Shown here: piece after piece, positions 1 through 64,000 of the stretch | Layout: the number at the start of each line of letters is the position of its first letter | How positions within the stretch are numbered: the first letter of the stretch is position 1 | Source: Deltaproteobacteria bacterium | GTDB lineage: Bacteria > Myxococcota > Myxococcia > SLRQ01 | DNA: 64,000 bases | Assembly (NCBI GenBank): GCA_029210625.1 | Contig: JARGFU010000011.1 | Location: 124,001-188,000 of the forward strand | Direction of reading: 5' to 3' | Position numbers and translations under genes: made by a program | Notes under the pieces: generated by a model | Seen by the model: only the letters and a program-made list of their open reading frames with translations | What the model was told of the DNA's origin: nothing | Database searches by the model: none

Positions 1-2645
1 GGCACCGAGACGTGACCGGCGGCCGGGCACTCGGAGGAGTCCATGCAGCGCTCGCCGCCGAGGTAGTAGTCGACGTCGACGCGGTTCAGGCGGCGGAACT
101 GGAAGTTGGCCCAGCCGCCGGCGGCGGCGACCTCGGCCGGATCGAAGTCGCTCTCGGTGTTCGAGTAGAGCTCGACCTTGTTGGCATAGCCGAACTTGAG
201 GGCGGCGTGATCGTAGCGGCCGATGCCGAGCACGTCGTTGTAATAGAAGTGCCGGGAGTAATCCATGATGGAGCTGGTCATGTGCATGTCGATGCCAGCC
301 CGCTCCTGCTCCAGCTTCCGGGCCTTGTGATCGGCCTCGTAGACCGCGAGCTCGGCGCCATCGAGGATGTTGTCGCCGTTGGCGTCGTAGGTCGAGGTGA
401 TGCCGTCGCCGGTCTGGTTGATCGAGCCGAACTCGATGTCCGGGAAGATCTCCTGGATCTTCCAGTAGTCCTCCGGGTAGTTCTCCTCATCGAAGGAGCC
501 CTGGAAGTTGTGGCGCAGGCCGACGGTGTGGCCGACCTCGTGGGCCTCCACGCCGCGGAAGGTCTGGCGGAGGATGAAGTCCACCACGGTGCGGCGGTTG
601 GGGGTGATGTTCTGCGCGGTGAGGCTCTCCTCGGCCCACTCGATCAGGCGGTCGAGAGCGGCGTCGCTGAAGATGGCCTCGGCCTCGGCCCGCAGGACGT
701 TGTTCTTCATCCAGAACGTGTTCCACTCCTGGGCGTGGCGCTCGAACTTCGAGGAGTCACGCAGGGGGGAGACGCGCTTCAGGACGTCCTCGGAGAGCTC
801 CACGTCCGGCGCGAAGCCGTGGAAGGTGAGCATCTCGGGGGTGATGAGGGCCTTCTCCATCGGGGTGCCGATGAGCCTGGCGCGGCGCTCGGCGTCGCGG
901 GGCATCATCAGCTGCATCTCCTCGAGCTTGTTCTTCCGCTCGAGCTCCTGGAAGGAGAGGTTGGCGTTGCGAGTCTTGTCGAGGAGACCCTGCTTGGCCG
1001 CTTTGAGCACGGCCTCCATGCCCTCGAGGCCCACCTGCGGGATCCGCGGCGGGAGCATCTGGTGCTCCATGTTCTCGTAGTACTCGCGGATGTCCTCGCC
1101 GGTCATGACCTCGATCTCGGTCACGTTGCCCTTGGAGAGGTCGTAGAGGTCGCCGAGGAAGCCGCTCATCCGGCGCAGGGAGCCGCCGTAGAAGTTGGCG
1201 TTGGCCGCGATGATCTCGCCGGTCTCGGGATCGGCGAAGGAGGGGCCGTAGCCCAGCGGGGAGCCGCCGACCTCCTTGTCGTGGTTGTACATGAAGGAGT
1301 AGCGCAGGTCGCCGATGTCCTGGCAGGCGCGCTCGCCCGAGACGCCGCAGTTGTACTCGATCGGGGCGGCCTGGAAGACGACGGCGTCGTCGGCGTCGGC
1401 GCGGCCGAGGCTGCGCAGCACGTCGCGGTAGGCCTCGTTCCAGTCGTTGGCGACCACGTCGTAGAGGTCGTCGTTGATGTAGTCGATGCAGGCCTCACCG
1501 GTGGCCAGGCAGGCCTGGGTCGAGGGGAGCCGCTCGGTCGGGATGTAGTAGTAGGTGATCGGCTTGATCGTCCACTGATCGGCCGGGCGCTCGGAACCGT
1601 CCGCGTTGTAGCGGTTCTCGAAGATGTTCCAGATGGAGGCGTAGTAGTCGAGGTAGTCGGTGATGCCGCGCTCGGGGTCGAGGACCTCGCGCTCGATGCG
1701 GAAGAAGCCGAACCTCTCGAAGCTCTTGTCCTCGTGGGGCACCGGCTTGAACTCGCTCGGGGCCTTCTTGAGGAAGGAGCGGCGGTAGGTGATCTGCTGA
1801 CCGCCGCCGAAGGCGATGGTCGGGTAAGAGGTGCAGTTGGTGTTGGGATCGCCGAAGAGCCAGGGGCCGATGTTGATGCTCACGACCTCACGGTTGATCA
1901 CGTCGATGTAGTCGAAGCCGTTGGTGTCGCTGAGGTACTCGATGCGATCCCAGCCATAGGCGTTGCACCACTCACCGACCTGGGTGCAGAACTCGGCGCC
2001 GTCGAACTCCTCCTGGAAGTCCTCGTACCAATCCTGGGCCTGCATGTCGGCCTCGGTGCCGCGCACGGCGACGTAGAACTGGTCGGGGTCGCCCGGGTTG
2101 GTCGGGAAGTAGGTCACCGGGCTGGTGATGATGCTTCCGTCCATCTTGCAGAACTCGGAGAACATCCAGTTGAAGCCGCCGACGTAGTTGGAGGACCAGT
2201 CGACCCGGATCCACTCACGCTCCCACCAGGGACGCTCCATGGCCTCGTAGAGGACGGGCATCTCCTCGCCGGTCACCGAGTTGTACTGCTTCCACACGTC
2301 GAAGTGCTTCTCGATCCGGTAGGCCGCCACGGGCTCACCGAGGAAGTTCTCGCGGGAGTCGGCGAACTCGCTGTCCCGCACGAACTCGTGGGTGCGGAAG
2401 GCGTAGAGGTAGTCCTGCTCGATGACCCAGCGGATCTTCTCCATCTCACCGGCCTCACCGGGGAAGGTGAAGCCCGCCTCGTAGGGCGAGTCGATGACCG
2501 TGGACAGCATGTACCAGTCGTCATCGGTCTCGAGGGCCGACTTCTTGAACTTCATCGGCTGGGTGGTGTCGCGCAGAGGCTGGTAGACGCTGCAGCCGGC
2601 GCCGAAGGCGGCGAGGGCCAGCAGGGTGATGAGAGACCGCTTCAT
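1..2645 (-). CDS. Secreted metzincin-like zinc metalloprotease, lipoprotein (3' end off window)
   Basis: The reading frame is open from an ATG at 2645 to the left edge, so at least 881 residues are present and the C-terminus is missing. The N-terminus is a lipoprotein signal (basic KR, Leu/Ala core, FGAGC at about residues 15-19), which predicts export and lipidation. Residues 702-712 read HEVGHTVGLRH, the full HExxHxxGxxH zinc motif, followed by NF. SIMDY around Met794 is a good Met-turn. A DxNGDxIxDGxE loop at 754-765 fits a calcium-binding EF-hand between the two. The layout matches the large bacterial zinc-dependent metalloproteases with DUF5117/DUF4953-type regions (recognised by memory). 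GGAGG lies 6 bases before the ATG. It follows the outer-membrane barrel gene by 37 bp and is probably co-transcribed with it. The substrate is unknown. Confidence 0.85.
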   Translation of the reverse strand, partial: MKRSLITLLALAAFGAGCSVYQPLRDTTQPMKFKKSALETDDDWYMLSTVIDSPYEAGFTFPGEAGEMEKIRWVIEQDYLYAFRTHEFVRDSEFADSRENFLGEPVAAYRIEKHFDVWKQYNSVTGEEMPVLYEAMERPWWEREWIRVDWSSNYVGGFNWMFSEFCKMDGSIITSPVTYFPTNPGDPDQFYVAVRGTEADMQAQDWYEDFQEEFDGAEFCTQVGEWCNAYGWDRIEYLSDTNGFDYIDVINREVVSINIGPWLFGDPNTNCTSYPTIAFGGGQQITYRRSFLKKAPSEFKPVPHEDKSFERFGFFRIEREVLDPERGITDYLDYYASIWNIFENRYNADGSERPADQWTIKPITYYYIPTERLPSTQACLATGEACIDYINDDLYDVVANDWNEAYRDVLRSLGRADADDAVVFQAAPIEYNCGVSGERACQDIGDLRYSFMYNHDKEVGGSPLGYGPSFADPETGEIIAANANFYGGSLRRMSGFLGDLYDLSKGNVTEIEVMTGEDIREYYENMEHQMLPPRIPQVGLEGMEAVLKAAKQGLLDKTRNANLSFQELERKNKLEEMQLMMPRDAERRARLIGTPMEKALITPEMLTFHGFAPDVELSEDVLKRVSPLRDSSKFERHAQEWNTFWMKNNVLRAEAEAIFSDAALDRLIEWAEESLTAQNITPNRRTVVDFILRQTFRGVEAHEVGHTVGLRHNFQGSFDEENYPEDYWKIQEIFPDIEFGSINQTGDGITSTYDANGDNILDGAELAVYEADHKARKLEQERAGIDMHMTSSIMDYSRHFYYNDVLGIGRYDHAALKFGYANKVELYSNTESDFDPAEVAAAGGWANFQFRRLNRVDVDYYLGGERCMDSSECPAAGHVSV

Positions 2646-2682
2646 GGTGTCCTCCGAAGAGAGGTTGGGATCGAGCGAAGAT

Positions 2683-3936
2683 CTAGAAAGAGTAGGAGAC
2701 GTCGAGGCTCATCGCGGCGAAGCGAGAGTCGAAGACCATGCCGACCCCGTGGGAGAAGTCGACGATGGCGAGGGTCTGTCCGTCGGTCCGCCAGGGGCGG
2801 GCGTTGGAGAAGGTGAGTCCGGCGGAGAGGCCCTCGATGGGCGTGGTGTAGGTGCCGGAGAGGCTGAAGCCGAAGCTCTCACGCCGGTTGGTGGGATCGC
2901 CCAGCAGGGTGCTGGTGTACTGATCAGCCTTCGTCGAGGCGAAGGAGCGCGCGGCGTTCCACATGAAGGAGGCGGAGAGGGAGAGCTCCTCGAGGGGCGA
3001 GTAGTTCGCAGAGACCGAGTTGGAGATCGCCCAGGCATTGGCGTAGCCACCGATGCAGTAGAGGGGGTCACCCCGGTCCTCGGCACAGTCGGAGGAGCGC
3101 GGCGTGGCGTCCACCGGGAAGAAGCGGTTGAAGCCCAGCCCGTAGGAGAGGCCGACCGGGCCCACCTTGCGGGAGAGGCCCACCCGGGCGCCCAGGGTCG
3201 GGCCGCGGCCCACCTTCAGGGTGCCCATCCCGAGGGACTGGGAGAAGGAGACGCCGCCGTTCAGGTTCAGCCCGGTGAAGTCCTCGTCATTGTAGAGGGA
3301 GGCATGGTTCAGGCCCAGGCTGATCGCCCCGAGGTCCGCCCGCACGCCGTCGTTGGGGGTGCCGTCCAGGGTGTAGCGCATCCCGACGCTGGCCGAGGCG
3401 ACCACCTTGTCGATCACCTTGTAGGTGCCGCTGGCGGCGAGGGAGCCGTCGGAGTAGGAGATGGCGTCGTCGGTCTGGAGGCCCCAGCCGAAGGAGTGGC
3501 TGATCGTGGCCGACCAGGGCTTCGCGGGCGCCTCCGGCTCGGCCGAGGCGGTCTCGGCGGCCTCGCCCTCGGCGGCGGGCGGCACGTCCACGGTGGCCTC
3601 GATGGTCTCGACGGCGACGGCCTCGCCCTCGCTCGTCTCGGAGGCCGCGGCGGCGGCGCCCTCGATCGGAGCTGGCTCGGCGGCGCCCTCGGCGGAGGGG
3701 ATCTCCGGCGTCTCCTCCGGCTCGGCCTCAGCTTCCGCGTCCGCGTCCGCGTCAGCCTCCGCCTCGGCCTCGGCCTCCGCGGGCGCCGCCTCGGGGGCGG
3801 ACGCCGCCTCCGGGGCGGGTGCCTCCTCGGCGGGAGTGGCCTCGGCCTCGGCGGCCTCGCCCTCGGCGAGGAGGGGCGCCGGCAGGGCGGTCAAGACCAG
3901 GAATGCGGACAGAACGACTCCGAGGGGACGCAGCAT
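2683..3936 (-). CDS. Outer-membrane beta-barrel protein with Glu/Ala-rich N-terminal linker
   Basis: This 417-residue protein starts with a signal peptide (about residues 1-24, cleavage near LLAEG). A low-complexity Glu/Ala/Pro/Asp segment follows (about 25-130), encoded by short tandem codon repeats. After it comes a region of alternating hydrophobic and polar stretches that ends in VSYSF. The terminal Phe and alternating pattern are the usual beta-signal of an outer-membrane barrel. Two cysteines near SDCAEDRGDPLYC may form a disulfide in a loop. GGAGG lies about 9 bases before the ATG. The gene stands first in a likely operon with the metzincin lipoprotein and has a sigma54-type promoter just upstream. 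The transported or bound substrate cannot be told from sequence. A periplasm-spanning role for the acidic linker is inference. Confidence 0.8.
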   Translation of the reverse strand: MLRPLGVVLSAFLVLTALPAPLLAEGEAAEAEATPAEEAPAPEAASAPEAAPAEAEAEAEADADADAEAEAEPEETPEIPSAEGAAEPAPIEGAAAAASETSEGEAVAVETIEATVDVPPAAEGEAAETASAEPEAPAKPWSATISHSFGWGLQTDDAISYSDGSLAASGTYKVIDKVVASASVGMRYTLDGTPNDGVRADLGAISLGLNHASLYNDEDFTGLNLNGGVSFSQSLGMGTLKVGRGPTLGARVGLSRKVGPVGLSYGLGFNRFFPVDATPRSSDCAEDRGDPLYCIGGYANAWAISNSVSANYSPLEELSLSASFMWNAARSFASTKADQYTSTLLGDPTNRRESFGFSLSGTYTTPIEGLSAGLTFSNARPWRTDGQTLAIVDFSHGVGMVFDSRFAAMSLDVSYSF

Positions 3937-3980
3937 CGCCTCGTACCTCCATTAAAGGGGCGGCGGGAGCGGGTGTGTGT

Positions 3981-3996
3981 AGCGAATGCCGTGCCA
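3981..3996 (-). promoter_or_regulatory. Sigma54 (RpoN) promoter, -24/-12 type
   Basis: Read on the minus strand, this is TGGCACG-GCAT-TCGCT. The RpoN consensus is TGGCACG-N4-TTGCW, so spacing is exact and only one consensus base differs (T to C in the -12 block; the key GG and GC pairs are intact). The start site would fall near 3970, giving a leader of about 34 bases before the barrel ORF. The 212 bp upstream (3997-4208) hold no gene. They contain dyads such as a 10-bp palindrome at 4155-4164, which could serve as an activator site, but that is a guess. A GAFTGA-containing sigma54 activator is encoded 0.7 kb away. Confidence 0.7.
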
Positions 3997-4208
3997 GTGA
4001 TCAAGCTCACAGGAGCCAGGTAAGGTCCGAACCCGGGAAAGCCCAAGAGCCCGGCAACTCTCGGGAATCTCCGCGGCCTCCCCGAGCGCGGATCCTCCGG
4101 CCAGCGCCGGGACTCCCGCAGGGCAGGGATCGTCCAGAGACTGTGCAGCCGCGCCAGCGCGCTGCCAGCCTCCGCGTCAGTTCGCTAACGGCCGAAACCG
4201 CCGCAGGA

Positions 4209-4748
4209 TCAGGAGTTATCCGGCCCCTGGTCGTCGCTCGAGGGGGCGGGCCCCTCGGGCTGCGCGAGGCCCAGGGCCAGCAGGCCCGCGACGACCTCGC
4301 GGGGGAGGCACTCGCCCTCGAAGGCGGCGAAGCCGTCCTCGCAGTCGCTGCGGGAGCCGTCGCCCGTGATCTCCGGCGCGGGATCGGGCGAGGTGCCCGA
4401 GACCAGGCCCCGGCGATCGTCGGCGGCGTTCGGGTCGAGGGGCTCGTCCACCCCACCCCCGCGATCGCCCTTGTCGCGCGGATCGGAGCCGAGGTGATCG
4501 GTCGGGTCGCCGTCCACGACGACCCGGTCGCGCAGGCCCGCGCCGAAGATGGCGAGGAGGAGGTCACCGGCCCCCGCCTCTGCGCCCTCGTCGATCTCGG
4601 CGTTGCGCTCGTCGATGGCCTCGGCGATCAGCGCCGCGCCCGTCGGATCGTCCATGCCGCAGCCGGAGCCGAAGCCGAGGAGTACCGCTAAAAACGGGGC
4701 CAGGAAGGCCCTCGAGGCCGGGGGAGTCGTTCGTCTTTCAGATGCCAC
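4209..4748 (-). CDS. Small putative lipoprotein of unknown function
   Basis: A 179-residue protein with a GTG start that overlaps the end of the sigma54 activator gene by 11 bp, so translation is probably coupled. The N-terminus has a basic/Ser/Thr stretch, a hydrophobic run and a weak lipobox (GFGSGC), suggesting export and lipidation. The rest is rich in Asp, Gly and Glu, with a pair of cysteines late (CEDGFAAFEGEC) that could bridge. I recognise no domain. Position between a sigma54 activator and a sigma54 promoter suggests a part in the same system, perhaps as a signal-sensing or accessory protein (inference). It ends 212 bp before the -24 element. Confidence 0.6.
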   Translation of the reverse strand: MASERRTTPPASRAFLAPFLAVLLGFGSGCGMDDPTGAALIAEAIDERNAEIDEGAEAGAGDLLLAIFGAGLRDRVVVDGDPTDHLGSDPRDKGDRGGGVDEPLDPNAADDRRGLVSGTSPDPAPEITGDGSRSDCEDGFAAFEGECLPREVVAGLLALGLAQPEGPAPSSDDQGPDNS

Positions 4749-7700
4749 CGGTGAGCTCCTTCAGACGGGGATCCGCGTTGACGATCTGGGAGAGGCGGGA
4801 GCGCTTCATGCCGAGCAGGCGCGCCGCCTCGGAGATGTTGCCGTCCGCCTCGGCGAGGGCCTGCTCGATGCAGGTGCGCTCGACCTCGGCCTTCAGCTCC
4901 TTCAGGGAGAGGCCACGGGCCTTCACCTCGCCGAAGAAGTCGACGGGACCACCGCCGCTCGTGACGGCGGGCGCCGCGCTCGGGGAGGCGGGCGAGAGCT
5001 CGACGCCGGCGGCGCCGAGGGCGGCGAGGAGGTCGGGGTGGTGCTCCAGCGCGGCGAGATCGATGGTCTCGCCCTCGGCGAAGAGCGCCAGGCTGCGGAC
5101 CACGTTCTCGAGCTCCCGGATGTTGCCGGGCCAGGGATGGGCGCTGATCGCGTTCATGACCTCTGGAGCCACCTGAAGGACGGGCTCACCTCTCTCGCGG
5201 GCCAGCTTTTGCAGGAAGTGGGCCACCAGCGCCGGGAGGTCCCCGCTGCGCTCCCGCAGGGAGGGGAGCTCGAGCATCGCGCCCTTGAGGCGGTAGTAGA
5301 GATCCTCGCGGAACTCGCCCCGGGCCATCATGCCCTCGAGATCCCGGTGGGTGGCGCAGACCAGCCGCACGTCCACGGTGATCGTCTCGGTGCCGCCCAC
5401 CCGCTGCAGCTCTCCGCTCTGGAGCACCCGCAGGAGGGCCACCTGGGCCTTGGGGGAGATGTCGCCGATCTCGTCGAGGAAGAGGGTGCCGCCGTGGGCC
5501 TGCTCGAAGCGGCCCTTGCGCTGGCGCACCGCGCCGGTGAAGGCGCCCTTCTCGTGCCCGAAGAGCTCGGAGAGGAGCAGCTCCTCGTGCATCGCGGCGC
5601 AGTTCATCTTCACGAAGGGGCCCTGCGCCCGCGCGGAGTGGCGGTGCATCAGGTCGGCGATCAGCTCCTTGCCGGTGCCCGACTCGCCGCGCACCAGCAC
5701 CGTGGTCTCGGCGCCCGCCAGGCGGTGCGCCAGCTCGACGACGCGGCGCAGGCGGGGATCGCCGCCGACGATGCGAGGATCGCTGCGGCCCCCGGGCTCG
5801 CTCGCGGCGGCGGGGCGGCGACCACGATCGAGGGAGAGGGCCTCCCGCAGGCGCTCGGGGGTGATCTCCCGGCCCACCAGGGCGTCCTGCAGGCCCCGCC
5901 AGCGGGGCTGCCCGAGGAAGAGGGTCCGGTGGCTCACCGGCACCTCGAGGGCGAGCGCGTCGAGGAGCTCCCGGGCCCGGCCGTAGGCGGTCGAGGCGGC
6001 CTCGTCCTGGCCGAGGAGGGACTTCAGGCGGCCCTCCAGGAAGTAGAGCTCCACCGGGCCGTCGGGCTCGGGGTGGGAGAGGAGGGCGTCCTTCGCCCGG
6101 GCCAGGGCCCGGATGGCGTCCTCGATGCCCCCTTCCGCGGCGAGGGCCACCTCGGCCACGCGCAGGGCCCAGGCGGAGGTGAGGCCGGGCAGCCGGCGCT
6201 CCGCGAGGAGCGCCTCGACCTCGGAGAGGAGCTTGCGGGCGGCGGCGAGATCGCCGGTGCGCTGCAGCTCTCCCGCCAGGGAGAGGCGGGCCTCCGCCGC
6301 GTAGCGCGGGGCGGAGATCCGGTCGAAGCCCTCGATGGCGGCGTCGTAGGCCTCGCGGGCCGGGCGGCTCTCACCGGCGGCGCGGGCGGCGTCGCCGCGG
6401 ACCACCTCGGCGTAGGCCAGCAGGTAGGCGTCCCCGGCGCGCTCGGCGCTCGCGTGGGCGTGCTCGGCCAGGCCCCGGGCCCGCTCGACGTCCCCGAGGA
6501 AGGCGTAGAGGTTGCCGAGGTTCGCGGCGACCCGGGCGATCTGCCCGAGGCTCCCGATGCGGGTGAAGGCGGTGAGCGCCCGGTGGTAGTGCTCGAGGGC
6601 CGCCTCGTAGGCGCCGCGCTCGTGGTGGAGCGAGGCGATGTTCTGCAGGGCGAAGGCCTCCCGCGAGCGATCGGCGGGCCCGAGCTTCGAGGCCAGGGAG
6701 GCCTCGTAGTGGGCCAGCGCCGCCGGACGATCGCCGGCCCGCTGGGCGGTGACACCGAGGTTGTTGAGGGCCTTGGCCCGCTCCCCCGCCAGGTCCGCGG
6801 CCTCGGCCTCCCGGGCGTTCTGCCCGAAGGCAGCCTCGGCCGCCTCGTAGGCGGCGCGGTGCAGGTGCACCTTGCCCAGGGTGTTGCGCAGCCCGAGGCG
6901 GGCGACGATCGGCCCCTCGAGGGCCAGGCCCCCGGCCGCGACGGTCTGGGCCTCGTCGAGCTCACCCAGGAGCCAGTGGGCCTCGGCGAGGTGAGCGTGC
7001 AGCTCCAGGCCATCGGGATCGCCGGCGGCGAGGGCCCGGCGGCAGACCCCGCGGGCCGCGGCCCCGCGCCCGAGGCGCAGGCAGAGCGCGGCGGCCTTCA
7101 GGCGGCGAGGCGCTCCCTCGAGGCCGCCGAGGCGAGCGCGCCCGAGGGCGCGCAGGGCGGCCGCGTAGGCGCCGCGCGCCTCGTGCAGCTCGACCAGGAG
7201 GCCGAAGAGCTCGCCCTGCCCAGCGCGAGCCTCGCGCGGCAGGGCCTGCACCACCCGCTCCAGGAGGGAGGCGGCGCGGTGCCAGTCGAGGCGGGTGTGG
7301 AGCTCGCGGGCGGCGTCGAGGGCGAAGCTCGCCGCGGCGCCGGCCTCGCCGGCGGCCACCAGGTGCTCGGCGATCTCCTCGCTGGCGTCGGAGTCCGCCT
7401 CCCGCAGCGCCCGGGCGAGCTCGTGATGGAGGGCCGGCAGCTCGTCCTCGCCGAGGGTGCCGATCAGCTCCTCGCGGGTGCGCTCGAGGCCAAGGGAGAC
7501 CTCGCGCAGCGGCGCGCGGCCGAGCTGGGGCGCGAGGGCGGCGGGCAGCGCCTGGAGGAGGCGCTCCACCTCGGCGCGCGGCTCGCCGGCGGCCGAGGCC
7601 AGCAGGTCCAGGGAGAGGGGGCGTCCGGCCAGGGCGAGGAGCGAGAGGATCCGCCGGACCTCGGGCTCGAGGCGCGCGATCCGCGCGCCGCCCAGCGAGT

Positions 7701-8517
7701 GGATCCCCGCACCCTCACCGAGGCGGGCGAGGGCGTCGTCGATGCGCTCCGGGACACCGCCGGTGGCCTCCAGGAGCGAGGCGAGGACCTCGCCGCGCTG
7801 CAGGTAGGCGCGCAGATCCTCGAGGTCGAGGCCCCCGAGGGGGTAGCGCTCGAGGGGCAGCCCGGCGAGGAGCGCGTCGAGCGCACCGGCGCCGGCGATC
7901 CCCTCGCCCGTGCTGCGGGCCAGCAGCCAGAGGCCCCGGGGGACGGCCGAGAGGTCCCGGGCCGCGTGGGTGCTCCCGGGCGCGACCAGGGTGGCCAGGA
8001 GGTAGCGCAGCAGATCGAGAGAGGCGGCGTCAGCCTGCTCGAGCTCGTCGATCACCACCAGCGGCGCGCGCTCGCGGCCGATCAGGAGGACGAGCTCGGC
8101 GGCCGCCTCGAAGGCGGCGAGGCGGCGGGCGCTGGCGTCGGTACCGCTCGCAGCCGGCGCGCGCTGGGGTGCGCCCGGCAGCAGGGGCGCGAGCGCCTCC
8201 TCGAGCGCCTTGCGCAGCGCCGGGGAGACGCCCAGCTCGGAGAGGGAGGCCAGCATCGCGGGCAGCGCCTCGGCGAAGAGGCCGAAGGGGCCGTCGCCCG
8301 CCCGCCCACGCAGCAGGTAGTGCGGCAGGACCTCTGCCTCGGTCTGCGCCACGAGCGCGGAGAGCAGGTGGCTCTTCCCGATCCCGGGCGCGCCCTCGAG
8401 CACGCAGAGGCCGACGGTCGCGCCGAGGCGGCGGCTGGAGAGGAAGCGCTCCGTCAGCGCGACGAGATCCCTCTCGCGCCCACCCCGCACCTCTTTCACC
8501 GTCTCTCTGCTGTGCAT
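4738..8517 (-). CDS. Sigma54-dependent transcriptional activator with AAA-ATPase, TPR and Fis-type HTH domains
   Basis: About 1,259 residues from ATG 8517 (a GTG at 8556 in the same frame would add 13). The N-terminal part is an ORC/AAA-like NTPase with a Walker A motif GAPGIGKS (about 42-49) and an acidic VVIDELE segment. The long middle is helical and Ala/Leu-rich with repeated TPR-like units. The C-terminal third is a classic sigma54-interaction ATPase: GESGTGKE (about 944-951), GAFTGA (about 991-996) that contacts sigma54, FLDEIGD (Walker B), and the R-finger region. A Fis-type helix-turn-helix (SEAARLLGMKRSRLSQI) closes it. There is no receiver, GAF or PAS domain, so the signal is probably read by the NTPase/TPR part. 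It is likely to act on the promoter at 3981-3996. The TPR-plus-NtrC fusion is uncommon. Confidence 0.92.
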   Translation of the reverse strand: MHSRETVKEVRGGRERDLVALTERFLSSRRLGATVGLCVLEGAPGIGKSHLLSALVAQTEAEVLPHYLLRGRAGDGPFGLFAEALPAMLASLSELGVSPALRKALEEALAPLLPGAPQRAPAASGTDASARRLAAFEAAAELVLLIGRERAPLVVIDELEQADAASLDLLRYLLATLVAPGSTHAARDLSAVPRGLWLLARSTGEGIAGAGALDALLAGLPLERYPLGGLDLEDLRAYLQRGEVLASLLEATGGVPERIDDALARLGEGAGIHSLGGARIARLEPEVRRILSLLALAGRPLSLDLLASAAGEPRAEVERLLQALPAALAPQLGRAPLREVSLGLERTREELIGTLGEDELPALHHELARALREADSDASEEIAEHLVAAGEAGAAASFALDAARELHTRLDWHRAASLLERVVQALPREARAGQGELFGLLVELHEARGAYAAALRALGRARLGGLEGAPRRLKAAALCLRLGRGAAARGVCRRALAAGDPDGLELHAHLAEAHWLLGELDEAQTVAAGGLALEGPIVARLGLRNTLGKVHLHRAAYEAAEAAFGQNAREAEAADLAGERAKALNNLGVTAQRAGDRPAALAHYEASLASKLGPADRSREAFALQNIASLHHERGAYEAALEHYHRALTAFTRIGSLGQIARVAANLGNLYAFLGDVERARGLAEHAHASAERAGDAYLLAYAEVVRGDAARAAGESRPAREAYDAAIEGFDRISAPRYAAEARLSLAGELQRTGDLAAARKLLSEVEALLAERRLPGLTSAWALRVAEVALAAEGGIEDAIRALARAKDALLSHPEPDGPVELYFLEGRLKSLLGQDEAASTAYGRARELLDALALEVPVSHRTLFLGQPRWRGLQDALVGREITPERLREALSLDRGRRPAAASEPGGRSDPRIVGGDPRLRRVVELAHRLAGAETTVLVRGESGTGKELIADLMHRHSARAQGPFVKMNCAAMHEELLLSELFGHEKGAFTGAVRQRKGRFEQAHGGTLFLDEIGDISPKAQVALLRVLQSGELQRVGGTETITVDVRLVCATHRDLEGMMARGEFREDLYYRLKGAMLELPSLRERSGDLPALVAHFLQKLARERGEPVLQVAPEVMNAISAHPWPGNIRELENVVRSLALFAEGETIDLAALEHHPDLLAALGAAGVELSPASPSAAPAVTSGGGPVDFFGEVKARGLSLKELKAEVERTCIEQALAEADGNISEAARLLGMKRSRLSQIVNADPRLKELTGGI

Positions 8518-8661
8518 CGAACGCCTACAACCTCTTCGCAGAAACGGACGCTCCACCCGGTGCCGTGGCTCCCCGGACGCCTCGCGCTGGAATGTAGGAG
8601 ATCCGGAGGCGATCCAGCAAGGCCGGACTTGCCCCCGCTGAGGGAGAGCCTGGGCCCTAAA

Positions 8662-8733
8662 CCCCTGGAATCAGGGGAAACAGGATCCCAGGCCGGCCCG
8701 TTGTAAGGACCGCCGGGCGCCCCGGAGGCGCCC
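8662..8733 (-). terminator. Two small hairpins after the MXAN_5187-like gene
   Basis: Directly after the stop codon of the gene at 8734 lies a GC-rich stem (GGGCGCC at 8715-8721 pairing with GGCGCCC at 8727-8733). A second stem lies 38 bases on (CCCCTG at 8672-8677 pairing with CAGGGG at 8662-8667, loop ATTC) followed by TTT on the minus strand. Together they could end transcription, but the U-run is short. The rest of the gap up to the activator start at 8517 shows no gene. Confidence 0.4.
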
Positions 8734-10812
8734 CTACTTGACCGGAGTGGCCTTCAGGGCGGCCTTGCCGGCCTTCACGTAGACCTGGAAGCGGACCGAG
8801 CGCGCGCCGTGCTTTCCCTTGATCGCGTCCCGGTTCTTGCGCAGCTTGGCGGCGAACTTGTCGAAGGTCAGGCCGTCGGCGCCCTCGCCGCACTGGCGGC
8901 GGGTGGCCACGAAGTCCTGGAAGACCTGCTTGAAGTGCTCCTCGTCCGGGTCTCGCGCGGCGCCGCCCTGGGCGCGAGCGGTCGCGGCGAGCAGGGCGTC
9001 GGGGACCTTGGCGACCACGGTGGCGTCGGGGCCCTCGTGGCCGTCGTCCATGCCGTCCTCGCCGTAGGCCGCGGCGAAGGGATCGGCCGCCGCCTGGGCG
9101 AAGGGATCGGGCGCCGCCGCCGGGGCCGGAGCCGAGGACGCGGAGGCCGCGGCCTGCTCCTGGGCGGCGAGGTCGTTGAGGTTCACCACCCGGGTCGAGT
9201 CCGAGAAGTAGTCGCCCTGATCCGCGGAGGACTCCATCTCCGTGGCGAAGGGATCGTCGCTGGCGGGCGCGGGCGCGGCCGGAGGCGGCGCGGGCGGCGT
9301 GTAGGCCGCCGGGGCGGCGGCCGGGGCGGGATCGGCGAAGGGATCGAAGCCCCCGGGGTCCGCGGCGGCGGCCGGCGCCGCGGGAGGCGCAGCCGCGGGC
9401 GCGGAGAAGGGATCGAAGCCGCCGTCCGCCGGGGGCGGCGCGGGCGGATCGAGGGAGGCGGCCGGCGCGGGCGCGTCGGAGAAGGGGTCGAAGCCACCGG
9501 CGTCGGGCGCCCCGCCTGCCCCCGGGAAATCGCCCGGCATGATCGGCGCGATCTCATCGTCCCCGCCGAACGCGGCCGCCGGAGCGGGAGCGTCACCGAA
9601 GCCGAAGTCGTCGTGGTCCGCCTCGGGCGTCTCGGCCGGGTGATCGCCGAGCACGCTGCCGATGTCCGCGTCGCGGTGGACCATCACCTGATCGGCCAGC
9701 CCCGGGGCGCGGCTCGCCGCCCCCTCGAGCGCGGCGTTGATCGCCTCGGCCACCGGCCGGAAGGCGCGGGAGTAGCGGCGCGGCTCCAGGCGATGGGCGG
9801 TGTCACCCGAGACCGAGCGCTCGATGTCGGCCACCAGGCGCTTCGCCCACTTGCCGCCGGCACCCGAGGCGACGAAGAAGGCCCAGATCAGGGAGAGGGC
9901 CAGGAGGCCGCCGGCGCCGCCCATCCAGTAGAGGGCGATCTCGTCGAAGGCGGCCACCGAGTCGTGCACGCTCACGGTGGCGATCAGCACCGCGTCGGCG
10001 ACGCCGGGGAGCGGCACCTTGCGGGCGTAGCCCTCCGGAACGGTGAGGCCGACCACCTGCACCAGGTAGGGCATGATCAGCAGCTGATCGCTCTCCCCCC
10101 ATGGCACGGCGTCGTCGGGGCTGGCGCTCTTCGTGGCGAGGGCGACCGCGCCGGCGTCGTTGAGCTCGCCGGAGGAGGCCACGATGGCCTGCCCCCGGGC
10201 GACGGTCACCTCGACCCCGACCTGCGAGCGCAGCGCGGTGAGGAGGCCGGCGTCCACCGGGAAGAAGAGGGTGATCGCGCCGAGGGGCTCGCCGCCGTCT
10301 GCTGCGACCGGCGCGGAGGCCACGGCCAGCACGTTGCCCTCGCCCACCGGGTACATCGTCGAGCGGGCATCCCCGGCGTGCACCGCGGTGAGCCAGGCGA
10401 AGTCCTCGGTGCTCGCGCCCTCCTCCACGCTCTCGCCCACCCGGGCCCGGCTCGCGCCGCTGGGCGTGGAGAGCACCACCTCCAGCGCCGGACGGACGCC
10501 GGCCGGGAGGATGACCTCGGCGATCGCCTCCTGGGCGCGGGTGACGTTGGAGGTCGGCGGGTTGCCGGCGAGGCGGCGCGCGGCCTGGATGGCCTCGAGG
10601 ACCGCCGGGTCCCGGGCGAGGGTGCGGGCATAGTCGAGCTCGGCGGCCTGCCGCTGGGTCTGGGCCTGAGCCAGCCTCACCACGGCTCGCTCCAGTCTCG
10701 CCGAGGAGCCCCGCTCGAGGTCGGCCAGGAAGAACTTCGCCGTGAAGGCGAAGAGCGCCCCGATCAGAACGACCGCCAGGAGCGAGTAGATCCAGAACTT
10801 GAGCTTGATCAT
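8734..10812 (-). CDS. MXAN_5187-like inner-membrane sensor-type protein
   Basis: 692 residues from the ATG at 10812; a longer GTG-type frame to 10893 adds a poor leader. Transmembrane helix 1 lies at about 7-29. A periplasmic region of about 260 residues follows, and helix 2 lies at about 295-316. The topology resembles a chemoreceptor or Cache-type sensor, but no HAMP, kinase or methyl-accepting domain is visible after helix 2. Instead there is a long disordered Ala/Pro tail with three GGFDPF and several DPF motifs. The protein ends in a conserved-looking domain (about 617-692, with RRQCGEGADGLTF and VRFQVYVKAGKAALK) that I recognise as the C-terminal domain of the myxobacterial MXAN_5187 family. 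Function is unknown. The FDPF repeats look like short binding motifs for a cytoplasmic partner (inference). It is divergent from the small gene at 11193. Confidence 0.75.
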   Translation of the reverse strand: MIKLKFWIYSLLAVVLIGALFAFTAKFFLADLERGSSARLERAVVRLAQAQTQRQAAELDYARTLARDPAVLEAIQAARRLAGNPPTSNVTRAQEAIAEVILPAGVRPALEVVLSTPSGASRARVGESVEEGASTEDFAWLTAVHAGDARSTMYPVGEGNVLAVASAPVAADGGEPLGAITLFFPVDAGLLTALRSQVGVEVTVARGQAIVASSGELNDAGAVALATKSASPDDAVPWGESDQLLIMPYLVQVVGLTVPEGYARKVPLPGVADAVLIATVSVHDSVAAFDEIALYWMGGAGGLLALSLIWAFFVASGAGGKWAKRLVADIERSVSGDTAHRLEPRRYSRAFRPVAEAINAALEGAASRAPGLADQVMVHRDADIGSVLGDHPAETPEADHDDFGFGDAPAPAAAFGGDDEIAPIMPGDFPGAGGAPDAGGFDPFSDAPAPAASLDPPAPPPADGGFDPFSAPAAAPPAAPAAAADPGGFDPFADPAPAAAPAAYTPPAPPPAAPAPASDDPFATEMESSADQGDYFSDSTRVVNLNDLAAQEQAAASASSAPAPAAAPDPFAQAAADPFAAAYGEDGMDDGHEGPDATVVAKVPDALLAATARAQGGAARDPDEEHFKQVFQDFVATRRQCGEGADGLTFDKFAAKLRKNRDAIKGKHGARSVRFQVYVKAGKAALKATPVK

Positions 10813-11192
10813 CGATGCACCGTCGCCGCGGACCCCGTGTGAAAGGATCGACGGAACCAGGGTCTTCGTTCCGCCCCCATCATCGCGCCCCATGGTAGCG
10901 CACAGGCCGCTTCAGGAAAAAGAACCCGTTCCGCCACGGCGCCAGGAGAAGCGGCCCCGGGGCTCGCCCACCGCGCTCCCGGGTGCTGTCGAATCCCGGA
11001 CACGAAGGGGTGTTCCCGGACCCTCACCTCGGAGGACGCCGGCCGGGAGAGACCCCGGGAAGAGCCTCCTTTCGGGCGGCTCGCGTGCTCGCCGGCCGCG
11101 CGCGGGGACCTGGCACGAGATGTGATCTCTCCTCCCTCCAGATCCGATCGCCTCCGCCCGCCCCTCACCCACGAGAGAGAGGAGAACCCTCC
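10813..11192. other. 380-bp gap between divergent genes, presumed promoter region
   Basis: This gap separates the ATG starts of the MXAN_5187-like gene (minus) and a small ORF (plus). It is GC-rich with several short dyads. A TGGCACG block near 11111 looks like a sigma54 -24 element, but the -12 position reads GA instead of GC. I could not pick a convincing sigma70 promoter. No credible coding frame was seen; the frames that cross it have no ribosome site or domain. Confidence 0.5.
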
Positions 11193-11381
11193 ATGACCCG
11201 CTCCGACTTCCTCACCTGCGAGACCTGGGAGACCACCCTGCTGCTCGGCCGCGTCGCCGAGGCCGCCAGCCGCGACGCGGCCGCCCTGGGGGTCCCGACC
11301 GAGTCCCTGATCTTCAACGGAGACGACGAGGCCGAGGGCAACCCCTGGCTGCGGCATCGCCTCTCGAGCTTCGAGCGCTGA
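11193..11381 (+). CDS. Small hypothetical protein, 62 residues
   Basis: The ATG is preceded by a strong purine-rich ribosome site (GAGAGGAGAA, 7 bases upstream), which supports a real small gene. The protein begins MTRSDFLTCETWE and is mixed, slightly acidic and soluble, with no signal peptide or membrane helix. No known domain is recognised. Its TGA stop abuts the stop of the convergent YdeI-like gene with no base between, so the two mRNAs overlap at their 3' ends. It could be a short regulatory or stress protein, but nothing in the sequence proves a role. Confidence 0.5.
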   Translation: MTRSDFLTCETWETTLLLGRVAEAASRDAAALGVPTESLIFNGDDEAEGNPWLRHRLSSFER

Positions 11382-11840
11382 TCAGCTCATCGGCGACTCG
11401 AGGAGACGCTCCACCGTCTTCTCGATCCGCCGGGCGCGGGTCTCGGGGCGCTTGGCCTCCTCGATCCACTCGACGTACTCGCGCTGGTGCGAGAAGGCTA
11501 GGCGCTCGAAGGCCTTGCGCGCCGCGTCGGCGTCCGCGAGCGCTCGCTGCAGATCCTCGGGGACCTCGACCTTCTCCGGCTGCCGGGCGATCTGCAGGAC
11601 CACCTTGACGTTGCTCCCCACCGAGACGCCGGCGAGGCGCTGCAGCTCGGGGGGCACCATCATGAAGTGGCCGCCGTCGTCGGTCGGGAAGACGCTGGTG
11701 TCGATGGGGAAGGTGTTCAGGGTCCCGGTGACGGGCACCCGGCCCTTGTGGCCAAGGGCATCACTCGCCTCAGCGGGCAAATCGAGGCAGAGTTGCTGAC
11801 GACGACGGACCAACTCTGCCTTGAAACGAACGAGCGGCAT
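11382..11840 (-). CDS. YdeI/OmpD-associated-type protein with DUF1905 domain
   Basis: 152 residues from an ATG at 11840. The N-terminal half has the DUF1905 beta-barrel pattern (KAELVRR, GRVPVTGTLN, FPTDDGGHFMMVPPEL), and the middle matches GVSVGSNVKVVLQ. The C-terminal half has the YdeI/OmdA helical segment: VPEDLQRALADADAARKAFERLAFSHQREYV, WIEEAKRPETRARRI and ERLLE. Family members are called bacteriocin-protection or OmpD-associated proteins, but their biochemical role is not firmly known. The long upstream extension of this frame to 12599 is a shadow of the lipoprotein gene on the other strand. The gene is divergent from that lipoprotein gene (76 bp between starts). Confidence 0.85.
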   Translation of the reverse strand: MPLVRFKAELVRRRQQLCLDLPAEASDALGHKGRVPVTGTLNTFPIDTSVFPTDDGGHFMMVPPELQRLAGVSVGSNVKVVLQIARQPEKVEVPEDLQRALADADAARKAFERLAFSHQREYVEWIEEAKRPETRARRIEKTVERLLESPMS

Positions 11841-11916
11841 GCTCCCTCCGAACGACTGGACTTCTGATCTCCGGCACCGGCCAGATTCGGGGACTCTACC
11901 CCAACTGGACCGGAAA

Positions 11917-12876
11917 ATGGGGCCCAGAGCCTTTTTTCGCCATGGACCGAGCGCCCTCCTCCTGACCCTGTTGGCGGGGTGCAGCCTCCACACCACCCCG
12001 CCGGGCGTCCCGGAGCCGACGCTCCAGCGGGAGGCGGAGGAGCTGGACCTCCTGATCGTCAGCGGCGGAGAGGGTGAGGCGGCGACCTTGCTGGTCGGCA
12101 GCGGCGGCGAGGTGGCGGCGATCGACGGCGGCCCCCTGGGGGGCCCCCTGGCCGTGCTCCTCGATCTCTGCCAGCGCTGGGGAGCCTGCGAGCCGGACCA
12201 CGTGATCGCCACCCCCGCCCCACCCCGGGGCTCCCCGGGGCTGCTCTTCCTCCTGGCCGGCGAGGATCGCCAGCCGGGGACCGACGACGATCGAGTGCCG
12301 GCCGGCGCGCGCCTGGAGATCGACTCGGAGCGCCCCTGCCCGGCCCTCGCCTGCCATGCCCTGCGGGACCTGCTCGGCCCCGAGCGGGCCGCGCGAGACG
12401 GCGACACCCTCCTGCTGGGCGAGGGCCACCGCCTGCGCCTCACCCTCGAGGGCCCCTCCCCTCGCCTCTCGATCTGGCGCGGCGGCGAGGCTTCCCGGGT
12501 CGAGGCGGGCGCCCTCCTCTGGGGACCCGCGCCCTGCCGCCTGCCCGCCGGCAGCGAGGGTTGGGCCTTCGCCGACCTCACCCGCTGCCCGGGCGGCACG
12601 CTGGAGCTGGAGGCCCCCGATCGGGCCCCGCCCCTGGTCGTGCTGAGCCGTGGCGCGGGGGACTGCGAGGCCCTCGAGCGGGACCACGACCTCCTGCAGG
12701 CCGCGGGCAGCCGGGTGCTGGTGGTGGGCGAGCCGGCCGAGGGCGCCCGCTGCCGCCTGCCCGGCCCCCGGGTCGGCCGTCACCTGATCCTCCGGGTCGG
12801 CGGCGGGGAGGCCCGCCCCTTGCGCCTCGAGCCCGACGGCGCCCTCCGGCCCCTGCCCACGCCCCCCTCCCCCTGA
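11917..12876 (+). CDS. Putative lipoprotein resembling a degenerate metallo-beta-lactamase domain
   Basis: 319 residues from ATG 11917; the longer frame from 11821 overlaps the neighbour's start region. The N-terminus is a signal with lipobox LLAGC. Residues after it (LDLLIVSGGEGEAATLLVGSGGEVAAIDGG) follow the start of ComEC-like metallo-beta-lactamase folds, where the next strand normally ends in a THxHxDH metal site. Here that place reads ATPAPPRGSPGL, so all the histidines are gone. The similarity is by pattern only. If right, the protein is a secreted non-catalytic relative. It stands 76 bp upstream of pfkA on the same strand and may be co-transcribed, though pfkA has its own good ribosome site. 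Confidence 0.6.
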   Translation: MGPRAFFRHGPSALLLTLLAGCSLHTTPPGVPEPTLQREAEELDLLIVSGGEGEAATLLVGSGGEVAAIDGGPLGGPLAVLLDLCQRWGACEPDHVIATPAPPRGSPGLLFLLAGEDRQPGTDDDRVPAGARLEIDSERPCPALACHALRDLLGPERAARDGDTLLLGEGHRLRLTLEGPSPRLSIWRGGEASRVEAGALLWGPAPCRLPAGSEGWAFADLTRCPGGTLELEAPDRAPPLVVLSRGAGDCEALERDHDLLQAAGSRVLVVGEPAEGARCRLPGPRVGRHLILRVGGGEARPLRLEPDGALRPLPTPPSP

Positions 12877-12952
12877 CCCTCCCCCGCGCGGCGAGCCCGG
12901 GGGTAGGATGGGCGCGCCGGGCGCTGCACGCCCGAGCGGGAGGAGGCAGACG

Positions 12953-14050
12953 ATGGGAAGCAAGCCCCTTAAGATCGCGCTCTCGACCGGTGGGGGCGAC
13001 GCCCCCGGCCTCAACGCCGTGATCCGGGCGGTGGTGCTCGCGGCCGACAGCCGCAGCTGGGACGTCTACGGGATCCGCAACGGCTACGAGGGGCTGCTCG
13101 ACACCGACGAGATCGTGCGGCTCACCCCCGAGACCGTCTTCGGCATCCACCCCCTCGGCGGGACGATCCTGGGCACCACCAACCGGGGCAACCCCTTCGA
13201 GTTCCCGGTCGAGAACATGGCCGGCGAGGTCGAGGTCCGCGATCTCTCGGCGAGGGTGATGGAGAACTTCCGGCGGCTGCGCTTCGACGCCTTCATCGCG
13301 GTGGGCGGAGACGGCTCCCTCGGCATCGCCCAGCGCTTCGGTGAGCTGGGGATGCCGGTGATCGGCGTGCCCAAGACGATCGACAACGACCTCTCGGGCA
13401 CGACGGTGACCTTCGGCCTGGACACCGCCTGCGTCACCGCCACCGAGGCCCTCGACAAGCTGATCACCACCGCCCGCTCCCACGAGCGGGTCTTCGTGGT
13501 GGAGGCCATGGGCCGCTACGCCGGCTGGATCGCGCTCGAGAGCGGGATCGCCGGCGGGGCCGACGCCATCCTGATCCCCGAGATCCCGTACGACATCCAG
13601 AAGGTCGCCGACAAGATCCTGGACATCGACGTCAACGGGAAGAAGTTCGCCATCGTCGTGGTCGCCGAGGGCGCGAAGCCCATCGGTGGCGAGAGGGTGA
13701 TCAAGGGCGGCGCCGAGGGCGGCCGGCAGGAGGTCGTGCTCGGCGGCATCGCCGAGCGGATCGCCCGGCAGCTCGCGGAGCTGACCAAGAAGGACACCCG
13801 CCACCTCGTCCTCGGTCACCTCCAGCGCGGGGGCTCGCCCACCCGCTTCGACCGCCTGCTCGGCACCCGCTTCGGGGCCGCCGCCATCCGCTTCATCGAG
13901 GAGGGCCGCTTCGGCAACATGGTCGCCCTCGATCCCCCGGAGGTGAAGGCCGTCCCCCTCACCGAGGCGATCTCGCGGATGAAGAGCGTGCCGCTGGATG
14001 GGGATACCATCCAGACCGCGCGCGACCTCTCGATCTGCCTGGGCGACTGA
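12953..14050 (+). CDS. pfkA: 6-phosphofructokinase
   Basis: 365 residues, starting at ATG 12953 with GGGAGGAGG about 6 bases before it. It catalyses phosphorylation of fructose 6-phosphate to the 1,6-bisphosphate in glycolysis. The motifs are clear: STGGGDAPGLN at the N-terminus (phosphate loop), GGDGSL, PKTIDNDL (catalytic Asp), VEAMGRYAGW, and LGHLQRGGSPTRFD near the end. In this family a Gly at the position after GGD favours ATP, while Asp there marks pyrophosphate enzymes. The Lys of PKTIDND is usual in pyrophosphate and group III types. This one has Gly plus Lys, so ATP use is the better guess but not certain. It is followed at once by a long palindromic hairpin. Confidence 0.95.
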   Translation: MGSKPLKIALSTGGGDAPGLNAVIRAVVLAADSRSWDVYGIRNGYEGLLDTDEIVRLTPETVFGIHPLGGTILGTTNRGNPFEFPVENMAGEVEVRDLSARVMENFRRLRFDAFIAVGGDGSLGIAQRFGELGMPVIGVPKTIDNDLSGTTVTFGLDTACVTATEALDKLITTARSHERVFVVEAMGRYAGWIALESGIAGGADAILIPEIPYDIQKVADKILDIDVNGKKFAIVVVAEGAKPIGGERVIKGGAEGGRQEVVLGGIAERIARQLAELTKKDTRHLVLGHLQRGGSPTRFDRLLGTRFGAAAIRFIEEGRFGNMVALDPPEVKAVPLTEAISRMKSVPLDGDTIQTARDLSICLGD

Positions 14051-14068
14051 GGGCCTCTCTCGGCCCCC

Positions 14069-14120
14069 GAGGAAAGGCCGTGTACGTGCACGTGCACGTA
14101 CACGAGCACGGCTTTTCCTC
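14069..14120. terminator. Long palindromic hairpin between convergent genes
   Basis: A 52-base inverted repeat. The outer arms are GAGGAAA and TTTCCTC, then GCCGTG pairs with CACGGC. The centre is a perfect 24-base palindrome at 14080-14103 made of GTGTAC/GTGCAC units. It lies 18 bases after the pfkA stop and 3 bases before the end of the convergent UPF0145 gene, and has T-rich flanks in both directions, so it can act as a two-way terminator. The same tandem unit recurs at 48.3 kb. Confidence 0.75.
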
Positions 14121-14123
14121 TGG

Positions 14124-14600
14124 CTACCGGGTGCGGACCCCGGTCCCGAAGGCCAGCACCTCGATCCCCGCCGTCCCCTTCCCATCGGACCGGGACGAGG
14201 CGAGGCGCGAGGTCTCGAGGCGGACGTTGATCACGGCGTCGTAGCCCGCCGCCTGCGCCTCCTGCTTCAGCCGCAGGATCGCCTCCCGGCGCGCCCGCTG
14301 CATCAGGGACTCGTAGGCGTCGATCCGCCCACCGACGATCCCGATCAGCCCGGCGACGATCCGCTTGAAGTAGTCGATCGAGATCACGACGCTCCCGGAG
14401 AGCAGCTCACCCCCGGTCGCCTCGCCGAAGGAGGCCGGCAGGCGCTTCAGGGTGATGGCGGGCAGGTGCCGCAGCCTCACCTCGCCCACGTTCAGCTCCC
14501 GGAGGTGCCGGCGCTCCTGGGCCGAGCCGACCAGCCAGCCGATCAGCAGCAGGGCGACGAAGCTCCCGACCTGCAAGAGGAAGCCGATGAGGTTCTCCAT
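14124..14600 (-). CDS. Membrane-anchored UPF0145 (YbjQ-like) protein
   Basis: 158 residues. An N-terminal transmembrane helix (about 5-24: IGFLLQVGSFVALLLIGWLVG) carries a YbjQ/UPF0145 domain. The domain core shows ISIDYFKRIVAGLIGIVGG, then an helix with RARREAILRLKQEAQAAGYDAVINVRLETS and a closing VLAFGTGV strand, the pattern of this pentameric family. The start lies 2 bases after the stop of the upstream soluble paralogue, so the pair forms an operon. UPF0145 proteins have been called heavy-metal-binding-like, but their role is not established. The membrane anchor would place the assembly at the inner membrane, facing the cytoplasm (inference). Confidence 0.8.
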   Translation of the reverse strand: MENLIGFLLQVGSFVALLLIGWLVGSAQERRHLRELNVGEVRLRHLPAITLKRLPASFGEATGGELLSGSVVISIDYFKRIVAGLIGIVGGRIDAYESLMQRARREAILRLKQEAQAAGYDAVINVRLETSRLASSRSDGKGTAGIEVLAFGTGVRTR

Positions 14601-14602
14601 GA

Positions 14603-14923
14603 TCAGCCGTCCGCCAGCTTCACGGCCGTGCCGTAGGCGAAGAGCTCGGCGGCCCCCTGCGCCACCGAGGAGGTCGAGAAGCGCACGTTGATGACGGCGT
14701 GGGCGCCGAGGGACAGGGCCTCGGCCTTCATCCGCTCCAGCGCCTCGACGCGGGCCTCCTGGAGCAGCTCGGTGTAGCCCACGAGCTCACCCCCGACGAG
14801 GTTCTTGAGGCCGGCCATGATGTCCCGCCCGATGTGCTTGGCCCGGACGGTGCTGCCGGTGACGATTCCCAGGTGCTCGGTGATCGAGCGGCCGGGGACC
14901 TCTTCCACGTTGGTGATGATCAT
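14603..14923 (-). CDS. UPF0145 (YbjQ-like) soluble protein
   Basis: 106 residues starting with MIITNVEEVPG at ATG 14923; AAGGAG lies about 11 bases upstream. The whole length is the YbjQ/UPF0145 fold: GIVTGSTVRAKHIGRDIMAGLKNLVGGEL, an helix with LLQEARVEALERMKAEALSLGAHAVINVRF, then AAELFAYGTAV. It lacks the membrane helix of its downstream paralogue. Length and start agree well with the family (about 105 residues). The biochemical role is unknown. It probably oligomerises with itself and perhaps with the anchored copy (inference from tandem arrangement). Confidence 0.88.
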   Translation of the reverse strand: MIITNVEEVPGRSITEHLGIVTGSTVRAKHIGRDIMAGLKNLVGGELVGYTELLQEARVEALERMKAEALSLGAHAVINVRFSTSSVAQGAAELFAYGTAVKLADG

Positions 14924-15054
14924 CTCTTCGGGGTCTCCTTGCCGGGGCGGGGCCCCGGGCTGTGGTAGAAAGACGGGAGTGGGCGACGCCTGGGGGGCTA
15001 GCCATCTGACGGGAACCACACTCCCCTGAGTTTCTGGGTGTGGAGGACACCTCG

Positions 15055-16176
15055 GTGATCGGCATCGACTTCGGAACCAGCACCACGGAGGTCGCCGTCG
15101 TCGTCGACGGCCAGCCGGTGCTGCTGCCCGGCCCCCGGGAGGACCGCGTGATCCCCTCGATCGTGGCCTACCCCCCGGCGGGCAGGACCATCGTCGGCAG
15201 CGAGGCCGAGGCCCGCTGGAGGATCGACCTCGAGAACACCATCCACTCGGTCAAGCGCATCGTCGGCCGCCGCTGGTTCGACCAGGAGGTCGCCGAGTTC
15301 CGGTCGACCTGCGGCTACGCCCTCGAACGGGGGCAGAACCACGAGATCCTCATCGACTGCCGGGGCGGGAAGCTCACCCCGACGACGGTGGCCACCACCC
15401 TCCTCGAGCGCATCCTCGGCACGATGAACCTGCCGGTGGACGTGCCCGTCACCCTCGGCGTGCCGCCCTCCTTCGGCTCCGACCAGCGCCTGGCCCTGGT
15501 GGAGATCGCCAACGCCGCCGGCCTGGAGCGGGTGACCACCATGGACGAGCCCTACCTGGCCGTCCTCCCCTACCTGCGCCGGGAGGAGCAGCAGAAGAAG
15601 GTCGCGGTCTTCGACCTCGGCGGCGGCACCTTCGACCTCGCCGTCCTCGATGTCCGCGGCCGGGTGCACCGCCTGCTGGCCTGTGACGGAGATCCCTACC
15701 TCGGCGGCAACGACATCGATCTGGGGATGGCCGACTGGGTCCGCAGCCAGGTGCTGGTGCAGAAGCACTGGGATCTGCGCTCCCGCCCGGAGAGCTGGAC
15801 CGCCCTGATCGGGGTCTGCCGGGAGGCCAAGAAGCGCCTCTCCGTGCTGCCGCAGACCACGATCTCCCTGGGGCTGGTGGACCCGGTGGTGGCCGACGTG
15901 ACCGTCCCCATCTCCCGGCACGACCTCAACCCCACCCTGCACGAGGCCATGGGGCGCTGCTTCGCGATCTGCGACCACGTGCTGCGCGAGGCGGGCCTGC
16001 GGGCCAGCGACATCGACGAGGTGGTGCTGGCCGGCGGGTCCACCTACCTGCCGCAGGTGCGGGAGGCGGTGGCGACCTACTTCGGAGCGCCGCCCCGCAG
16101 CGAGCTACCCGCCGACCACCTGGTCGCGATGGGCGCCGCGCTGGCCTCCGCCGCGCGCGACTCGAGGGGACGCTAG
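15055..16176 (+). CDS. DnaK-type (Hsp70-like) ATPase domain protein lacking the substrate-binding domain
   Basis: 373 residues from GTG 15055. This start is chosen because GGAGG lies 8 bases before it; another GTG at 15040 adds five residues. The protein is an Hsp70/actin-fold ATPase: phosphate 1 loop GIDFGTSTTEVAVV, phosphate 2 loop VFDLGGGTFDLAVLDV, adenosine motif VVLAGGSTYLPQV, and a CREAKKRLS segment as in DnaK. It ends right after the nucleotide domain, at the length where DnaK (about 640 residues) continues with linker and substrate-binding domain. There is no C-terminal lid. Such short Hsp70-like proteins are present in many myxobacteria, but their clients are mostly unknown. It is divergent from the UPF0145 pair and convergent with the YchJ-like gene. 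Confidence 0.85.
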   Translation: MIGIDFGTSTTEVAVVVDGQPVLLPGPREDRVIPSIVAYPPAGRTIVGSEAEARWRIDLENTIHSVKRIVGRRWFDQEVAEFRSTCGYALERGQNHEILIDCRGGKLTPTTVATTLLERILGTMNLPVDVPVTLGVPPSFGSDQRLALVEIANAAGLERVTTMDEPYLAVLPYLRREEQQKKVAVFDLGGGTFDLAVLDVRGRVHRLLACDGDPYLGGNDIDLGMADWVRSQVLVQKHWDLRSRPESWTALIGVCREAKKRLSVLPQTTISLGLVDPVVADVTVPISRHDLNPTLHEAMGRCFAICDHVLREAGLRASDIDEVVLAGGSTYLPQVREAVATYFGAPPRSELPADHLVAMGAALASAARDSRGR

Positions 16177-16196
16177 CCCGCTTCTGGCGGAAGCGC

Positions 16197-16679
16197 TCAG
16201 GCCGCGCAGCACTTCTTGTACTTCTTGCCGCTCCCGCAGGGGCAGGGATCGTTCCGGCCGATCTTGGGACCCTCGCGCCGGATGGGCTTGGGCTTCACCG
16301 CGTCGCCGTCGAGGAAGTACCACCCGTCCTCGAGCTTCACGAAGGTGGAGAGCTCGTGGTGGGTCATGCTCTGGCCGTCGATCGAGTAGCGGGCGATGAA
16401 CTCGAGCTCGGCGCGCTCGCCGCCCTCGTCCATCTGGCTGTCGACGATCTCGAAGCCCTCCCACTCGGCCTTCTTCGCCCACTGCTTGGTGGCCTCGAGA
16501 TCCACGTCCTCGGAGGTCTCGGGGGCGTTGCTCGTCAGGATGTACTGGGTCTCGTTGGTCGCGTAGGCCGTGTAGCGCGCCCGCATCACCGCCTCGGGCG
16601 TCGGGGGCTTCTTCTTTCCCTTGATGTAGGGCTTGCAGCAATCGGCCAGGGGTTGTCCGGACCCACAGGGGCAATTCAC
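16197..16679 (-). CDS. YchJ-like protein with SEC-C zinc motifs at both ends
   Basis: 160 residues. The N-terminal motif [13 protein letters not shown] and the C-terminal motif [15 protein letters not shown] are both SEC-C type zinc sites as found at the end of SecA. Between them lies the YchJ NTF2-like domain, with [15 protein letters not shown] (family hallmark), [33 protein letters not shown]. Length matches E. coli YchJ (about 150). The function is not firmly known. The gene ends 20 bp after the convergent Hsp70-like gene and starts divergently from the MinD-like gene. Confidence 0.92.
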
Positions 16680-16800
16680 GTCGTCAGACCTCCGGGAGGG
16701 TTGAAGGCGCGCATCCTAGTGGTGGGACGAGGGCGAGGCAAACTCGCTGGGGTGCTTCCCGCTTGCTATGCTGACCGGGACTCTGCCAGCGAAGGCGAAG

Positions 16801-17769
16801 ATGCAACCAGGGGGTAGCCACAGCAACGGCCCGGACGCGGCCGCGAGCCTACGGGCCCGCCTGCGCACGGCCCTCGAGCCCACCGTCTGGGCCGTGGGCG
16901 GAGGCAAGGGGGGGGTCGGCAAGACCCTCTTCAGCGTGAACCTCGCGGTGGCGATGGCCCGGCGGGGAGAGCGGGTGGTCCTGGTGGACGCCGATCTGGG
17001 GGGGGCGAACTGCCACACCGTCCTGGGGCTCGCGAGCCCGCAGCGCTGCCTGGCCGACTTCATCTCGCGGAAGGTCGAGCGCCTGGACGAGGTGCTGGTA
17101 CCGACGACCATCCCCAACCTCTGGCTGGCCAGCGGCTCCCGGGGGCTGGAGGCGGCGAACCCCCGGCACGTCCAGAAGCTGAAGCTCCTGCGCCACGTGC
17201 GGCAGCTGGACGTCGATCACGTCCTGATGGACCTGGGCGCGGGCTCGGCCTTCAACGTCCTGGACTTCTTCCTGGCCGCCGACGAGCGCATCGTCGTGGT
17301 GGCGCCCGAGCCCACCTCGATCGAGAACGCCTACCACTTCCTGAAGTCGGCCTTCTATCGCTCCCTGCGGGACACGGCGAAGAAGGGGCAGCGCAAGACC
17401 CTGATCCAGAACCTCCTCGAGGAGCGGATGAAGCGGGGCATCCGCTCGCCCCGGGCCCTGGTCGCGGCGGTGACCGAGGTCGACGCCGAGGCCGGCGAGG
17501 TGCTGGCCGAGCGGGTCCAGCGCTTCAGCGCTCACCTCGTGGTGAACCAGGCCCGCCGGGCCGAGCACCAGCGCCTGGGCGCCGAGATGGAGCTGGCCTG
17601 CCAGGAGTACTTCGGGGCGCGCATCACCCACCTCGCCACCCTGCCCCGGGAGGACGAGGTCCTCGACGCCATCGCCGAGCGGGCGGTGGTCTACGAGCGC
17701 TCCCCCAACGCCGACTTCTCCCGCGCCATCCGGGGCCTGGCCGAGCACCTGGGATCCCGAGAGCCGTGA
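16801..17769 (+). CDS. MinD/ParA-family P-loop ATPase (FlhG-like)
   Basis: 322 residues from ATG 16801, with GAAGG 5 bases upstream; an in-frame ATG at 16768 has no ribosome site. It has the deviant Walker A of the MinD/ParA group (GGGKGGVGKT, about 35-44), VLVDADLGGAN (switch I with conserved Asp), and the DLGAGSAFNVLDFFLAADE switch II region. The insert around the RSLRDTAKKGQRKTLIQNLLEERM helix is like the FlhG/MinD-like proteins near sporulation or motility genes in deltaproteobacteria. No amphipathic C-terminal membrane helix is obvious. It overlaps the next gene by 4 bases (GTGA), so the two are translationally coupled. It could position a division, motility or envelope complex (inference from family). 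Confidence 0.88.
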   Translation: MQPGGSHSNGPDAAASLRARLRTALEPTVWAVGGGKGGVGKTLFSVNLAVAMARRGERVVLVDADLGGANCHTVLGLASPQRCLADFISRKVERLDEVLVPTTIPNLWLASGSRGLEAANPRHVQKLKLLRHVRQLDVDHVLMDLGAGSAFNVLDFFLAADERIVVVAPEPTSIENAYHFLKSAFYRSLRDTAKKGQRKTLIQNLLEERMKRGIRSPRALVAAVTEVDAEAGEVLAERVQRFSAHLVVNQARRAEHQRLGAEMELACQEYFGARITHLATLPREDEVLDAIAERAVVYERSPNADFSRAIRGLAEHLGSREP

Positions 17770-18281
17770 GCCAGCCCACTCCCCGCGAAGAGGCCCTGCG
17801 CCTCCTGGGCCTCGATCCCGAGACCGAGCCGGACACCCGCGAGATCGATCGCGCCTACCACGGGCGGGTCGCGGTCTACCGGGAGGGCGCGCTGGCCAGC
17901 TACGCCCTGATGGACGAGAGCGAGCGCCGCGAGCGCCTCGCGCAGGTGGAGGCGGCCTACAAGCTCCTCTCCGAGCCGGAGCGGGAGGCCTTCAGCGAGG
18001 CCCTCCCGCCGACCTCGAAGCCCCCGCCCTACGACCCCGCGTCTCCGGGGGCTTCCCTGAAGCGGGTGCGCGAGCACCTGCGCCTGACCCTCGACGACTG
18101 CGCCGGCCGCACCCGGATCATGCGGGCCCACCTCGAGTCCCTCGAGGAGGAGCGCTGGGAGAGCCTGCCCCCGGCGGCCTACGTCCGGGGCTTCGCCCTC
18201 CAGTACGCCAAGAGCCTGGGCATCACCGAGGCCGAGGCGCTGGCCAACGAGCTGGTGGCCCGCAGCAAGACCGCGGACTGA
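17766..18281 (+). CDS. Protein with degenerate J-like region and RodZ-type helix-turn-helix
   Basis: 171 residues. The N-terminal third (EALRLLGLDPETEPDTREIDRAYH then ERLAQVEAAYKLLSEPERE) has the helix pattern of a J-domain. The HPD tripeptide that stimulates Hsp70 is missing (YREG at that place). The C-terminal half (LKRVREHLRLTLDDCAGRTRI, HLESLEEERWESLPPAAYVRGFALQYAKSLG) is the HTH_25 fold found at the N-terminus of RodZ, which binds MreB or DNA. There is no membrane helix. It is coupled to the MinD-like ATPase and probably works with it as an adaptor or partner (inference). It is convergent with ftsZ across a hairpin. Confidence 0.8.
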   Translation: MSQPTPREEALRLLGLDPETEPDTREIDRAYHGRVAVYREGALASYALMDESERRERLAQVEAAYKLLSEPEREAFSEALPPTSKPPPYDPASPGASLKRVREHLRLTLDDCAGRTRIMRAHLESLEEERWESLPPAAYVRGFALQYAKSLGITEAEALANELVARSKTAD

Positions 18282-18296
18282 CCCCCGGAACGAAGA

Positions 18297-18335
18297 CGCC
18301 CGCCCCCACCTCGTGCAGTGAGGTGAGGACGGGCG
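18297..18335. terminator. Bidirectional hairpin between convergent minD-like operon and ftsZ
   Basis: The arms CGCCCG (18297-18302) and CGGGCG (18330-18335) enclose a second inner stem ACCTC/GAGGT (18308-18312 with 18320-18324) around GTGCAGT. It lies in the 81 bp between the two stop codons and could end transcription from either side, including the long dcw transcript. No long U-run is present. Confidence 0.55.
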
Positions 18336-18362
18336 GAGATACTACAGGGTCAACCTTTCCGA

Positions 18363-19679
<1,317 letters not shown>

Positions 19680-19748
19680 TGTTTCTTTCTCCCTTTCGCT
19701 TCATCCGCTCTCGCGTCTGCGTGTCCCCTCTCGGGGCGGAGTTGTTCC

Positions 19749-20975
19749 CTAGAAAAAATCGGCCAGCCACGCGCGCATCCGCCCGCGAACCTTGCCGTAG
19801 ACGTTCTCGTCCCTCACCCGGAAGTGCTTCGCATCCTGGTGCTGGGCGCCGTAGAGGACGAGCCCGACGCCGGTGGCGTACATGGGGCTCCTCACCACGT
19901 CGACCAGGCCGCTGATGCCTCGGGGCGTACCCCGTCGCACCGGCAAGCTGGTCACGTCCTCGGCGAGCTCCACCATGCCCTCGAGCAGGGTCGAGCCACC
20001 CGTGATCACCAGCCCGCTGGCGAGCAGCTCCTCGTAGCCGGACTTCTGGATCTCCCGGTGGACGAGCATGAAGATCTCCTCCACCCGCGGCTCGATGATC
20101 TCGCAGAGGATCTGCCGCGAGAGCACCCGGGGAGAGCGTCCGCCCACGCTGGGCACCTCGATGGTCTCCTCTCGGTCGACCATCGACGCCATCGCGCAGC
20201 CGTACTTCAGCTTGATCTTCTCGGCCTCGTGGGTCGGCGTCCGCAGGCCCACCGCGATGTCGTTGGTGAGGTGGTGGCCGCCCACCGCCAGCACGCTGGT
20301 GTGGACGATGGCCCCCTCCGAGAAGATGGCCAGGTCGGTCGTGCCACCGCCGATGTCGATCAGCGCGACGCCCAGCTCCTTCTCGTCCTCGGTGAGGACC
20401 GACTCGCTGGAGGCCAGCTGCTCGAGCACGATGTCGGCGACGTTGAGGCCCGTCCGGTTGGCGCACTTCACGATGTTCTGGGCCGAGGAGACCGCACCGG
20501 TGACGATGTGGACCTGCGCCTCGAGGCGCACGCCGCTCATCCCGATGGGCTCCCGGATGCCGTCCTGCTCGTCGACGATGTACTCCTGCGGCAGGATGTG
20601 GATGACCTCTCGATCCAGCGGGATCGCGATGGCCTTCGCCGCGTCGATCACCCGCTCCACGTCCGGCTGCCGGATCTCCTTGTCCTTCACCGCGACCACA
20701 CCGTGGCTGTTGAAGCCCTTGATGTGACCACCAGCGATGCCTGCATAGACCGTCGAGATCTCGCAGCCGGCCATGAGCTCGGCTTCCTCGATGGCTCTCT
20801 TGATCGAGGCCACGGTGGACTCGATGTTGATGACCACGCCCTTGCGTAGTCCCTTGGAGGGGTGACTGCCGATGCCGATGATGTCGATACCGCTCTCGGT
20901 GACCTCACCGACGATCGCGCAGATCTTGGTCGTGCCGATGTCGAGACCGACGATCAGCTCTCCTTTCTTCGCCAT
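19749..20975 (-). CDS. ftsA: Cell division protein FtsA
   Basis: 408 residues from ATG 20975, which has GGGAGG a few bases upstream; the frame runs to 21035 but with no better start. It is the actin-like ATPase that links FtsZ to the membrane. GLDIGTTKICAIVGEV is the phosphate 1 loop, VALIDIGGGTTDLAIF the phosphate 2 loop, and GLVITGGSTLLEGM the adenosine motif. The 1C (SHS2) region with SHPSKGLRKGVVINIE is present. The C-terminus RMRAWLADFF is a short amphipathic helix, the membrane-targeting sequence. It lies between ftsQ (119 bp upstream) and ftsZ. Confidence 0.97.
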   Translation of the reverse strand: MAKKGELIVGLDIGTTKICAIVGEVTESGIDIIGIGSHPSKGLRKGVVINIESTVASIKRAIEEAELMAGCEISTVYAGIAGGHIKGFNSHGVVAVKDKEIRQPDVERVIDAAKAIAIPLDREVIHILPQEYIVDEQDGIREPIGMSGVRLEAQVHIVTGAVSSAQNIVKCANRTGLNVADIVLEQLASSESVLTEDEKELGVALIDIGGGTTDLAIFSEGAIVHTSVLAVGGHHLTNDIAVGLRTPTHEAEKIKLKYGCAMASMVDREETIEVPSVGGRSPRVLSRQILCEIIEPRVEEIFMLVHREIQKSGYEELLASGLVITGGSTLLEGMVELAEDVTSLPVRRGTPRGISGLVDVVRSPMYATGVGLVLYGAQHQDAKHFRVRDENVYGKVRGRMRAWLADFF

Positions 20976-21094
20976 GTATCCTCCCTCACGACCTTCGAGG
21001 CACTGCTTCGACTCCGGCTTTGGATCTCTCCCCACCGGGGTCCGGGGCTCTCACCCCACCTGTTCAGCCGCTACGGAAATTGTGGGTGCCGCTT

Positions 21095-21919
21095 CTATTC
21101 CACCCGCGCCACCACCCACTGTGGGCGCGTGTGACCTTCCACAAAGACCTCCCTTGGCGCCTCTCCCCTCTCGGAGAGAAGCAGGAGGAGATGATCGAGG
21201 CGCTTCATCCGCGCCCCGAGCTCGTTCCGGCCGAGGTGCGCCACCAGCGGCGGCGCAGCGTCGGACTCGGCGAGGGTGAGGCTGGTCCCGCGGACGGGAT
21301 CCCGGTGGATCTCCGCCAGGGGCCGCCGGCCCTCGATCTCGTTCCAGGCCGCGAGCACGGCGAGGGCCTGCCGGAGCGGCTCTCGCAGCTCGGCGGCGCT
21401 CGCCTCGGTGTCGAGGCCGGTGATCACCGGCAGGCCCCGTGGGTCGCTGCCGGGATCGAAGTTCTTGAAGATCGTCCCCTCCCCGTCGACGAGGTAGAGG
21501 CCCCCCTGCACCGCGATGGCCTTCGCCACGTGCTCCTCGACCTCGATCGAGAGGCCCGCGGGCCAGTCCTTCCGGACGTGGGCGTGCCGGATCCAGGGGT
21601 GGCTCTCGAGGCGCGCCTCGATCTCGTCACCGTCGATCCGCCACAGGTTCGTGCCCGGGCGGATGCGGGCGAGGTCGGCCAGCTGGTCGAGCCGGGCCCG
21701 GTGGTTGCCGGCGAAGCGCACGTCCCGCACGGCGAGGTGAGGCGTGGAGGTCAGCCAGAGGTAGCCGGCGATGACCCCCCCGAAGGTGAGGGTGACCACC
21801 GTGAGGGCGGCCAGGAGGCGCGCCGCCGAGAGGACGACGGCGCGGAACACACCACGGCGCCTGGCCTTCTTGACCTCGGCCGGCTGCACTCGCCGGTTGC
21901 CGGTGCTGGTGCGCGCCAT
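21095..21919 (-). CDS. ftsQ: Cell division protein FtsQ
   Basis: 274 residues from ATG 21919, which shares one base with the ddl stop (TGATG). A basic cytoplasmic tail (about 1-25) is followed by one transmembrane helix (about 26-55). The POTRA domain follows: VRDVRFAGNHRARLDQL, then GTNLWRIDGDEIEARLESHPWIRHAHVRKDWP. The rest is the beta domain of FtsQ/DivIB with VDGEGTIF and LPVITGLD. It bridges early and late division proteins in the periplasm. A 119-bp gap before ftsA is the longest break in the distal half of the cluster and could hold a secondary promoter for ftsA-ftsZ (not proven). Confidence 0.92.
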   Translation of the reverse strand: MARTSTGNRRVQPAEVKKARRRGVFRAVVLSAARLLAALTVVTLTFGGVIAGYLWLTSTPHLAVRDVRFAGNHRARLDQLADLARIRPGTNLWRIDGDEIEARLESHPWIRHAHVRKDWPAGLSIEVEEHVAKAIAVQGGLYLVDGEGTIFKNFDPGSDPRGLPVITGLDTEASAAELREPLRQALAVLAAWNEIEGRRPLAEIHRDPVRGTSLTLAESDAAPPLVAHLGRNELGARMKRLDHLLLLLSERGEAPREVFVEGHTRPQWVVARVE

Positions 21920-22872
21920 CAGCCCTCGCGCTCCTTCTCCAGGCCCGCCCCCAGGAGGAGGCGCTCGCAGAGCTCCGCGAAGGAGATGCCACGGCCGGCG
22001 GCGATCTTGGGGACCAGGCTGGTGCCGGTCATCCCGGGCAGGGTGTTGAGCTCGAGGAGCTGGGGGACGTCGTCCTCGGGCACGATGAAATCCGAGCGGG
22101 TGACGCCCTTGCAGCCCAGCGCCACGTGCGCCCGTCGGGCGAAGCCGTGGACGGCCTGCGCCACCTCCTCGGAGAGGGGCGCGGGCACGAGGTACTGGGT
22201 GCCGCTCTGCTTGTCGTACTTGGCGGTGTAGTCGTACCACTCCCGGGCGGGGCGGATCTCGACGGTGCCCAGCGCCTCGCCGTCGAGGACGGCCACCGAG
22301 ATCTCGCGGCCGGCCACGAAGCGCTCGATGAGAAGGTCGCCGGGGAAGGCAGCGGCGGCCTCGAGAGCGGCGGCGAGCTCACCCTCGCTCTTGACGATGG
22401 TGATCCCCACGCTCGAGCCCTCGCAGTCGGGCTTCACCACGCAGGGCAGGGGCAGCTCGAGATCCTCGGGGCCGAAGCCCGCGATCTCGGAGGCGAGGAC
22501 GACCTGGTACTCGGCGGTGGGGAGGCCCGAGGCGTGGAAGACCCGCTTCGAGGCGACCTTGGACATCGCCAGCGCCGAGGCGAGCACGCCGGAGCCGGTG
22601 TAGGGCAGGCCGAGGCACTCGAGGAGGCCCTGCACGCAGCCGTCCTCACCCCAGCGCCCGTGGAGGGCGTTGAAGACCGCGAGAGGCTCGAGGCGGGTGA
22701 GCTGCCCGGCGAGATCCTCCCGGGCGTCGACCCGCTCGACGGTATAGCCCAGCGACTCGAGCGCGGCGGCGCAGGCCTCGCCGGTGTTGAGGGAGACCTC
22801 TCGCTCGGAGGAGTCCCCTCCGAGGAGGACGGCGACCTTGCCCGCCTTCAGTGCCTCTGCGTTCGCGACCAC
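21919..22872 (-). CDS. ddl: D-alanine--D-alanine ligase
   Basis: 317 residues, starting with a GTG that shares one base with the murB stop (TAGTG). It makes D-Ala-D-Ala for the peptidoglycan stem. The ATP-grasp family motifs are present: VAVLLGGDSSEREVSLNTG at the N-terminus, NALHGRWGEDGCVQG, YTGSGVLASALAMSK, KPDCEGSSVGI (ATP loop), GVTRSDFI and ELNTLPGMTGTSLVPK (metal and substrate binding). The Tyr of the EWYDYTAKY segment also fits Ddl. Length is typical (about 305-320). Confidence 0.97.
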   Translation of the reverse strand: MVANAEALKAGKVAVLLGGDSSEREVSLNTGEACAAALESLGYTVERVDAREDLAGQLTRLEPLAVFNALHGRWGEDGCVQGLLECLGLPYTGSGVLASALAMSKVASKRVFHASGLPTAEYQVVLASEIAGFGPEDLELPLPCVVKPDCEGSSVGITIVKSEGELAAALEAAAAFPGDLLIERFVAGREISVAVLDGEALGTVEIRPAREWYDYTAKYDKQSGTQYLVPAPLSEEVAQAVHGFARRAHVALGCKGVTRSDFIVPEDDVPQLLELNTLPGMTGTSLVPKIAAGRGISFAELCERLLLGAGLEKEREG

Positions 22873-23833
22873 TAGAACTCTCCGAGCAAGCGGACCTCGA
22901 GCTCGAGGCCGATGCCGCTGCGGGCTCGCACCTCGCGCCGGCAGAGCTCGATGAGCTTCAGCACCTGCGCCGAGGTGGCCTTGCCACGGTTGATGATGAA
23001 GTTGGCGTGGACCTCGCTGACCTGGGCGTCGCCGACGGTGCGCCCCTTGAGGCCCGCCTCCTCGATGAGGCGCCCCGCGTAGTCCCCGGGGGGGTTCTTG
23101 AAGACCGAGCCGGCGCTCCGGCCGCGGGGCTGGGTGCGGCGGCGGCGGCCGAGCTCTTCCTCGGCCTCGGCCTGGGCCGCCGCGACCTCCTCGGGGCCGG
23201 CCCGGTGGAAGGCGAGGGTCACCGAGGTGACGATCCCGCCCGGCGGCAGGGTGGCCTCGCGGTAGGCGAAGCGCAGGTCGGCGGCGGGGATGGTCAGCAG
23301 CCCCTCGGGGTGCGCCACCTGGGCGTGGACCACGACGTCGACCATCTCGCCGAGGCGGGTGCCGGCGTTCATCTGGAGGGCCCCGCCGAGGGAGCCCGGG
23401 ATGCCGATGAGGAACTCGGGGCCGACCACCCCCTCCTCGCGGGCGAAGCGCCGCACCTCGCCGGTGGGCGTGCCCGCGGGGAAGGTGACCTCGAGCGTGT
23501 CCTTGCCCCGGTGGCGAACGACGCGCTCACCGAACTCGGGAGAGAGGTGGAGGGTGAGGCCGCGGATGCCGCCGTCGCCGACCAGCAGGTTCGAGCCGCC
23601 CCCGACCACCGTGTAGGGGATGCGCTCCCGGCGGATCACCGAGAGGACCTCGACGAGGGTCTCCGGGCCGTCCGGCTCGTAGAAGAGGTCGGCGGGGCCG
23701 CCCACCCCGAGGGTGGTCCGCCGCGCCATGGGCTCGGCCCAGGAGAGCTTGCCCCGGGCCACCGCCTCGATGGCCCCGGCCCAGGGGGGGCGCTCGGAGA
23801 TCGCGGTCCGGCCGCGCACCTTGCTCGCCGCGT

Positions 23834-23837
<4 letters not shown>
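22872..23837 (-). CDS. murB: UDP-N-acetylenolpyruvoylglucosamine reductase
   Basis: 321 residues, FAD-dependent enzyme that reduces UDP-GlcNAc-enolpyruvate to UDP-MurNAc. FAD-binding motifs are [24 protein letters not shown] and [20 protein letters not shown]. The catalytic Ser lies in SAGSVFKNP and the Glu in [11 protein letters not shown]. The short form without the extra tyrosine loop fits type II MurB. Its ATG overlaps the murC stop by 4 bases. A Glu/Arg-rich stretch ([15 protein letters not shown]) precedes the catalytic Ser segment as in most type II enzymes. Confidence 0.97.
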
Positions 23838-25242
<1,405 letters not shown>

Positions 25243-25246
<4 letters not shown>

Positions 25247-26403
25247 GACTTCGACTCCTTCCGGGCGCGCTCGTCGGCCTCGCGGTTCTCGCGCTCGAAG
25301 CCGCCGTCCGCCATCCAGAGCTCGACGCAGGTGTCGGCGATCTCCCGGGCGGCCTCGGGGTGACCGAGGAGCCCCGCGGCCGTCTCCATCTTCTTGAGGC
25401 GCTCCGGATCGGAGAGCAGCTCCAGGATCTCCCGGGCGAGGCGCTCGGGGGTGAGTTCGCCCTCGGGCAGCAGCACCGCCGCGCCCTTGTCGGAGAGCGC
25501 CCGGGCATTCAGCGTCTGGTGATCGTCGGTCGCGAAGGGGAAGGGCACGAGGATCGCGGCCCGCCGGCAGATGGTCAGCTCCGCGATGGTGGTCGCGCCC
25601 GCCCGGCAGACGACCACCAGCGAGCCGGCGTAGGCGCCGGACATGTCGTGGATGAAGTCCTGCACCTCGACGACCGCCGGGCTGCCGGCCGCCTCGTAGG
25701 CCGCCCTCACCTCGTCCACCGCATTCTTGCCGGTCTGGTGGATCACCCGAAGGGTCGGGATGGACTCGGCGATGATCGGCACCGCGCCGACCACGGCCTC
25801 GTTGAGGGCCCGCGCCCCCTGGGAGCCACCGAAGACCAGCACCTGGGGCCGCTCGCGGTCGCGGTGCGGCGCTGGCCGCAGGAAGTTCTCCATCAGGGCC
25901 TGGCGGATGGGGTTGCCGGTGATGATCACCTTGGAGGCCCGGAAGAAGGGGATGGCCTCCTCGAAGGAGAGGAAGACCCGCCGGGCGAACTTGCCCACCG
26001 TGCGGGTGGTGAAGCCCGGCAGGGCGTTCTGCTCCTGCACCACCACCGGGATCCGCCGCAGCCAGGCGGCCAGCGCCACCGGTCCGCTGGCGTAGCCGCC
26101 CACGGCGACCACCACCCCCGGCCGGTAGCGGCGCAGGATCTTCCAGGACTGCCAGATCGCCTTGGGCACCTGCAGGAGGCTGCCCAGGAAGGAGGCGAGC
26201 CCCACCCGCTTCAACCCCTGGACCTCGATGAACTCGATCGGGAAGCCGGCCCGGGGGACCGCGTCCTTCTCGATGCCCCGGCGGGTGCCGACGAAGAGCA
26301 CGTCGTTCTCGCTGTGCCGGGTCATGAACTCCTCGGCCAGGGCGATGCCCGGGAAGAGGTGTCCGCCCGTGCCGCCGCCGGCGATGACGATCCGCAGGGT
26401 CAT
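25243..26403 (-). CDS. murG: UDP-GlcNAc:undecaprenyl-PP-MurNAc-pentapeptide GlcNAc transferase
   Basis: 386 residues, a GT28-family transferase that makes lipid II from lipid I on the cytoplasmic face. The first glycine loop is [19 protein letters not shown]. The second is [16 protein letters not shown], and the donor site is [12 protein letters not shown], followed by [14 protein letters not shown]. It overlaps ftsW by 4 bases and murC by 4 bases. The C-terminus has a charged extension ([13 protein letters not shown]) of about 15 residues beyond the usual end. Confidence 0.97.
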
Positions 26404-27527
26404 CGGCGCACCCCCGGGCTCGGACGCAGGAAGCCGCCCTCCTCGGCCGAGAGGCCGAGGAGCACCCCGGCCATGGCCAGGGAGATGACGAGGCTGCTGC
26501 CGCCGTAGGAGAGGAAGGGAAGGGCCAGGCCCTTGGTGGGCAGGAGCCCCATGGCCACGGCCATGTTGAGCACGGCCTGCAGGGCCAGCAGGGTGGTCAG
26601 CCCCAGGGCGAGGTAGGCGCCGAAGCGGGTCTCGGCCCGGTAGGCGGCCCGCAGGCCCCGCCAGACGATCAGCCCGAAGAGGAGGAGCACGGCCACGACG
26701 CCGAGCAGGCCCAGCTCCTCACCCAGGATCGAGAAGATGAAGTCGGTGTGGGCCTCGGGCAGGAAGAAGAGCTTCTGTCTTCCGTCGCCCAGGCCCAGGC
26801 CGGTGACGCCCCCGGCCCCGATGGAGATCAGGGACTCGGCCACCTGGTAGCCGGCGTCGTCGCGGGTGGCCCAGGGATCGAGGAAGGCCAGCACCCGCCG
26901 CATCCGGTACGGGGTGGCGACCACGAGGTAGACCGCCGCGGGCACGGCCATCATCGCCGCGAGGCCGAGGTAGCGCATCCGGGTGCCGGCGAGGAAGAGG
27001 AGCACGCCCACCACGAAGGAGAGGGTGACGGCGGTGCCGAAGTCGGGCTGCATCAGGATCAGGAGGATCGGGATGCCGGCGAGGAGCCCGGGGCCCAGGA
27101 AGCCGCCGCCGAGGGAGCGCACCTTGTCGTCCCCCTTTCGGGAGAGGGTCCAGGCCAGGTAGAGGACCACGGCCGGCTTGGCCACCTCGGAGGGCTGGAA
27201 GGAGAGCACGCCCAGCCGCACCCAGCGGGTGGCGCCGTTGGCGGTGACGCCGATCCCCGGCAGGAAGACCAGGCAGAGCAGCGCGATGGCGACGAGGAGG
27301 GCGAGGGGTGCCAGGTGCCGCAGGCGCTCGCTGCCGAGCTGGATGCAGGCCAGCATGGCCATCAGGCCGATGCCCGCGGCGCCCAGCTGCGCGAGGAGGT
27401 AGCGCAGCGGCTCGCCGGTGCGGTGCTCCGCCGCGACCGCGCTGGCGGAGTAGACCATCACCAGCCCGATGCCGGTGAGGAGCAGGAACGCCCAGAGGAG
27501 GACGGGATCGACGCGGCGGGTGCTCAT
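26400..27527 (-). CDS. ftsW: Septal peptidoglycan polymerase FtsW
   Basis: 375 residues from ATG 27527, which overlaps the murD stop by 4 bases. The upstream part of the open frame (to 27905) is a shadow of murD. It is a SEDS-family polymerase with about ten transmembrane helices. Recognisable segments are [14 protein letters not shown] after helix 1, [69 protein letters not shown] and [19 protein letters not shown]. It works with FtsI, encoded upstream in the cluster. Confidence 0.96.
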
Positions 27528-28902
27528 GGGAGGGCCTCCACCAGCTCGCGGAAGCGCTGACCCCGGACCTCGTAGTTCGGGAACTGATCGTAGGAGGCGC
27601 AGGCCGGGGAGAGCAGGACGGTCTCCCCCGCGCCCGAGAGCTCGCGGGCTCGCTCCACCGCCGCCTCGAGGGTGCCGACGATCTCCGCCGGGCCGTGGGT
27701 CACCTCGCGCAGGGCCTCGACCAGGGCAGGCCCCTCCTCGCCGATGCCGAGCACCGCCTTGAGGCGCCCGCGCCCGGCCGCCGCCAGGGGGGCGTAGGAG
27801 GCGCCCTTGCCCCGCCCGCCGGCCACGAGGATCACGCCCGCGGCGAAGGCCGAGAGGCCGGTGACGGCGCTGTCGACGTTGGTGGCCTTGGAGTCGTTCA
27901 CCCACTCCACGCCGCCGTGCGTGCGGACGGACTCGAGGCGGTGGGGCAGCCCGCCGAAGCGCTGCAGGCCCAGCTCGATCGCGCCGGGGCGCAGGCCCAT
28001 CAGGCGCCCGGCCAGCACCGCCGCGGCGGCGTTGGCCTCGTTGTGGGGTCCGCGCAGGGCGGGGTTCTCCAGCCGGTAGCGCTCGACGGCGCCGTCCCCG
28101 GCCTGGAAGACCACCCTGCCCTCCTCGATCGAGGCGCTGGCGGGGCGGCCGGCCCCGTGGACGAAGAGGTGGGTGGCGCAGGGCGCCGCCTCCGCCATGG
28201 CGGCGGTGTGGGCGTCGTCGCCGTTCAGCACGAGGGCGTCGCCCGCCTCGGCGCTGCAGCGCTCGAAGATGCGGGCCTTGGCCGCCGCGTAGCCCTCCAT
28301 GTCGCCGTGACGATCGAGGTGATCGGGCGTCAGGTTGAGGACCACCGCCACCCTCGGATGGAAGTGCCGGACGGTCTCGAGCTGGAAGCTGGAGACCTCC
28401 AGGACGATGGCGTCGAAGCGCTGCCCGCAGAGGGTGGCCTCGCTGGCCGGCCGGCCGAGGTTGCCACCGACGAAGACCTTCTGGCCGGCCGCGGTGAAGA
28501 GCTCCCCGAGGAGGGCCGTGGTCGTCGACTTGCCGTTGGTCCCCGTGAGGGCGACCACCGGCGTGCCGGTGAAGAAGGAGGCCGCCAGCTCGAGCTCGCC
28601 GAGGATGGGCACGCCGGCCTCGCCGGCGGCGCGAAGCTCGGGGATGCCCGAGGGGACGCCGGGAGAGACGACGATCAGATCCGCCTGCCGGAAGTCCTCG
28701 ACCTCGTGCCGGCCGAGGACGAGCTCGACCGCCGCCAGCGCCGGATCGGCGGGCGCGTCGCTCTCTCTCGCGTCGGTCGCCTTCACGCTGGCGCCCTCGC
28801 GCAGGCAGAGCTTCGCCGCAGCCTGGCCGGAGCGGCCCCAGCCGACCACCAGCACCTTCAGGCCCTCGAGGGCGTAGGGCGGCCCGTAGTGGAGGGTCGT
28901 CG

Positions 28903-28906
<4 letters not shown>
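27524..28906 (-). CDS. murD: UDP-N-acetylmuramoylalanine--D-glutamate ligase
   Basis: 460 residues from a GTG at 28906 that overlaps the mraY stop by 4 bases (GTGA). The longer open frame to 28990 is out of register with the cluster's overlap pattern and has no family match. It adds D-Glu to UDP-MurNAc-L-Ala. Motifs: VLVVGWGRSGQAAAKL (Rossmann), VVSPGVPSGIPEL, ALTGTNGKSTTTAL (P-loop), EVSSFQLE, NLTPDHLDRHG, NEANAAAAVLAGRL and VEWVNDSKATN. The C-terminus PACASYDQFPNYEVRGQRF is characteristic of MurD. Confidence 0.97.
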
Positions 28907-30038
<1,132 letters not shown>

Positions 30039-30042
<4 letters not shown>

Positions 30043-31538
30043 GCGCTCACCTCCTCCTCGAGCAGCGCGACGATGCGCTCCATCCGCATCCCGCGGCTCC
30101 CCTTGACCAGGACCACGTCGCCCTCTCGCGCCGCGCCGAGCGCGGCGGCGGCCTCCGCGGGCTCCTCGGTGTGTTGGCAGGCCTCGAGCCCGCCCTCCCG
30201 GGCGGCCGCGGCGGTGGAGGCCGAGAGGGGACCGAAGGCGACCAGCCCCTCCAGCCCGGCCCGGGCGGCGAGCGCGCCCAGCTCACGGTGGTGGGCCTCG
30301 GCGTGCGGGCCCAGCTCGAGCATGTCGCCGAGGGCGGCGAAGACCCGACCCCCGCCGCCGGGCGTGAGCGCGGCCAGCGCGGTGGCGGTCTGGAGGGCGG
30401 CGCCCATCGAGACGAGGTTCGCGTTGTAGCAGTCGTCCAGCAGGATGGCCCCGCCGCGGGTGGTGGTCCGTCGCAGCCGGCGCCCCACCGGCTCGACCGC
30501 GCCGAGCGCCACCGCCGCAGCGGCGAGGTCGGCGCCGAGCGCCCGGGCCACGGCCAGGGCGGCGCAGGCGTTGAGGGCGTTGTGGCTGCCGAGGAGGCCG
30601 AGCTCGAAGGTGAGGGTCTCGGCGCCGCCGACGCGGACGGTCACCCGCTGGCGGCCGCCGGCGAGGGTCTCCACCTCCAGGAGGCGCAGGTCGGCGTCCG
30701 CGGCCCGGCCGAAGGTCTGGAGCGCGAGCCCGCGCGTCCGCGCGGCCTCCCGGGCCAGGGGCAGGAGCAGGGCGTCGTCGGCGTTGGCGAGGGCCACCGC
30801 GCCTGCGGGCAGGCCCTGGTAGAGCTCGGCCTTGGCCCGGGCCACGCCCTCGAGGCTGCCGAGCCCCTCGAGGTGCACGCCCGCGGCGTTGGTGACCAGG
30901 CCCAGGGTGGGCTCGGCGATCTCGGTGAGCCGGGCGATCTCCCCGGGCGCGTTCATCCCCATCTCCACGACCGAGAAGGCGTGCGCCTCGCCGAGGGAGA
31001 AGAGGGTGAGGGGGACGCCGATGAGGTTGTTGAGGTTGCCGGTGGTGGCGTGCCCCGCCCCCAGGCTGGCGCCGAGGGCGGCCGCCGTGAGGGCCCGGGT
31101 GGTTGTCTTGCCGTTGCTGCCGGTGATGGCCACCAGGGGGAGGCCGGCGAAGCGCCGCCGGTGGTGGCGGGCCAGGTCACCCAGCGCCCGCTCGGTGTCG
31201 GGGACGAGGAAGAGGGAGAGGGCGGAGGGGGCGTCGGCGAGCTTCGGGTGCCCCGCGCGCACCACGGCGCCGGTGGCGCCCCCTTGCGCGGCCGTCGCGA
31301 GGAAGTCGTGACCGTCGAAGCGCTCGCCCTCGAGGGCGACGAAGAGCTGGCCTTCCGAGAGGCTGCGGGTGTCGGTGGAGACCGCGGCGAAGGTCGCGGG
31401 CGCAGCGCTGCCCTCGCCCGCCCGGTGGCTGGCCCCGGTGGCGTCGATCACCTCGCTCGTCGTGAAACCGTCTCGCTTCAATCCGTTGCTTCCTGTTGCA
31501 CCCCTGGGTGTCATCTCCTCGTTCGACTGCATGTGCAC
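30039..31538 (-). CDS. murF: UDP-N-acetylmuramoyl-tripeptide--D-alanyl-D-alanine ligase
   Basis: 499 residues if the GTG at 31538 is used; ATGs at 31532 and 31514 are alternatives, and none has a strong ribosome site at good spacing. It adds D-Ala-D-Ala to the tripeptide precursor. Motifs: AVSTDTRSLSEGQLFVAL, AITGSNGKTTTRAL (P-loop), GVPLTLFSL, VEMGMNAPGEIARL, NAAGVHLEGLGS, and ILLDDCYNAN. The first 25 or so residues are not conserved, so a later start is possible. The gap to murE (42 bp) is one of few in the cluster without overlap. Confidence 0.95.
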
Positions 31539-31580
31539 TTCGCGTTCCGGGCCCGGGATCTCGCGGATCCGCCCGGATCT

Positions 31581-33167
31581 TCAGCCCTCCGCGCCTCCTC
31601 CGCGTGTCCCCGGCGCCACAGGGCTGCGGCTCTCGGGGGCCACGGTGAGGAGGGCCGAGGCCGCCACCTTCGCGTCGTCGAAGGGGAGCTTCCGGTCTCC
31701 GATCAGCTGATAGGTCTCGTGCCCCTTGCCGGCGATGAGCAGGACGTCGCCCGGCCCGGCCAGGCCCGCGGCCTGCTCGATGGCGCGGCGGCGGTCGGCC
31801 TCGACCTGGTGCTCGCAGCCGACCGGCAGGCCCGGCAGGATCTCGGCGATGATCGCCTCGGGGTCCTCGCTGCGGGGGTTGTCGGAGGTGACGACCACCC
31901 GGTCGGCGCGCGCGGCGGCGGCGGCCATGAGGGGGCGCTTGCCCCGGTCCCGGTCGCCGCCGCAGCCGAAGACCACCACGATCCGGGCGGAGGGCGGCGA
32001 GAGGAGGCGCAGCCCCTCGATGACGCGGAGGAGGGCGTCGTCGGTGTGGGCGTAGTCGACGAAGGTGTGGCGGGGCGCGGTGCCGGCCCGGGGGTCGGCG
32101 ACCCGCTGCAGGCGCCCGGGCGGGCCGGGGAACGCGGCGATGCCCTCGCGGATCTGCTCGCCGCTGATCCCCAGGGCCTCGGCGGTGGCGGCGGCCGAGA
32201 GGAGGTTGGCGAGGTTGTGGCGGCCGACCATCTCGGAGCGGATCGGCAGGGCGCCCGTGCGCGGCAGGTGGAGGGTGGCGCGGATGCCCTCGAGGCCGAG
32301 GCGGATCTCGGAGGCGAAGGCCGCCGCGCCCTCGGCGGGCTCGTCGGTCGCGCTGGTGCCGACGGGCTCGAGCCCGCGCTCGGCGAGCTCGGTGTGGAGG
32401 CGGCGGCCCCACTCACCGTCGAGGGAGACGACGGCGGCGGCCCCCGGCTCCAGGTGCTCGTGGAAGAGCCGCGCCTTGGCCTGGAAGTAGCTCTCGAGAT
32501 CCGGGTGGTAGTCGAGGTGATCGCGGGAGAGGCCGGTGAAGACCGCGGCCCGGAAGCGGCAGCCCTCGACCCGGCGCTGATCCAGGGCGTGGGAGGAGAC
32601 CTCGAGCACGGCCAGCTCGGTGCCCGCCTCGACCATCTCGGCCAGGAGGGGCTGGAGGATCTCGGGCCCCGGGGTGGTGTGGGTCGCGGGGCGCTCGATC
32701 CCGGCGAAGCGGAAGGCGACCGTCCCGACCAGCCCGCTGGGCCGACCCGCGGCCCGGGCGATGGACTCGAGGATCCAGCTGACCGTGGTCTTGCCGTTGG
32801 TGCCGGTGATGCCCACCAGGGGCAGGCGCTCGGCGGGGCGGCCCGCCAGGTTCGCCGCGGCCTCGGCCAGCGCCGCCCGGCCGTCCTCGACCCGCAGCAC
32901 CGCGACCCCCTCGGCCTGATCGGGGGAGAGGGCCGGCGCCGCCTCCTCCCGCTCGAGGGCGAGGAGGGTGGCGCCGCGGGCGAGGGCGTCGGCGAGGAAG
33001 TCGTGGCCGTCGGCCTGGCTGCCGGGGACCGCGAAGAAGCCCACGCCGGGGCCGGCGGCCCGCGAGTCGGTGGTCACCTTCCCGATCTCCAGGCCAGCGA
33101 GGACGGAGCCCTCCGCCCCGGCCAGCCGCCGGTGCTCGATTCCCTGCATGAGATCGGGGAGCAGCAC
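31581..33167 (-). CDS. murE: UDP-MurNAc-L-alanyl-D-glutamate--meso-diaminopimelate ligase
   Basis: 528 residues from GTG 33167: GAGG lies 5-6 bases upstream, it starts 1 base after the ftsI stop, and the resulting MLLPDLMQGIE matches the usual MurE start. A TTG at 33185 is the longer option. Motifs: VTTDSRAAGPGVGFFAV, GITGTNGKTTVSW (P-loop), TTPGP, EVSSHALDQRRV, LSRDHLDYH, and VDYAHTDDALLRV. SDNPRSEDP near the C-terminus is the DNPR signature that selects meso-diaminopimelate instead of lysine, so this organism makes meso-DAP peptidoglycan. Confidence 0.96.
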   Translation of the reverse strand: MLLPDLMQGIEHRRLAGAEGSVLAGLEIGKVTTDSRAAGPGVGFFAVPGSQADGHDFLADALARGATLLALEREEAAPALSPDQAEGVAVLRVEDGRAALAEAAANLAGRPAERLPLVGITGTNGKTTVSWILESIARAAGRPSGLVGTVAFRFAGIERPATHTTPGPEILQPLLAEMVEAGTELAVLEVSSHALDQRRVEGCRFRAAVFTGLSRDHLDYHPDLESYFQAKARLFHEHLEPGAAAVVSLDGEWGRRLHTELAERGLEPVGTSATDEPAEGAAAFASEIRLGLEGIRATLHLPRTGALPIRSEMVGRHNLANLLSAAATAEALGISGEQIREGIAAFPGPPGRLQRVADPRAGTAPRHTFVDYAHTDDALLRVIEGLRLLSPPSARIVVVFGCGGDRDRGKRPLMAAAAARADRVVVTSDNPRSEDPEAIIAEILPGLPVGCEHQVEADRRRAIEQAAGLAGPGDVLLIAGKGHETYQLIGDRKLPFDDAKVAASALLTVAPESRSPVAPGTRGGGAEG

Positions 33168-33168
33168 G

Positions 33169-35193
33169 TCAGCCTCGGGGTGCAAGCACGAGCTCCACGG
33201 GGGTGCCCGGTCCGGCCACGGTGCCCGGAAGGGGGTTCTGGTTCAGGACGATGCCCGAGCCGCTGGGGCGCGGCTCGAGCTTGCGCTCGGCCAGGAGGTC
33301 GATGGCCCGCAGCAGATCCATCCCCCGGGCGTCGGGCACGAGGGTCTTGCCCTCGGGCGGCGCGACCAGGCCCATGGGCAGGAGCGCGGTCATGGTCTCG
33401 GGGGCCTCCTCGGCGGGCTCCGGGGCGGCCTCGGCCACCGCCGGGAGGGGCTCGGTGGCCGGCACGCCGAGGTAGCGCAGGCTGTCCTCGGCGATCTCGC
33501 GGAAGGCCGGGCCGGCGACGACGCCGCCGTACTTCACGCCCTGCGGCTCGTCGATGACCACCAGGATGGTCAGGCGCGGCGCCTTCGAGGGGACGAAGCC
33601 GACGAAGGAGCCCACCCGGGCGTCGGGGGAGTAGCCGCCGATCAGGGGGTCGGGCTTCTGGGAGGTGCCGGTCTTGCCCGCGACCGTGAAGCCGGGCACC
33701 GCGGCCCGCGGGCCGGTGCCGCCGGGCCGGGCGACGTCCTCCATCATCCGGGTCAGGGCCTGGGTGGTGGCCTCGGAGAAGACCCGGCGCTCGAGGCGCG
33801 GGCCGCTCTCGATGACCTCGCCGTCGGCGGTCTCGATCCGCGAGACCAGGTAGGGCCGGAAGTAGTTGCCGCCGTTGGCGACCACCGAGGCCGCCGTCAC
33901 CACCTGCAGGGGGGTGACCGCCGGGCCCTGGCCGAAGGACATGGTCGCCAGCTCGACCGGGCCGATCTTCCCGCGCTGGAACATGATGCCGGTCTGCTCG
34001 CCGGGGAGCTCGATCCCGCTGCGCCGGCCGAAGCCGAGGGACTCGAGGGTGTCGAGGAGGCGGTCGGGCCCGAGCATCGCGCCGATCTTCGCCGCGCCGA
34101 TGTTCGAGGAGGTCGAGAGGATCTCGGAGACGGTGAGGGTCTTCTCGGGGTGGCTGTCGTGGATCGTCCGGCCGGCGAGCCGCATCGCCCCGCCCTCGGT
34201 GTCGATGACCGTGCGCGGTCCCACCAGGCCCGCCTCGAGGGCCGCGCCGAGGGTGAAGATCTTGAAGGTGGAGCCCGGCTCGTAGACGTCGGTGATGGTC
34301 CGGTTCCGGCGGCTGTCGCGGCTCGAGGCGCCGGCGTCGTTGGGGTTGTAGGTGGGGTAGCTGGCCATCGCCAGGAGCGCGCCGGTCTGCGGATCCATCA
34401 CCAGGGCCATGCCCGCCTTGGCCTCGGCCTCCTTCACCGCCCGCTGCAGCGCCCGCTCGGTGATCCACTGGATGGTGCGATCGAGGGTGAGGGTCACCCT
34501 GCCGACCGAGGCGGTGGCCTCGTCGAAGGGATCGTCCTGGAGCAGGCGGCGGCCCCGGGCGTCCCGCAGCGCCGAGGCCGAGGCGCGCTGGCCGCGGAGG
34601 CGCCCGTCGAGGGAGAGCTCGAGCCCCTCGAGGCCCTTGCCGTCGATCCCGACGAAGCCCAGGACCTGCGCGGCCAGCTCCCGGTGAGGCGCGAAGCGCC
34701 GCGACTCGCCGACCAGGCGAACGCCCGGCAGCCCGAGGGCCTCGACGGCGCGGGCCTCGGCCGGCGGGATGCGCCGCTTCACCCAGGAGAAGTAGCGCCC
34801 CTTCGAGAGGCGCGCCTCGACCCGGGAGGGATCGAGGTGGAGCGCCCGGGCCAGCTGGCGGGCCGCGGCCGGGAGGTCGGGGAGCTTGCTCGGATCGACC
34901 GCCACCGACTCGACGTCCACCGAGAGGGCGAGGGCCTCGCCGTTGCGATCCTCGATCCGGGCACGCTGGTTCTGGACCACGACCTCGCGCAGCGTCTGGC
35001 TGCGCGCCATCTCGGAGAGGCGCTCGTGCTGGAGGACCTGCAGGTCCACCGCCCGCCAGGCCAGGGCGATCAGGCCGAGGCTCAGCACGACCCCCACGAT
35101 CGCGACCCTCGCCCGCATCCAGGAGAGGGCCACCCGGTTGTCGGCCTTCTTCCGCCCGTCCCTGGAGCGGCTCTTCCCGGCGGGCCTAGCCAT
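33169..35193 (-). CDS. ftsI: Septal transpeptidase FtsI (PBP3) with a C-terminal PASTA domain
   Basis: 674 residues, class B penicillin-binding protein that cross-links septal peptidoglycan. A basic tail is followed by one membrane helix (about 29-47). The N-terminal pedestal includes RARIEDRNGEALALS. The transpeptidase domain has the serine motif EPGSTFKIF (SxxK), STSSN (SxN) and AGKTGTSQK (KTG), all intact. After it comes a Pro/Ala/Glu linker and one PASTA domain (VPDARGMDLLRAIDLLAE to the end). A PASTA domain is usual in Gram-positive and some deltaproteobacterial FtsI, but not in E. coli. It overlaps ftsL by 8 bases. Confidence 0.96.
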   Translation of the reverse strand: MARPAGKSRSRDGRKKADNRVALSWMRARVAIVGVVLSLGLIALAWRAVDLQVLQHERLSEMARSQTLREVVVQNQRARIEDRNGEALALSVDVESVAVDPSKLPDLPAAARQLARALHLDPSRVEARLSKGRYFSWVKRRIPPAEARAVEALGLPGVRLVGESRRFAPHRELAAQVLGFVGIDGKGLEGLELSLDGRLRGQRASASALRDARGRRLLQDDPFDEATASVGRVTLTLDRTIQWITERALQRAVKEAEAKAGMALVMDPQTGALLAMASYPTYNPNDAGASSRDSRRNRTITDVYEPGSTFKIFTLGAALEAGLVGPRTVIDTEGGAMRLAGRTIHDSHPEKTLTVSEILSTSSNIGAAKIGAMLGPDRLLDTLESLGFGRRSGIELPGEQTGIMFQRGKIGPVELATMSFGQGPAVTPLQVVTAASVVANGGNYFRPYLVSRIETADGEVIESGPRLERRVFSEATTQALTRMMEDVARPGGTGPRAAVPGFTVAGKTGTSQKPDPLIGGYSPDARVGSFVGFVPSKAPRLTILVVIDEPQGVKYGGVVAGPAFREIAEDSLRYLGVPATEPLPAVAEAAPEPAEEAPETMTALLPMGLVAPPEGKTLVPDARGMDLLRAIDLLAERKLEPRPSGSGIVLNQNPLPGTVAGPGTPVELVLAPRG

Positions 35194-35548
35194 CCCCTCG
35201 GGCCTCGACGGCCGCCGGGGTGTCGCGGCGGGCGACCTTGGTGGGCGCGTTCGCCGGCTCGCGCACGACGGTGACCTCGCTGGCGCCCGGGGCGCGCATG
35301 CCCAGCTCCTGGCGGGCGATGCGCTCGATCCGGGCCGGCGCCTCGAGGGTCGCGACCTCCAGGTGCAGGCGCTCGTTCTCTCGCTGGAGGACCCGCTGCT
35401 CGCTGGTGGCCTGGGAGATGGCGTAGCCGATCCGCAGCCCCTCGATCCGCAGCCAGGTGTGGAAGAGGCCGGCCGCCGAGAAGGAGGCGACGATGAGGAT
35501 CGCCGCGATCACCGGCAGGAGCTCGATGCGGCGCCGGGGCTCAGACAT
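35186..35548 (-). CDS. ftsL: Cell division protein FtsL-like
   Basis: 120 residues with a short basic tail, one membrane helix (about 11-30: LPVIAAILIVASFSAAGLF) and a periplasmic coiled-coil (EQRVLQRENERLHLEVATLEAPARIERIARQELGM), the pattern of FtsL. The sequence is not strongly conserved in this family, so the call leans on position between rsmH and ftsI and on topology. It overlaps rsmH and ftsI by 8 bases each. FtsL pairs with FtsB and FtsQ to activate FtsWI. Confidence 0.85.
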   Translation of the reverse strand: MSEPRRRIELLPVIAAILIVASFSAAGLFHTWLRIEGLRIGYAISQATSEQRVLQRENERLHLEVATLEAPARIERIARQELGMRAPGASEVTVVREPANAPTKVARRDTPAAVEARGDG

Positions 35549-36539
35549 CGCTCACCTCCAGCCACTCGAGGGCGCGCAGGTGGGCCGAGCGGGCCCGGGG
35601 GTTGCGGGCGATCTCGTCCGCGTCGGGCTCGAGGCCCTTGCGGGTGAGCAGGCGGCCGCGGGCGACCTTGCCGCAGGCGCAGACCGGGAAGTCGGGGGGG
35701 CAGGTGCAGCCCCGGGCCAGCTCCCGCAGGGCCTGCTTCACCGGCCGGTCCTCGAGGGAGTGGAAGGAGAGGAAGGCCGCCCGCCCGCCGGTGCGCAGCA
35801 CCGAGGGGAGGCTCGCCAGGAGGGCCTCGAGCTCGGCGAGCTCGTCGTTGACCCAGATCCGCAGGGCCTGGAAGGTGCGGGTGGCCGGGTGGATCCGGCG
35901 GCCCCGCTTGCCCCCGGAGCGCCCGGGGGGCACGAGGCCGGCGACGAGCTCGGCGAGGCGCCGGGTGCCGGTGAGCTCACCCTCCTCGAGGGCGGCGAGG
36001 ATGGCCCGGGCGATCTTCCGGGAGGCCTTCTCGTCGCCGTAGCGCCAGAGCACGCCGGCCAGGGTGTCGGTGTCGACCGCGGCGAGGCGCTCGGCGAGGG
36101 AGGCGCTGCGGGTCTGGTCCATCCGCATGTCGAGGGGCCCGTTCTCCTGGAAGGAGAAGCCGCGGGCGGCGACGTCGAGCTGCGGGGAGGAGACCCCCAG
36201 GTCGGCGAAGAGGGCGTCGACCCGCCCTCCCCGTCCGGCGAGGATCGCCCCGGCCTCGGAGAAGGGGGCGTGCACGAGGGTGAGGCGGGGCTCGTCACCG
36301 AAGCGGGCGCGGGCCGCCTCGATCGCGTCGCGATCGCGATCGAGGGCGATGACCTCGGCGCCGGTGGCCAGGAGCAGGGCGGTGTGCCCGCCGCGGCCGA
36401 GGGTGCAGTCGAGGGCGCGCTTGCCCGGGCCGAGGACCGGCTCGAGCAGCGCGCGCACCTCGGCCTCCATCACCGGATGGTGTCCGTGAGGTGCGTTTGC
36501 GCTCGATGCCATCAGCTCGGTTACAGCAACAGCGGGCAT
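35541..36539 (-). CDS. rsmH: 16S rRNA (cytosine(1402)-N(4))-methyltransferase
   Basis: 332 residues from ATG 36539; ATGs at 36512 (323 residues) and 36596 are other options. It methylates C1402 in the ribosomal P site using S-adenosylmethionine. Motifs: HHPVM at the N-terminus, LDCTLGRGGHTALLL (SAM loop), ALDRDRDAI, ALFADLGVSSPQLD, GFSFQENGPLDMRMD and ATRTFQALRIWVNDEL. The C-terminus FLSFHSLEDRPVKQAL and ARSAHLRALE also match. It is followed by ftsL with 8 bases of overlap. Confidence 0.96.
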   Translation of the reverse strand: MPAVAVTELMASSANAPHGHHPVMEAEVRALLEPVLGPGKRALDCTLGRGGHTALLLATGAEVIALDRDRDAIEAARARFGDEPRLTLVHAPFSEAGAILAGRGGRVDALFADLGVSSPQLDVAARGFSFQENGPLDMRMDQTRSASLAERLAAVDTDTLAGVLWRYGDEKASRKIARAILAALEEGELTGTRRLAELVAGLVPPGRSGGKRGRRIHPATRTFQALRIWVNDELAELEALLASLPSVLRTGGRAAFLSFHSLEDRPVKQALRELARGCTCPPDFPVCACGKVARGRLLTRKGLEPDADEIARNPRARSAHLRALEWLEVSDV

Positions 36540-36600
36540 GTCTCGATCAAGTGAGAGAAAGGCGCCCCGGATCGGTCCACACCCGGAGACGCCCACCGGT

Positions 36601-37002
36601 TCAGTTCATCTGCGGGACCCAGCTTCCACTCGCGCCGGCAACAAGATCGTAGGAGCGTTGCATTCGCTGTGCGCCGTGCGCCACGCAAGCGAGCTCCGGG
36701 GTGTCGAAGATCTGGAAGAGCTCGTCGACACCGGTGAAGCGCAGGATCTTCTCGAGGTAGCCCGAGAGCCCCGCCAGGAAGAGCGCGCCGCCGCTGCGGT
36801 GCAGCCGGCCCGCGCGCTCCACCAGGACCCCGAGGGTCATGTAGTTGATGTGATCGACCTCGGTGAGATCGAGGACGAAGCGCGTCTGACCCTGGCGCAG
36901 GCTCTCCGAGATGACGTTCTTCACGCGCACCATCTCGGAGTGGTTGATGTCGCCCTCGGGGGTGATGACCACCACACCAGTTCGGGTCTCGATTCTCGGC
37001 AT
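36601..37002 (-). CDS. STAS-domain protein (anti-sigma-factor-antagonist type) inside the dcw cluster
   Basis: 133 residues from ATG 37002, which has GAGGAAA 6 bases upstream. The protein is one STAS domain: VVVITPEGDINHSEMVRVKNVI, RFVLDLTEVDHINYMTLGVLVERAGRL, then GGALFLAGLSGYLEKILRFTGVDELFQIFDT. In SpoIIAA-type antagonists the loop before the helix is DSSG, with a phosphorylated Ser. Here the loop reads NYMT (53-56), so the usual phospho-Ser is absent, though the Thr is close. It sits between mraZ (14 bp) and rsmH, where a STAS gene is not usual. It may link a sigma factor or stress pathway to division, or be a scaffold (inference). Confidence 0.85.
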   Translation of the reverse strand: MPRIETRTGVVVITPEGDINHSEMVRVKNVISESLRQGQTRFVLDLTEVDHINYMTLGVLVERAGRLHRSGGALFLAGLSGYLEKILRFTGVDELFQIFDTPELACVAHGAQRMQRSYDLVAGASGSWVPQMN

Positions 37003-37016
37003 GAGCTTTCCTCGCT

Positions 37017-37460
37017 TCAGATCTCGAGGTCGAGATCGGCGATGGCGGCCTGAACCTCGGCCGGGTCGAAGGACTGCGCGTCGGGAGTCCACTTGTCGCG
37101 GGCCCAGAGCTCGATGAAGGAGAGCTGGCCCACGAAGACGATCTCGCGCTCGAAGCCCGCGTAGGACCGGAGCGGAGGGGGGATGAGGATGCGGCCGTGG
37201 CGGTCGGCCGAGATCTCGTGGGCCCGGCCGATCAGGGCGCGCTTGACGGTCCGGACCCGCTGGTCCATCGAGGGCAGGGCGGCGAGCTTGCGCTCGAGCT
37301 CCTCCCAGGCCTGCAGGGGGTAGAGCAGGAGGCAGGCGTCGAGGCCTGCGGTCGCCACCAGCCGGTCCGATCCCCCCGTCGAGAGCTGCTCTCGGAAGGA
37401 CGCCGGGAGGCTGGTCCGCCCCTTCGGGTCGATGGCGTGCTCGAATTCCCCCCTGAACAT
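37017..37460 (-). CDS. mraZ: Transcriptional regulator MraZ
   Basis: 147 residues with two AbrB-type (SpoVT-like) half-domains: DPKGRTSLPASFR near the N-terminus and DRHGRILIPPPLR in the middle. MraZ is an oligomeric DNA-binding repressor of its own operon. AAGGAA lies about 8 bases before the ATG. It is the first gene of the dcw cluster, and its predicted operator is at 37516-37551. Confidence 0.96.
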   Translation of the reverse strand: MFRGEFEHAIDPKGRTSLPASFREQLSTGGSDRLVATAGLDACLLLYPLQAWEELERKLAALPSMDQRVRTVKRALIGRAHEISADRHGRILIPPPLRSYAGFEREIVFVGQLSFIELWARDKWTPDAQSFDPAEVQAAIADLDLEI

Positions 37461-37515
37461 GCGGAATTCCTTGACCTCTTTGCTCCCCGGGAGGCGCTCA
37501 CCGCTCCGCTCCCGA

Positions 37516-37551
37516 TCCCATCTATGACACTTGATCCCACTTCATACCACT
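37516..37551 (-). promoter_or_regulatory. MraZ operator: four 10-bp-spaced TGGG-like boxes
   Basis: Read on the minus strand, in order toward mraZ: GTGGT (37546-37550), GTGGG (37536-37540), GTGTC (37526-37530), TGGGA (37516-37520), each 10 bases from the next. MraZ binds direct GTGG/TGGG-type repeats in this spacing upstream of mraZ in other bacteria. The boxes lie 56-91 bases before the mraZ ATG and just downstream of the possible -10 region, where binding would repress. Confidence 0.8.
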
Positions 37552-37560
37552 CTAGGCCGC

Positions 37561-37590
37561 GATACTGCCCGCGGGGGGGGACCCGGTCAA
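37561..37590 (-). promoter_or_regulatory. Candidate sigma70-type promoter of the dcw cluster
   Basis: On the minus strand, TTGACC (37585-37590) is a good -35 box, and AGTATC (37561-37566) is a weak -10 box 18 bases later. The rest of the mraZ leader from 37461 up to the divergent gene at 37795 (334 bp) holds no gene. It contains a GC-rich run, an AT-rich patch near 37650-37690, and an inverted repeat AATGGGT/ACCCATT at 37733-37739 and 37746-37752 that could be an operator. Confidence 0.35.
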
Positions 37591-37794
37591 GCTTTTTTCC
37601 AAGTTTTTCCGGGCGTTTGCGCCTCTCGAACAGGATCACCACGGGTTGGGGTCCCGTGATACAGGTTCCACAATATGTAGTGCCACAAGATGTAGGGAGA
37701 TACCCGATGGTGCGTACCCTCTCCGACACCTGAATGGGTCATTTAACCCATTTTCGGGTCTCCGGCGTCCCGGCGCTTGACCCGGCCCCGGGGG

Positions 37795-39030
37795 ATGATG
37801 ACCATGCCGCCCATGGACGAGCTTCCGGTCGCTCTGCTCACGGCTCGCGCTCGCGCCAGCGAGGCGGCCCCCGAGCCCTTCGATCTGGAGGCGGCCGAGG
37901 GTCTGCGCCGGGTGCTGGGGGACCTCTTCCTCGAGACCCGCCCCCTCCTCCTGCGCCTGCCGGCACGGGGGAGCATCGAGCCCTCCCTGAAGACGGTCCT
38001 GGAGGAGGCCCTGGGCCGGGTGGCCCGCTCCTACGAGGCCCTCTGCGCCCACCGCGAGGAGAGCCCCTCCCTCCTGCCGGTGCTGCAGGCCCTGAAGCGC
38101 TCGCTGGAGCTGGAGGCCCGGGCGCTGGAGGCCGGGCTGGCCGGTGACCGGAGCGCGGCCCTCGAGCACGAGGCCGGGGCCCGGGAGCTGCTCGAGCGGG
38201 CCCGCAGCGGCTCCGAGGCCGAGGCCGGCGAGCCCGCCCGCTCGGTCGTCTTCGACCGGGTCACCGGGCGCTCCCGCTACGACGCCAGCGAGGAGCCGGA
38301 TCTCACCTACCCCCTGCGCTGCCCGCAGGAGAGCTGCGGCGAGCCCGGCCGCTACCCCCTCGCCGCCTCGGTCTCCACTCACCGGCTGACCTGCCGGGCC
38401 TGCGAGCTGCCGATGACCGCCTACGTCGGGGTGGTCGAGTCGGCGAAGGCCGAGCGCAGCACCCAGTCCACCGCGCACGAGGTGCGGACCAGCGACTTCG
38501 ACGGCACCGGCCGCACCCTGCGCTTCGAGGAGGCGTCGGGTCCGGCGCCCCTCGAGCTGGGCGAGAAGGACCTGGTCGTCGTCCTCTACGACGACGACGA
38601 TCGCCTCTGCATCGTGAAGAACATGACCCGGGGCGGCGAGGTCTGGGTGGCCCCCCGCTCCCGCTGCTTCGTCGTCGCCGCGGCCACCTCCCCCGACGCC
38701 CCCGAGGTGCGCACCCTGCGCGCCTTCCGCGAGGCCCGCCTGCGCCCCCACCCCGCCGGCCGCGCCCTCATCGCCCTCTACGAGCGCCTGGCGCCCCCCG
38801 CCGCCCTCTGGATCCGCCGCGGCCCCCGCCGCCGCGCCCTCGCCCGCCACCTCGTCCGCGCCGCCGCCCACCTCGCCCGGCGGCGGTGTGACTCACCGGC
38901 AAGGCCGCGCCGGGAGGGGAGCGTCCCCCGGCCGGGCAGCTCCCCCTCGGCCCGCGGTGGCCGCGAGGGAAGCGCGCGCGTTTTCGGGCGAAGCCCGAAG
39001 AGGTGCCCGAAAGCGAAGGGTTCGCGTTAG
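37795..39030 (+). CDS. Zinc-ribbon protein with CFI-box-like C-terminal segment
   Basis: 411 residues from ATG 37795; ATGs at 37798, 37804 and 37813 are equally possible. The N-terminal part is helical and Leu/Ala/Glu-rich. The middle has a zinc-ribbon-like set of cysteines (CPQESC, then CRAC about 20 residues on). Near the end, CFVVAAATSPDAPEVRTLRAF followed by GRALIALYERLAPPAALWI resembles the CFI-box C-terminal segment (usually CFIATAAYGS) found in many bacterial proteins. After it comes a long basic low-complexity tail to a TAG that overlaps the stop of the convergent amidohydrolase-like gene. I do not recognise a function. The tail may be read-through of a small hairpin, so the true end could be different. 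It is divergent from the dcw cluster. Confidence 0.6.
   Translation: MMTMPPMDELPVALLTARARASEAAPEPFDLEAAEGLRRVLGDLFLETRPLLLRLPARGSIEPSLKTVLEEALGRVARSYEALCAHREESPSLLPVLQALKRSLELEARALEAGLAGDRSAALEHEAGARELLERARSGSEAEAGEPARSVVFDRVTGRSRYDASEEPDLTYPLRCPQESCGEPGRYPLAASVSTHRLTCRACELPMTAYVGVVESAKAERSTQSTAHEVRTSDFDGTGRTLRFEEASGPAPLELGEKDLVVVLYDDDDRLCIVKNMTRGGEVWVAPRSRCFVVAAATSPDAPEVRTLRAFREARLRPHPAGRALIALYERLAPPAALWIRRGPRRRALARHLVRAAAHLARRRCDSPARPRREGSVPRPGSSPSARGGREGSARVFGRSPKRCPKAKGSR
38983..38999. terminator. Small hairpin near converging gene ends
   Basis: TTCGGGC (38983-38989) pairs with GCCCGAA (38993-38999) around a GAA loop. It lies inside the last 50 bases of the plus-strand gene and 17 bases beyond the stop of the minus-strand gene (39027). 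It may terminate the minus-strand transcript. No U-run is present. Confidence 0.35.
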
Positions 39031-40250
39031 CGGGCGAGGTAGCGTTCGGCGAGGTCGAGCTGGCGGGTGCGGAGGGAGCGCTCGCGGCCGTCGATGAGGA
39101 CGGTCTCGGCGACGGTGGAGAGCTCGAGGGGGTCGCCACTCCAGACGACGAGGGTGGCGCGCTTGCCGGGAGAGAGGGAGCCGAGCTCGGCGCCCTTGCC
39201 CATCAGCTCGGCGGGCGTGAGGGTGATGGCCCGCAGGGCCTCGGCCCGGGGCAGGCCCTGAGCGACGGCGAGGCCGGCCTCCTGGCGCAGGCGGCCGGGC
39301 GCCATGGTCCAGCCCGCGCCGGTGATCACCAGCCGCACCCCGGCCGCGTGGAGGCGGGTCGCCGCGTCGTCCACGGCCTTGAGGGTCTCGAAGCGGGTCG
39401 GCCGCTGCTGGCTCGGCCGCAGGATCACCGGCACCCCGGCCGCCTTCAGCTCGGCCGCCACCCGCCAGGCCTCGGCCCCGCCGGTGATCACCAGCCGGAG
39501 CTTCTCCTCCCGGGCGAGGTCCAGGGCGGCGAGGATGTCGCTGGCCCGGTCGGCCTCCAGCACCAGGGGCAGCGCTCCCGCGAGCACCGGGAGGAGGGCC
39601 CGCAGGTGCAGGGGGGAGAGGGAGAGGGGACGCGAGGCGCCGCGCTCGAAGGCCTTGCGATCCTTGCCGTAGGCCCGGGCGTCCTCGAAGTGCTGGCGCA
39701 GGCGCAGCCAGACCCCGCCCCGGCTGCCCCCGACCGAGGCGGCCGCGCCCTCCCCCACCGCGCCGAAGGCGGCCGCGGGCCGGGTGGGATCGGGGCGGTC
39801 GGCGAGCTCACCGCTCAGGTCGACCCACACGCCCTCGCCGTGGAGCAGGGCGCCGGTGGGCCGGATCACGGTCCCGGTGATCCCCTCGCTGCGCGCCAGG
39901 GGGATGCGCATGCTCTCCGGGTTGAAGGCCGGCGCCACCCGGAAGCCCGGCGCCGCGACCTCCCCGCCGAGGGCGTGGTCGCTGGTGCTCTGCACCGCCG
40001 AGACCTCCGAGAGGCCGAAGAGGGAGTGCACCTCCACCAGGCCCGGGGTGATCGTCTTTCCCGAGACGTCGATCCGCCGCGTGCCCTCGGGGAGCGCCAG
40101 GCGCGGACCCACGGCGACGATCTTCCCGTCCCGCAGGAGCACCGTGGCGCGCTCGTGGACGGTGCCGTCGCCCACCTCCACCCGGGCGCCCACCAGGGCG
40201 CAGGGGTCGGCGAGGCAGAGCAGGGGCGCGGCGACCAGGAGCCAGCTCAT
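39027..40250 (-). CDS. Amidohydrolase-like protein lacking metal ligands
   Basis: 407 residues from ATG 40250, which overlaps the upstream stop by 4 bases. The N-terminus (MSWLLVAAPLLCLADP) is a short signal peptide. The frame follows the imidazolonepropionase-like amidohydrolase family: RATVLLRDGKIVAVGPRLALPEG, DVSGKTITPGLVEVHS, and the closing GSLSPGKRATLVVWSGDPLE. The metal-binding HxH is reduced to HSL (75-77), and the late Asp site (usually TDS-like) reads ITGAGW. I predict a non-catalytic partner of the upstream amidohydrolase. The two are translationally coupled. An unrelated new activity cannot be ruled out. Confidence 0.82.
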   Translation of the reverse strand: MSWLLVAAPLLCLADPCALVGARVEVGDGTVHERATVLLRDGKIVAVGPRLALPEGTRRIDVSGKTITPGLVEVHSLFGLSEVSAVQSTSDHALGGEVAAPGFRVAPAFNPESMRIPLARSEGITGTVIRPTGALLHGEGVWVDLSGELADRPDPTRPAAAFGAVGEGAAASVGGSRGGVWLRLRQHFEDARAYGKDRKAFERGASRPLSLSPLHLRALLPVLAGALPLVLEADRASDILAALDLAREEKLRLVITGGAEAWRVAAELKAAGVPVILRPSQQRPTRFETLKAVDDAATRLHAAGVRLVITGAGWTMAPGRLRQEAGLAVAQGLPRAEALRAITLTPAELMGKGAELGSLSPGKRATLVVWSGDPLELSTVAETVLIDGRERSLRTRQLDLAERYLAR

Positions 40251-41719
40251 CTCGCCCCCTGACCCAGCTCGAAGTCCGAGGCCGGAGAGGTGGAGGGCGC
40301 CGCCCGATCGTGGAGCTTGCGCCCACCGACCCAGACCTGGTCGACGCGGGTGTAGACGCTGAAGGGATCGCCGCTCCAGACCACCAGGTCCGCGAGCTTG
40401 CCCACCTCGAGGGTGCCGACCCGATCCTCGAGCCCGAGGACCCAGGCGGGGTTGGCGGTGATCCAGCGCAGCACCCGGTCCTCGTCGAAGCGCAGCCCGA
40501 TGCGGCGGCCGGCGGTCGCGGCCTTGGCCGCCTCCTGGTTCAGGTAGCGGATCTCCGAGGCCGAGTCGCTGTGGAGCACGGCGAGGGCGCCGGCGTCCTC
40601 GAGCAGGGCGAGGTTCTGGGGCACTCCGTCGAGCGCCTCCATCTTGAAGCCCCACCAGTCGGTCCAGGTCGCCGCCGCGACCTTCTCCCGGGCGAGGCGG
40701 TGGCGCAGCTTGTAGGCGCCGGTGGCGTGGTGGAAGGCCCGGACCTCGAAGCCGAACTCGGCGGCCAGATCCAGCTGCTTCTCCATCTCGTCGGCGCGAT
40801 AGCAGTGGTTCTGGACCAGGATCCGGCCCTCGAGGACCTCGACCAGGGTCTCGAGGCCGAGGTTGCGCGGCGGCGGATCCGGCGGGCTCTTGCCCTTGGG
40901 CTCCCCCTCGCGCCGCCAGGTCTCGAGCTCGAGGCGGTAGCGCGCGAGCTTGCGCTGGTACTCCCGGGCCCGCTGGAAGAGCGCCCGCAGCCGCGCGGTG
41001 TTGCCCATCCGGGTCTTCGGCCCACCCTTGTTGCCGTAGGTGACCTTGGGGTTCTCGCCGCAGGCCATCTTCAGGCCCTGGGGCGCGCCCGGGAAGCGCA
41101 TCGCGCGCGCCGAGGTCGGCCCCGGCTCGAGGCGCAAGACGAAGCTCCGCCCGCCGACCAGGTTCGCCGAGCCCGGCAGGACCTGCACGGTGGTGACCCC
41201 ACCCTGCAGCGCCCGCTCGAGGTCGGGATCCTGGGGCCAGAAGCCGTGCTCGGCCCAGACCTCGGGGGTCGTCGGGCTCACCATCTCGTTCCCGTCGGCG
41301 TTCGCCTCGACCCCGGGGCTCGGGTAGACGCCGAGGTGCGAGTGCACGTCGATGAGGCCCGGGGTGATCACCCGCCCCGAGAGGTCGATCACCTCGACGC
41401 CCTCGGGCAGCGCGCCGGGCCCCTCGCCCACCGCCGCGATGCGCCCCTCCTCGAGCAGGAGGTGGCCCCGCTCGAAGATCTCCCCGGCGGCGGTGAGGAT
41501 CCGGGCGCCGCGCAGGAGCACCTTCCCCTTCGCCAGGCGCAGCGCGGGATCGGCCGGCGCCGCCCGATCCTCGAAGACCGGGAGGGGCTCGACCCCCGGG
41601 GTGGCGCCCTCCGGCGGGGCCGCCTCGGGGGTGGAGGCACAGGCAAGGGAGAGGAGCAGCGGAAGCAGGAGGGCCGTCTCCCTCGCGCGCCGCCGCCTCG
41701 CTCTGCGCTCCCCGCTCAT
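40247..41719 (-). CDS. Secreted amidohydrolase, lipoprotein
   Basis: 490 residues from ATG 41719 with GGAGATC upstream; the open frame to 41980 is a shadow. The N-terminus has many Arg, a Leu-rich core and lipobox SLAC (Cys27), so it is probably a lipoprotein. The amidohydrolase metal motif HSH is at 126-128 (GLIDVHSHLG). Later ligands fit as QNHCYRA, AFHHATG and VLHSDSAS. A segment VEANADGNEMVSPTTPEVWAEHG is typical of the large secreted amidohydrolase group. The C-terminal composite domain has VGTLEVGKLADLVVWSGDPF. The substrate is unknown. It forms an operon with a paralogue that has lost its metal site. Confidence 0.88.
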   Translation of the reverse strand: MSGERRARRRRARETALLLPLLLSLACASTPEAAPPEGATPGVEPLPVFEDRAAPADPALRLAKGKVLLRGARILTAAGEIFERGHLLLEEGRIAAVGEGPGALPEGVEVIDLSGRVITPGLIDVHSHLGVYPSPGVEANADGNEMVSPTTPEVWAEHGFWPQDPDLERALQGGVTTVQVLPGSANLVGGRSFVLRLEPGPTSARAMRFPGAPQGLKMACGENPKVTYGNKGGPKTRMGNTARLRALFQRAREYQRKLARYRLELETWRREGEPKGKSPPDPPPRNLGLETLVEVLEGRILVQNHCYRADEMEKQLDLAAEFGFEVRAFHHATGAYKLRHRLAREKVAAATWTDWWGFKMEALDGVPQNLALLEDAGALAVLHSDSASEIRYLNQEAAKAATAGRRIGLRFDEDRVLRWITANPAWVLGLEDRVGTLEVGKLADLVVWSGDPFSVYTRVDQVWVGGRKLHDRAAPSTSPASDFELGQGAR

Positions 41720-41776
41720 CCGATCCGATCTCCTATCACCAAAGCCACCCTCGCGGCGGCGTGGTAGAGAGTCACC

Positions 41777-42463
41777 ATGCGCCGGCCCCTCGCCAGCCTC
41801 CTCCTCCTCACCCTCCTCGGGACACCGACCCTCGCCCTCGCCGCACCGGTGGACCGCGCGCTGGTGCTCCAGCGGGGCGGCGCGAAGGTGGAGACCCCGC
41901 TGGGCGAGGCGGTCCGCTACCGGCTGGAGGGCGCCCCGGAGGGGGGCACCCTGGTGACGCTGGAGCAGACGGAGGATCACCGCCTCGTCGTCTCCTCCGC
42001 CGGGCTCGAGGGCAACGCCCGGATCGTGCTGGCCACCGACCGGCAGTTTGCCGTCTGGTCGGTGAGGGTGGAGGGCGAGGCGCTGCTGCCGAGCCCCGAG
42101 GCCGAGGCCGCGGCCCGGGCCGCCTGCCCGGACCTCGAGCTCGACGCCGCTCGCCTCTCGGCCTCGGTGAAGGACGCCCCCTGCCTCGAGGCCCTCCTGC
42201 CCCTGACCGCCCTGCGCGAGGCCTCCGGCGTCCGCCTCTCCTGGAACGAGGCCGGCCTGCGCGCGCAGCTCTCCCGCTACGAGCAGGCCCTCGCCGCCCT
42301 CCCCGACGCCGCCTCCCTGCGGCTGCGCTACGTCGGCGCCGAGCTGCGGGTGGAGGGCGTGCTCACGAACGCCGCCTCCCTCGACGCCCTGCGCCTCGCG
42401 CTCTTCGACGCCAGCGCGGGGCCGCTGCGCCTGGATCTCTCGAAGCTCGAGCTGGCCCGCTGA
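41777..42463 (+). CDS. Exported protein with secretin/CpaC N-terminal-like domain
   Basis: 228 residues with a clear signal peptide (about 1-22, ALA-A cleavage). Residues about 23-100 form a beta-rich domain (LVLQRGGAKVETPLGEAVRYRLEG, then HRLVVSSAGLEGNARIVLATDRQFAVWSVRVEG). This resembles the N-terminal domain of CpaC-type pilus secretins, which carries a 'DRQ..IRSYEV'-like end. The C-terminal part has a BON-like strand pattern (RLRYVGAELRVEGVLTNAASLDALR). No secretin pore follows, so it is at most an accessory or an unrelated protein with the same fold. It is divergent from the amidohydrolase pair and convergent with the giant surface protein gene 4 bp later. Confidence 0.6.
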   Translation: MRRPLASLLLLTLLGTPTLALAAPVDRALVLQRGGAKVETPLGEAVRYRLEGAPEGGTLVTLEQTEDHRLVVSSAGLEGNARIVLATDRQFAVWSVRVEGEALLPSPEAEAAARAACPDLELDAARLSASVKDAPCLEALLPLTALREASGVRLSWNEAGLRAQLSRYEQALAALPDAASLRLRYVGAELRVEGVLTNAASLDALRLALFDASAGPLRLDLSKLELAR

Positions 42464-42466
42464 CCT

Positions 42467-45400
42467 TCAGCGGCGCCGGCGACCGAAGAGCGCGAGGCCG
42501 AGGAGGAAGAGGAGCCCCAGGGCTCCGCCGGGCGTGGTCCCCGCCGGGCTGCTGCAGCTGCAGCCGCCCTCGCCGGCGTTCGGATCGCCGTCGATCGGGG
42601 TGCCCGCCTCGACGATGTTCACCAGGCCCAGGCCGATGGCGATCTCGGTGCCGGTGGTGACGGTGACGTCCCGCGGGCCCAGCTCGGCGAGGGGCGAGGC
42701 CCGCACCCGGGCCCGCAGCTCCTCGGCGCTCACCACGGTGAGCTCGGCGATGGCGGTGCCCTCTCCGAAGTCGACGATCGAGAGGTCGGCGTCGAAGGAG
42801 GTGCGGTCGCCCAGGAGGGTCACCTCCACCGTCTCGCCCTGCGGGATCGAGGCGGGGGTGGCGGTGAGGATGCTCGCCCGCCCCTCGACCCGGAAGCCGT
42901 CGGCGGCGACGAGATCGCCGGCGTCGCTGGTGCGCACGATGACGTCGCGCGGCCCGGCCGCGGCGGTGAGGTCGACGATGAGGTTGGCGGTGATCGAGCG
43001 CAGGTCGGCGGCGAGCTGCAGGCCGCCGACCGTGATCCCCGGCCCGAAGTCCAGGGCGTCGCTGGTGCCCGCGATGAGGGCCCCGGAGATGACCACCGTG
43101 ACCACCAGGCCCTCGCCCTGGACGGCGTGGTCCGGGAAGATCGCGTCGATCTGCGCCTTGGGCAGGACATCGAAGAGGCCGAAGCCCTGCGCGGTCTGGC
43201 CCTGGGTGATCACGGTGACGTCCCGCAGCCCCAGCCGCGCCAGGGGCTCGATGGTGAGGGTGGCGGTGCAGGTGGTGGCGGCCGGGCAGGCCACGTTGCT
43301 GACGGTGATGCCGTCACCGAAGACGGCGCCGCTGCCCGAGCCCCAGCTCGTGTTCACGCCGGTGAGGGTCACGTCCACCACGTCCTCGCGGCGGGCGGAC
43401 GCCGGGCTCACCGACGCGACCCGGGAGAGGGCGTTGACGGTGAAGCCGTCGGCGAGGGTCAGGGTCTGGCCGCCGGTGGTCACGACCACGTCGCGCAGCC
43501 CCGGGGGGGCGTCGAGATCGAGGTTGACCTCGGCGACGAAGCGCAGGGTGCCGGCGACGCTCAGGTTCGAGACGTTGGCGCCGGCGCCCAGATCCAGGGT
43601 GACGTCTCCCTCGACGAAGCTGGTCCCCTGGCCCTCGACCTCGATGATCACCAGGTCGCCCTGCACGCCGCTGGCGGGGGTGATCCGCCGCAGGCGCGGC
43701 TGCAGGAGGACGGTGAAGGCGTCCAGGGCGATGGCCTGCTCCCCGCCGGTGGTCACGGTCACGTCACGCAGGCCGGGCGCGGCCTTTCCGCTCACGGCGA
43801 TGCTGGCGGTGAGCACCGTCGCGGAGGTGACGGTCACCGTGGTCACCCCGATCCCGGGGCCGAAGTCGACCGCGGTGATCCCGGGGGCGAAGTGGGTCGC
43901 GAGCCCGACGACGGCCACGTCGAGGACGTCACCGGTGGCGGCGGCGTCCGGCGTGACGCTGATGATCTCGGGCGCCTGGATCACCTCGAAGAGGCCGGCG
44001 CCCGCGGCGATCTCGGTGCCGGTGAAGACGGTCACGTCCCGCACCCCCGGGGGGGCGTCGATGGCGATGGCCAGCTCGACGGTGAGCGCGGTCGGCCCGG
44101 CGGCGCTCTGGCCGACCACCGCCACGCCGGTGCCGAAGCTGGCGAAGGAGCCGGCGTCGAAGCTGGTGTTCACGCCGCCGAGGTCCACCGAGAGGCGCGT
44201 GCCCTGGACGCCGCTGCCCGGGCTCACGCTGCTCACGTAGGGCAGCGGATCCACCGTGAAGAGGGCGGTGCCCACCGCCACGGTGCCGCCGGTGTCGACC
44301 ACCACGTCCCGGCTGCCGAGGGCGGCCGCCGGATCCACGACGAGGTCGGCGGTGAGGCGGCTGGGCGAGGTGACCGAGAGATTGGAGACGGCGATCCCGG
44401 GTCCCAGGTCGAGGGTGCTCACGCCGCCGGTGAAGGCGGTGTTGGCGCCCATCACCTCGAGGGTGAGGCTCTGCCCCTGGGTCGCCCGGGGCGGGCTGAC
44501 CGCGCTGATGTAGGCCAGGGCGGTCACCCGGAGCCCGCCGGTGGCCAGGGCGACCTCGCTGCCGGTCGTGCAGAGGACGTCGCGCAGCCCCAGGGGCGCG
44601 TTGCCCGCCACGTCGAGGGTGAGGGTGAGGGAGGTCGGGCTCGTCACCGAGACGTTGGAGACCGACAGCCCGAGGTCGGAGAAGGAGACCGTGGTGGTCG
44701 CGTCCCAGCTCGTGTACTCGCCCGTGAGCGCCAGGGAGAGGCCGCTGGCCCCCTGCTGCACGCTGGCCGGGGTGATGCCGGTGACCCGCGGGCGGCCGAC
44801 GACCTCGAAGGCGCTCGGGAGCCCGGCGAGCTCGGTGCCGGTCGTCACCGCGACGTCCCGGCTGCCCGGGCTCGCGGCCGGATCGATGGCGATCTGGGCC
44901 ACCGCGGAGGCGGGCCCGTTCACGGTGAGCGAGCGGACGGTGACCCCCGCGCCGAAGCTGGCGGTGGAGATGCCGGCCAGCCAGCTGGTGTTGATCCCCT
45001 CGAGGGTGACGTAGAGGGTGTCGCCCTGGAAGGCGGTGGCCGGGGTGACGGTGACGATCGCCGGCCGGGGCAGCACCTCGAAGACGGGCGCGGCGCTGGG
45101 CGCCACCTCGGCGCCGGTGGTGACCGTGACGCCCCGCGGCCCGAGGGTGGCGAAGGGGCCGATGTCGAGGGTGGCGGTGAGGGTGGTCGCGCCGAGCGCC
45201 GAGACGTTCGAGACCGTGATGTCGGGACCGAAGTCGACCGAGGGCGCGGCCGCCAGGAAGTCGGTGTAGAGGCCGCTGAGCGTGACCCCCAGCGTCTGGC
45301 CCTGGTTGCCGGTGGCCGGGTTCACCGCCTCCACCCGCGGCAAGGGGCGGACCTCCAGCAGGCCGGTCCCCACCGCCGACTCGGAGAAGGCCGCGGTGGA

Positions 45401-47566
45401 GACCCGCACGTCCCAGAGACCCGGGGTCGCGTTGAGGAGGAAGGTGACGGTCACCTGCAGGCTGGTGAGGCTGGTGACGCTGATCGCCTCGATGGCGTAG
45501 CCGGTGCCGTCGCCGAGGAGCACCTGCGAGTCGCCGGCGGTGAAGTGGGTGTTCACGCCGGTGAGATCGAGCACCACCGAGGTGTCGCCCTGGAAGACGC
45601 TGGCCGGGCTGACCACCGTGAGCAGGGGCAAGGGCAGGGTCACCCGGAAGCCGCCGGGCAAGGTCCCCTGGTAGCCGCCGGGGTTGGTCACCCGGACGTC
45701 GCGCAGGGAGACGGGCGCGGTGGGGTCGATGTCGATCACGACCTCGATCTGGTTCTCCGAGATCACGGTGGTGGACCAGTAGGTGATGCCCGCGTCGGTG
45801 ATGGTCACCGTGGCGGTGGGGGCGAAGTTGCGCCCGTCGATGGTGAGGGTGACCCCGGTGGTCCCCTGCTCGGCGGAGGGCGGGCTGACCGAGGTGAGGA
45901 TGGGGATGGCCTGGAGGCCGCCGGTCTCGGGGCCCTCGCCCAGGTCGCTCACCTGCGCGGTGGGCAGGCGGTCGGATGTCTCGAAGGCCTCGACGAAGCG
46001 CTCGTTGAGCGCCCCGCCCTGCTCGTCGCCCTGATCGGCCCGCTCGACCCGGTAGACGCTCTCCCCGGTGGCGGGCGCGTAGGGCAGCGCGTGGGTCAGG
46101 TCCGAGGCCGGCGGCTGGCTGCCCCAGGCCACGGCGTCCACCAGGAGCCCCACCTCGTCCCGCAGGTAGACGCGGCCGCCGCTGTCGAGGAGCTCGAAGC
46201 TCCCTGCGCTCTCCACCACCGGCCAGGCGGTGGTCGCCCCGGGGGCGATGGCGAAGTCGGGATCGACCCCGTGGGTGCTGCGGAAGAGATCGGCGTCCCG
46301 GGCCAGGACCACCGAGGCCGCCGGGACGAAGATCAGATCGGGCTGCCCGGCCACCGGATCGGGCAGGGTGAGGGTGGCGGTGCCGTCGGAGAGGGTCCAG
46401 CCGTCGAGGGAGACGAAGGTGCCGGTGGGGTTGAAGAGCTCCAGCCACTCCCCGGCGGTGCCGCCGCCGGTGGGCGCGGGCAGCAGCTCGGAGATCACGA
46501 CCTCGGTGGCCGGCACGATCGCGTGCGCGGTCACGGTGAAGGCCGCGGCCACCGTGTCGCCGTAGCCGCTCGGCTGGCTGACCGTGACGTCCCGGGCGCC
46601 CGGGGTGGCCGAGGGGCGCAGGTCGATCACGACCCGGATCGCCTCGGAGGAGACCCACTGGGACTGCCGGACCAGGATGCCGGTGCCGCCGAAGGAGACG
46701 GTCGCGCCCGGCTCGAAGGCCTCACCCTGCACGATCAGCTCGACGCCGCCGGTGCCGGCCGCCGCCGAGGAGACGGTGAGGGCGCTGATGTAGGGGAAGC
46801 GGATCAGCCCGCCGGTGGTCGGGCCGGCGTGGGCGTAGAGGGAGATGTCCGGATCGCAGTTGCTCACGCCGGCGGTGAAGGTCGCCGTGCGGACGTGGGT
46901 CCACAGCCCGCCGGAGGAGGTGCCGTCGTGGGCATCGGCGACGTCGAGGGGCAGCACCTCGCTGACCTCTCCGGCGGGCTCGTCGCCCTCCTGCGCCGGA
47001 TCGGTCCGGATGGCGCTCTTGAAGGCCGCGGAGGTGGAGAGCAGCGGCGTCTGCAGCGCGTTGCTGTCGGTCCCGCAGGGTGAGCTGCTGCTGGACTTCT
47101 GGCAGCCCCAGCCGACGGCGTCGACGACGGTGCCGGTCCCGTCGCGCAGGATCACCTGATCGTCGGTATTGGAGAGCAGGAAGGCCTGGGTCGTCTGGGG
47201 CTCGAGGCCCGCCGCCGTGCTCGCGCCGACGATCATGGCGAAGTCGGGCTGGAAGCAGTGGTTGGCGGCGAAGGTGCTCGCGCGCTGGGCGAGGACCACC
47301 GACCCGCCGGGCATGATCCCGAAGTTCGGGCCCAGGTGGGTGGAGACGATCTTGAGCATCCCCTCGTTGTCGCCGTCGTCGATCGTCCAGCCGTCGATGA
47401 CCACGGCGGAGGCCGTGGGGTTGTGGAGCTCGATCCACTCGTTGTCGTTGCTGTCGTTGTAGAAGACCTCGGAGATCACCACGCCGTCCGCCGGCTTGGC
47501 CGCCAGCGCGGGCAGGAGGTAGGTCAGGGCGAGGCTGGCCACGAGTAGGGCTCGGATCGGCTGCAT
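42467..47566 (-). CDS. Giant surface protein: two lamin-tail domains, IPT-like repeats, MYXO-CTERM-type tail
   Basis: 1,699 residues from ATG 47566 (GGAGGGAAG about 9 bases upstream; the longer frame is a shadow). After a signal peptide (about 1-23) come two lamin-tail (LTD) domains, near 27-180 (GVVISEVFYNDSNDNEWIEL) and about 365-520 (EVVISELLPAPTGGG). Then a long string of IPT/TIG-like beta repeats follows. Counting the recurring G-x-RDVTVTTG type strand gives 13 copies. Each has a VSPxSxxQG start and a TSPTxLTA strand. The C-terminus is a Cys-rich CSCSS turn, a hydrophobic helix and RRRR, the MYXO-CTERM sorting signal type, so it is probably anchored at the cell surface. A role in adhesion or surface structure is inference. 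Confidence 0.9.
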   Translation of the reverse strand: MQPIRALLVASLALTYLLPALAAKPADGVVISEVFYNDSNDNEWIELHNPTASAVVIDGWTIDDGDNEGMLKIVSTHLGPNFGIMPGGSVVLAQRASTFAANHCFQPDFAMIVGASTAAGLEPQTTQAFLLSNTDDQVILRDGTGTVVDAVGWGCQKSSSSSPCGTDSNALQTPLLSTSAAFKSAIRTDPAQEGDEPAGEVSEVLPLDVADAHDGTSSGGLWTHVRTATFTAGVSNCDPDISLYAHAGPTTGGLIRFPYISALTVSSAAAGTGGVELIVQGEAFEPGATVSFGGTGILVRQSQWVSSEAIRVVIDLRPSATPGARDVTVSQPSGYGDTVAAAFTVTAHAIVPATEVVISELLPAPTGGGTAGEWLELFNPTGTFVSLDGWTLSDGTATLTLPDPVAGQPDLIFVPAASVVLARDADLFRSTHGVDPDFAIAPGATTAWPVVESAGSFELLDSGGRVYLRDEVGLLVDAVAWGSQPPASDLTHALPYAPATGESVYRVERADQGDEQGGALNERFVEAFETSDRLPTAQVSDLGEGPETGGLQAIPILTSVSPPSAEQGTTGVTLTIDGRNFAPTATVTITDAGITYWSTTVISENQIEVVIDIDPTAPVSLRDVRVTNPGGYQGTLPGGFRVTLPLPLLTVVSPASVFQGDTSVVLDLTGVNTHFTAGDSQVLLGDGTGYAIEAISVTSLTSLQVTVTFLLNATPGLWDVRVSTAAFSESAVGTGLLEVRPLPRVEAVNPATGNQGQTLGVTLSGLYTDFLAAAPSVDFGPDITVSNVSALGATTLTATLDIGPFATLGPRGVTVTTGAEVAPSAAPVFEVLPRPAIVTVTPATAFQGDTLYVTLEGINTSWLAGISTASFGAGVTVRSLTVNGPASAVAQIAIDPAASPGSRDVAVTTGTELAGLPSAFEVVGRPRVTGITPASVQQGASGLSLALTGEYTSWDATTTVSFSDLGLSVSNVSVTSPTSLTLTLDVAGNAPLGLRDVLCTTGSEVALATGGLRVTALAYISAVSPPRATQGQSLTLEVMGANTAFTGGVSTLDLGPGIAVSNLSVTSPSRLTADLVVDPAAALGSRDVVVDTGGTVAVGTALFTVDPLPYVSSVSPGSGVQGTRLSVDLGGVNTSFDAGSFASFGTGVAVVGQSAAGPTALTVELAIAIDAPPGVRDVTVFTGTEIAAGAGLFEVIQAPEIISVTPDAAATGDVLDVAVVGLATHFAPGITAVDFGPGIGVTTVTVTSATVLTASIAVSGKAAPGLRDVTVTTGGEQAIALDAFTVLLQPRLRRITPASGVQGDLVIIEVEGQGTSFVEGDVTLDLGAGANVSNLSVAGTLRFVAEVNLDLDAPPGLRDVVVTTGGQTLTLADGFTVNALSRVASVSPASARREDVVDVTLTGVNTSWGSGSGAVFGDGITVSNVACPAATTCTATLTIEPLARLGLRDVTVITQGQTAQGFGLFDVLPKAQIDAIFPDHAVQGEGLVVTVVISGALIAGTSDALDFGPGITVGGLQLAADLRSITANLIVDLTAAAGPRDVIVRTSDAGDLVAADGFRVEGRASILTATPASIPQGETVEVTLLGDRTSFDADLSIVDFGEGTAIAELTVVSAEELRARVRASPLAELGPRDVTVTTGTEIAIGLGLVNIVEAGTPIDGDPNAGEGGCSCSSPAGTTPGGALGLLFLLGLALFGRRRR

Positions 47567-47743
47567 GGGCTTCTTCCCTCCGGGACGCCGGACCCCGGCT
47601 CCGCTGGCCGATCGGGCGCCCCGTTCCAAGCTATCAACGTCCCCTCAGTCTGTCCCCCGATCCGCGACCTTACGAGCACGGGGACGCGCCGGGGGAATCC
47701 TTTCGGGTAAGCTGACGCTCCGACCCCGGGAAACACCAAGACG

Positions 47744-48307
47744 ATGAAGAAGCTCACACCGGACCAGTGGATGGGAGTCATCCTCGCCCTGATGGCAGTG
47801 GGCATCCTCGCCCTCTCGGTCCTCGACATGCGGGGCGGCAGCGCCGCGGGCCTGCGGGTGGCCGAGGGCGAGCCGATGCTGGCCCTCGAGGGACCGGACC
47901 TCGAGGGCGAGACCCTCCGCTTCGCCGCCGGCGACAGCGGGGGCAAGGTCCTGCTGATCGACTTCTGGGCCACCTGGTGTCCCCCCTGCGTCGCCGAGAT
48001 GCCGATCCTGGCCTCCATCCACCGGGAGCTGCAGGCCGAGGGGGTCGAGGTGATCGCCGTGAACGCCGACACCGCCGGCGGCCGGGAGGGCCAGGCCCGG
48101 CTGGTGCGCGGGTTCCTGAAGCAGCAGCAGATCGATCTGCCCGTCCTCCTCGACGACGGCCGCAACCAGGCCGTCTACGGGATCCGCTCCTTCCCGACCC
48201 TCATCGTCGTGGGGGTGGACGGAAAGGTGAGCAAGATCTTCGGGGGGCTGACCTCGCGGGATCACCTGCTGAAGGCGATCGAGCGGGCGAAGATGCCGGC
48301 CAGCTGA
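47744..48307 (+). CDS. TlpA/ResA-type thioredoxin-fold protein
   Basis: 187 residues. One N-terminal membrane helix (about 10-28) anchors a periplasmic thioredoxin domain with WCPPC at 78-82, preceded by VLLIDFWAT. The rest (HRELQAEGVEVIAVNADT, LPVLLDDGRNQAVYGIRSFPTLIVVGVDGKV) includes the cis-Pro loop SFPTL. This fits a TlpA/ResA-type disulfide reductase or maturation factor, for example for cytochrome c. No cytochrome genes are next to it. It is followed by a tandem-unit inverted repeat and a convergent phosphatase gene. Confidence 0.92.
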   Translation: MKKLTPDQWMGVILALMAVGILALSVLDMRGGSAAGLRVAEGEPMLALEGPDLEGETLRFAAGDSGGKVLLIDFWATWCPPCVAEMPILASIHRELQAEGVEVIAVNADTAGGREGQARLVRGFLKQQQIDLPVLLDDGRNQAVYGIRSFPTLIVVGVDGKVSKIFGGLTSRDHLLKAIERAKMPAS

Positions 48308-48320
48308 CGCGGATCGTCGA

Positions 48321-48427
48321 CGTACACGTCCACGTCCACGTACACGGATTCTCCCTCGGGCCCAGGACCCATCCGTGCATCCCCAGGAAAGACCGTGGAC
48401 GTGGAGGTGTACGTGAACGTGTACGGA
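48321..48427. repeat. Imperfect inverted repeat built from CGTACA/CGTCCA units
   Basis: The left arm (48321-48347) is made of CGTACA and CGTCCA hexamers. The right arm (48393-48427) is its approximate reverse complement (CCGTGG, ACGTGG, AGGTGT, ACGTGA units). A 45-base loop lies between. It fills the gap between the convergent tlpA-like and phosphatase genes, so it may terminate both. The unit is the same type as in the hairpin at 14069-14120. Confidence 0.6.
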
Positions 48428-48429
48428 GG

Positions 48430-49083
48430 TCAGCCCGGGATCAGCTGCAGCAGCTCGGAGGGCTGATGCAGGAGACGATCCGGCCCCGACACCTCGATCG
48501 CCCCCTCCTCGGCCAGACCCCAGGTCACCGCCACCGACTGGCAACCAGCGGCCTTCGCCACCTCCACGTCGATGGGCATATCCCCCACATAGATCGCCCT
48601 CCCCGGCTCGACCCCCATCCTCCCGAGCAGGTTCAGCAGCCCCACCGGATCGGGCTTGAGGGAGCCGGCGTCGTCGGGCCCCATCACGAAGCGGAAGGCC
48701 CCATCCCAGCCGAGCCCTTCGATGATCCGCCGGGCCATCTCGCCGGGCTTGTTGGTGAGCACCGCCAGCGGCACCGCCGCCGAGAGCTCCTCGACGACCT
48801 CCCTCAGCCCCTCGAAGGGGCGGGTGTGATCGAGGAGGTGCTCCAGATAGTGGGCGCGGAAGGCCCCGATCACCCGATCGAGGGAGGCCTCGTCCCAGTC
48901 GTTCTCGGGCATCAGGACCTTCACCAGGTGACGGGCGCCGTGGCCCACCGAGGCGATCACCGCGTCGAAGTCGGGGACGGGCAGCTCGAGCTCCTCGAAG
49001 GCCACCTGCACCGAGAGCGCCAGATCCTGGCGGCTGTCCACCAGGGTTCCATCGAGGTCGAAGAGGATCGCATCCACGCTCAT
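48430..49083 (-). CDS. gph: HAD-family phosphatase, phosphoglycolate phosphatase type
   Basis: 217 residues. HAD motif I is ILFDLDGTLVDSR (Asp nucleophile and acid), motif II VLTNKPGEMARR, motif III SLKPDP and motif IV YVGDMPIDVEVAKAAG. A helical cap between I and II matches phosphoglycolate phosphatase (removes the phosphate of 2-phosphoglycolate). Other small phosphate esters cannot be excluded, so the symbol is tentative. The gene ends 3 bp after the inverted repeat and is divergent from purC (77 bp). Confidence 0.85.
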   Translation of the reverse strand: MSVDAILFDLDGTLVDSRQDLALSVQVAFEELELPVPDFDAVIASVGHGARHLVKVLMPENDWDEASLDRVIGAFRAHYLEHLLDHTRPFEGLREVVEELSAAVPLAVLTNKPGEMARRIIEGLGWDGAFRFVMGPDDAGSLKPDPVGLLNLLGRMGVEPGRAIYVGDMPIDVEVAKAAGCQSVAVTWGLAEEGAIEVSGPDRLLHQPSELLQLIPG

Positions 49084-49160
49084 GGGTCTGCTCTATACGC
49101 TCCTGGCCCCGGGGAGGTAGGGTCCCCTGGCTTTTTCGATCCCGTGGAGGAGGACCGACC

Positions 49161-50120
49161 ATGTCGCTGCGAGCCGCACTGGAAGCCCAGATCCCTCACA
49201 CCCTCGAGAACACCGAGCTGCCGGGCCTCGGCCCCGTCGAGCGCGGCAAGGTGCGGGACATCTACCGCAGGGACGATCAGCTGATCCTGGTCGCCTCGGA
49301 TCGCCTCTCGGCCTTCGACCGGGTGCTGACGACGGTCCCCTTCAAGGGAGAGCTCCTCACCCGCACGGCGACCTACTGGTTCGAGCAGACCGCCGACATC
49401 GTCCCCAACCACATCGTGTCGATCCCCGATCCTTCGGTGATGGTCGTGCGGCGCTGCGAGCCGATCCCGGTCGAGATCATCGTCCGCGGCTACATCACCG
49501 GCTCCCTCTGGCGCGACTACCAGGACGGCAGCGCCGCGGCCTACGGCCTCGACTTCCCCGCCGATCTGCGCCGCGACCAGGCCTTCCCCGAGGCCATCCT
49601 CACCCCGACCACCAAGGCCGAGCGAGGGGAGCACGACCTGCCGATCTCCCGGGAGGAGATCCTCTCCCGCGGGCTGGTCGACGAGGCCCTCTACGCCGAG
49701 GCCGAGAGCGTGGCCCTGAAGCTCTTCGCCCGGGGCGTGGAGCTGGCGGCGAAGCGCGGGCTGATCCTGGTCGACACCAAGTACGAGTTCGGCCTCCTCG
49801 ACGGCAAGGTCGTGCTGATGGACGAGATCCACACCCCCGACTCCAGCCGCTACTGGGTCGCGGAGGGCTACGCCGAGCGCTTCGAGGCCGGCGAGGCCCA
49901 GCAGATGCTGGACAAGGAGAACATCCGGCAGTGGCTGATCCAGACCCACGGCTACAAGGGGGACGGCCCGATCCCGGAGATCCCCGCCGAGGTGCGAGCG
50001 GACCTGGCCCAGAAGTACGTGACGGCCTACGAGACCCTCACCGGCCGGAGCTTCGACGCGAAGCCCGGCAACGTCCACGCGCGGATCGAGAAGAACCTCG
50101 CCGAGGCCGGCCTGCTCTAG
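49161..50120 (+). CDS. purC: Phosphoribosylaminoimidazole-succinocarboxamide synthase
   Basis: 319 residues. It joins CAIR and aspartate with ATP to make SAICAR in purine synthesis. Motifs: RGKVRDIYRRDDQLILVASDRLSAFDRVL at the N-terminus, VPNHIVSIPDPSVMVVRRCEPIPVEIIVRGYITGS, TPTTKAERGEHDLPIS, ILVDTKYEFGL, LMDEIHTPDSSRYW. This is the long eukaryote-like form (about 300 residues) rather than the short 240-residue E. coli form. GGAGGA lies about 8 bases before the ATG. It is convergent with purB; the stop codons are 3 bases apart. Confidence 0.97.
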   Translation: MSLRAALEAQIPHTLENTELPGLGPVERGKVRDIYRRDDQLILVASDRLSAFDRVLTTVPFKGELLTRTATYWFEQTADIVPNHIVSIPDPSVMVVRRCEPIPVEIIVRGYITGSLWRDYQDGSAAAYGLDFPADLRRDQAFPEAILTPTTKAERGEHDLPISREEILSRGLVDEALYAEAESVALKLFARGVELAAKRGLILVDTKYEFGLLDGKVVLMDEIHTPDSSRYWVAEGYAERFEAGEAQQMLDKENIRQWLIQTHGYKGDGPIPEIPAEVRADLAQKYVTAYETLTGRSFDAKPGNVHARIEKNLAEAGLL

Positions 50121-50123
50121 CTC

Positions 50124-51431
<1,308 letters not shown>

Positions 51432-51466
51432 CTCGTCTCTCCTCTCCGGCTCACCCTAGGAGGCGC

Positions 51467-52282
51467 TCAGCCGAAGGACAGGGGGAGCCCCAGCTGGCCC
51501 CCCCGGGGAATCTCCAGGTCGACCCGCTCGCCGGGCGCACCTTGCCGGGCCACGGTCAGCGTGGGCCGCCCCCGCGCCCCGACCACCGAGCGGGCCGCCG
51601 AGAGGGCGTGCTCGGGCAGGTTGTTGGTCTCGGAGAGGTGGGCCAGGGTCACCTGCTGCAGGCCGGGGTGGAGGAGCCGGGCGAGGAGCGCGGCGCCCTC
51701 GGCGTTGGAGAGGTGCCCCAGGTCGCTGCGGATCCTGCGCTTGAGCGGCTCGGGGTAGGGGCCGTAGAGGAGCATCTCCTCGTCGTGGTTCATCTCCAGC
51801 ACCAGCCCGGTGAGCCCGGAGAAGGCGCGGATCAACCCCTCGCTCGGCAGGCCGAGGTCGGTGATCACCCCGAGGGAGGCCCCGGCGACCTCGAGGCGCA
51901 CGGCGAAGGAGCCGGGCGCGTCGTGGAGGGTGGGCACCGTCTGCACGGTCAGGTCACCCAGGGCGAAGCGCCCCTCGCGGGGGACCTCGACCAGCGAGGC
52001 CTCGGGAGGCGAGCCGGGCAGCCGGGCGAGAGTCTCGACCGTGCCGTGGATCCTCAGGCCGTGCTTGCGCGCGAGGACGGCGGCCCCCGCCACGTGATCG
52101 CCGTGGCCGTGGGTGCAGATCACGGCGCTCACCTCGGCGAGGGACTCCCCGATGGCCTCGAGGCGGCGGCGGATCGCGAGCGCCGAGAGGCCGCAGTCGA
52201 CCAGCACGGCGGTGTCCCCCGCGCGCACCCAGGTGCAGTTCCCCTTCGAGCCCGAGGCCAGGACGGCATAGGCGATCGCCAT
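51467..52282 (-). CDS. Metallo-beta-lactamase-fold hydrolase of the WalJ/YycJ type
   Basis: 271 residues from ATG 52282; the longer frame to 52375 crosses the inverted repeat and is less likely. The start MAIAYAVLASGSKGNCTWVRAGDTAVLVDCG is typical of YycJ/WalJ, a family linked to DNA repair and cell wall signalling, with double-strand exonuclease activity in some members. The metal site THGHGDHVAG is intact, and later ligands fit (TDLG, LEMNHDEEML, LAHLSETNN). The ribosome site is weak. It lies downstream of a REPIN-like repeat and the kinase-like gene on the same strand. Confidence 0.88.
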   Translation of the reverse strand: MAIAYAVLASGSKGNCTWVRAGDTAVLVDCGLSALAIRRRLEAIGESLAEVSAVICTHGHGDHVAGAAVLARKHGLRIHGTVETLARLPGSPPEASLVEVPREGRFALGDLTVQTVPTLHDAPGSFAVRLEVAGASLGVITDLGLPSEGLIRAFSGLTGLVLEMNHDEEMLLYGPYPEPLKRRIRSDLGHLSNAEGAALLARLLHPGLQQVTLAHLSETNNLPEHALSAARSVVGARGRPTLTVARQGAPGERVDLEIPRGGQLGLPLSFG

Positions 52283-52318
52283 GGCGCACTCTTGTAGCAC
52301 GCCCCTCCGACCTTGGTT

Positions 52319-52400
52319 GGGGTCAGACCCTGACAATTGACACTTGGACTCGCGAGCACGCCCACGTCCCGACAAGTGTCAATTGTCGGGGTCTGACCCC
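52319..52400. repeat. REPIN/MITE-like element: 28-base inverted repeats with 26-base spacer
   Basis: Left arm 52319-52346 begins GGGGTCAGACCC and continues GACAATTGACACTTG. The right arm 52373-52400 is its reverse complement with one mismatch in 28 bases. The core GGGGTCAGACCC is itself nearly palindromic. A 26-base spacer separates the arms. No transposase lies in the window and no clear target-site duplication was found. I recall similar GGGGTCAGACCCC repeats as REP-type elements mobilised by RAYT transposases; this was not checked. It lies between the kinase-like gene end (52425) and the WalJ start (52282) and can form a long hairpin. Confidence 0.8.
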
Positions 52401-52424
52401 ATCACTCCCATCACTCGGCCCGCC

Positions 52425-55400
52425 CTACTGGGGCCTGGCGCAGCAGCGGAAGCCCAGGAAGTCGTCCTTGCTGTTGGGCTTGCGGTTGCCGCGGGTGGCG
52501 CAGCGGGTGTCCCAGTCGGGCCGGTTGGCCGCCCCGCCCTTGATCGTGCGGTAGGCCGCGCCGGTCTGGAAGGTCGAGGAGGTCCACTCGGCGGCGTTGC
52601 CGGCCATGTCGTAGACGCCATAGCCCGAGCGGCAGCGGCGGAAGGCGCCCGACTTCACGAGCTCACGGTCGTTGCCCTCGGCGTCCTCGGTGTTGCAGGC
52701 CTCGGCGTCGAAGCTGTTGCCGTAGGGGAAGCGGCGGCCCTGCGGACCCTTGCAGGCCTTCTCCCACTCCTCCTCGGTGCACAGACGCTTGCTGCGCCGC
52801 TCGCAGAGCTCCTTGGCCCTGAACCAGGAGACCGCGGTGCTCGGCTTCTGCCCGCCGTACTCGAAGCGATCGATGCAGAAGCCCACCACCTGCACCTGCT
52901 GGAGGGTCTTCTCGGCGAAGTTGCGCATGGGATCGTTGGCGGCCGAGCCGAAGGGGAAGCCCCCGCCCGGGACGTAGACCATGCCCTTGGGGCAGCGCGC
53001 GTCGTCGGCCTCGGCGGGAGGCTCGGCGGAGGCCACGAGGGGCCGGGCCGGGCTGATCGCCTCGTCGAGGGGCTCGGAGGTCTTCTCGGGGGGCGGATCC
53101 GGCTCGGGCCCCACCTTGCGCACGGGCATCTCGCGGTCGACGGTGTCGAAGGAGAAGGGCGAGCTGCTCCCACCGCTGGGGCTCCCACCGCTGGTGCTCC
53201 CGCCGCTGGGGCTCTCGCCGGTGCGGCGGGCGCGCTCGGCCTCCTGCCGGCGCCGCTCCTGCTCGATGATCTGAGCCATCTGGGCGTCCTGCTCGGCCTT
53301 CTTGCGGACGTCCTCGGCCTCCCGTGCCTCGGCCGCCCGGCGGCGCTCCTCGGCCTCGGCCTGCCGGCGCGCCTCGGCCTCGGCCCGGCGCTCGGCCTTC
53401 GCCGCCGCCGCGGCTTCCCGCCGCTCGCGGGCGGTCCGGCCCGCGCTCTCGCCGCCACCCCGCGAGGGCTCGGCCCGCATCCCGGGCCCCTCGTCGGCGT
53501 CGGCGCCCGGGACGGGGGCCAGGCGGGGCTCCACCGCGGGGGCCTCTGGCTTCTCCGGCGTCGGATCGGTCGCCAGCACCGCCCCGGAGCGGGCGGCGGG
53601 ATCACTGAAGCCCGAGGGTCCCGTCTCGGGCAGCGCCGGCCCGGTGTCGGGCTCGTCGGCCGCGATCGGCTGCTTGGCCATCCCCGACCAGAGGGAGCGC
53701 CCCTGCTCGGTGAAGGCCACCAGGAGCCCCAGCCCGACGATCACGCCGACGGCGACCAGGGCCGGGGTCACCCAGCTCTTCTCCCGCTTGCGCGGGCCGA
53801 TCGCCGCCGTCGAGGCGGTGGAGGGCCGGGCGCCGCGGGCGCCCGGGCGCGCCCCCGGGCGGGCCGGCGGGGGGCTGCCGATCTGGATCGGACCGGTCTG
53901 CTCGATGGGCGGCCCGAGGGAGCGGGCCTGGGGGTCGGTGTCGTTCGGGCCGGCCTCGGGGAGATCGTGGGCGGCGGCGAGCAGATCGTCGAGGACCGGG
54001 GGCGCGTCGACCGAGTCGTCCGAGAGCAGGGTCTCGATGGAGGCGGCCTTCGGCATCGTCGCCGGCTCGTCTCGGTCCTCGAGGGCCGCGGGGCCGCCCG
54101 CGGCGCGCTTCTGGAGGATCAGCTCCAGGCCGGGGGCGGCGGGCCGGGTCGCCGGCTCGGGGTAGGCCTGCCCCTCTCCGGTGGGCAGCTCCTCCTCGAG
54201 GATGTCCTCGTCCCCGAGGGCCTCCTCCTCGTCCATCGCCACCGGCGGCGCCTGCATGGTGGGCGCCGCGTCCTCCTCGTACTCGTCCTCTTCGTACTCG
54301 TCGTCCTCGTACTCGTCGTCCGAGAAGGCCTCGTCGTCGTCGAGGAGCTCCTCCTCGAGCACGTCGTCCTCACCGAGGAGCTCCTCCTCCTCGTCCGCCC
54401 CGCCCTGCTTGCGGCGGCGCGGGTCGGAGATGCCGCGGGAGCGGCCGAGCACGACCTCGTCGTCCTCGATCTCCTCGTCCTCGAGGGGCGGCGCCTCGGC
54501 GGGCATCCCCGCGGGGGTCTCGAGCCCGAAGGACTCCCGCCGGCGCCCGGGGGGCGGCTGGGGCATCTCCTTGGGCTCGGAGCCGTCGAGGGCCTCGAAC
54601 TCACCGGTGTGGAGGACCTGCAGCTGGTCGCTGTCGACCCGCTCGGCCCGGGTCACCTGCGCCCGGAAGGCGCCCACGTGCTTGGGCGCCTGACCGTCGG
54701 CGGCCAGGGCCAGGTCGGTGAGCAGGTGGGGGATCTTCGAGTAGCGGTCGCGGGGCTTGTCCGCGGTCAGCCGCTTGAAGATGGAGGTGAAGGCGACGGG
54801 CACCTCGTCGTTCTCGACGTGCAGCTCGAGCCCCACCGTGGGGTCGTAGATGCGCCCGGTGAGCATCTCACCGAGGAGCACGCCGACGCTGTAGAAGTCG
54901 GCCGCCGGGGTCACCGGCTCGCCCGCCACGACCTCGGGGGCGAGGTAGCCCGCGTCCGCCCCCCGCACCTTCTGGGCCGCCACGAAGGGCACCCGCGGCA
55001 CCATCAGCGCCTGGCGGAAGTCGGCGACCTTGAGCAGGTCGGGCAGGACGATGACGTTCGAGGGCCGCAGGTCGGTGTGGGCCACCGGCTGGCCGTCGGT
55101 GCCCCGCTGGTCGTGGGCGTAGTCGAGGGCGTCGAGGAGCTGGTGGAGGATCGGCTCGATCTCGCCGATGGGGAAGGTCCCCCCCTTGTCCACCCGCAGG
55201 TCGATGATCTTCCGGAGGGTCAGGCCCTCGAGGTACTGCGTCACCACGTAGGGGTGCGGCCCGTCGAAGCCCTCGTCGTAGAGGCGGATGACGTTCTTGT
55301 GGGAGAGCGCCCGGGCGATCCGCGCCTCGCGCTGGAAGATCTTCTTCTCCTCAGGGGCCTGGAGCAGCTTCGAGTTGAGGACCTTCACCGCGACCTGGAC

Positions 55401-55649
55401 GTCCACCTCCCGGTCCCGGGCCCGGTAGACCACGCCCACCGGCCCCTCGCCGATGACGCTCTTGACCTCGTAGCGCCCGGCGATGAGGTCTCCGGGGCCG
55501 TAGGCCCCCGCGGCCAACGGCGCGCGCCGCGTCCGGCTGGTCATCCCGGAGCCCTTGCGCTGCTTCCCGCTCTTGGCGAACGCCTGCCCGCAGGTCCCGC
55601 ACTCGGGGGAACCGTCGGGCACATGGCTGCCGCAGCGGTAACAGAGCAA
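52425..55649 (-). CDS. Ser/Thr kinase-like protein with zinc ribbon and C-terminal FGE-sulfatase-like domain
   Basis: 1,074 residues from TTG 55649 (GGAG 9 bases upstream, giving MLCYRCGSHV); a GTG at 55706 is the longer option. Order: zinc ribbon (CYRC, CGTC), kinase domain (about 60-330), very acidic linker (EEDEYEED type), one membrane helix (SWVTPALVAVGVIVGLGLLVAF), Glu/Arg-rich coiled-coil, then an FGE/SUMF1-like domain (GMVYVPGGGFPFGS to GFRCC). In the kinase, the Gly loop (GEGPVG, 67-72), VAVK Lys89 and APE (237-239) are fine. HRD is HTD, the following Lys is Arg (HTDLRPSN, 191-198), and DFG is DFR (210-212). Weak or no catalysis is likely. The FGE part keeps one active-site Cys (RCATRG) and lacks its partner five residues before. 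It is probably a membrane signalling or binding protein. Confidence 0.88.
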   Translation of the reverse strand: MLCYRCGSHVPDGSPECGTCGQAFAKSGKQRKGSGMTSRTRRAPLAAGAYGPGDLIAGRYEVKSVIGEGPVGVVYRARDREVDVQVAVKVLNSKLLQAPEEKKIFQREARIARALSHKNVIRLYDEGFDGPHPYVVTQYLEGLTLRKIIDLRVDKGGTFPIGEIEPILHQLLDALDYAHDQRGTDGQPVAHTDLRPSNVIVLPDLLKVADFRQALMVPRVPFVAAQKVRGADAGYLAPEVVAGEPVTPAADFYSVGVLLGEMLTGRIYDPTVGLELHVENDEVPVAFTSIFKRLTADKPRDRYSKIPHLLTDLALAADGQAPKHVGAFRAQVTRAERVDSDQLQVLHTGEFEALDGSEPKEMPQPPPGRRRESFGLETPAGMPAEAPPLEDEEIEDDEVVLGRSRGISDPRRRKQGGADEEEELLGEDDVLEEELLDDDEAFSDDEYEDDEYEEDEYEEDAAPTMQAPPVAMDEEEALGDEDILEEELPTGEGQAYPEPATRPAAPGLELILQKRAAGGPAALEDRDEPATMPKAASIETLLSDDSVDAPPVLDDLLAAAHDLPEAGPNDTDPQARSLGPPIEQTGPIQIGSPPPARPGARPGARGARPSTASTAAIGPRKREKSWVTPALVAVGVIVGLGLLVAFTEQGRSLWSGMAKQPIAADEPDTGPALPETGPSGFSDPAARSGAVLATDPTPEKPEAPAVEPRLAPVPGADADEGPGMRAEPSRGGGESAGRTARERREAAAAAKAERRAEAEARRQAEAEERRRAAEAREAEDVRKKAEQDAQMAQIIEQERRRQEAERARRTGESPSGGSTSGGSPSGGSSSPFSFDTVDREMPVRKVGPEPDPPPEKTSEPLDEAISPARPLVASAEPPAEADDARCPKGMVYVPGGGFPFGSAANDPMRNFAEKTLQQVQVVGFCIDRFEYGGQKPSTAVSWFRAKELCERRSKRLCTEEEWEKACKGPQGRRFPYGNSFDAEACNTEDAEGNDRELVKSGAFRRCRSGYGVYDMAGNAAEWTSSTFQTGAAYRTIKGGAANRPDWDTRCATRGNRKPNSKDDFLGFRCCARPQ

Positions 55650-55775
55650 GTCGCCGATCTCCGCGAAAAAAGGAAAGTTTCGAGTAGCCGGGAAGGCTAG
55701 CACCACTCTTCCGGCCTTATCAACGCACGGCCGGCCCGGACGATCTGTGCGATCGAAGGCTCCGGTGCGCGCGGA

Positions 55776-56246
55776 TCAGTGCCCGGTGTGCCCGAAGCCC
55801 CCCTCCCCGCGCTCGGTCGCGTCGAGCGCCTCGACCTCCCGCAGGGTGGCGCGGGTCACCGGAGCGATGACCAGCTGGGCGATCCGCATCCCCCGCTCGA
55901 GGGTGATGGGCTCGCGGCCGGCGTTGAGCAGGATCACCTGCAACTCACCCCGATAGTCGGCGTCGATGGTCCCCGGGGCGTTGGGCACCAGCAGGCCCTG
56001 CTTGAGGGCCAGCCCCGAGCGGGGGCGGACCTGCCCCTCGTAGCCCGGCGGGATCGCCACCTTCAGGCCCGTGGGCACCAGGATCCGCTCTCCCGGGGCG
56101 AGCTGCCGGGGCTCCTCGAGGTCGGCCAGGAGGTCCATCCCGGCGCTCTGGGGGGTCTGGTAGGTCGGCAGGGGCAGGGGGGGCTGGCGGCCACCGGTCC
56201 GGGCGACCTCGACCACCACTCCGGGCGCGTCGGTCTTGTCAGGCAT
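55776..56246 (-). CDS. dut: dUTP diphosphatase
   Basis: 156 residues from ATG 56246. It hydrolyses dUTP to dUMP, keeping uracil out of DNA. All five motifs of the trimeric family are there: [42 protein letters not shown] and [10 protein letters not shown] (usually GFGSTG). Length is normal for bacteria. The frame's long upstream extension is a shadow of the peptidase gene on the other strand. It is divergent from the M16 peptidase gene (87 bp). Confidence 0.97.
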
Positions 56247-56333
56247 GCCGGCGGGTCTATCACAGCCCTCCTGCTGGATGTTATGGGACGTACCCTGAAG
56301 ATTCCCCCAGACCCGCGCGAAACGAGGTCCACC

Positions 56334-57734
56334 ATGCCCAAGCTCTTCCTCTCCTGCGCCCTGGCGCTCGGCCTGCTCCTCCCGGGAGCGGCACTGGCCG
56401 GGGACGACGAAGCCCTCCAGATCCCCTACGAGGCCTACGAGCTCGACAACGGCTTGCAGGTCATCCTCCACGAGGACCACCGCCTGCCCCTGGTCGCGGT
56501 GAACGTCTGGTACCACGTCGCCGCCTTCCACGAGGTGGCGGGCCGCTCCGGCTTCGCCCACCTCTTCGAGCACATGATGTTCCAGGGCAGCAAGCACGTC
56601 GGCGACGACCAGCACTTCAAGATCCTGGAGCGGATCGGCGCCACCGGGATGAACGGCACCACCAGCTTCGATCGCACCAACTACTTCGAGACCGTGCCGG
56701 CCCATCACCTCGAGACCGGCCTCTGGCTCGAGTCGGATCGCATGGGCTACCTGCTGCCCTCGATGGACGAGACCAAGCTGAAGAACCAGCAGGAGGTCGT
56801 GAAGAACGAGCGGCGCCAGTCCTACGAGACCCGCCCCTACGGCCTGGCCGAGGAGGCCCTCTGGAAGGCCCTCTTCCCGGCCCCCCACCCCTACAACGGC
56901 ATGGTCATCGGCTCCATGGACGAACTGGCCGCCGCCACCCTGGAGGACGTCTCCGACTTCTTCCGCACCTGGTACGCCCCCAGCAACGCCACCCTGGTCC
57001 TGGCCGGTGACTTCGATCCGGCGCAGGCCAAGGCCCTCATCGAGAAGTACTTCGGCTCCTTCCCGAAGGTCCCGAAGCCCGAGGCGCCGGTGGTGGCCCC
57101 GGTCGCGATCGAGAAGGAGACCGTGATCGAGTTCGTCGAGCCCATCGCGCCCCTGCCCAAGGTCGAGATCGCCTGGCTCACCCCGAGCTTCTTCCAGCCC
57201 GGCGACGCCGAGGCCGACGTCCTCTCCAGCGTGCTCGCCACCGGCGAGAGCAGCCTGCTCCAGCGCCGCCTGGTCCGCGAGCTCCAGATCGCCCAGAGCG
57301 TGATGGCCTACCAGTACTCGATGGGCGCCCAGAGCACCTTCTTCATCGAGGCCGTCGCCCGCCCGGGCGTCGACGCGAAGCAGCTCCTCACCGAGATCGA
57401 CAAGGTCCTCGAGGAGGTCCAGGGCGGCGCCGTCACCGCCGACCAGCTGCGCCGCGCGGTGAACCGCTACGAGACCCAGTTCTTCAGCCGCCTCCAGCAG
57501 CTCGGCGGCTTCGGAGGCCGGGCCGATCTGCTCCAGACCTACAACCACTTCCTCGCCGATCCCGGCTTCCTGCCCAAGGACATCGCCCGCTACCGGGCGG
57601 TCACCCCCGAGGCGGTCACCGCCTTCTCCAAGGACTACCTCGCCAAGAACAAGCGGGTGGTGCTCTTCGCGGTCCCGGCGGCCGCGGCCGCGCCCGAGGC
57701 GAACGCGACCGCCGCCGCCAAGGAGGCCAACTGA
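56334..57734 (+). CDS. M16 zinc peptidase, secreted, catalytic member of a pair
   Basis: 466 residues from ATG 56334 with GAGG 6 bases upstream. A signal peptide (about 1-22) leads to an M16 (pitrilysin/insulinase) domain. The inverted zinc motif HLFEH is at 76-80 ([15 protein letters not shown]), and the third ligand region is [12 protein letters not shown]. Later, [31 protein letters not shown] is the standard M16 middle segment. It shares one base with the next gene (TGATG), which encodes a metal-site-lacking partner. Together they probably form a periplasmic heterodimer that degrades or processes peptides (inference by comparison with known M16 pairs). Confidence 0.92.
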
Positions 57735-59278
57735 TGCGTCTCTCCAGCAAGCTCCTCTCCCTCTCCCTGGGCCTCGCCCTCACCGCCTTCGGCGCCGCCT
57801 GCGGCGCCAAGCAGACCCCCGAGCCCGAGCTCCCGCCCCCGGTGGAGGAGGCCGTCGCCGAGCCCGAGCCCGCCCCGCCGCCCAGCGCGCCGGACGAGCC
57901 CTGGCGGGCCGAGCAGCCGAAGCCCGGTGAGCCGGCCAAGATCGTGCCGCCCACCTTCGAGTCGGCCAAGCTGAAGAACGGCCTGACCGTGATCCTGAGC
58001 CGGCGCGAGGGCCTGCCCCTGGTGGCCGTCCACCTCACCCAGCAGGTGGGCAGCGGCTCCGAGCCGGCGGCCAAGGCCGGCCTCGCCTACCTCACCTACG
58101 AGATGCTGCTGCAGGGCGCCGGCAAGCGCGACGCCCTCGCCCTCGCCGACGCCTTCGCGGACCTCGGCACGACGGCGACGCCCAGCGTCTCCGACGACGG
58201 CGGGACCGTCGGCCTCTCGGTGCTCAAGCGGAACCTCGGCGGCGCCCTGGCCCTCCTCTCGGACGTCATCCAGCGGCCCACCTTCCCGGCCAAGGAGTTC
58301 GAGCGCCAGAAGAAGGCGCGCCTGGCCGACCTGGCCCGGATGGCGGGCAACCCGCAGTACCTCTCCAAGGAGGCCACCGCCGAGGCCATCTTCGGCGCGC
58401 AGCACCCCTACGGACACCTCGCCATCGGCAAGACCGAGACGGTGGAAAAGCTGCAGCTCAAGGACGTGAAGGGCTTCGCCAAGGCCAACTTCGGCCCGAA
58501 GGCCGCCGCCCTCGTCTTCGCCGGTGACCTGACCCTCGAGGAGGCGAAGGCGCTGGCCCAGGAGCACTTCGGCAAGTGGAAGGGCAAGGGCCGCGCCTTC
58601 AAGGCCCCCAAGGCCCCGAAGGCCAGCCCCCGCACGGCCGTCACCGTGGTCCCCAAGGAGGGCCTCGGCCAGACCGTGATCACCATCGGCAAGCCGGGCC
58701 TCGCCGCCGGTCACCCCGACGAGTGGGCCCTGCGGATCGCCTCCTCGGTCTTCGGCGGGCTCTTCTCGAGCCGGCTGAACATGAACCTGCGCGAGGACAA
58801 GGGCTACACCTACGGTGCCCGCGCCTACGCCGACACCCGCCTGGGCGCCGGTCCGGTGATGGCCGCCTCCGCGGTGCGGGCCGACGTGACCGGCCCCTCG
58901 GTGAAGGAGTTCTTCGCCGAGCTCGAGGGCCTGGCCTCCCGCCCCATCGAGGAGAAGGAGTTCTCCGACGCGGTGGAGGGCGCCCGTCGCTCCCTGCCCG
59001 GCTGGTTCGAGTCCGTCGAGGCCCTCGCGGGCAGCGCCGACTCGCTCTTCCTCGAGCGCCAGCCCCTCGACCGCTACGGCCGGATGCTCGCCGCCTACGA
59101 CACCCTCACCCTCGAGCAGGTGCGCGAGGTGGCGAAGAAGGTCTTCGTGCCGGGCGAGATGCAGATCATCCTCGTGGGTGATCCGACGATCATCGCCGAG
59201 CAGGTCGGCCCGCTGGGCCTCGGTGAGGTGCCGGCGGCGCCGGCCAAGGCCGAGCCCGAGGCCAAGAAGGCCGAGTAG
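57734..59278 (+). CDS. M16-family protein without the zinc site, lipoprotein partner
   Basis: 514 residues. A lipoprotein signal (FGAACG) is followed by a Pro/Glu-rich linker (about 25-75). The M16 fold begins at [23 protein letters not shown]. The zinc motif place reads [11 protein letters not shown], so the His/Glu/His ligands are lost. [18 protein letters not shown] is the conserved Arg-Tyr segment used for substrate binding in the non-catalytic half of M16 enzymes. The end is Ala/Lys/Glu-rich. It is translationally coupled to the catalytic member upstream. A hairpin terminator follows 23 bp after the stop. Confidence 0.92.
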
Positions 59279-59301
59279 CGCGAAGACCGTTCTCACGGGA
59301 G

Positions 59302-59340
59302 AAGCCGCCGGGGCCTCAGGCCGCGGCGGCTTTTCCTTTG
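59302..59340 (+). terminator. Rho-independent terminator after the M16 pair
   Basis: AAGCCGCCG (59302-59310) pairs with CGGCGGCTT (59324-59332), 9 bp with a 13-base loop, followed by a T-rich tract TTTTCCTTT. It is the best simple terminator in the window. Confidence 0.85.
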
Positions 59341-59445
59341 GTTCCTTCCGCTCCTCACCGGCTGGCCTCCTCGGCCGGAGCCCGCGCCTTCGGGATGCCG
59401 CCCGCCGGCCGGCACCCCTAGGGTGCAGGCGCGAGGAGGCACCCC

Positions 59446-60261
59446 ATGCGGGGAAGTTCGACCGACAGCAGCCCACGTCCCCGGCGCGCCGTCACGGGGC
59501 TGCTCGTGCTCCTGGGCACCCTCTCCTGCGGCGGGCCTCCCTACGCCATCGAGGAGACCCGCCTCCCCCTCGCCCTCGGGGATGGCACGGTCGATCTGGT
59601 GCGCTTCGACGCCGAGGCGGAGGGCCGCACCTTCCTGAACCTGCACGACGACGAGCAGACCTCGGTCGAGGCGGCGCTCGACCTCCTCGCCCGGGAAGGG
59701 GGGACGGTCTTCGAGCTCCAGCACGGGGGAGAGCGGAACCTCCGCTTCGCGCTGGCTGGCGCCGAGTACGTCTTCGATCCGAACCGGATGTTCTCGGACG
59801 GCGGCGCCATGGTCTCCCTCGCGGCGCTCGGCACCTCCACCCCCGAGGCCTTCGCGGCGGTCAGGGCCTTCGCGGACGAGGTCCTCGAGCAGTGGGACCT
59901 CGCCGGTCACGGCACCGTGATCGCGCTCCACAACAACGCGGGCGAGAGCTACCGGATCGACGTCTACCAGCCCGGCGGCGCCCACGAGGCGGACGCGGCC
60001 GAGGTCTTCGTCGGGAGCCGGCAGGCCTCCTCGGAGTTCTTCTTCGTCACGGACCCCGCCCTCTTCGAGGGCCTGCGTGCGCTGGACTTCAACGTGGTCC
60101 TCCAGGACAACGCGGGGGCCCCCGATGACGGCTCCCTCTCGATCCACTGCGCCCGCCAGGGCCTCCCCTACGCCAACTCCGAGGCCCTCCAGGGGCACCG
60201 CCCGGAGCAGCTCGAGATGCTCTCCGGACTCCAGGCGGTCCTCGAGGACCTAGGGCGCTGA
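59446..60261 (+). CDS. Putative lipoprotein of unknown function
   Basis: 271 residues, ATG with GAGGAGG about 7 bases upstream. The signal ends in LGTLSCGG (Cys28), so it is probably lipidated. The body is a compact alpha/beta domain with charged motifs: LHDDEQTSVEAALDLLAREGG, ELQHGGERNLRF, FDPNRMFSDGG, ALHNNAGESYRIDVY, and VVLQDNAGAPDDGSLSIHC. Several conserved-looking His, Asp, Glu and Asn could form an active site, loosely like zinc carboxypeptidases. I could not place it in a family. It starts about 100 bp after the M16 terminator, so it has its own promoter, and it ends 5 bp before the convergent lipoprotein gene. Confidence 0.7.
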   Translation: MRGSSTDSSPRPRRAVTGLLVLLGTLSCGGPPYAIEETRLPLALGDGTVDLVRFDAEAEGRTFLNLHDDEQTSVEAALDLLAREGGTVFELQHGGERNLRFALAGAEYVFDPNRMFSDGGAMVSLAALGTSTPEAFAAVRAFADEVLEQWDLAGHGTVIALHNNAGESYRIDVYQPGGAHEADAAEVFVGSRQASSEFFFVTDPALFEGLRALDFNVVLQDNAGAPDDGSLSIHCARQGLPYANSEALQGHRPEQLEMLSGLQAVLEDLGR

Positions 60262-60266
60262 CCCGC

Positions 60267-62603
60267 TCACTCGAGGATCAGGAAGCGGTTGCTCTGGGCC
60301 TGGGCGACGTAGGCCTGCTCACCGTCCGGGCCGAAGGCCACGCCGCCGGGCAGGATGTCCAGCCGGAAGTACTGCTCGGCGCGCACGGGCTGCCCGGGCT
60401 CGAGGAGCGAGTACCCCACCCGGGCGAAGTCCCCCCAGAGGAAGGCGGACCCCCCGGGCGCCACGGTGAGGAACTGCGTGCCGGAGTGGACGACCGAGGA
60501 CACCGTCTCCTCGAGCGAACCATCGAGCCCGGCCCGGAGCGCCACGTAGTCCTCACCGCTCTGGGTCGTGCCGAAGAGGATCAGGTCCCCGTCCAGCCAC
60601 TCGGCCGCGTGGGCCATCCCGCGGCCCTCGTTGAATCGCGTCGGGTGGATCTCGGTGGGCGCGCCCCCGGGCGAGGCCAGGGCCTCGCTCTCCCAGAGCG
60701 CGAGGATCGGACCCTCCCAGCCGCTGCTCACCGCCAGCACCCTGCCGTCGTCCAGCACCTTCAGGAGCAGGACGCCGAAGTCGTTGCTGCCCTCGGGCTG
60801 GTGGGTGGCGAGCGGGGCGCCGGGCTGCTCGGGATCGACGGTGACGATCCCGCTGCGCTCGGCGAAGTGCACCAGGCCGGTGGGGCCGATGGCGAGATCA
60901 TGGGGGTCCTCGCCGATCGCCCAGCTGCGCCGCTCGATCGAGGTGGGACCGAAGCTCAGCCGGTGCAGCCGCCACTCGGAGAGCACCCAGAGCGTGTTGG
61001 GCCCCTCGGCCACCACCTCTTCGGCCTCGTAGGAATCGAGGGGGTCCACGAGGGAGGGATCGACCCGGTAGCCGACGGCCTCGCTGGGATCCGAGAGGGA
61101 GACCAGGACGAGGGCCTCGGCCGCCAGCCAGCCCGGGCGCCCGACGTGCGACATGCGGGGCGTCTGGGGAATCACGAGGTAGCGCTCGTCGTGATACTCG
61201 AGCTGGTGCTGGAGGAGCGCGACCCCCCGGTCCGACCCGGTGTCGATGCCCAGATAGAGGGGCAGGCCCTGCCGGCCGAGCGAGCGCCCGTCCGACACCC
61301 GCAGCACCTCCAGGGTGTTGCTGGCCTCGTCGGCGACGTAGAGGCGGTCCATCGCGGCGTCGTAGGCGAGCTGAGAGGGGCGCACTCCGACCTGCTCGCT
61401 CCAGAGGACCTGGTAGCCCGTGGTGTCCAGGGCCACCACCCTCCCGGCCGAGGGGACGCTCGCGATCAACAGCCCGGGGTGGACCCCCGCGAAGGGCTCG
61501 ATGTGGAGGAGGTCGGCCACGGCCCCCCGGATCATCAGGTCGGCGGGCTGCAGGGCAGTGTTCTGATCGGCGTCCAGGATGAGCAGCCGCCCGTCCCAGA
61601 GGTAGACCGCCACCCGCCCGTCGGCGCCCGAGCGCCAGGCGGTCATCGTGTCCGGCGCGTAGGTGAAGCTGGCGCCCGGATGAGCTCCGGTGGTGAGGTC
61701 GAGGACGTCGGTGCCCTGGAAGCTGGAGAGGAAGAGGGTCGTCTCGTCGACGATCTCCACGGCCGTCGGGGCGATGAGGCCGGTCCACGGCTGCAGGGTG
61801 TAGCTGCCGGTGGCGGGGTCGTAGAGCCCGACCCGGGCGAAGTGGTCCTGGTTGGTGATGTCCTCCTCGAAGACCCAGACCTGCAGGCCGGCGGCCGCCT
61901 CGATCGCGACGACCTGGGCGAAGCTCCAGCCGGTCTCCAGGGGGACGCTCTCCTCTCGCCGGCTGCCGTCGGTGGGATCCAGGGAGAAGAGCTGCTCCTG
62001 ATCGCTGACCCAGATCCTCCCTCCGCCCACGGAGATGCTCGGCGGCCTCCAGCTGCCGTAGGCATCGACGATCAGGGGCCGCTCGCGCAGGCCGCTGCGC
62101 CAGAGGTCCGGCCCCGACACGAACTCGTTGAAGAGGCTGGAGTAGACGACGGGCTCCTGGTCGAAGACGAGGACGCGCCCGGGCCGGTGGAAGACGGCGT
62201 GCTCCCTGGCCACCGCCCCGCTGCGGAGCCGACCGCGACCGAGGAAGGTGAGGGAGTCGGCGCTCGGCGTGCTGGCGCCGGCCCGGGTCACCACGCTCAC
62301 CGGACCGTCGATCAGGTCGGGGGGCACCCGGACCTGGAGGCGGCCCTCGGCGTCGAAGCCGTGGGCGGTCGCCGAACCGCCGGTGAAGCGCACCTCGTTG
62401 CCGGAGGCCTCCGGATCGAAGCCCTGGCCGGAGATCGTCAGGGTCGAGAAGGCGTAGGCCGCCGCGGGCGTGAAGCCCTCGAGGGTGGGCGCGTGCCCCG
62501 TGGCGTCGGCCGGGAGCGCGAAGTCCCGGCTGCAGGCCCCGATCAGGGACGAGAGGAGGAGCAGAGACGAGAGCAGGACCCCACCACGCGACGCGGTTCT
62601 CAT
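60267..62603 (-). CDS. Large lipoprotein with IPT/TIG domain and beta-propeller-like repeats
   Basis: 778 residues. Signal with lipobox LIGAC (Cys24). The first domain (about 40-115: PTLEGFTPAAAYAFSTLTISGQGFDPEA, then EVRFTGGSATAHG) is an IPT/TIG fold. The remainder has repeated WD/NHL-type strands (AYDAAMDRLYVADEASNTLEVLRVSDGRSLGR; GPTGLVHFAERSGIVTVDPEQPG; the end AFGPDGEQAYVAQAQSNRFLILE), typical of a surface beta-propeller. The sequence is more like myxobacterial cell-surface proteins than an enzyme. No catalytic motif is seen. The gene has no operon partners; it is convergent with the lipoprotein gene at 59446. Confidence 0.8.
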   Translation of the reverse strand: MRTASRGGVLLSSLLLLSSLIGACSRDFALPADATGHAPTLEGFTPAAAYAFSTLTISGQGFDPEASGNEVRFTGGSATAHGFDAEGRLQVRVPPDLIDGPVSVVTRAGASTPSADSLTFLGRGRLRSGAVAREHAVFHRPGRVLVFDQEPVVYSSLFNEFVSGPDLWRSGLRERPLIVDAYGSWRPPSISVGGGRIWVSDQEQLFSLDPTDGSRREESVPLETGWSFAQVVAIEAAAGLQVWVFEEDITNQDHFARVGLYDPATGSYTLQPWTGLIAPTAVEIVDETTLFLSSFQGTDVLDLTTGAHPGASFTYAPDTMTAWRSGADGRVAVYLWDGRLLILDADQNTALQPADLMIRGAVADLLHIEPFAGVHPGLLIASVPSAGRVVALDTTGYQVLWSEQVGVRPSQLAYDAAMDRLYVADEASNTLEVLRVSDGRSLGRQGLPLYLGIDTGSDRGVALLQHQLEYHDERYLVIPQTPRMSHVGRPGWLAAEALVLVSLSDPSEAVGYRVDPSLVDPLDSYEAEEVVAEGPNTLWVLSEWRLHRLSFGPTSIERRSWAIGEDPHDLAIGPTGLVHFAERSGIVTVDPEQPGAPLATHQPEGSNDFGVLLLKVLDDGRVLAVSSGWEGPILALWESEALASPGGAPTEIHPTRFNEGRGMAHAAEWLDGDLILFGTTQSGEDYVALRAGLDGSLEETVSSVVHSGTQFLTVAPGGSAFLWGDFARVGYSLLEPGQPVRAEQYFRLDILPGGVAFGPDGEQAYVAQAQSNRFLILE

Positions 62604-62653
62604 CCCCCGAGACTAGACCAGAACGCACGCCTCCTGGTCACCTCTGGCCCGCC

Positions 62654-62866
62654 CTACTCCTCCCGGGCCGGCTCCATCGTCGGTGCCAGGCACGTGGGGC
62701 AGTAGCCCTCCTCCTCGCCGGTCAGGCCGCAGACGCGGCAGGTGAAGCGGGGAGGATCCCCGCTCTCCTGGGCCTCGGCCGCCTCACGCTCGGCCTTGCG
62801 GCGCTGCTCCTCGCGCCGGGCTGCGTTCGGATCGACCAGCTTCTTGAGGGTGTGGATGAAGGACAC
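62654..62866 (-). CDS. Small zinc-ribbon protein
   Basis: 70 residues from GTG 62866 (GAGG just before it, spacing short). It begins MSFIHTLKKLVDPNAARREEQRRKAEREAAEAQES, a basic/acidic helix, and ends with a zinc ribbon CRVCG...CPTC, followed by PTMEPAREE. The longer frame to 63349 overlaps the neighbouring gene and is a shadow. Small proteins of this shape are found in myxobacteria, but their role is unknown. It follows the next gene on the same strand by about 45 bp, so they may be co-transcribed. Confidence 0.65.
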   Translation of the reverse strand: MSFIHTLKKLVDPNAARREEQRRKAEREAAEAQESGDPPRFTCRVCGLTGEEEGYCPTCLAPTMEPAREE

Positions 62867-62912
62867 GTCCTCAAGGTAGCGACGCGAGCCGGGAGGGCAA
62901 GGTGCTCCGCCT

Positions 62913-63524
62913 CTAGCGGCGGTCCATCGTGCCCAGGCTGCCCTCGGGCAGGACGATCTCCGGGCCCGAGGCGGCGGCCACGCCTCCGGCGGCGCCGAGG
63001 GCGACCACCCCCACCGCGGCCCAGAACCACCAGCGCGCGATGATGGGCTTGCCGCCCCGATCGACGGGCGGCGGCTCGTCCGGCGGCGCGACCAGGGCCG
63101 CGTCGTCCGGGACGGCGCTCCCCTCCTCGGGCTCCGGGCGCTCCTCGCCCGCCGGCTTTCCCTCTTCGTCTCCCGAGAGATCGATCGCGTCGAAGCTGAA
63201 GCCCCCGCTCTCGGCCGGGGGCTCCTCGGCCGAGTCGTCGAGGGGCACCAGGTCGGGCAGCTCGAAGTCGTCGGCCGACTGCAGGGCCAGCACGAGGCGC
63301 CCGGGCGAGAGCGCCCGGGCCGCCGTCCGCCGGAAGGCGCGGGCGTCACGCTCGAGGAGCTGGGGCAGGAGGCCGGAGGCGCTCGGGCTGGGCTTCACCC
63401 CCGGTGGGCCCTCCGCCGCCTGCGCCGGCCCGGAGGCCGCGAGCACGAGGAGGGCGCAGAGCGCCAGTCGAAGACCGATCCCCCTGCAAGAGGGCACCAC
63501 CCTGTCAGGTTCTAGCCGTCTCAC
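62913..63524 (-). CDS. Exported membrane protein of unknown function
   Basis: 203 residues if GTG 63524 is used; GTGs at 63500 and 63497 give a more usual signal peptide. The signal ends near QAAEG. A polar, Pro/Glu/Asp-rich region (about 40-150: FELPDLVPLDD, EEPPAESGG, GEERPEPEEG) is followed by one transmembrane helix near the C-terminus (WWFWAAVGVVALGAAGGVAAA) and a short tail. There is no recognised domain. The look is of a tail-anchored or periplasmic accessory protein with a disordered linker. It is the first gene after the pnp terminator on the same strand. Confidence 0.6.
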   Translation of the reverse strand: MRRLEPDRVVPSCRGIGLRLALCALLVLAASGPAQAAEGPPGVKPSPSASGLLPQLLERDARAFRRTAARALSPGRLVLALQSADDFELPDLVPLDDSAEEPPAESGGFSFDAIDLSGDEEGKPAGEERPEPEEGSAVPDDAALVAPPDEPPPVDRGGKPIIARWWFWAAVGVVALGAAGGVAAASGPEIVLPEGSLGTMDRR

Positions 63525-63610
63525 CCCTCGACGGTAGCGCAGGGGAGACCACGGTGTCGATAGAGACCCGAACCCGTCGGCATTTCCGAGGAGAAGACGG
63601 AAACGAGAAC

Positions 63611-63670
63611 GGGGACGGGAACGGGAACGGCCCTCGTGCCCGAGAGCCTCCCGTCACCGTCCCCGTCTTT
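63611..63670 (-). terminator. Hairpin with ACGGGA-type tandem units after pnp
   Basis: On the minus strand, GGGGACGGTGACGGG pairs imperfectly (13 of 15) with a complementary stretch built of CGTTCC/CGTCCC units, after the AAAGA run that follows the pnp stop. It is like the other two tandem-unit hairpins in position and build, though the unit sequence differs. Probable terminator of pnp. Confidence 0.5.
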
Positions 63671-63688
63671 CCCGGGGAGGAGGAAGGA

Positions 63689-64000
63689 CTAGGCGCTGGC
63701 CTCCTCGGTCTTCGCCTCCTCCTCCTTCTCCTTCTTGGCGTCGTCGAGCGCCGCCCGGCGGGAGAGGCGGATCTTGCCGCCGCGGTCGATGGAGAGGACC
63801 TTCACCATCACCTCGTCACCCTCGTGCAGCACGTCCTCGACCTTCTCGATGCGCTTGTGGGCGATCTCGGAGATGTGGAGGAGGCCGTCGGTCCCCGGGA
63901 GGATCTCGACGAAGGCGCCGAAGTCCATGATCCGGCGGACGGTGCCCAGGTAGACCTTGTCGATCTCGGGCTCCTGGGTCAGCTCGCGCACGATCTTGAT
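63689..64000 (-). CDS. pnp: Polyribonucleotide nucleotidyltransferase, C-terminal part (5' end off window)
   Basis: The frame is open to the right edge, so only the last 103 residues are seen. It reads [19 protein letters not shown], which is the end of the KH domain and start of the S1 domain of PNPase, then [29 protein letters not shown] (S1 domain RNA-binding face), [25 protein letters not shown]. The tail is Glu/Lys-rich. PNPase degrades RNA 3' to 5' with phosphate and is part of the RNA degradosome. The KH-S1 arrangement is diagnostic, although an S1-domain protein of another kind would fit the S1 part alone. Confidence 0.88.

Follow-up and report, generated by a model that had tools for sequence, protein, structure and literature searches.

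The closest described relatives of the protein considered here are single-domain STAS proteins. SpoIIAA and RsbV, represented by the NCBIfam models TIGR00377 and TIGR02886, consist of one STAS domain, and the phosphorylation site of SpoIIAA is Ser58 (PMC3517971). SypA of Vibrio fischeri belongs with other non-canonical single-domain STAS outputs; it is thought to be an output and not an anti-anti-sigma factor, and it retains a phosphoserine (Ser56) together with a dedicated kinase/phosphatase, SypE (PMC10120452). RsbS, again a single STAS domain, forms the stressosome with RsbR and RsbT, whereas MlaB, a subunit of a phospholipid ABC transporter that is encoded with the rest of the Mla transporter, places the same domain in the service of the cell envelope.

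Few bacterial operons are as conserved as the dcw cluster, whose inventory of genes is regarded as complete. Here we describe a STAS-domain gene in the second slot of this cluster, located in a 64,000-nucleotide stretch of myxococcal DNA (the window), and the family of dcw-located proteins (dcw-STAS) to which it belongs. These proteins share the single domain and the fold of SpoIIAA and RsbV, yet they lack the phosphoacceptor serine, replace the interface Phe with a nearly invariant His, carry an extra signature residue, Tyr82, and are encoded in the dcw operon, with neither a cognate kinase nor a sigma factor nearby. SypA is likewise a single STAS domain, but unlike dcw-STAS it has kept its phosphoserine and its enzyme. 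The fold of RsbS is similar to the dcw-STAS model, although none of the stressosome genes is seen beside the dcw-STAS gene. MlaB gives a weak profile match (E 2.5e-4), but the neighbors of dcw-STAS are dcw genes and its loop differs. The STAS domain itself is known, and annotators will have named such genes STAS or anti-sigma antagonist; among the openly licensed papers searched, we found no description of the dcw slot, the two-phylum spread, or the residue signature reported below.

A STAS gene in the second slot of the dcw cluster

The open reading frame between mraZ and rsmH is a member of the STAS family (Table 1). It matches Pfam PF01740 with 64.8 bits (E = 6.7e-18; cut-off 22.6) and TIGR00377 with 67.1 bits (cut-off 53.45), while its 39.6 bits against TIGR02886 fall far under the cut-off of 114.75. 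The AlphaFold model (pLDDT 90.5) has a complete, SpoIIAA-like alpha/beta STAS fold, and the nearest of the PDB matches listed by Foldseek are SpoIIAA (E 2e-8, TM-score 0.74), RsbV, RsbS, and TM1442. A Shine-Dalgarno-like sequence, GAGGAAAG, lies upstream of the ATG, which follows the mraZ stop by 14 bp. On the other side, the rsmH frame is open up to a GTG at 36596, with its likely start at the ATG near 36539. Downstream of rsmH the order is ftsL, an ftsI-type penicillin-binding protein gene, murE, murF, mraY, ftsW, murG, murC, murB, and ftsA, in agreement with the sequence-only reading, which had called the cluster canonical apart from the STAS gene inserted after mraZ and before rsmH. Between murB and ftsA, in the ftsQ/ddl region, the minus strand of the window also holds a 381-aa open reading frame (21098–22240) without an NCBIfam match at E 1e-30.

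Table 1. Position of the dcw-STAS gene, its neighbors, and its signature codons in the window
Feature	Position	Strand	Details
STAS-domain gene, dcw slot 2	36601..37002	−	ORF from ATG 37002 to stop 36601; 133 aa
mraZ	37017..37460	−	147 aa; PF02381 E 1.2e-31; TIGR00242 over cut-off
rsmH (mraW)	35541..36539	−	PF01795 (Methyltransf_5) E 8.9e-89
ftsL	35186..35548	−	PF04999/PF04977 over cut-off
ftsI-type penicillin-binding protein	33169..35193	−	NCBIfam matches, best E 3.8e-137
MraZ-box-like repeats TGGTATGAAG-TGGGATCAAG-	37516..37549	−	89 to 56 nt 5′ of mraZ; pattern scan
Signature loop codons H51-I52-N53-Y54-M55-T56	36835..36852	−	Y54 at SpoIIAA Ser58; SpoIIAA profile alignment
Tyr82 codon, third signature residue	36757..36759	−	47/50 of the family vs 2/22 other STAS

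The TGG repeats upstream of mraZ resemble MraZ boxes; with a 10-nt period, they occur 35–90 nt 5′ of mraZ in most Myxococcaceae-type loci, those of the window at −89. No internal promoter was found, and the single terminator-like match, inside rsmH, is at chance level. Given the tight gene order, the upstream MraZ-box-like repeats, and the lack of a detected internal promoter, the STAS gene should be co-expressed with the division proteins, a prediction that the sequence-only reading had also made. In Escherichia coli, MraZ represses the dcw operon via such boxes, according to work cited in PMC8475190.

Distribution in Myxococcota and Nitrospirota

A contig scan with the single window protein returned no relatives, whereas the family alignment as query recovered them. 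The mraZ–STAS–rsmH order was present in every locus retrieved for the first set of relatives, one of which, at a contig end, shows mraZ and STAS only. Across 146 sampled Myxococcota genomes, and as read from match positions, a STAS match lies directly 5′ of rsmH in all 98 genomes of the class, taken as Myxococcia in the broad sense, with named records that include Myxococcus, Corallococcus, Pyxidicoccus, Archangium, and Hyalangium. Outside the class, this sample places the gene in only one further class of Myxococcota, in the same slot in 3/3 genomes. The mraZ and rsmH domain matches are 48–251 bp apart in 28 other Myxococcota genomes, which therefore have no room for a STAS gene. In one genome of the same family as the window (G001), neither STAS nor mraZ was detected in an assembly that is only 85% complete and split into 550 contigs, so that no conclusion follows from their absence.

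Two side observations concern individual lineages. A record titled Comamonas sp. KCTC 72670 (BNCN01000001.1) contains a dcw cluster typical of Myxococcaceae and is probably mislabelled. In the Anaeromyxobacter-like family f3 (loci L034–L036, L038–L040, L043, L047, L048, L050, and L056), the STAS protein is about 100 aa long, with some 10 residues fewer around the second helix and the HLH-aromatic loop kept; this shortened domain could mean relaxed function.

The same gene order recurs in a second phylum. A scan of named genomes found it in three Nitrospirota loci (L086, L087, and L124), and the loci drawn from the best 30 matches place a STAS gene beside mraZ in at least 14 of 198 Nitrospirota genomes, with rsmH visible downstream in 13 of these 14 and the remaining locus masked there. 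The distance from the mraZ stop to the rsmH domain in this phylum is 8–142 bp without the STAS gene versus 414–490 bp with it. Conservation of the same slot across two phyla excludes chance as the source of the insertion. The sequence-only reading had proposed a check of gene order in related genomes and would have been undermined by an insertion peculiar to one genome and devoid of conserved loop residues; the slot is instead kept throughout the class, in a second class, and in a second phylum, with the loop residues conserved as well.

Transfer of the whole mraZ–STAS–rsmH block between phyla was considered and rejected. In a tree of mraZ plus rsmH, Nitrospirota with and without the STAS gene group together and apart from Myxococcota, which means that the three genes did not pass between phyla as a unit. 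The STAS gene may be an ancestral one that was later lost in places, or it may have spread by itself into this slot.

Residue signature and selection

A single branch separates 50 dcw-located STAS proteins from 22 other STAS proteins with support of 99/93, and the same branch keeps support of 89/90 when the loop columns are removed. By this tree, the dcw-located proteins share one origin as against the 22 other STAS proteins compared.

Profile alignment with Bacillus subtilis SpoIIAA sets D57-S58-S59-G60 against N53-Y54-M55-T56 of the window, the very replacement of DSSG by NYMT that had been read from the letters. The loss extends beyond the window, in which the aligned residue is Tyr54: Ser or Thr occupies the phosphoserine position in 1/50 dcw-STAS proteins versus 21/22 others, although the residue counts given here share ancestry and are not independent, such that Fisher values overstate significance and the counts describe a pattern rather than test it. 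Position 54 is Tyr in 29, Phe in 16, Arg in 3, His in 1, and Ser in 1 of the 50, so that Tyr or Phe is found in 45/50 versus 0/22 other STAS proteins. His51 is similarly distinctive (49/50 versus 0/22), and position 88 is Arg or Lys in 41/50, where other STAS proteins have mostly Glu or Asp. The window protein carries the signature residues H51, Y54, and Y82, which from the fold we infer to be close together. Among the best 30 Nitrospirota matches, the 14 dcw-located copies read H-[VI]-[NH]-[F/R], while the 16 other STAS proteins examined have Ser at the last of these positions, which makes this phylum a natural comparison. Three divergent dcw-located copies from Nitrospirota and the second Myxococcota class (L146, L159, and L160) bear Arg at the phosphoserine position in an EHI-x-R motif.

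The Phe that aligns with His51, together with Asp residues of the first turn, belongs to the kinase interface in SypA, SpoIIAA, and RsbV (PMC10120452). By analogy with these proteins, H51, the aromatic residue at 54, Y82, and the basic residue at 88 are shown to sit on positions that form or border the kinase-binding face. That the distinctive residues of dcw-STAS lie on the old partner face suggests that the partner was replaced rather than that binding was lost.

Pairwise dN/dS of the STAS gene ranges from 0.02 to 0.33 where measurable, and at the sequence level purifying selection is shown. Among the first three genes of the cluster, it nonetheless shows the lowest conservation, with about 30–37% identity to relatives versus 43–50% for MraZ and RsmH. 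In three genomes from a single genus (G113, G142, and G146), mraZ has no match anywhere and the dcw cluster begins with STAS–rsmH, the STAS dN/dS between them being 0.02–0.11; a fourth genome of this genus still has mraZ. As STAS–rsmH has been kept under strong constraint in the three mraZ-less genomes, MraZ is not the sole reason for the STAS gene to exist, and MraZ as the only partner of dcw-STAS is unlikely.

Candidate functions of dcw-STAS

In our assessment, the chances are about even that dcw-STAS is a phosphorylation-independent adaptor, belonging to an ancient single-domain family in slot 2 with a rebuilt partner face and co-produced with division and wall proteins. From an MraZ-controlled promoter, dcw-STAS would be made together with those proteins; it would hold one dedicated partner through its rebuilt face, and its activity would be set by its amount or by a ligand and not by Ser phosphorylation. 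The adaptor role is proposed by analogy with what STAS domains usually do. The partner would most likely act in envelope synthesis, in division, or at the RsmH step; an anti-sigma factor is a less likely partner than RsmH or a protein of the envelope or of division. More tentatively, the face formed by H51, the aromatic residue at 54, and Y82 may be the binding site for an unrecognized component of the divisome, of wall synthesis, or of the RsmH pathway. A role in division does not follow from conserved gene order, which may only ensure dosage.

One rival account is a classical anti-sigma-factor antagonist: by the usual partner switching it would bind an anti-sigma GHKL kinase and let it go again, coupling the dcw operon to a stress sigma factor. 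Fold and family model do match SpoIIAA and RsbV, and the genome encodes SpoIIE-type phosphatases and another STAS protein, but we consider this account unlikely, with Tyr, Phe, or Arg in place of the phosphoserine in 48/50 dcw-STAS proteins and the interface Phe exchanged for His. A PF13581 search of the whole genome found no stand-alone Ser kinase of the SpoIIAB/RsbW GHKL type; its best matches, in the cases examined, are ordinary histidine kinases with HisKA domains. At a genome completeness of about 98%, the lack of an RsbW-type kinase is probably genuine and not due to an overlooked gene, although a divergent one may be present. No sigma or anti-sigma gene adjoins the dcw-STAS gene. These observations bear out the doubt, voiced in the sequence-only reading, that a standard anti-sigma kinase controls the protein, while the link between stress signaling and cell wall synthesis suggested in that reading gained nothing from them, no anti-sigma partner or stress gene having been found linked to the STAS gene. 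The genome has three STAS domains, in a SulP transporter, in a copy with the loop IDST, and in the dcw-located protein; the copy with the IDSTN loop adjoins a response regulator fused to a SpoIIE-type phosphatase, with no obvious kinase beside it (L082, G000:C4:129218-130118). A phosphoswitch relocated to Tyr54, Thr56, or His51 is equally improbable. His51 is nearly invariant and Tyr54 common, yet position 54 is Phe in 16/50 and Arg in 3/50, and we know of no precedent in STAS proteins for a phosphorylated His at such a position. Thr56, the nearby Thr that the sequence-only reading had put forward as a phosphosite, is rejected as not conserved: this position is usually Gly in dcw-STAS, with Thr in 3/50.

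A function directed at the neighboring genes has somewhat more to recommend it. As a cofactor or modulator of RsmH (or MraZ), dcw-STAS would tune 16S methylation or dcw transcription; its constant place directly 5′ of rsmH, also where mraZ has been lost, favors this possibility, which we regard as doubtful though worth keeping in mind. In most bacteria rsmH functions without dcw-STAS, neighboring lineages lack the STAS gene, and the three mraZ losses speak against MraZ as the sole partner. For E. coli, PMC8475190 cites an antagonism between MraZ and MraW, which would fit such a modulator. The operon context would also suit a protein that regulates division directly, through FtsZ or the divisome, as a counterpart of the MinC N-terminal domain. 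That MinC domain is SpoIIAA-like, but MinC is absent among the PDB matches listed for the STAS model, and we deem this role distinctly unlikely. Least probable is a decaying or neutral paralogue trapped in the operon: the low identity and the shortening in family f3 might hint at it, but selection on the gene disfavors it, as do its retention throughout the class and its nearly invariant signature residues.

The preferred reading, a phosphorylation-independent adaptor, would make dcw-STAS a clear case in which a STAS partner face was kept and reshaped after the phosphoswitch had been given up. A slot-2 gene that is fixed across a class including Myxococcus xanthus, recurs in a second phylum, and bears its own signature offers a directly testable candidate for a division or wall factor that has been missed. 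If the face formed by H51, the aromatic residue at 54, and Y82 does bind an unrecognized component of the divisome, of wall synthesis, or of the RsmH pathway, Myxococcota and some Nitrospirota would have in dcw-STAS a dedicated, phosphorylation-independent regulator of cell division and wall synthesis, and a further functional dcw gene that is missing from the standard dcw gene lists.
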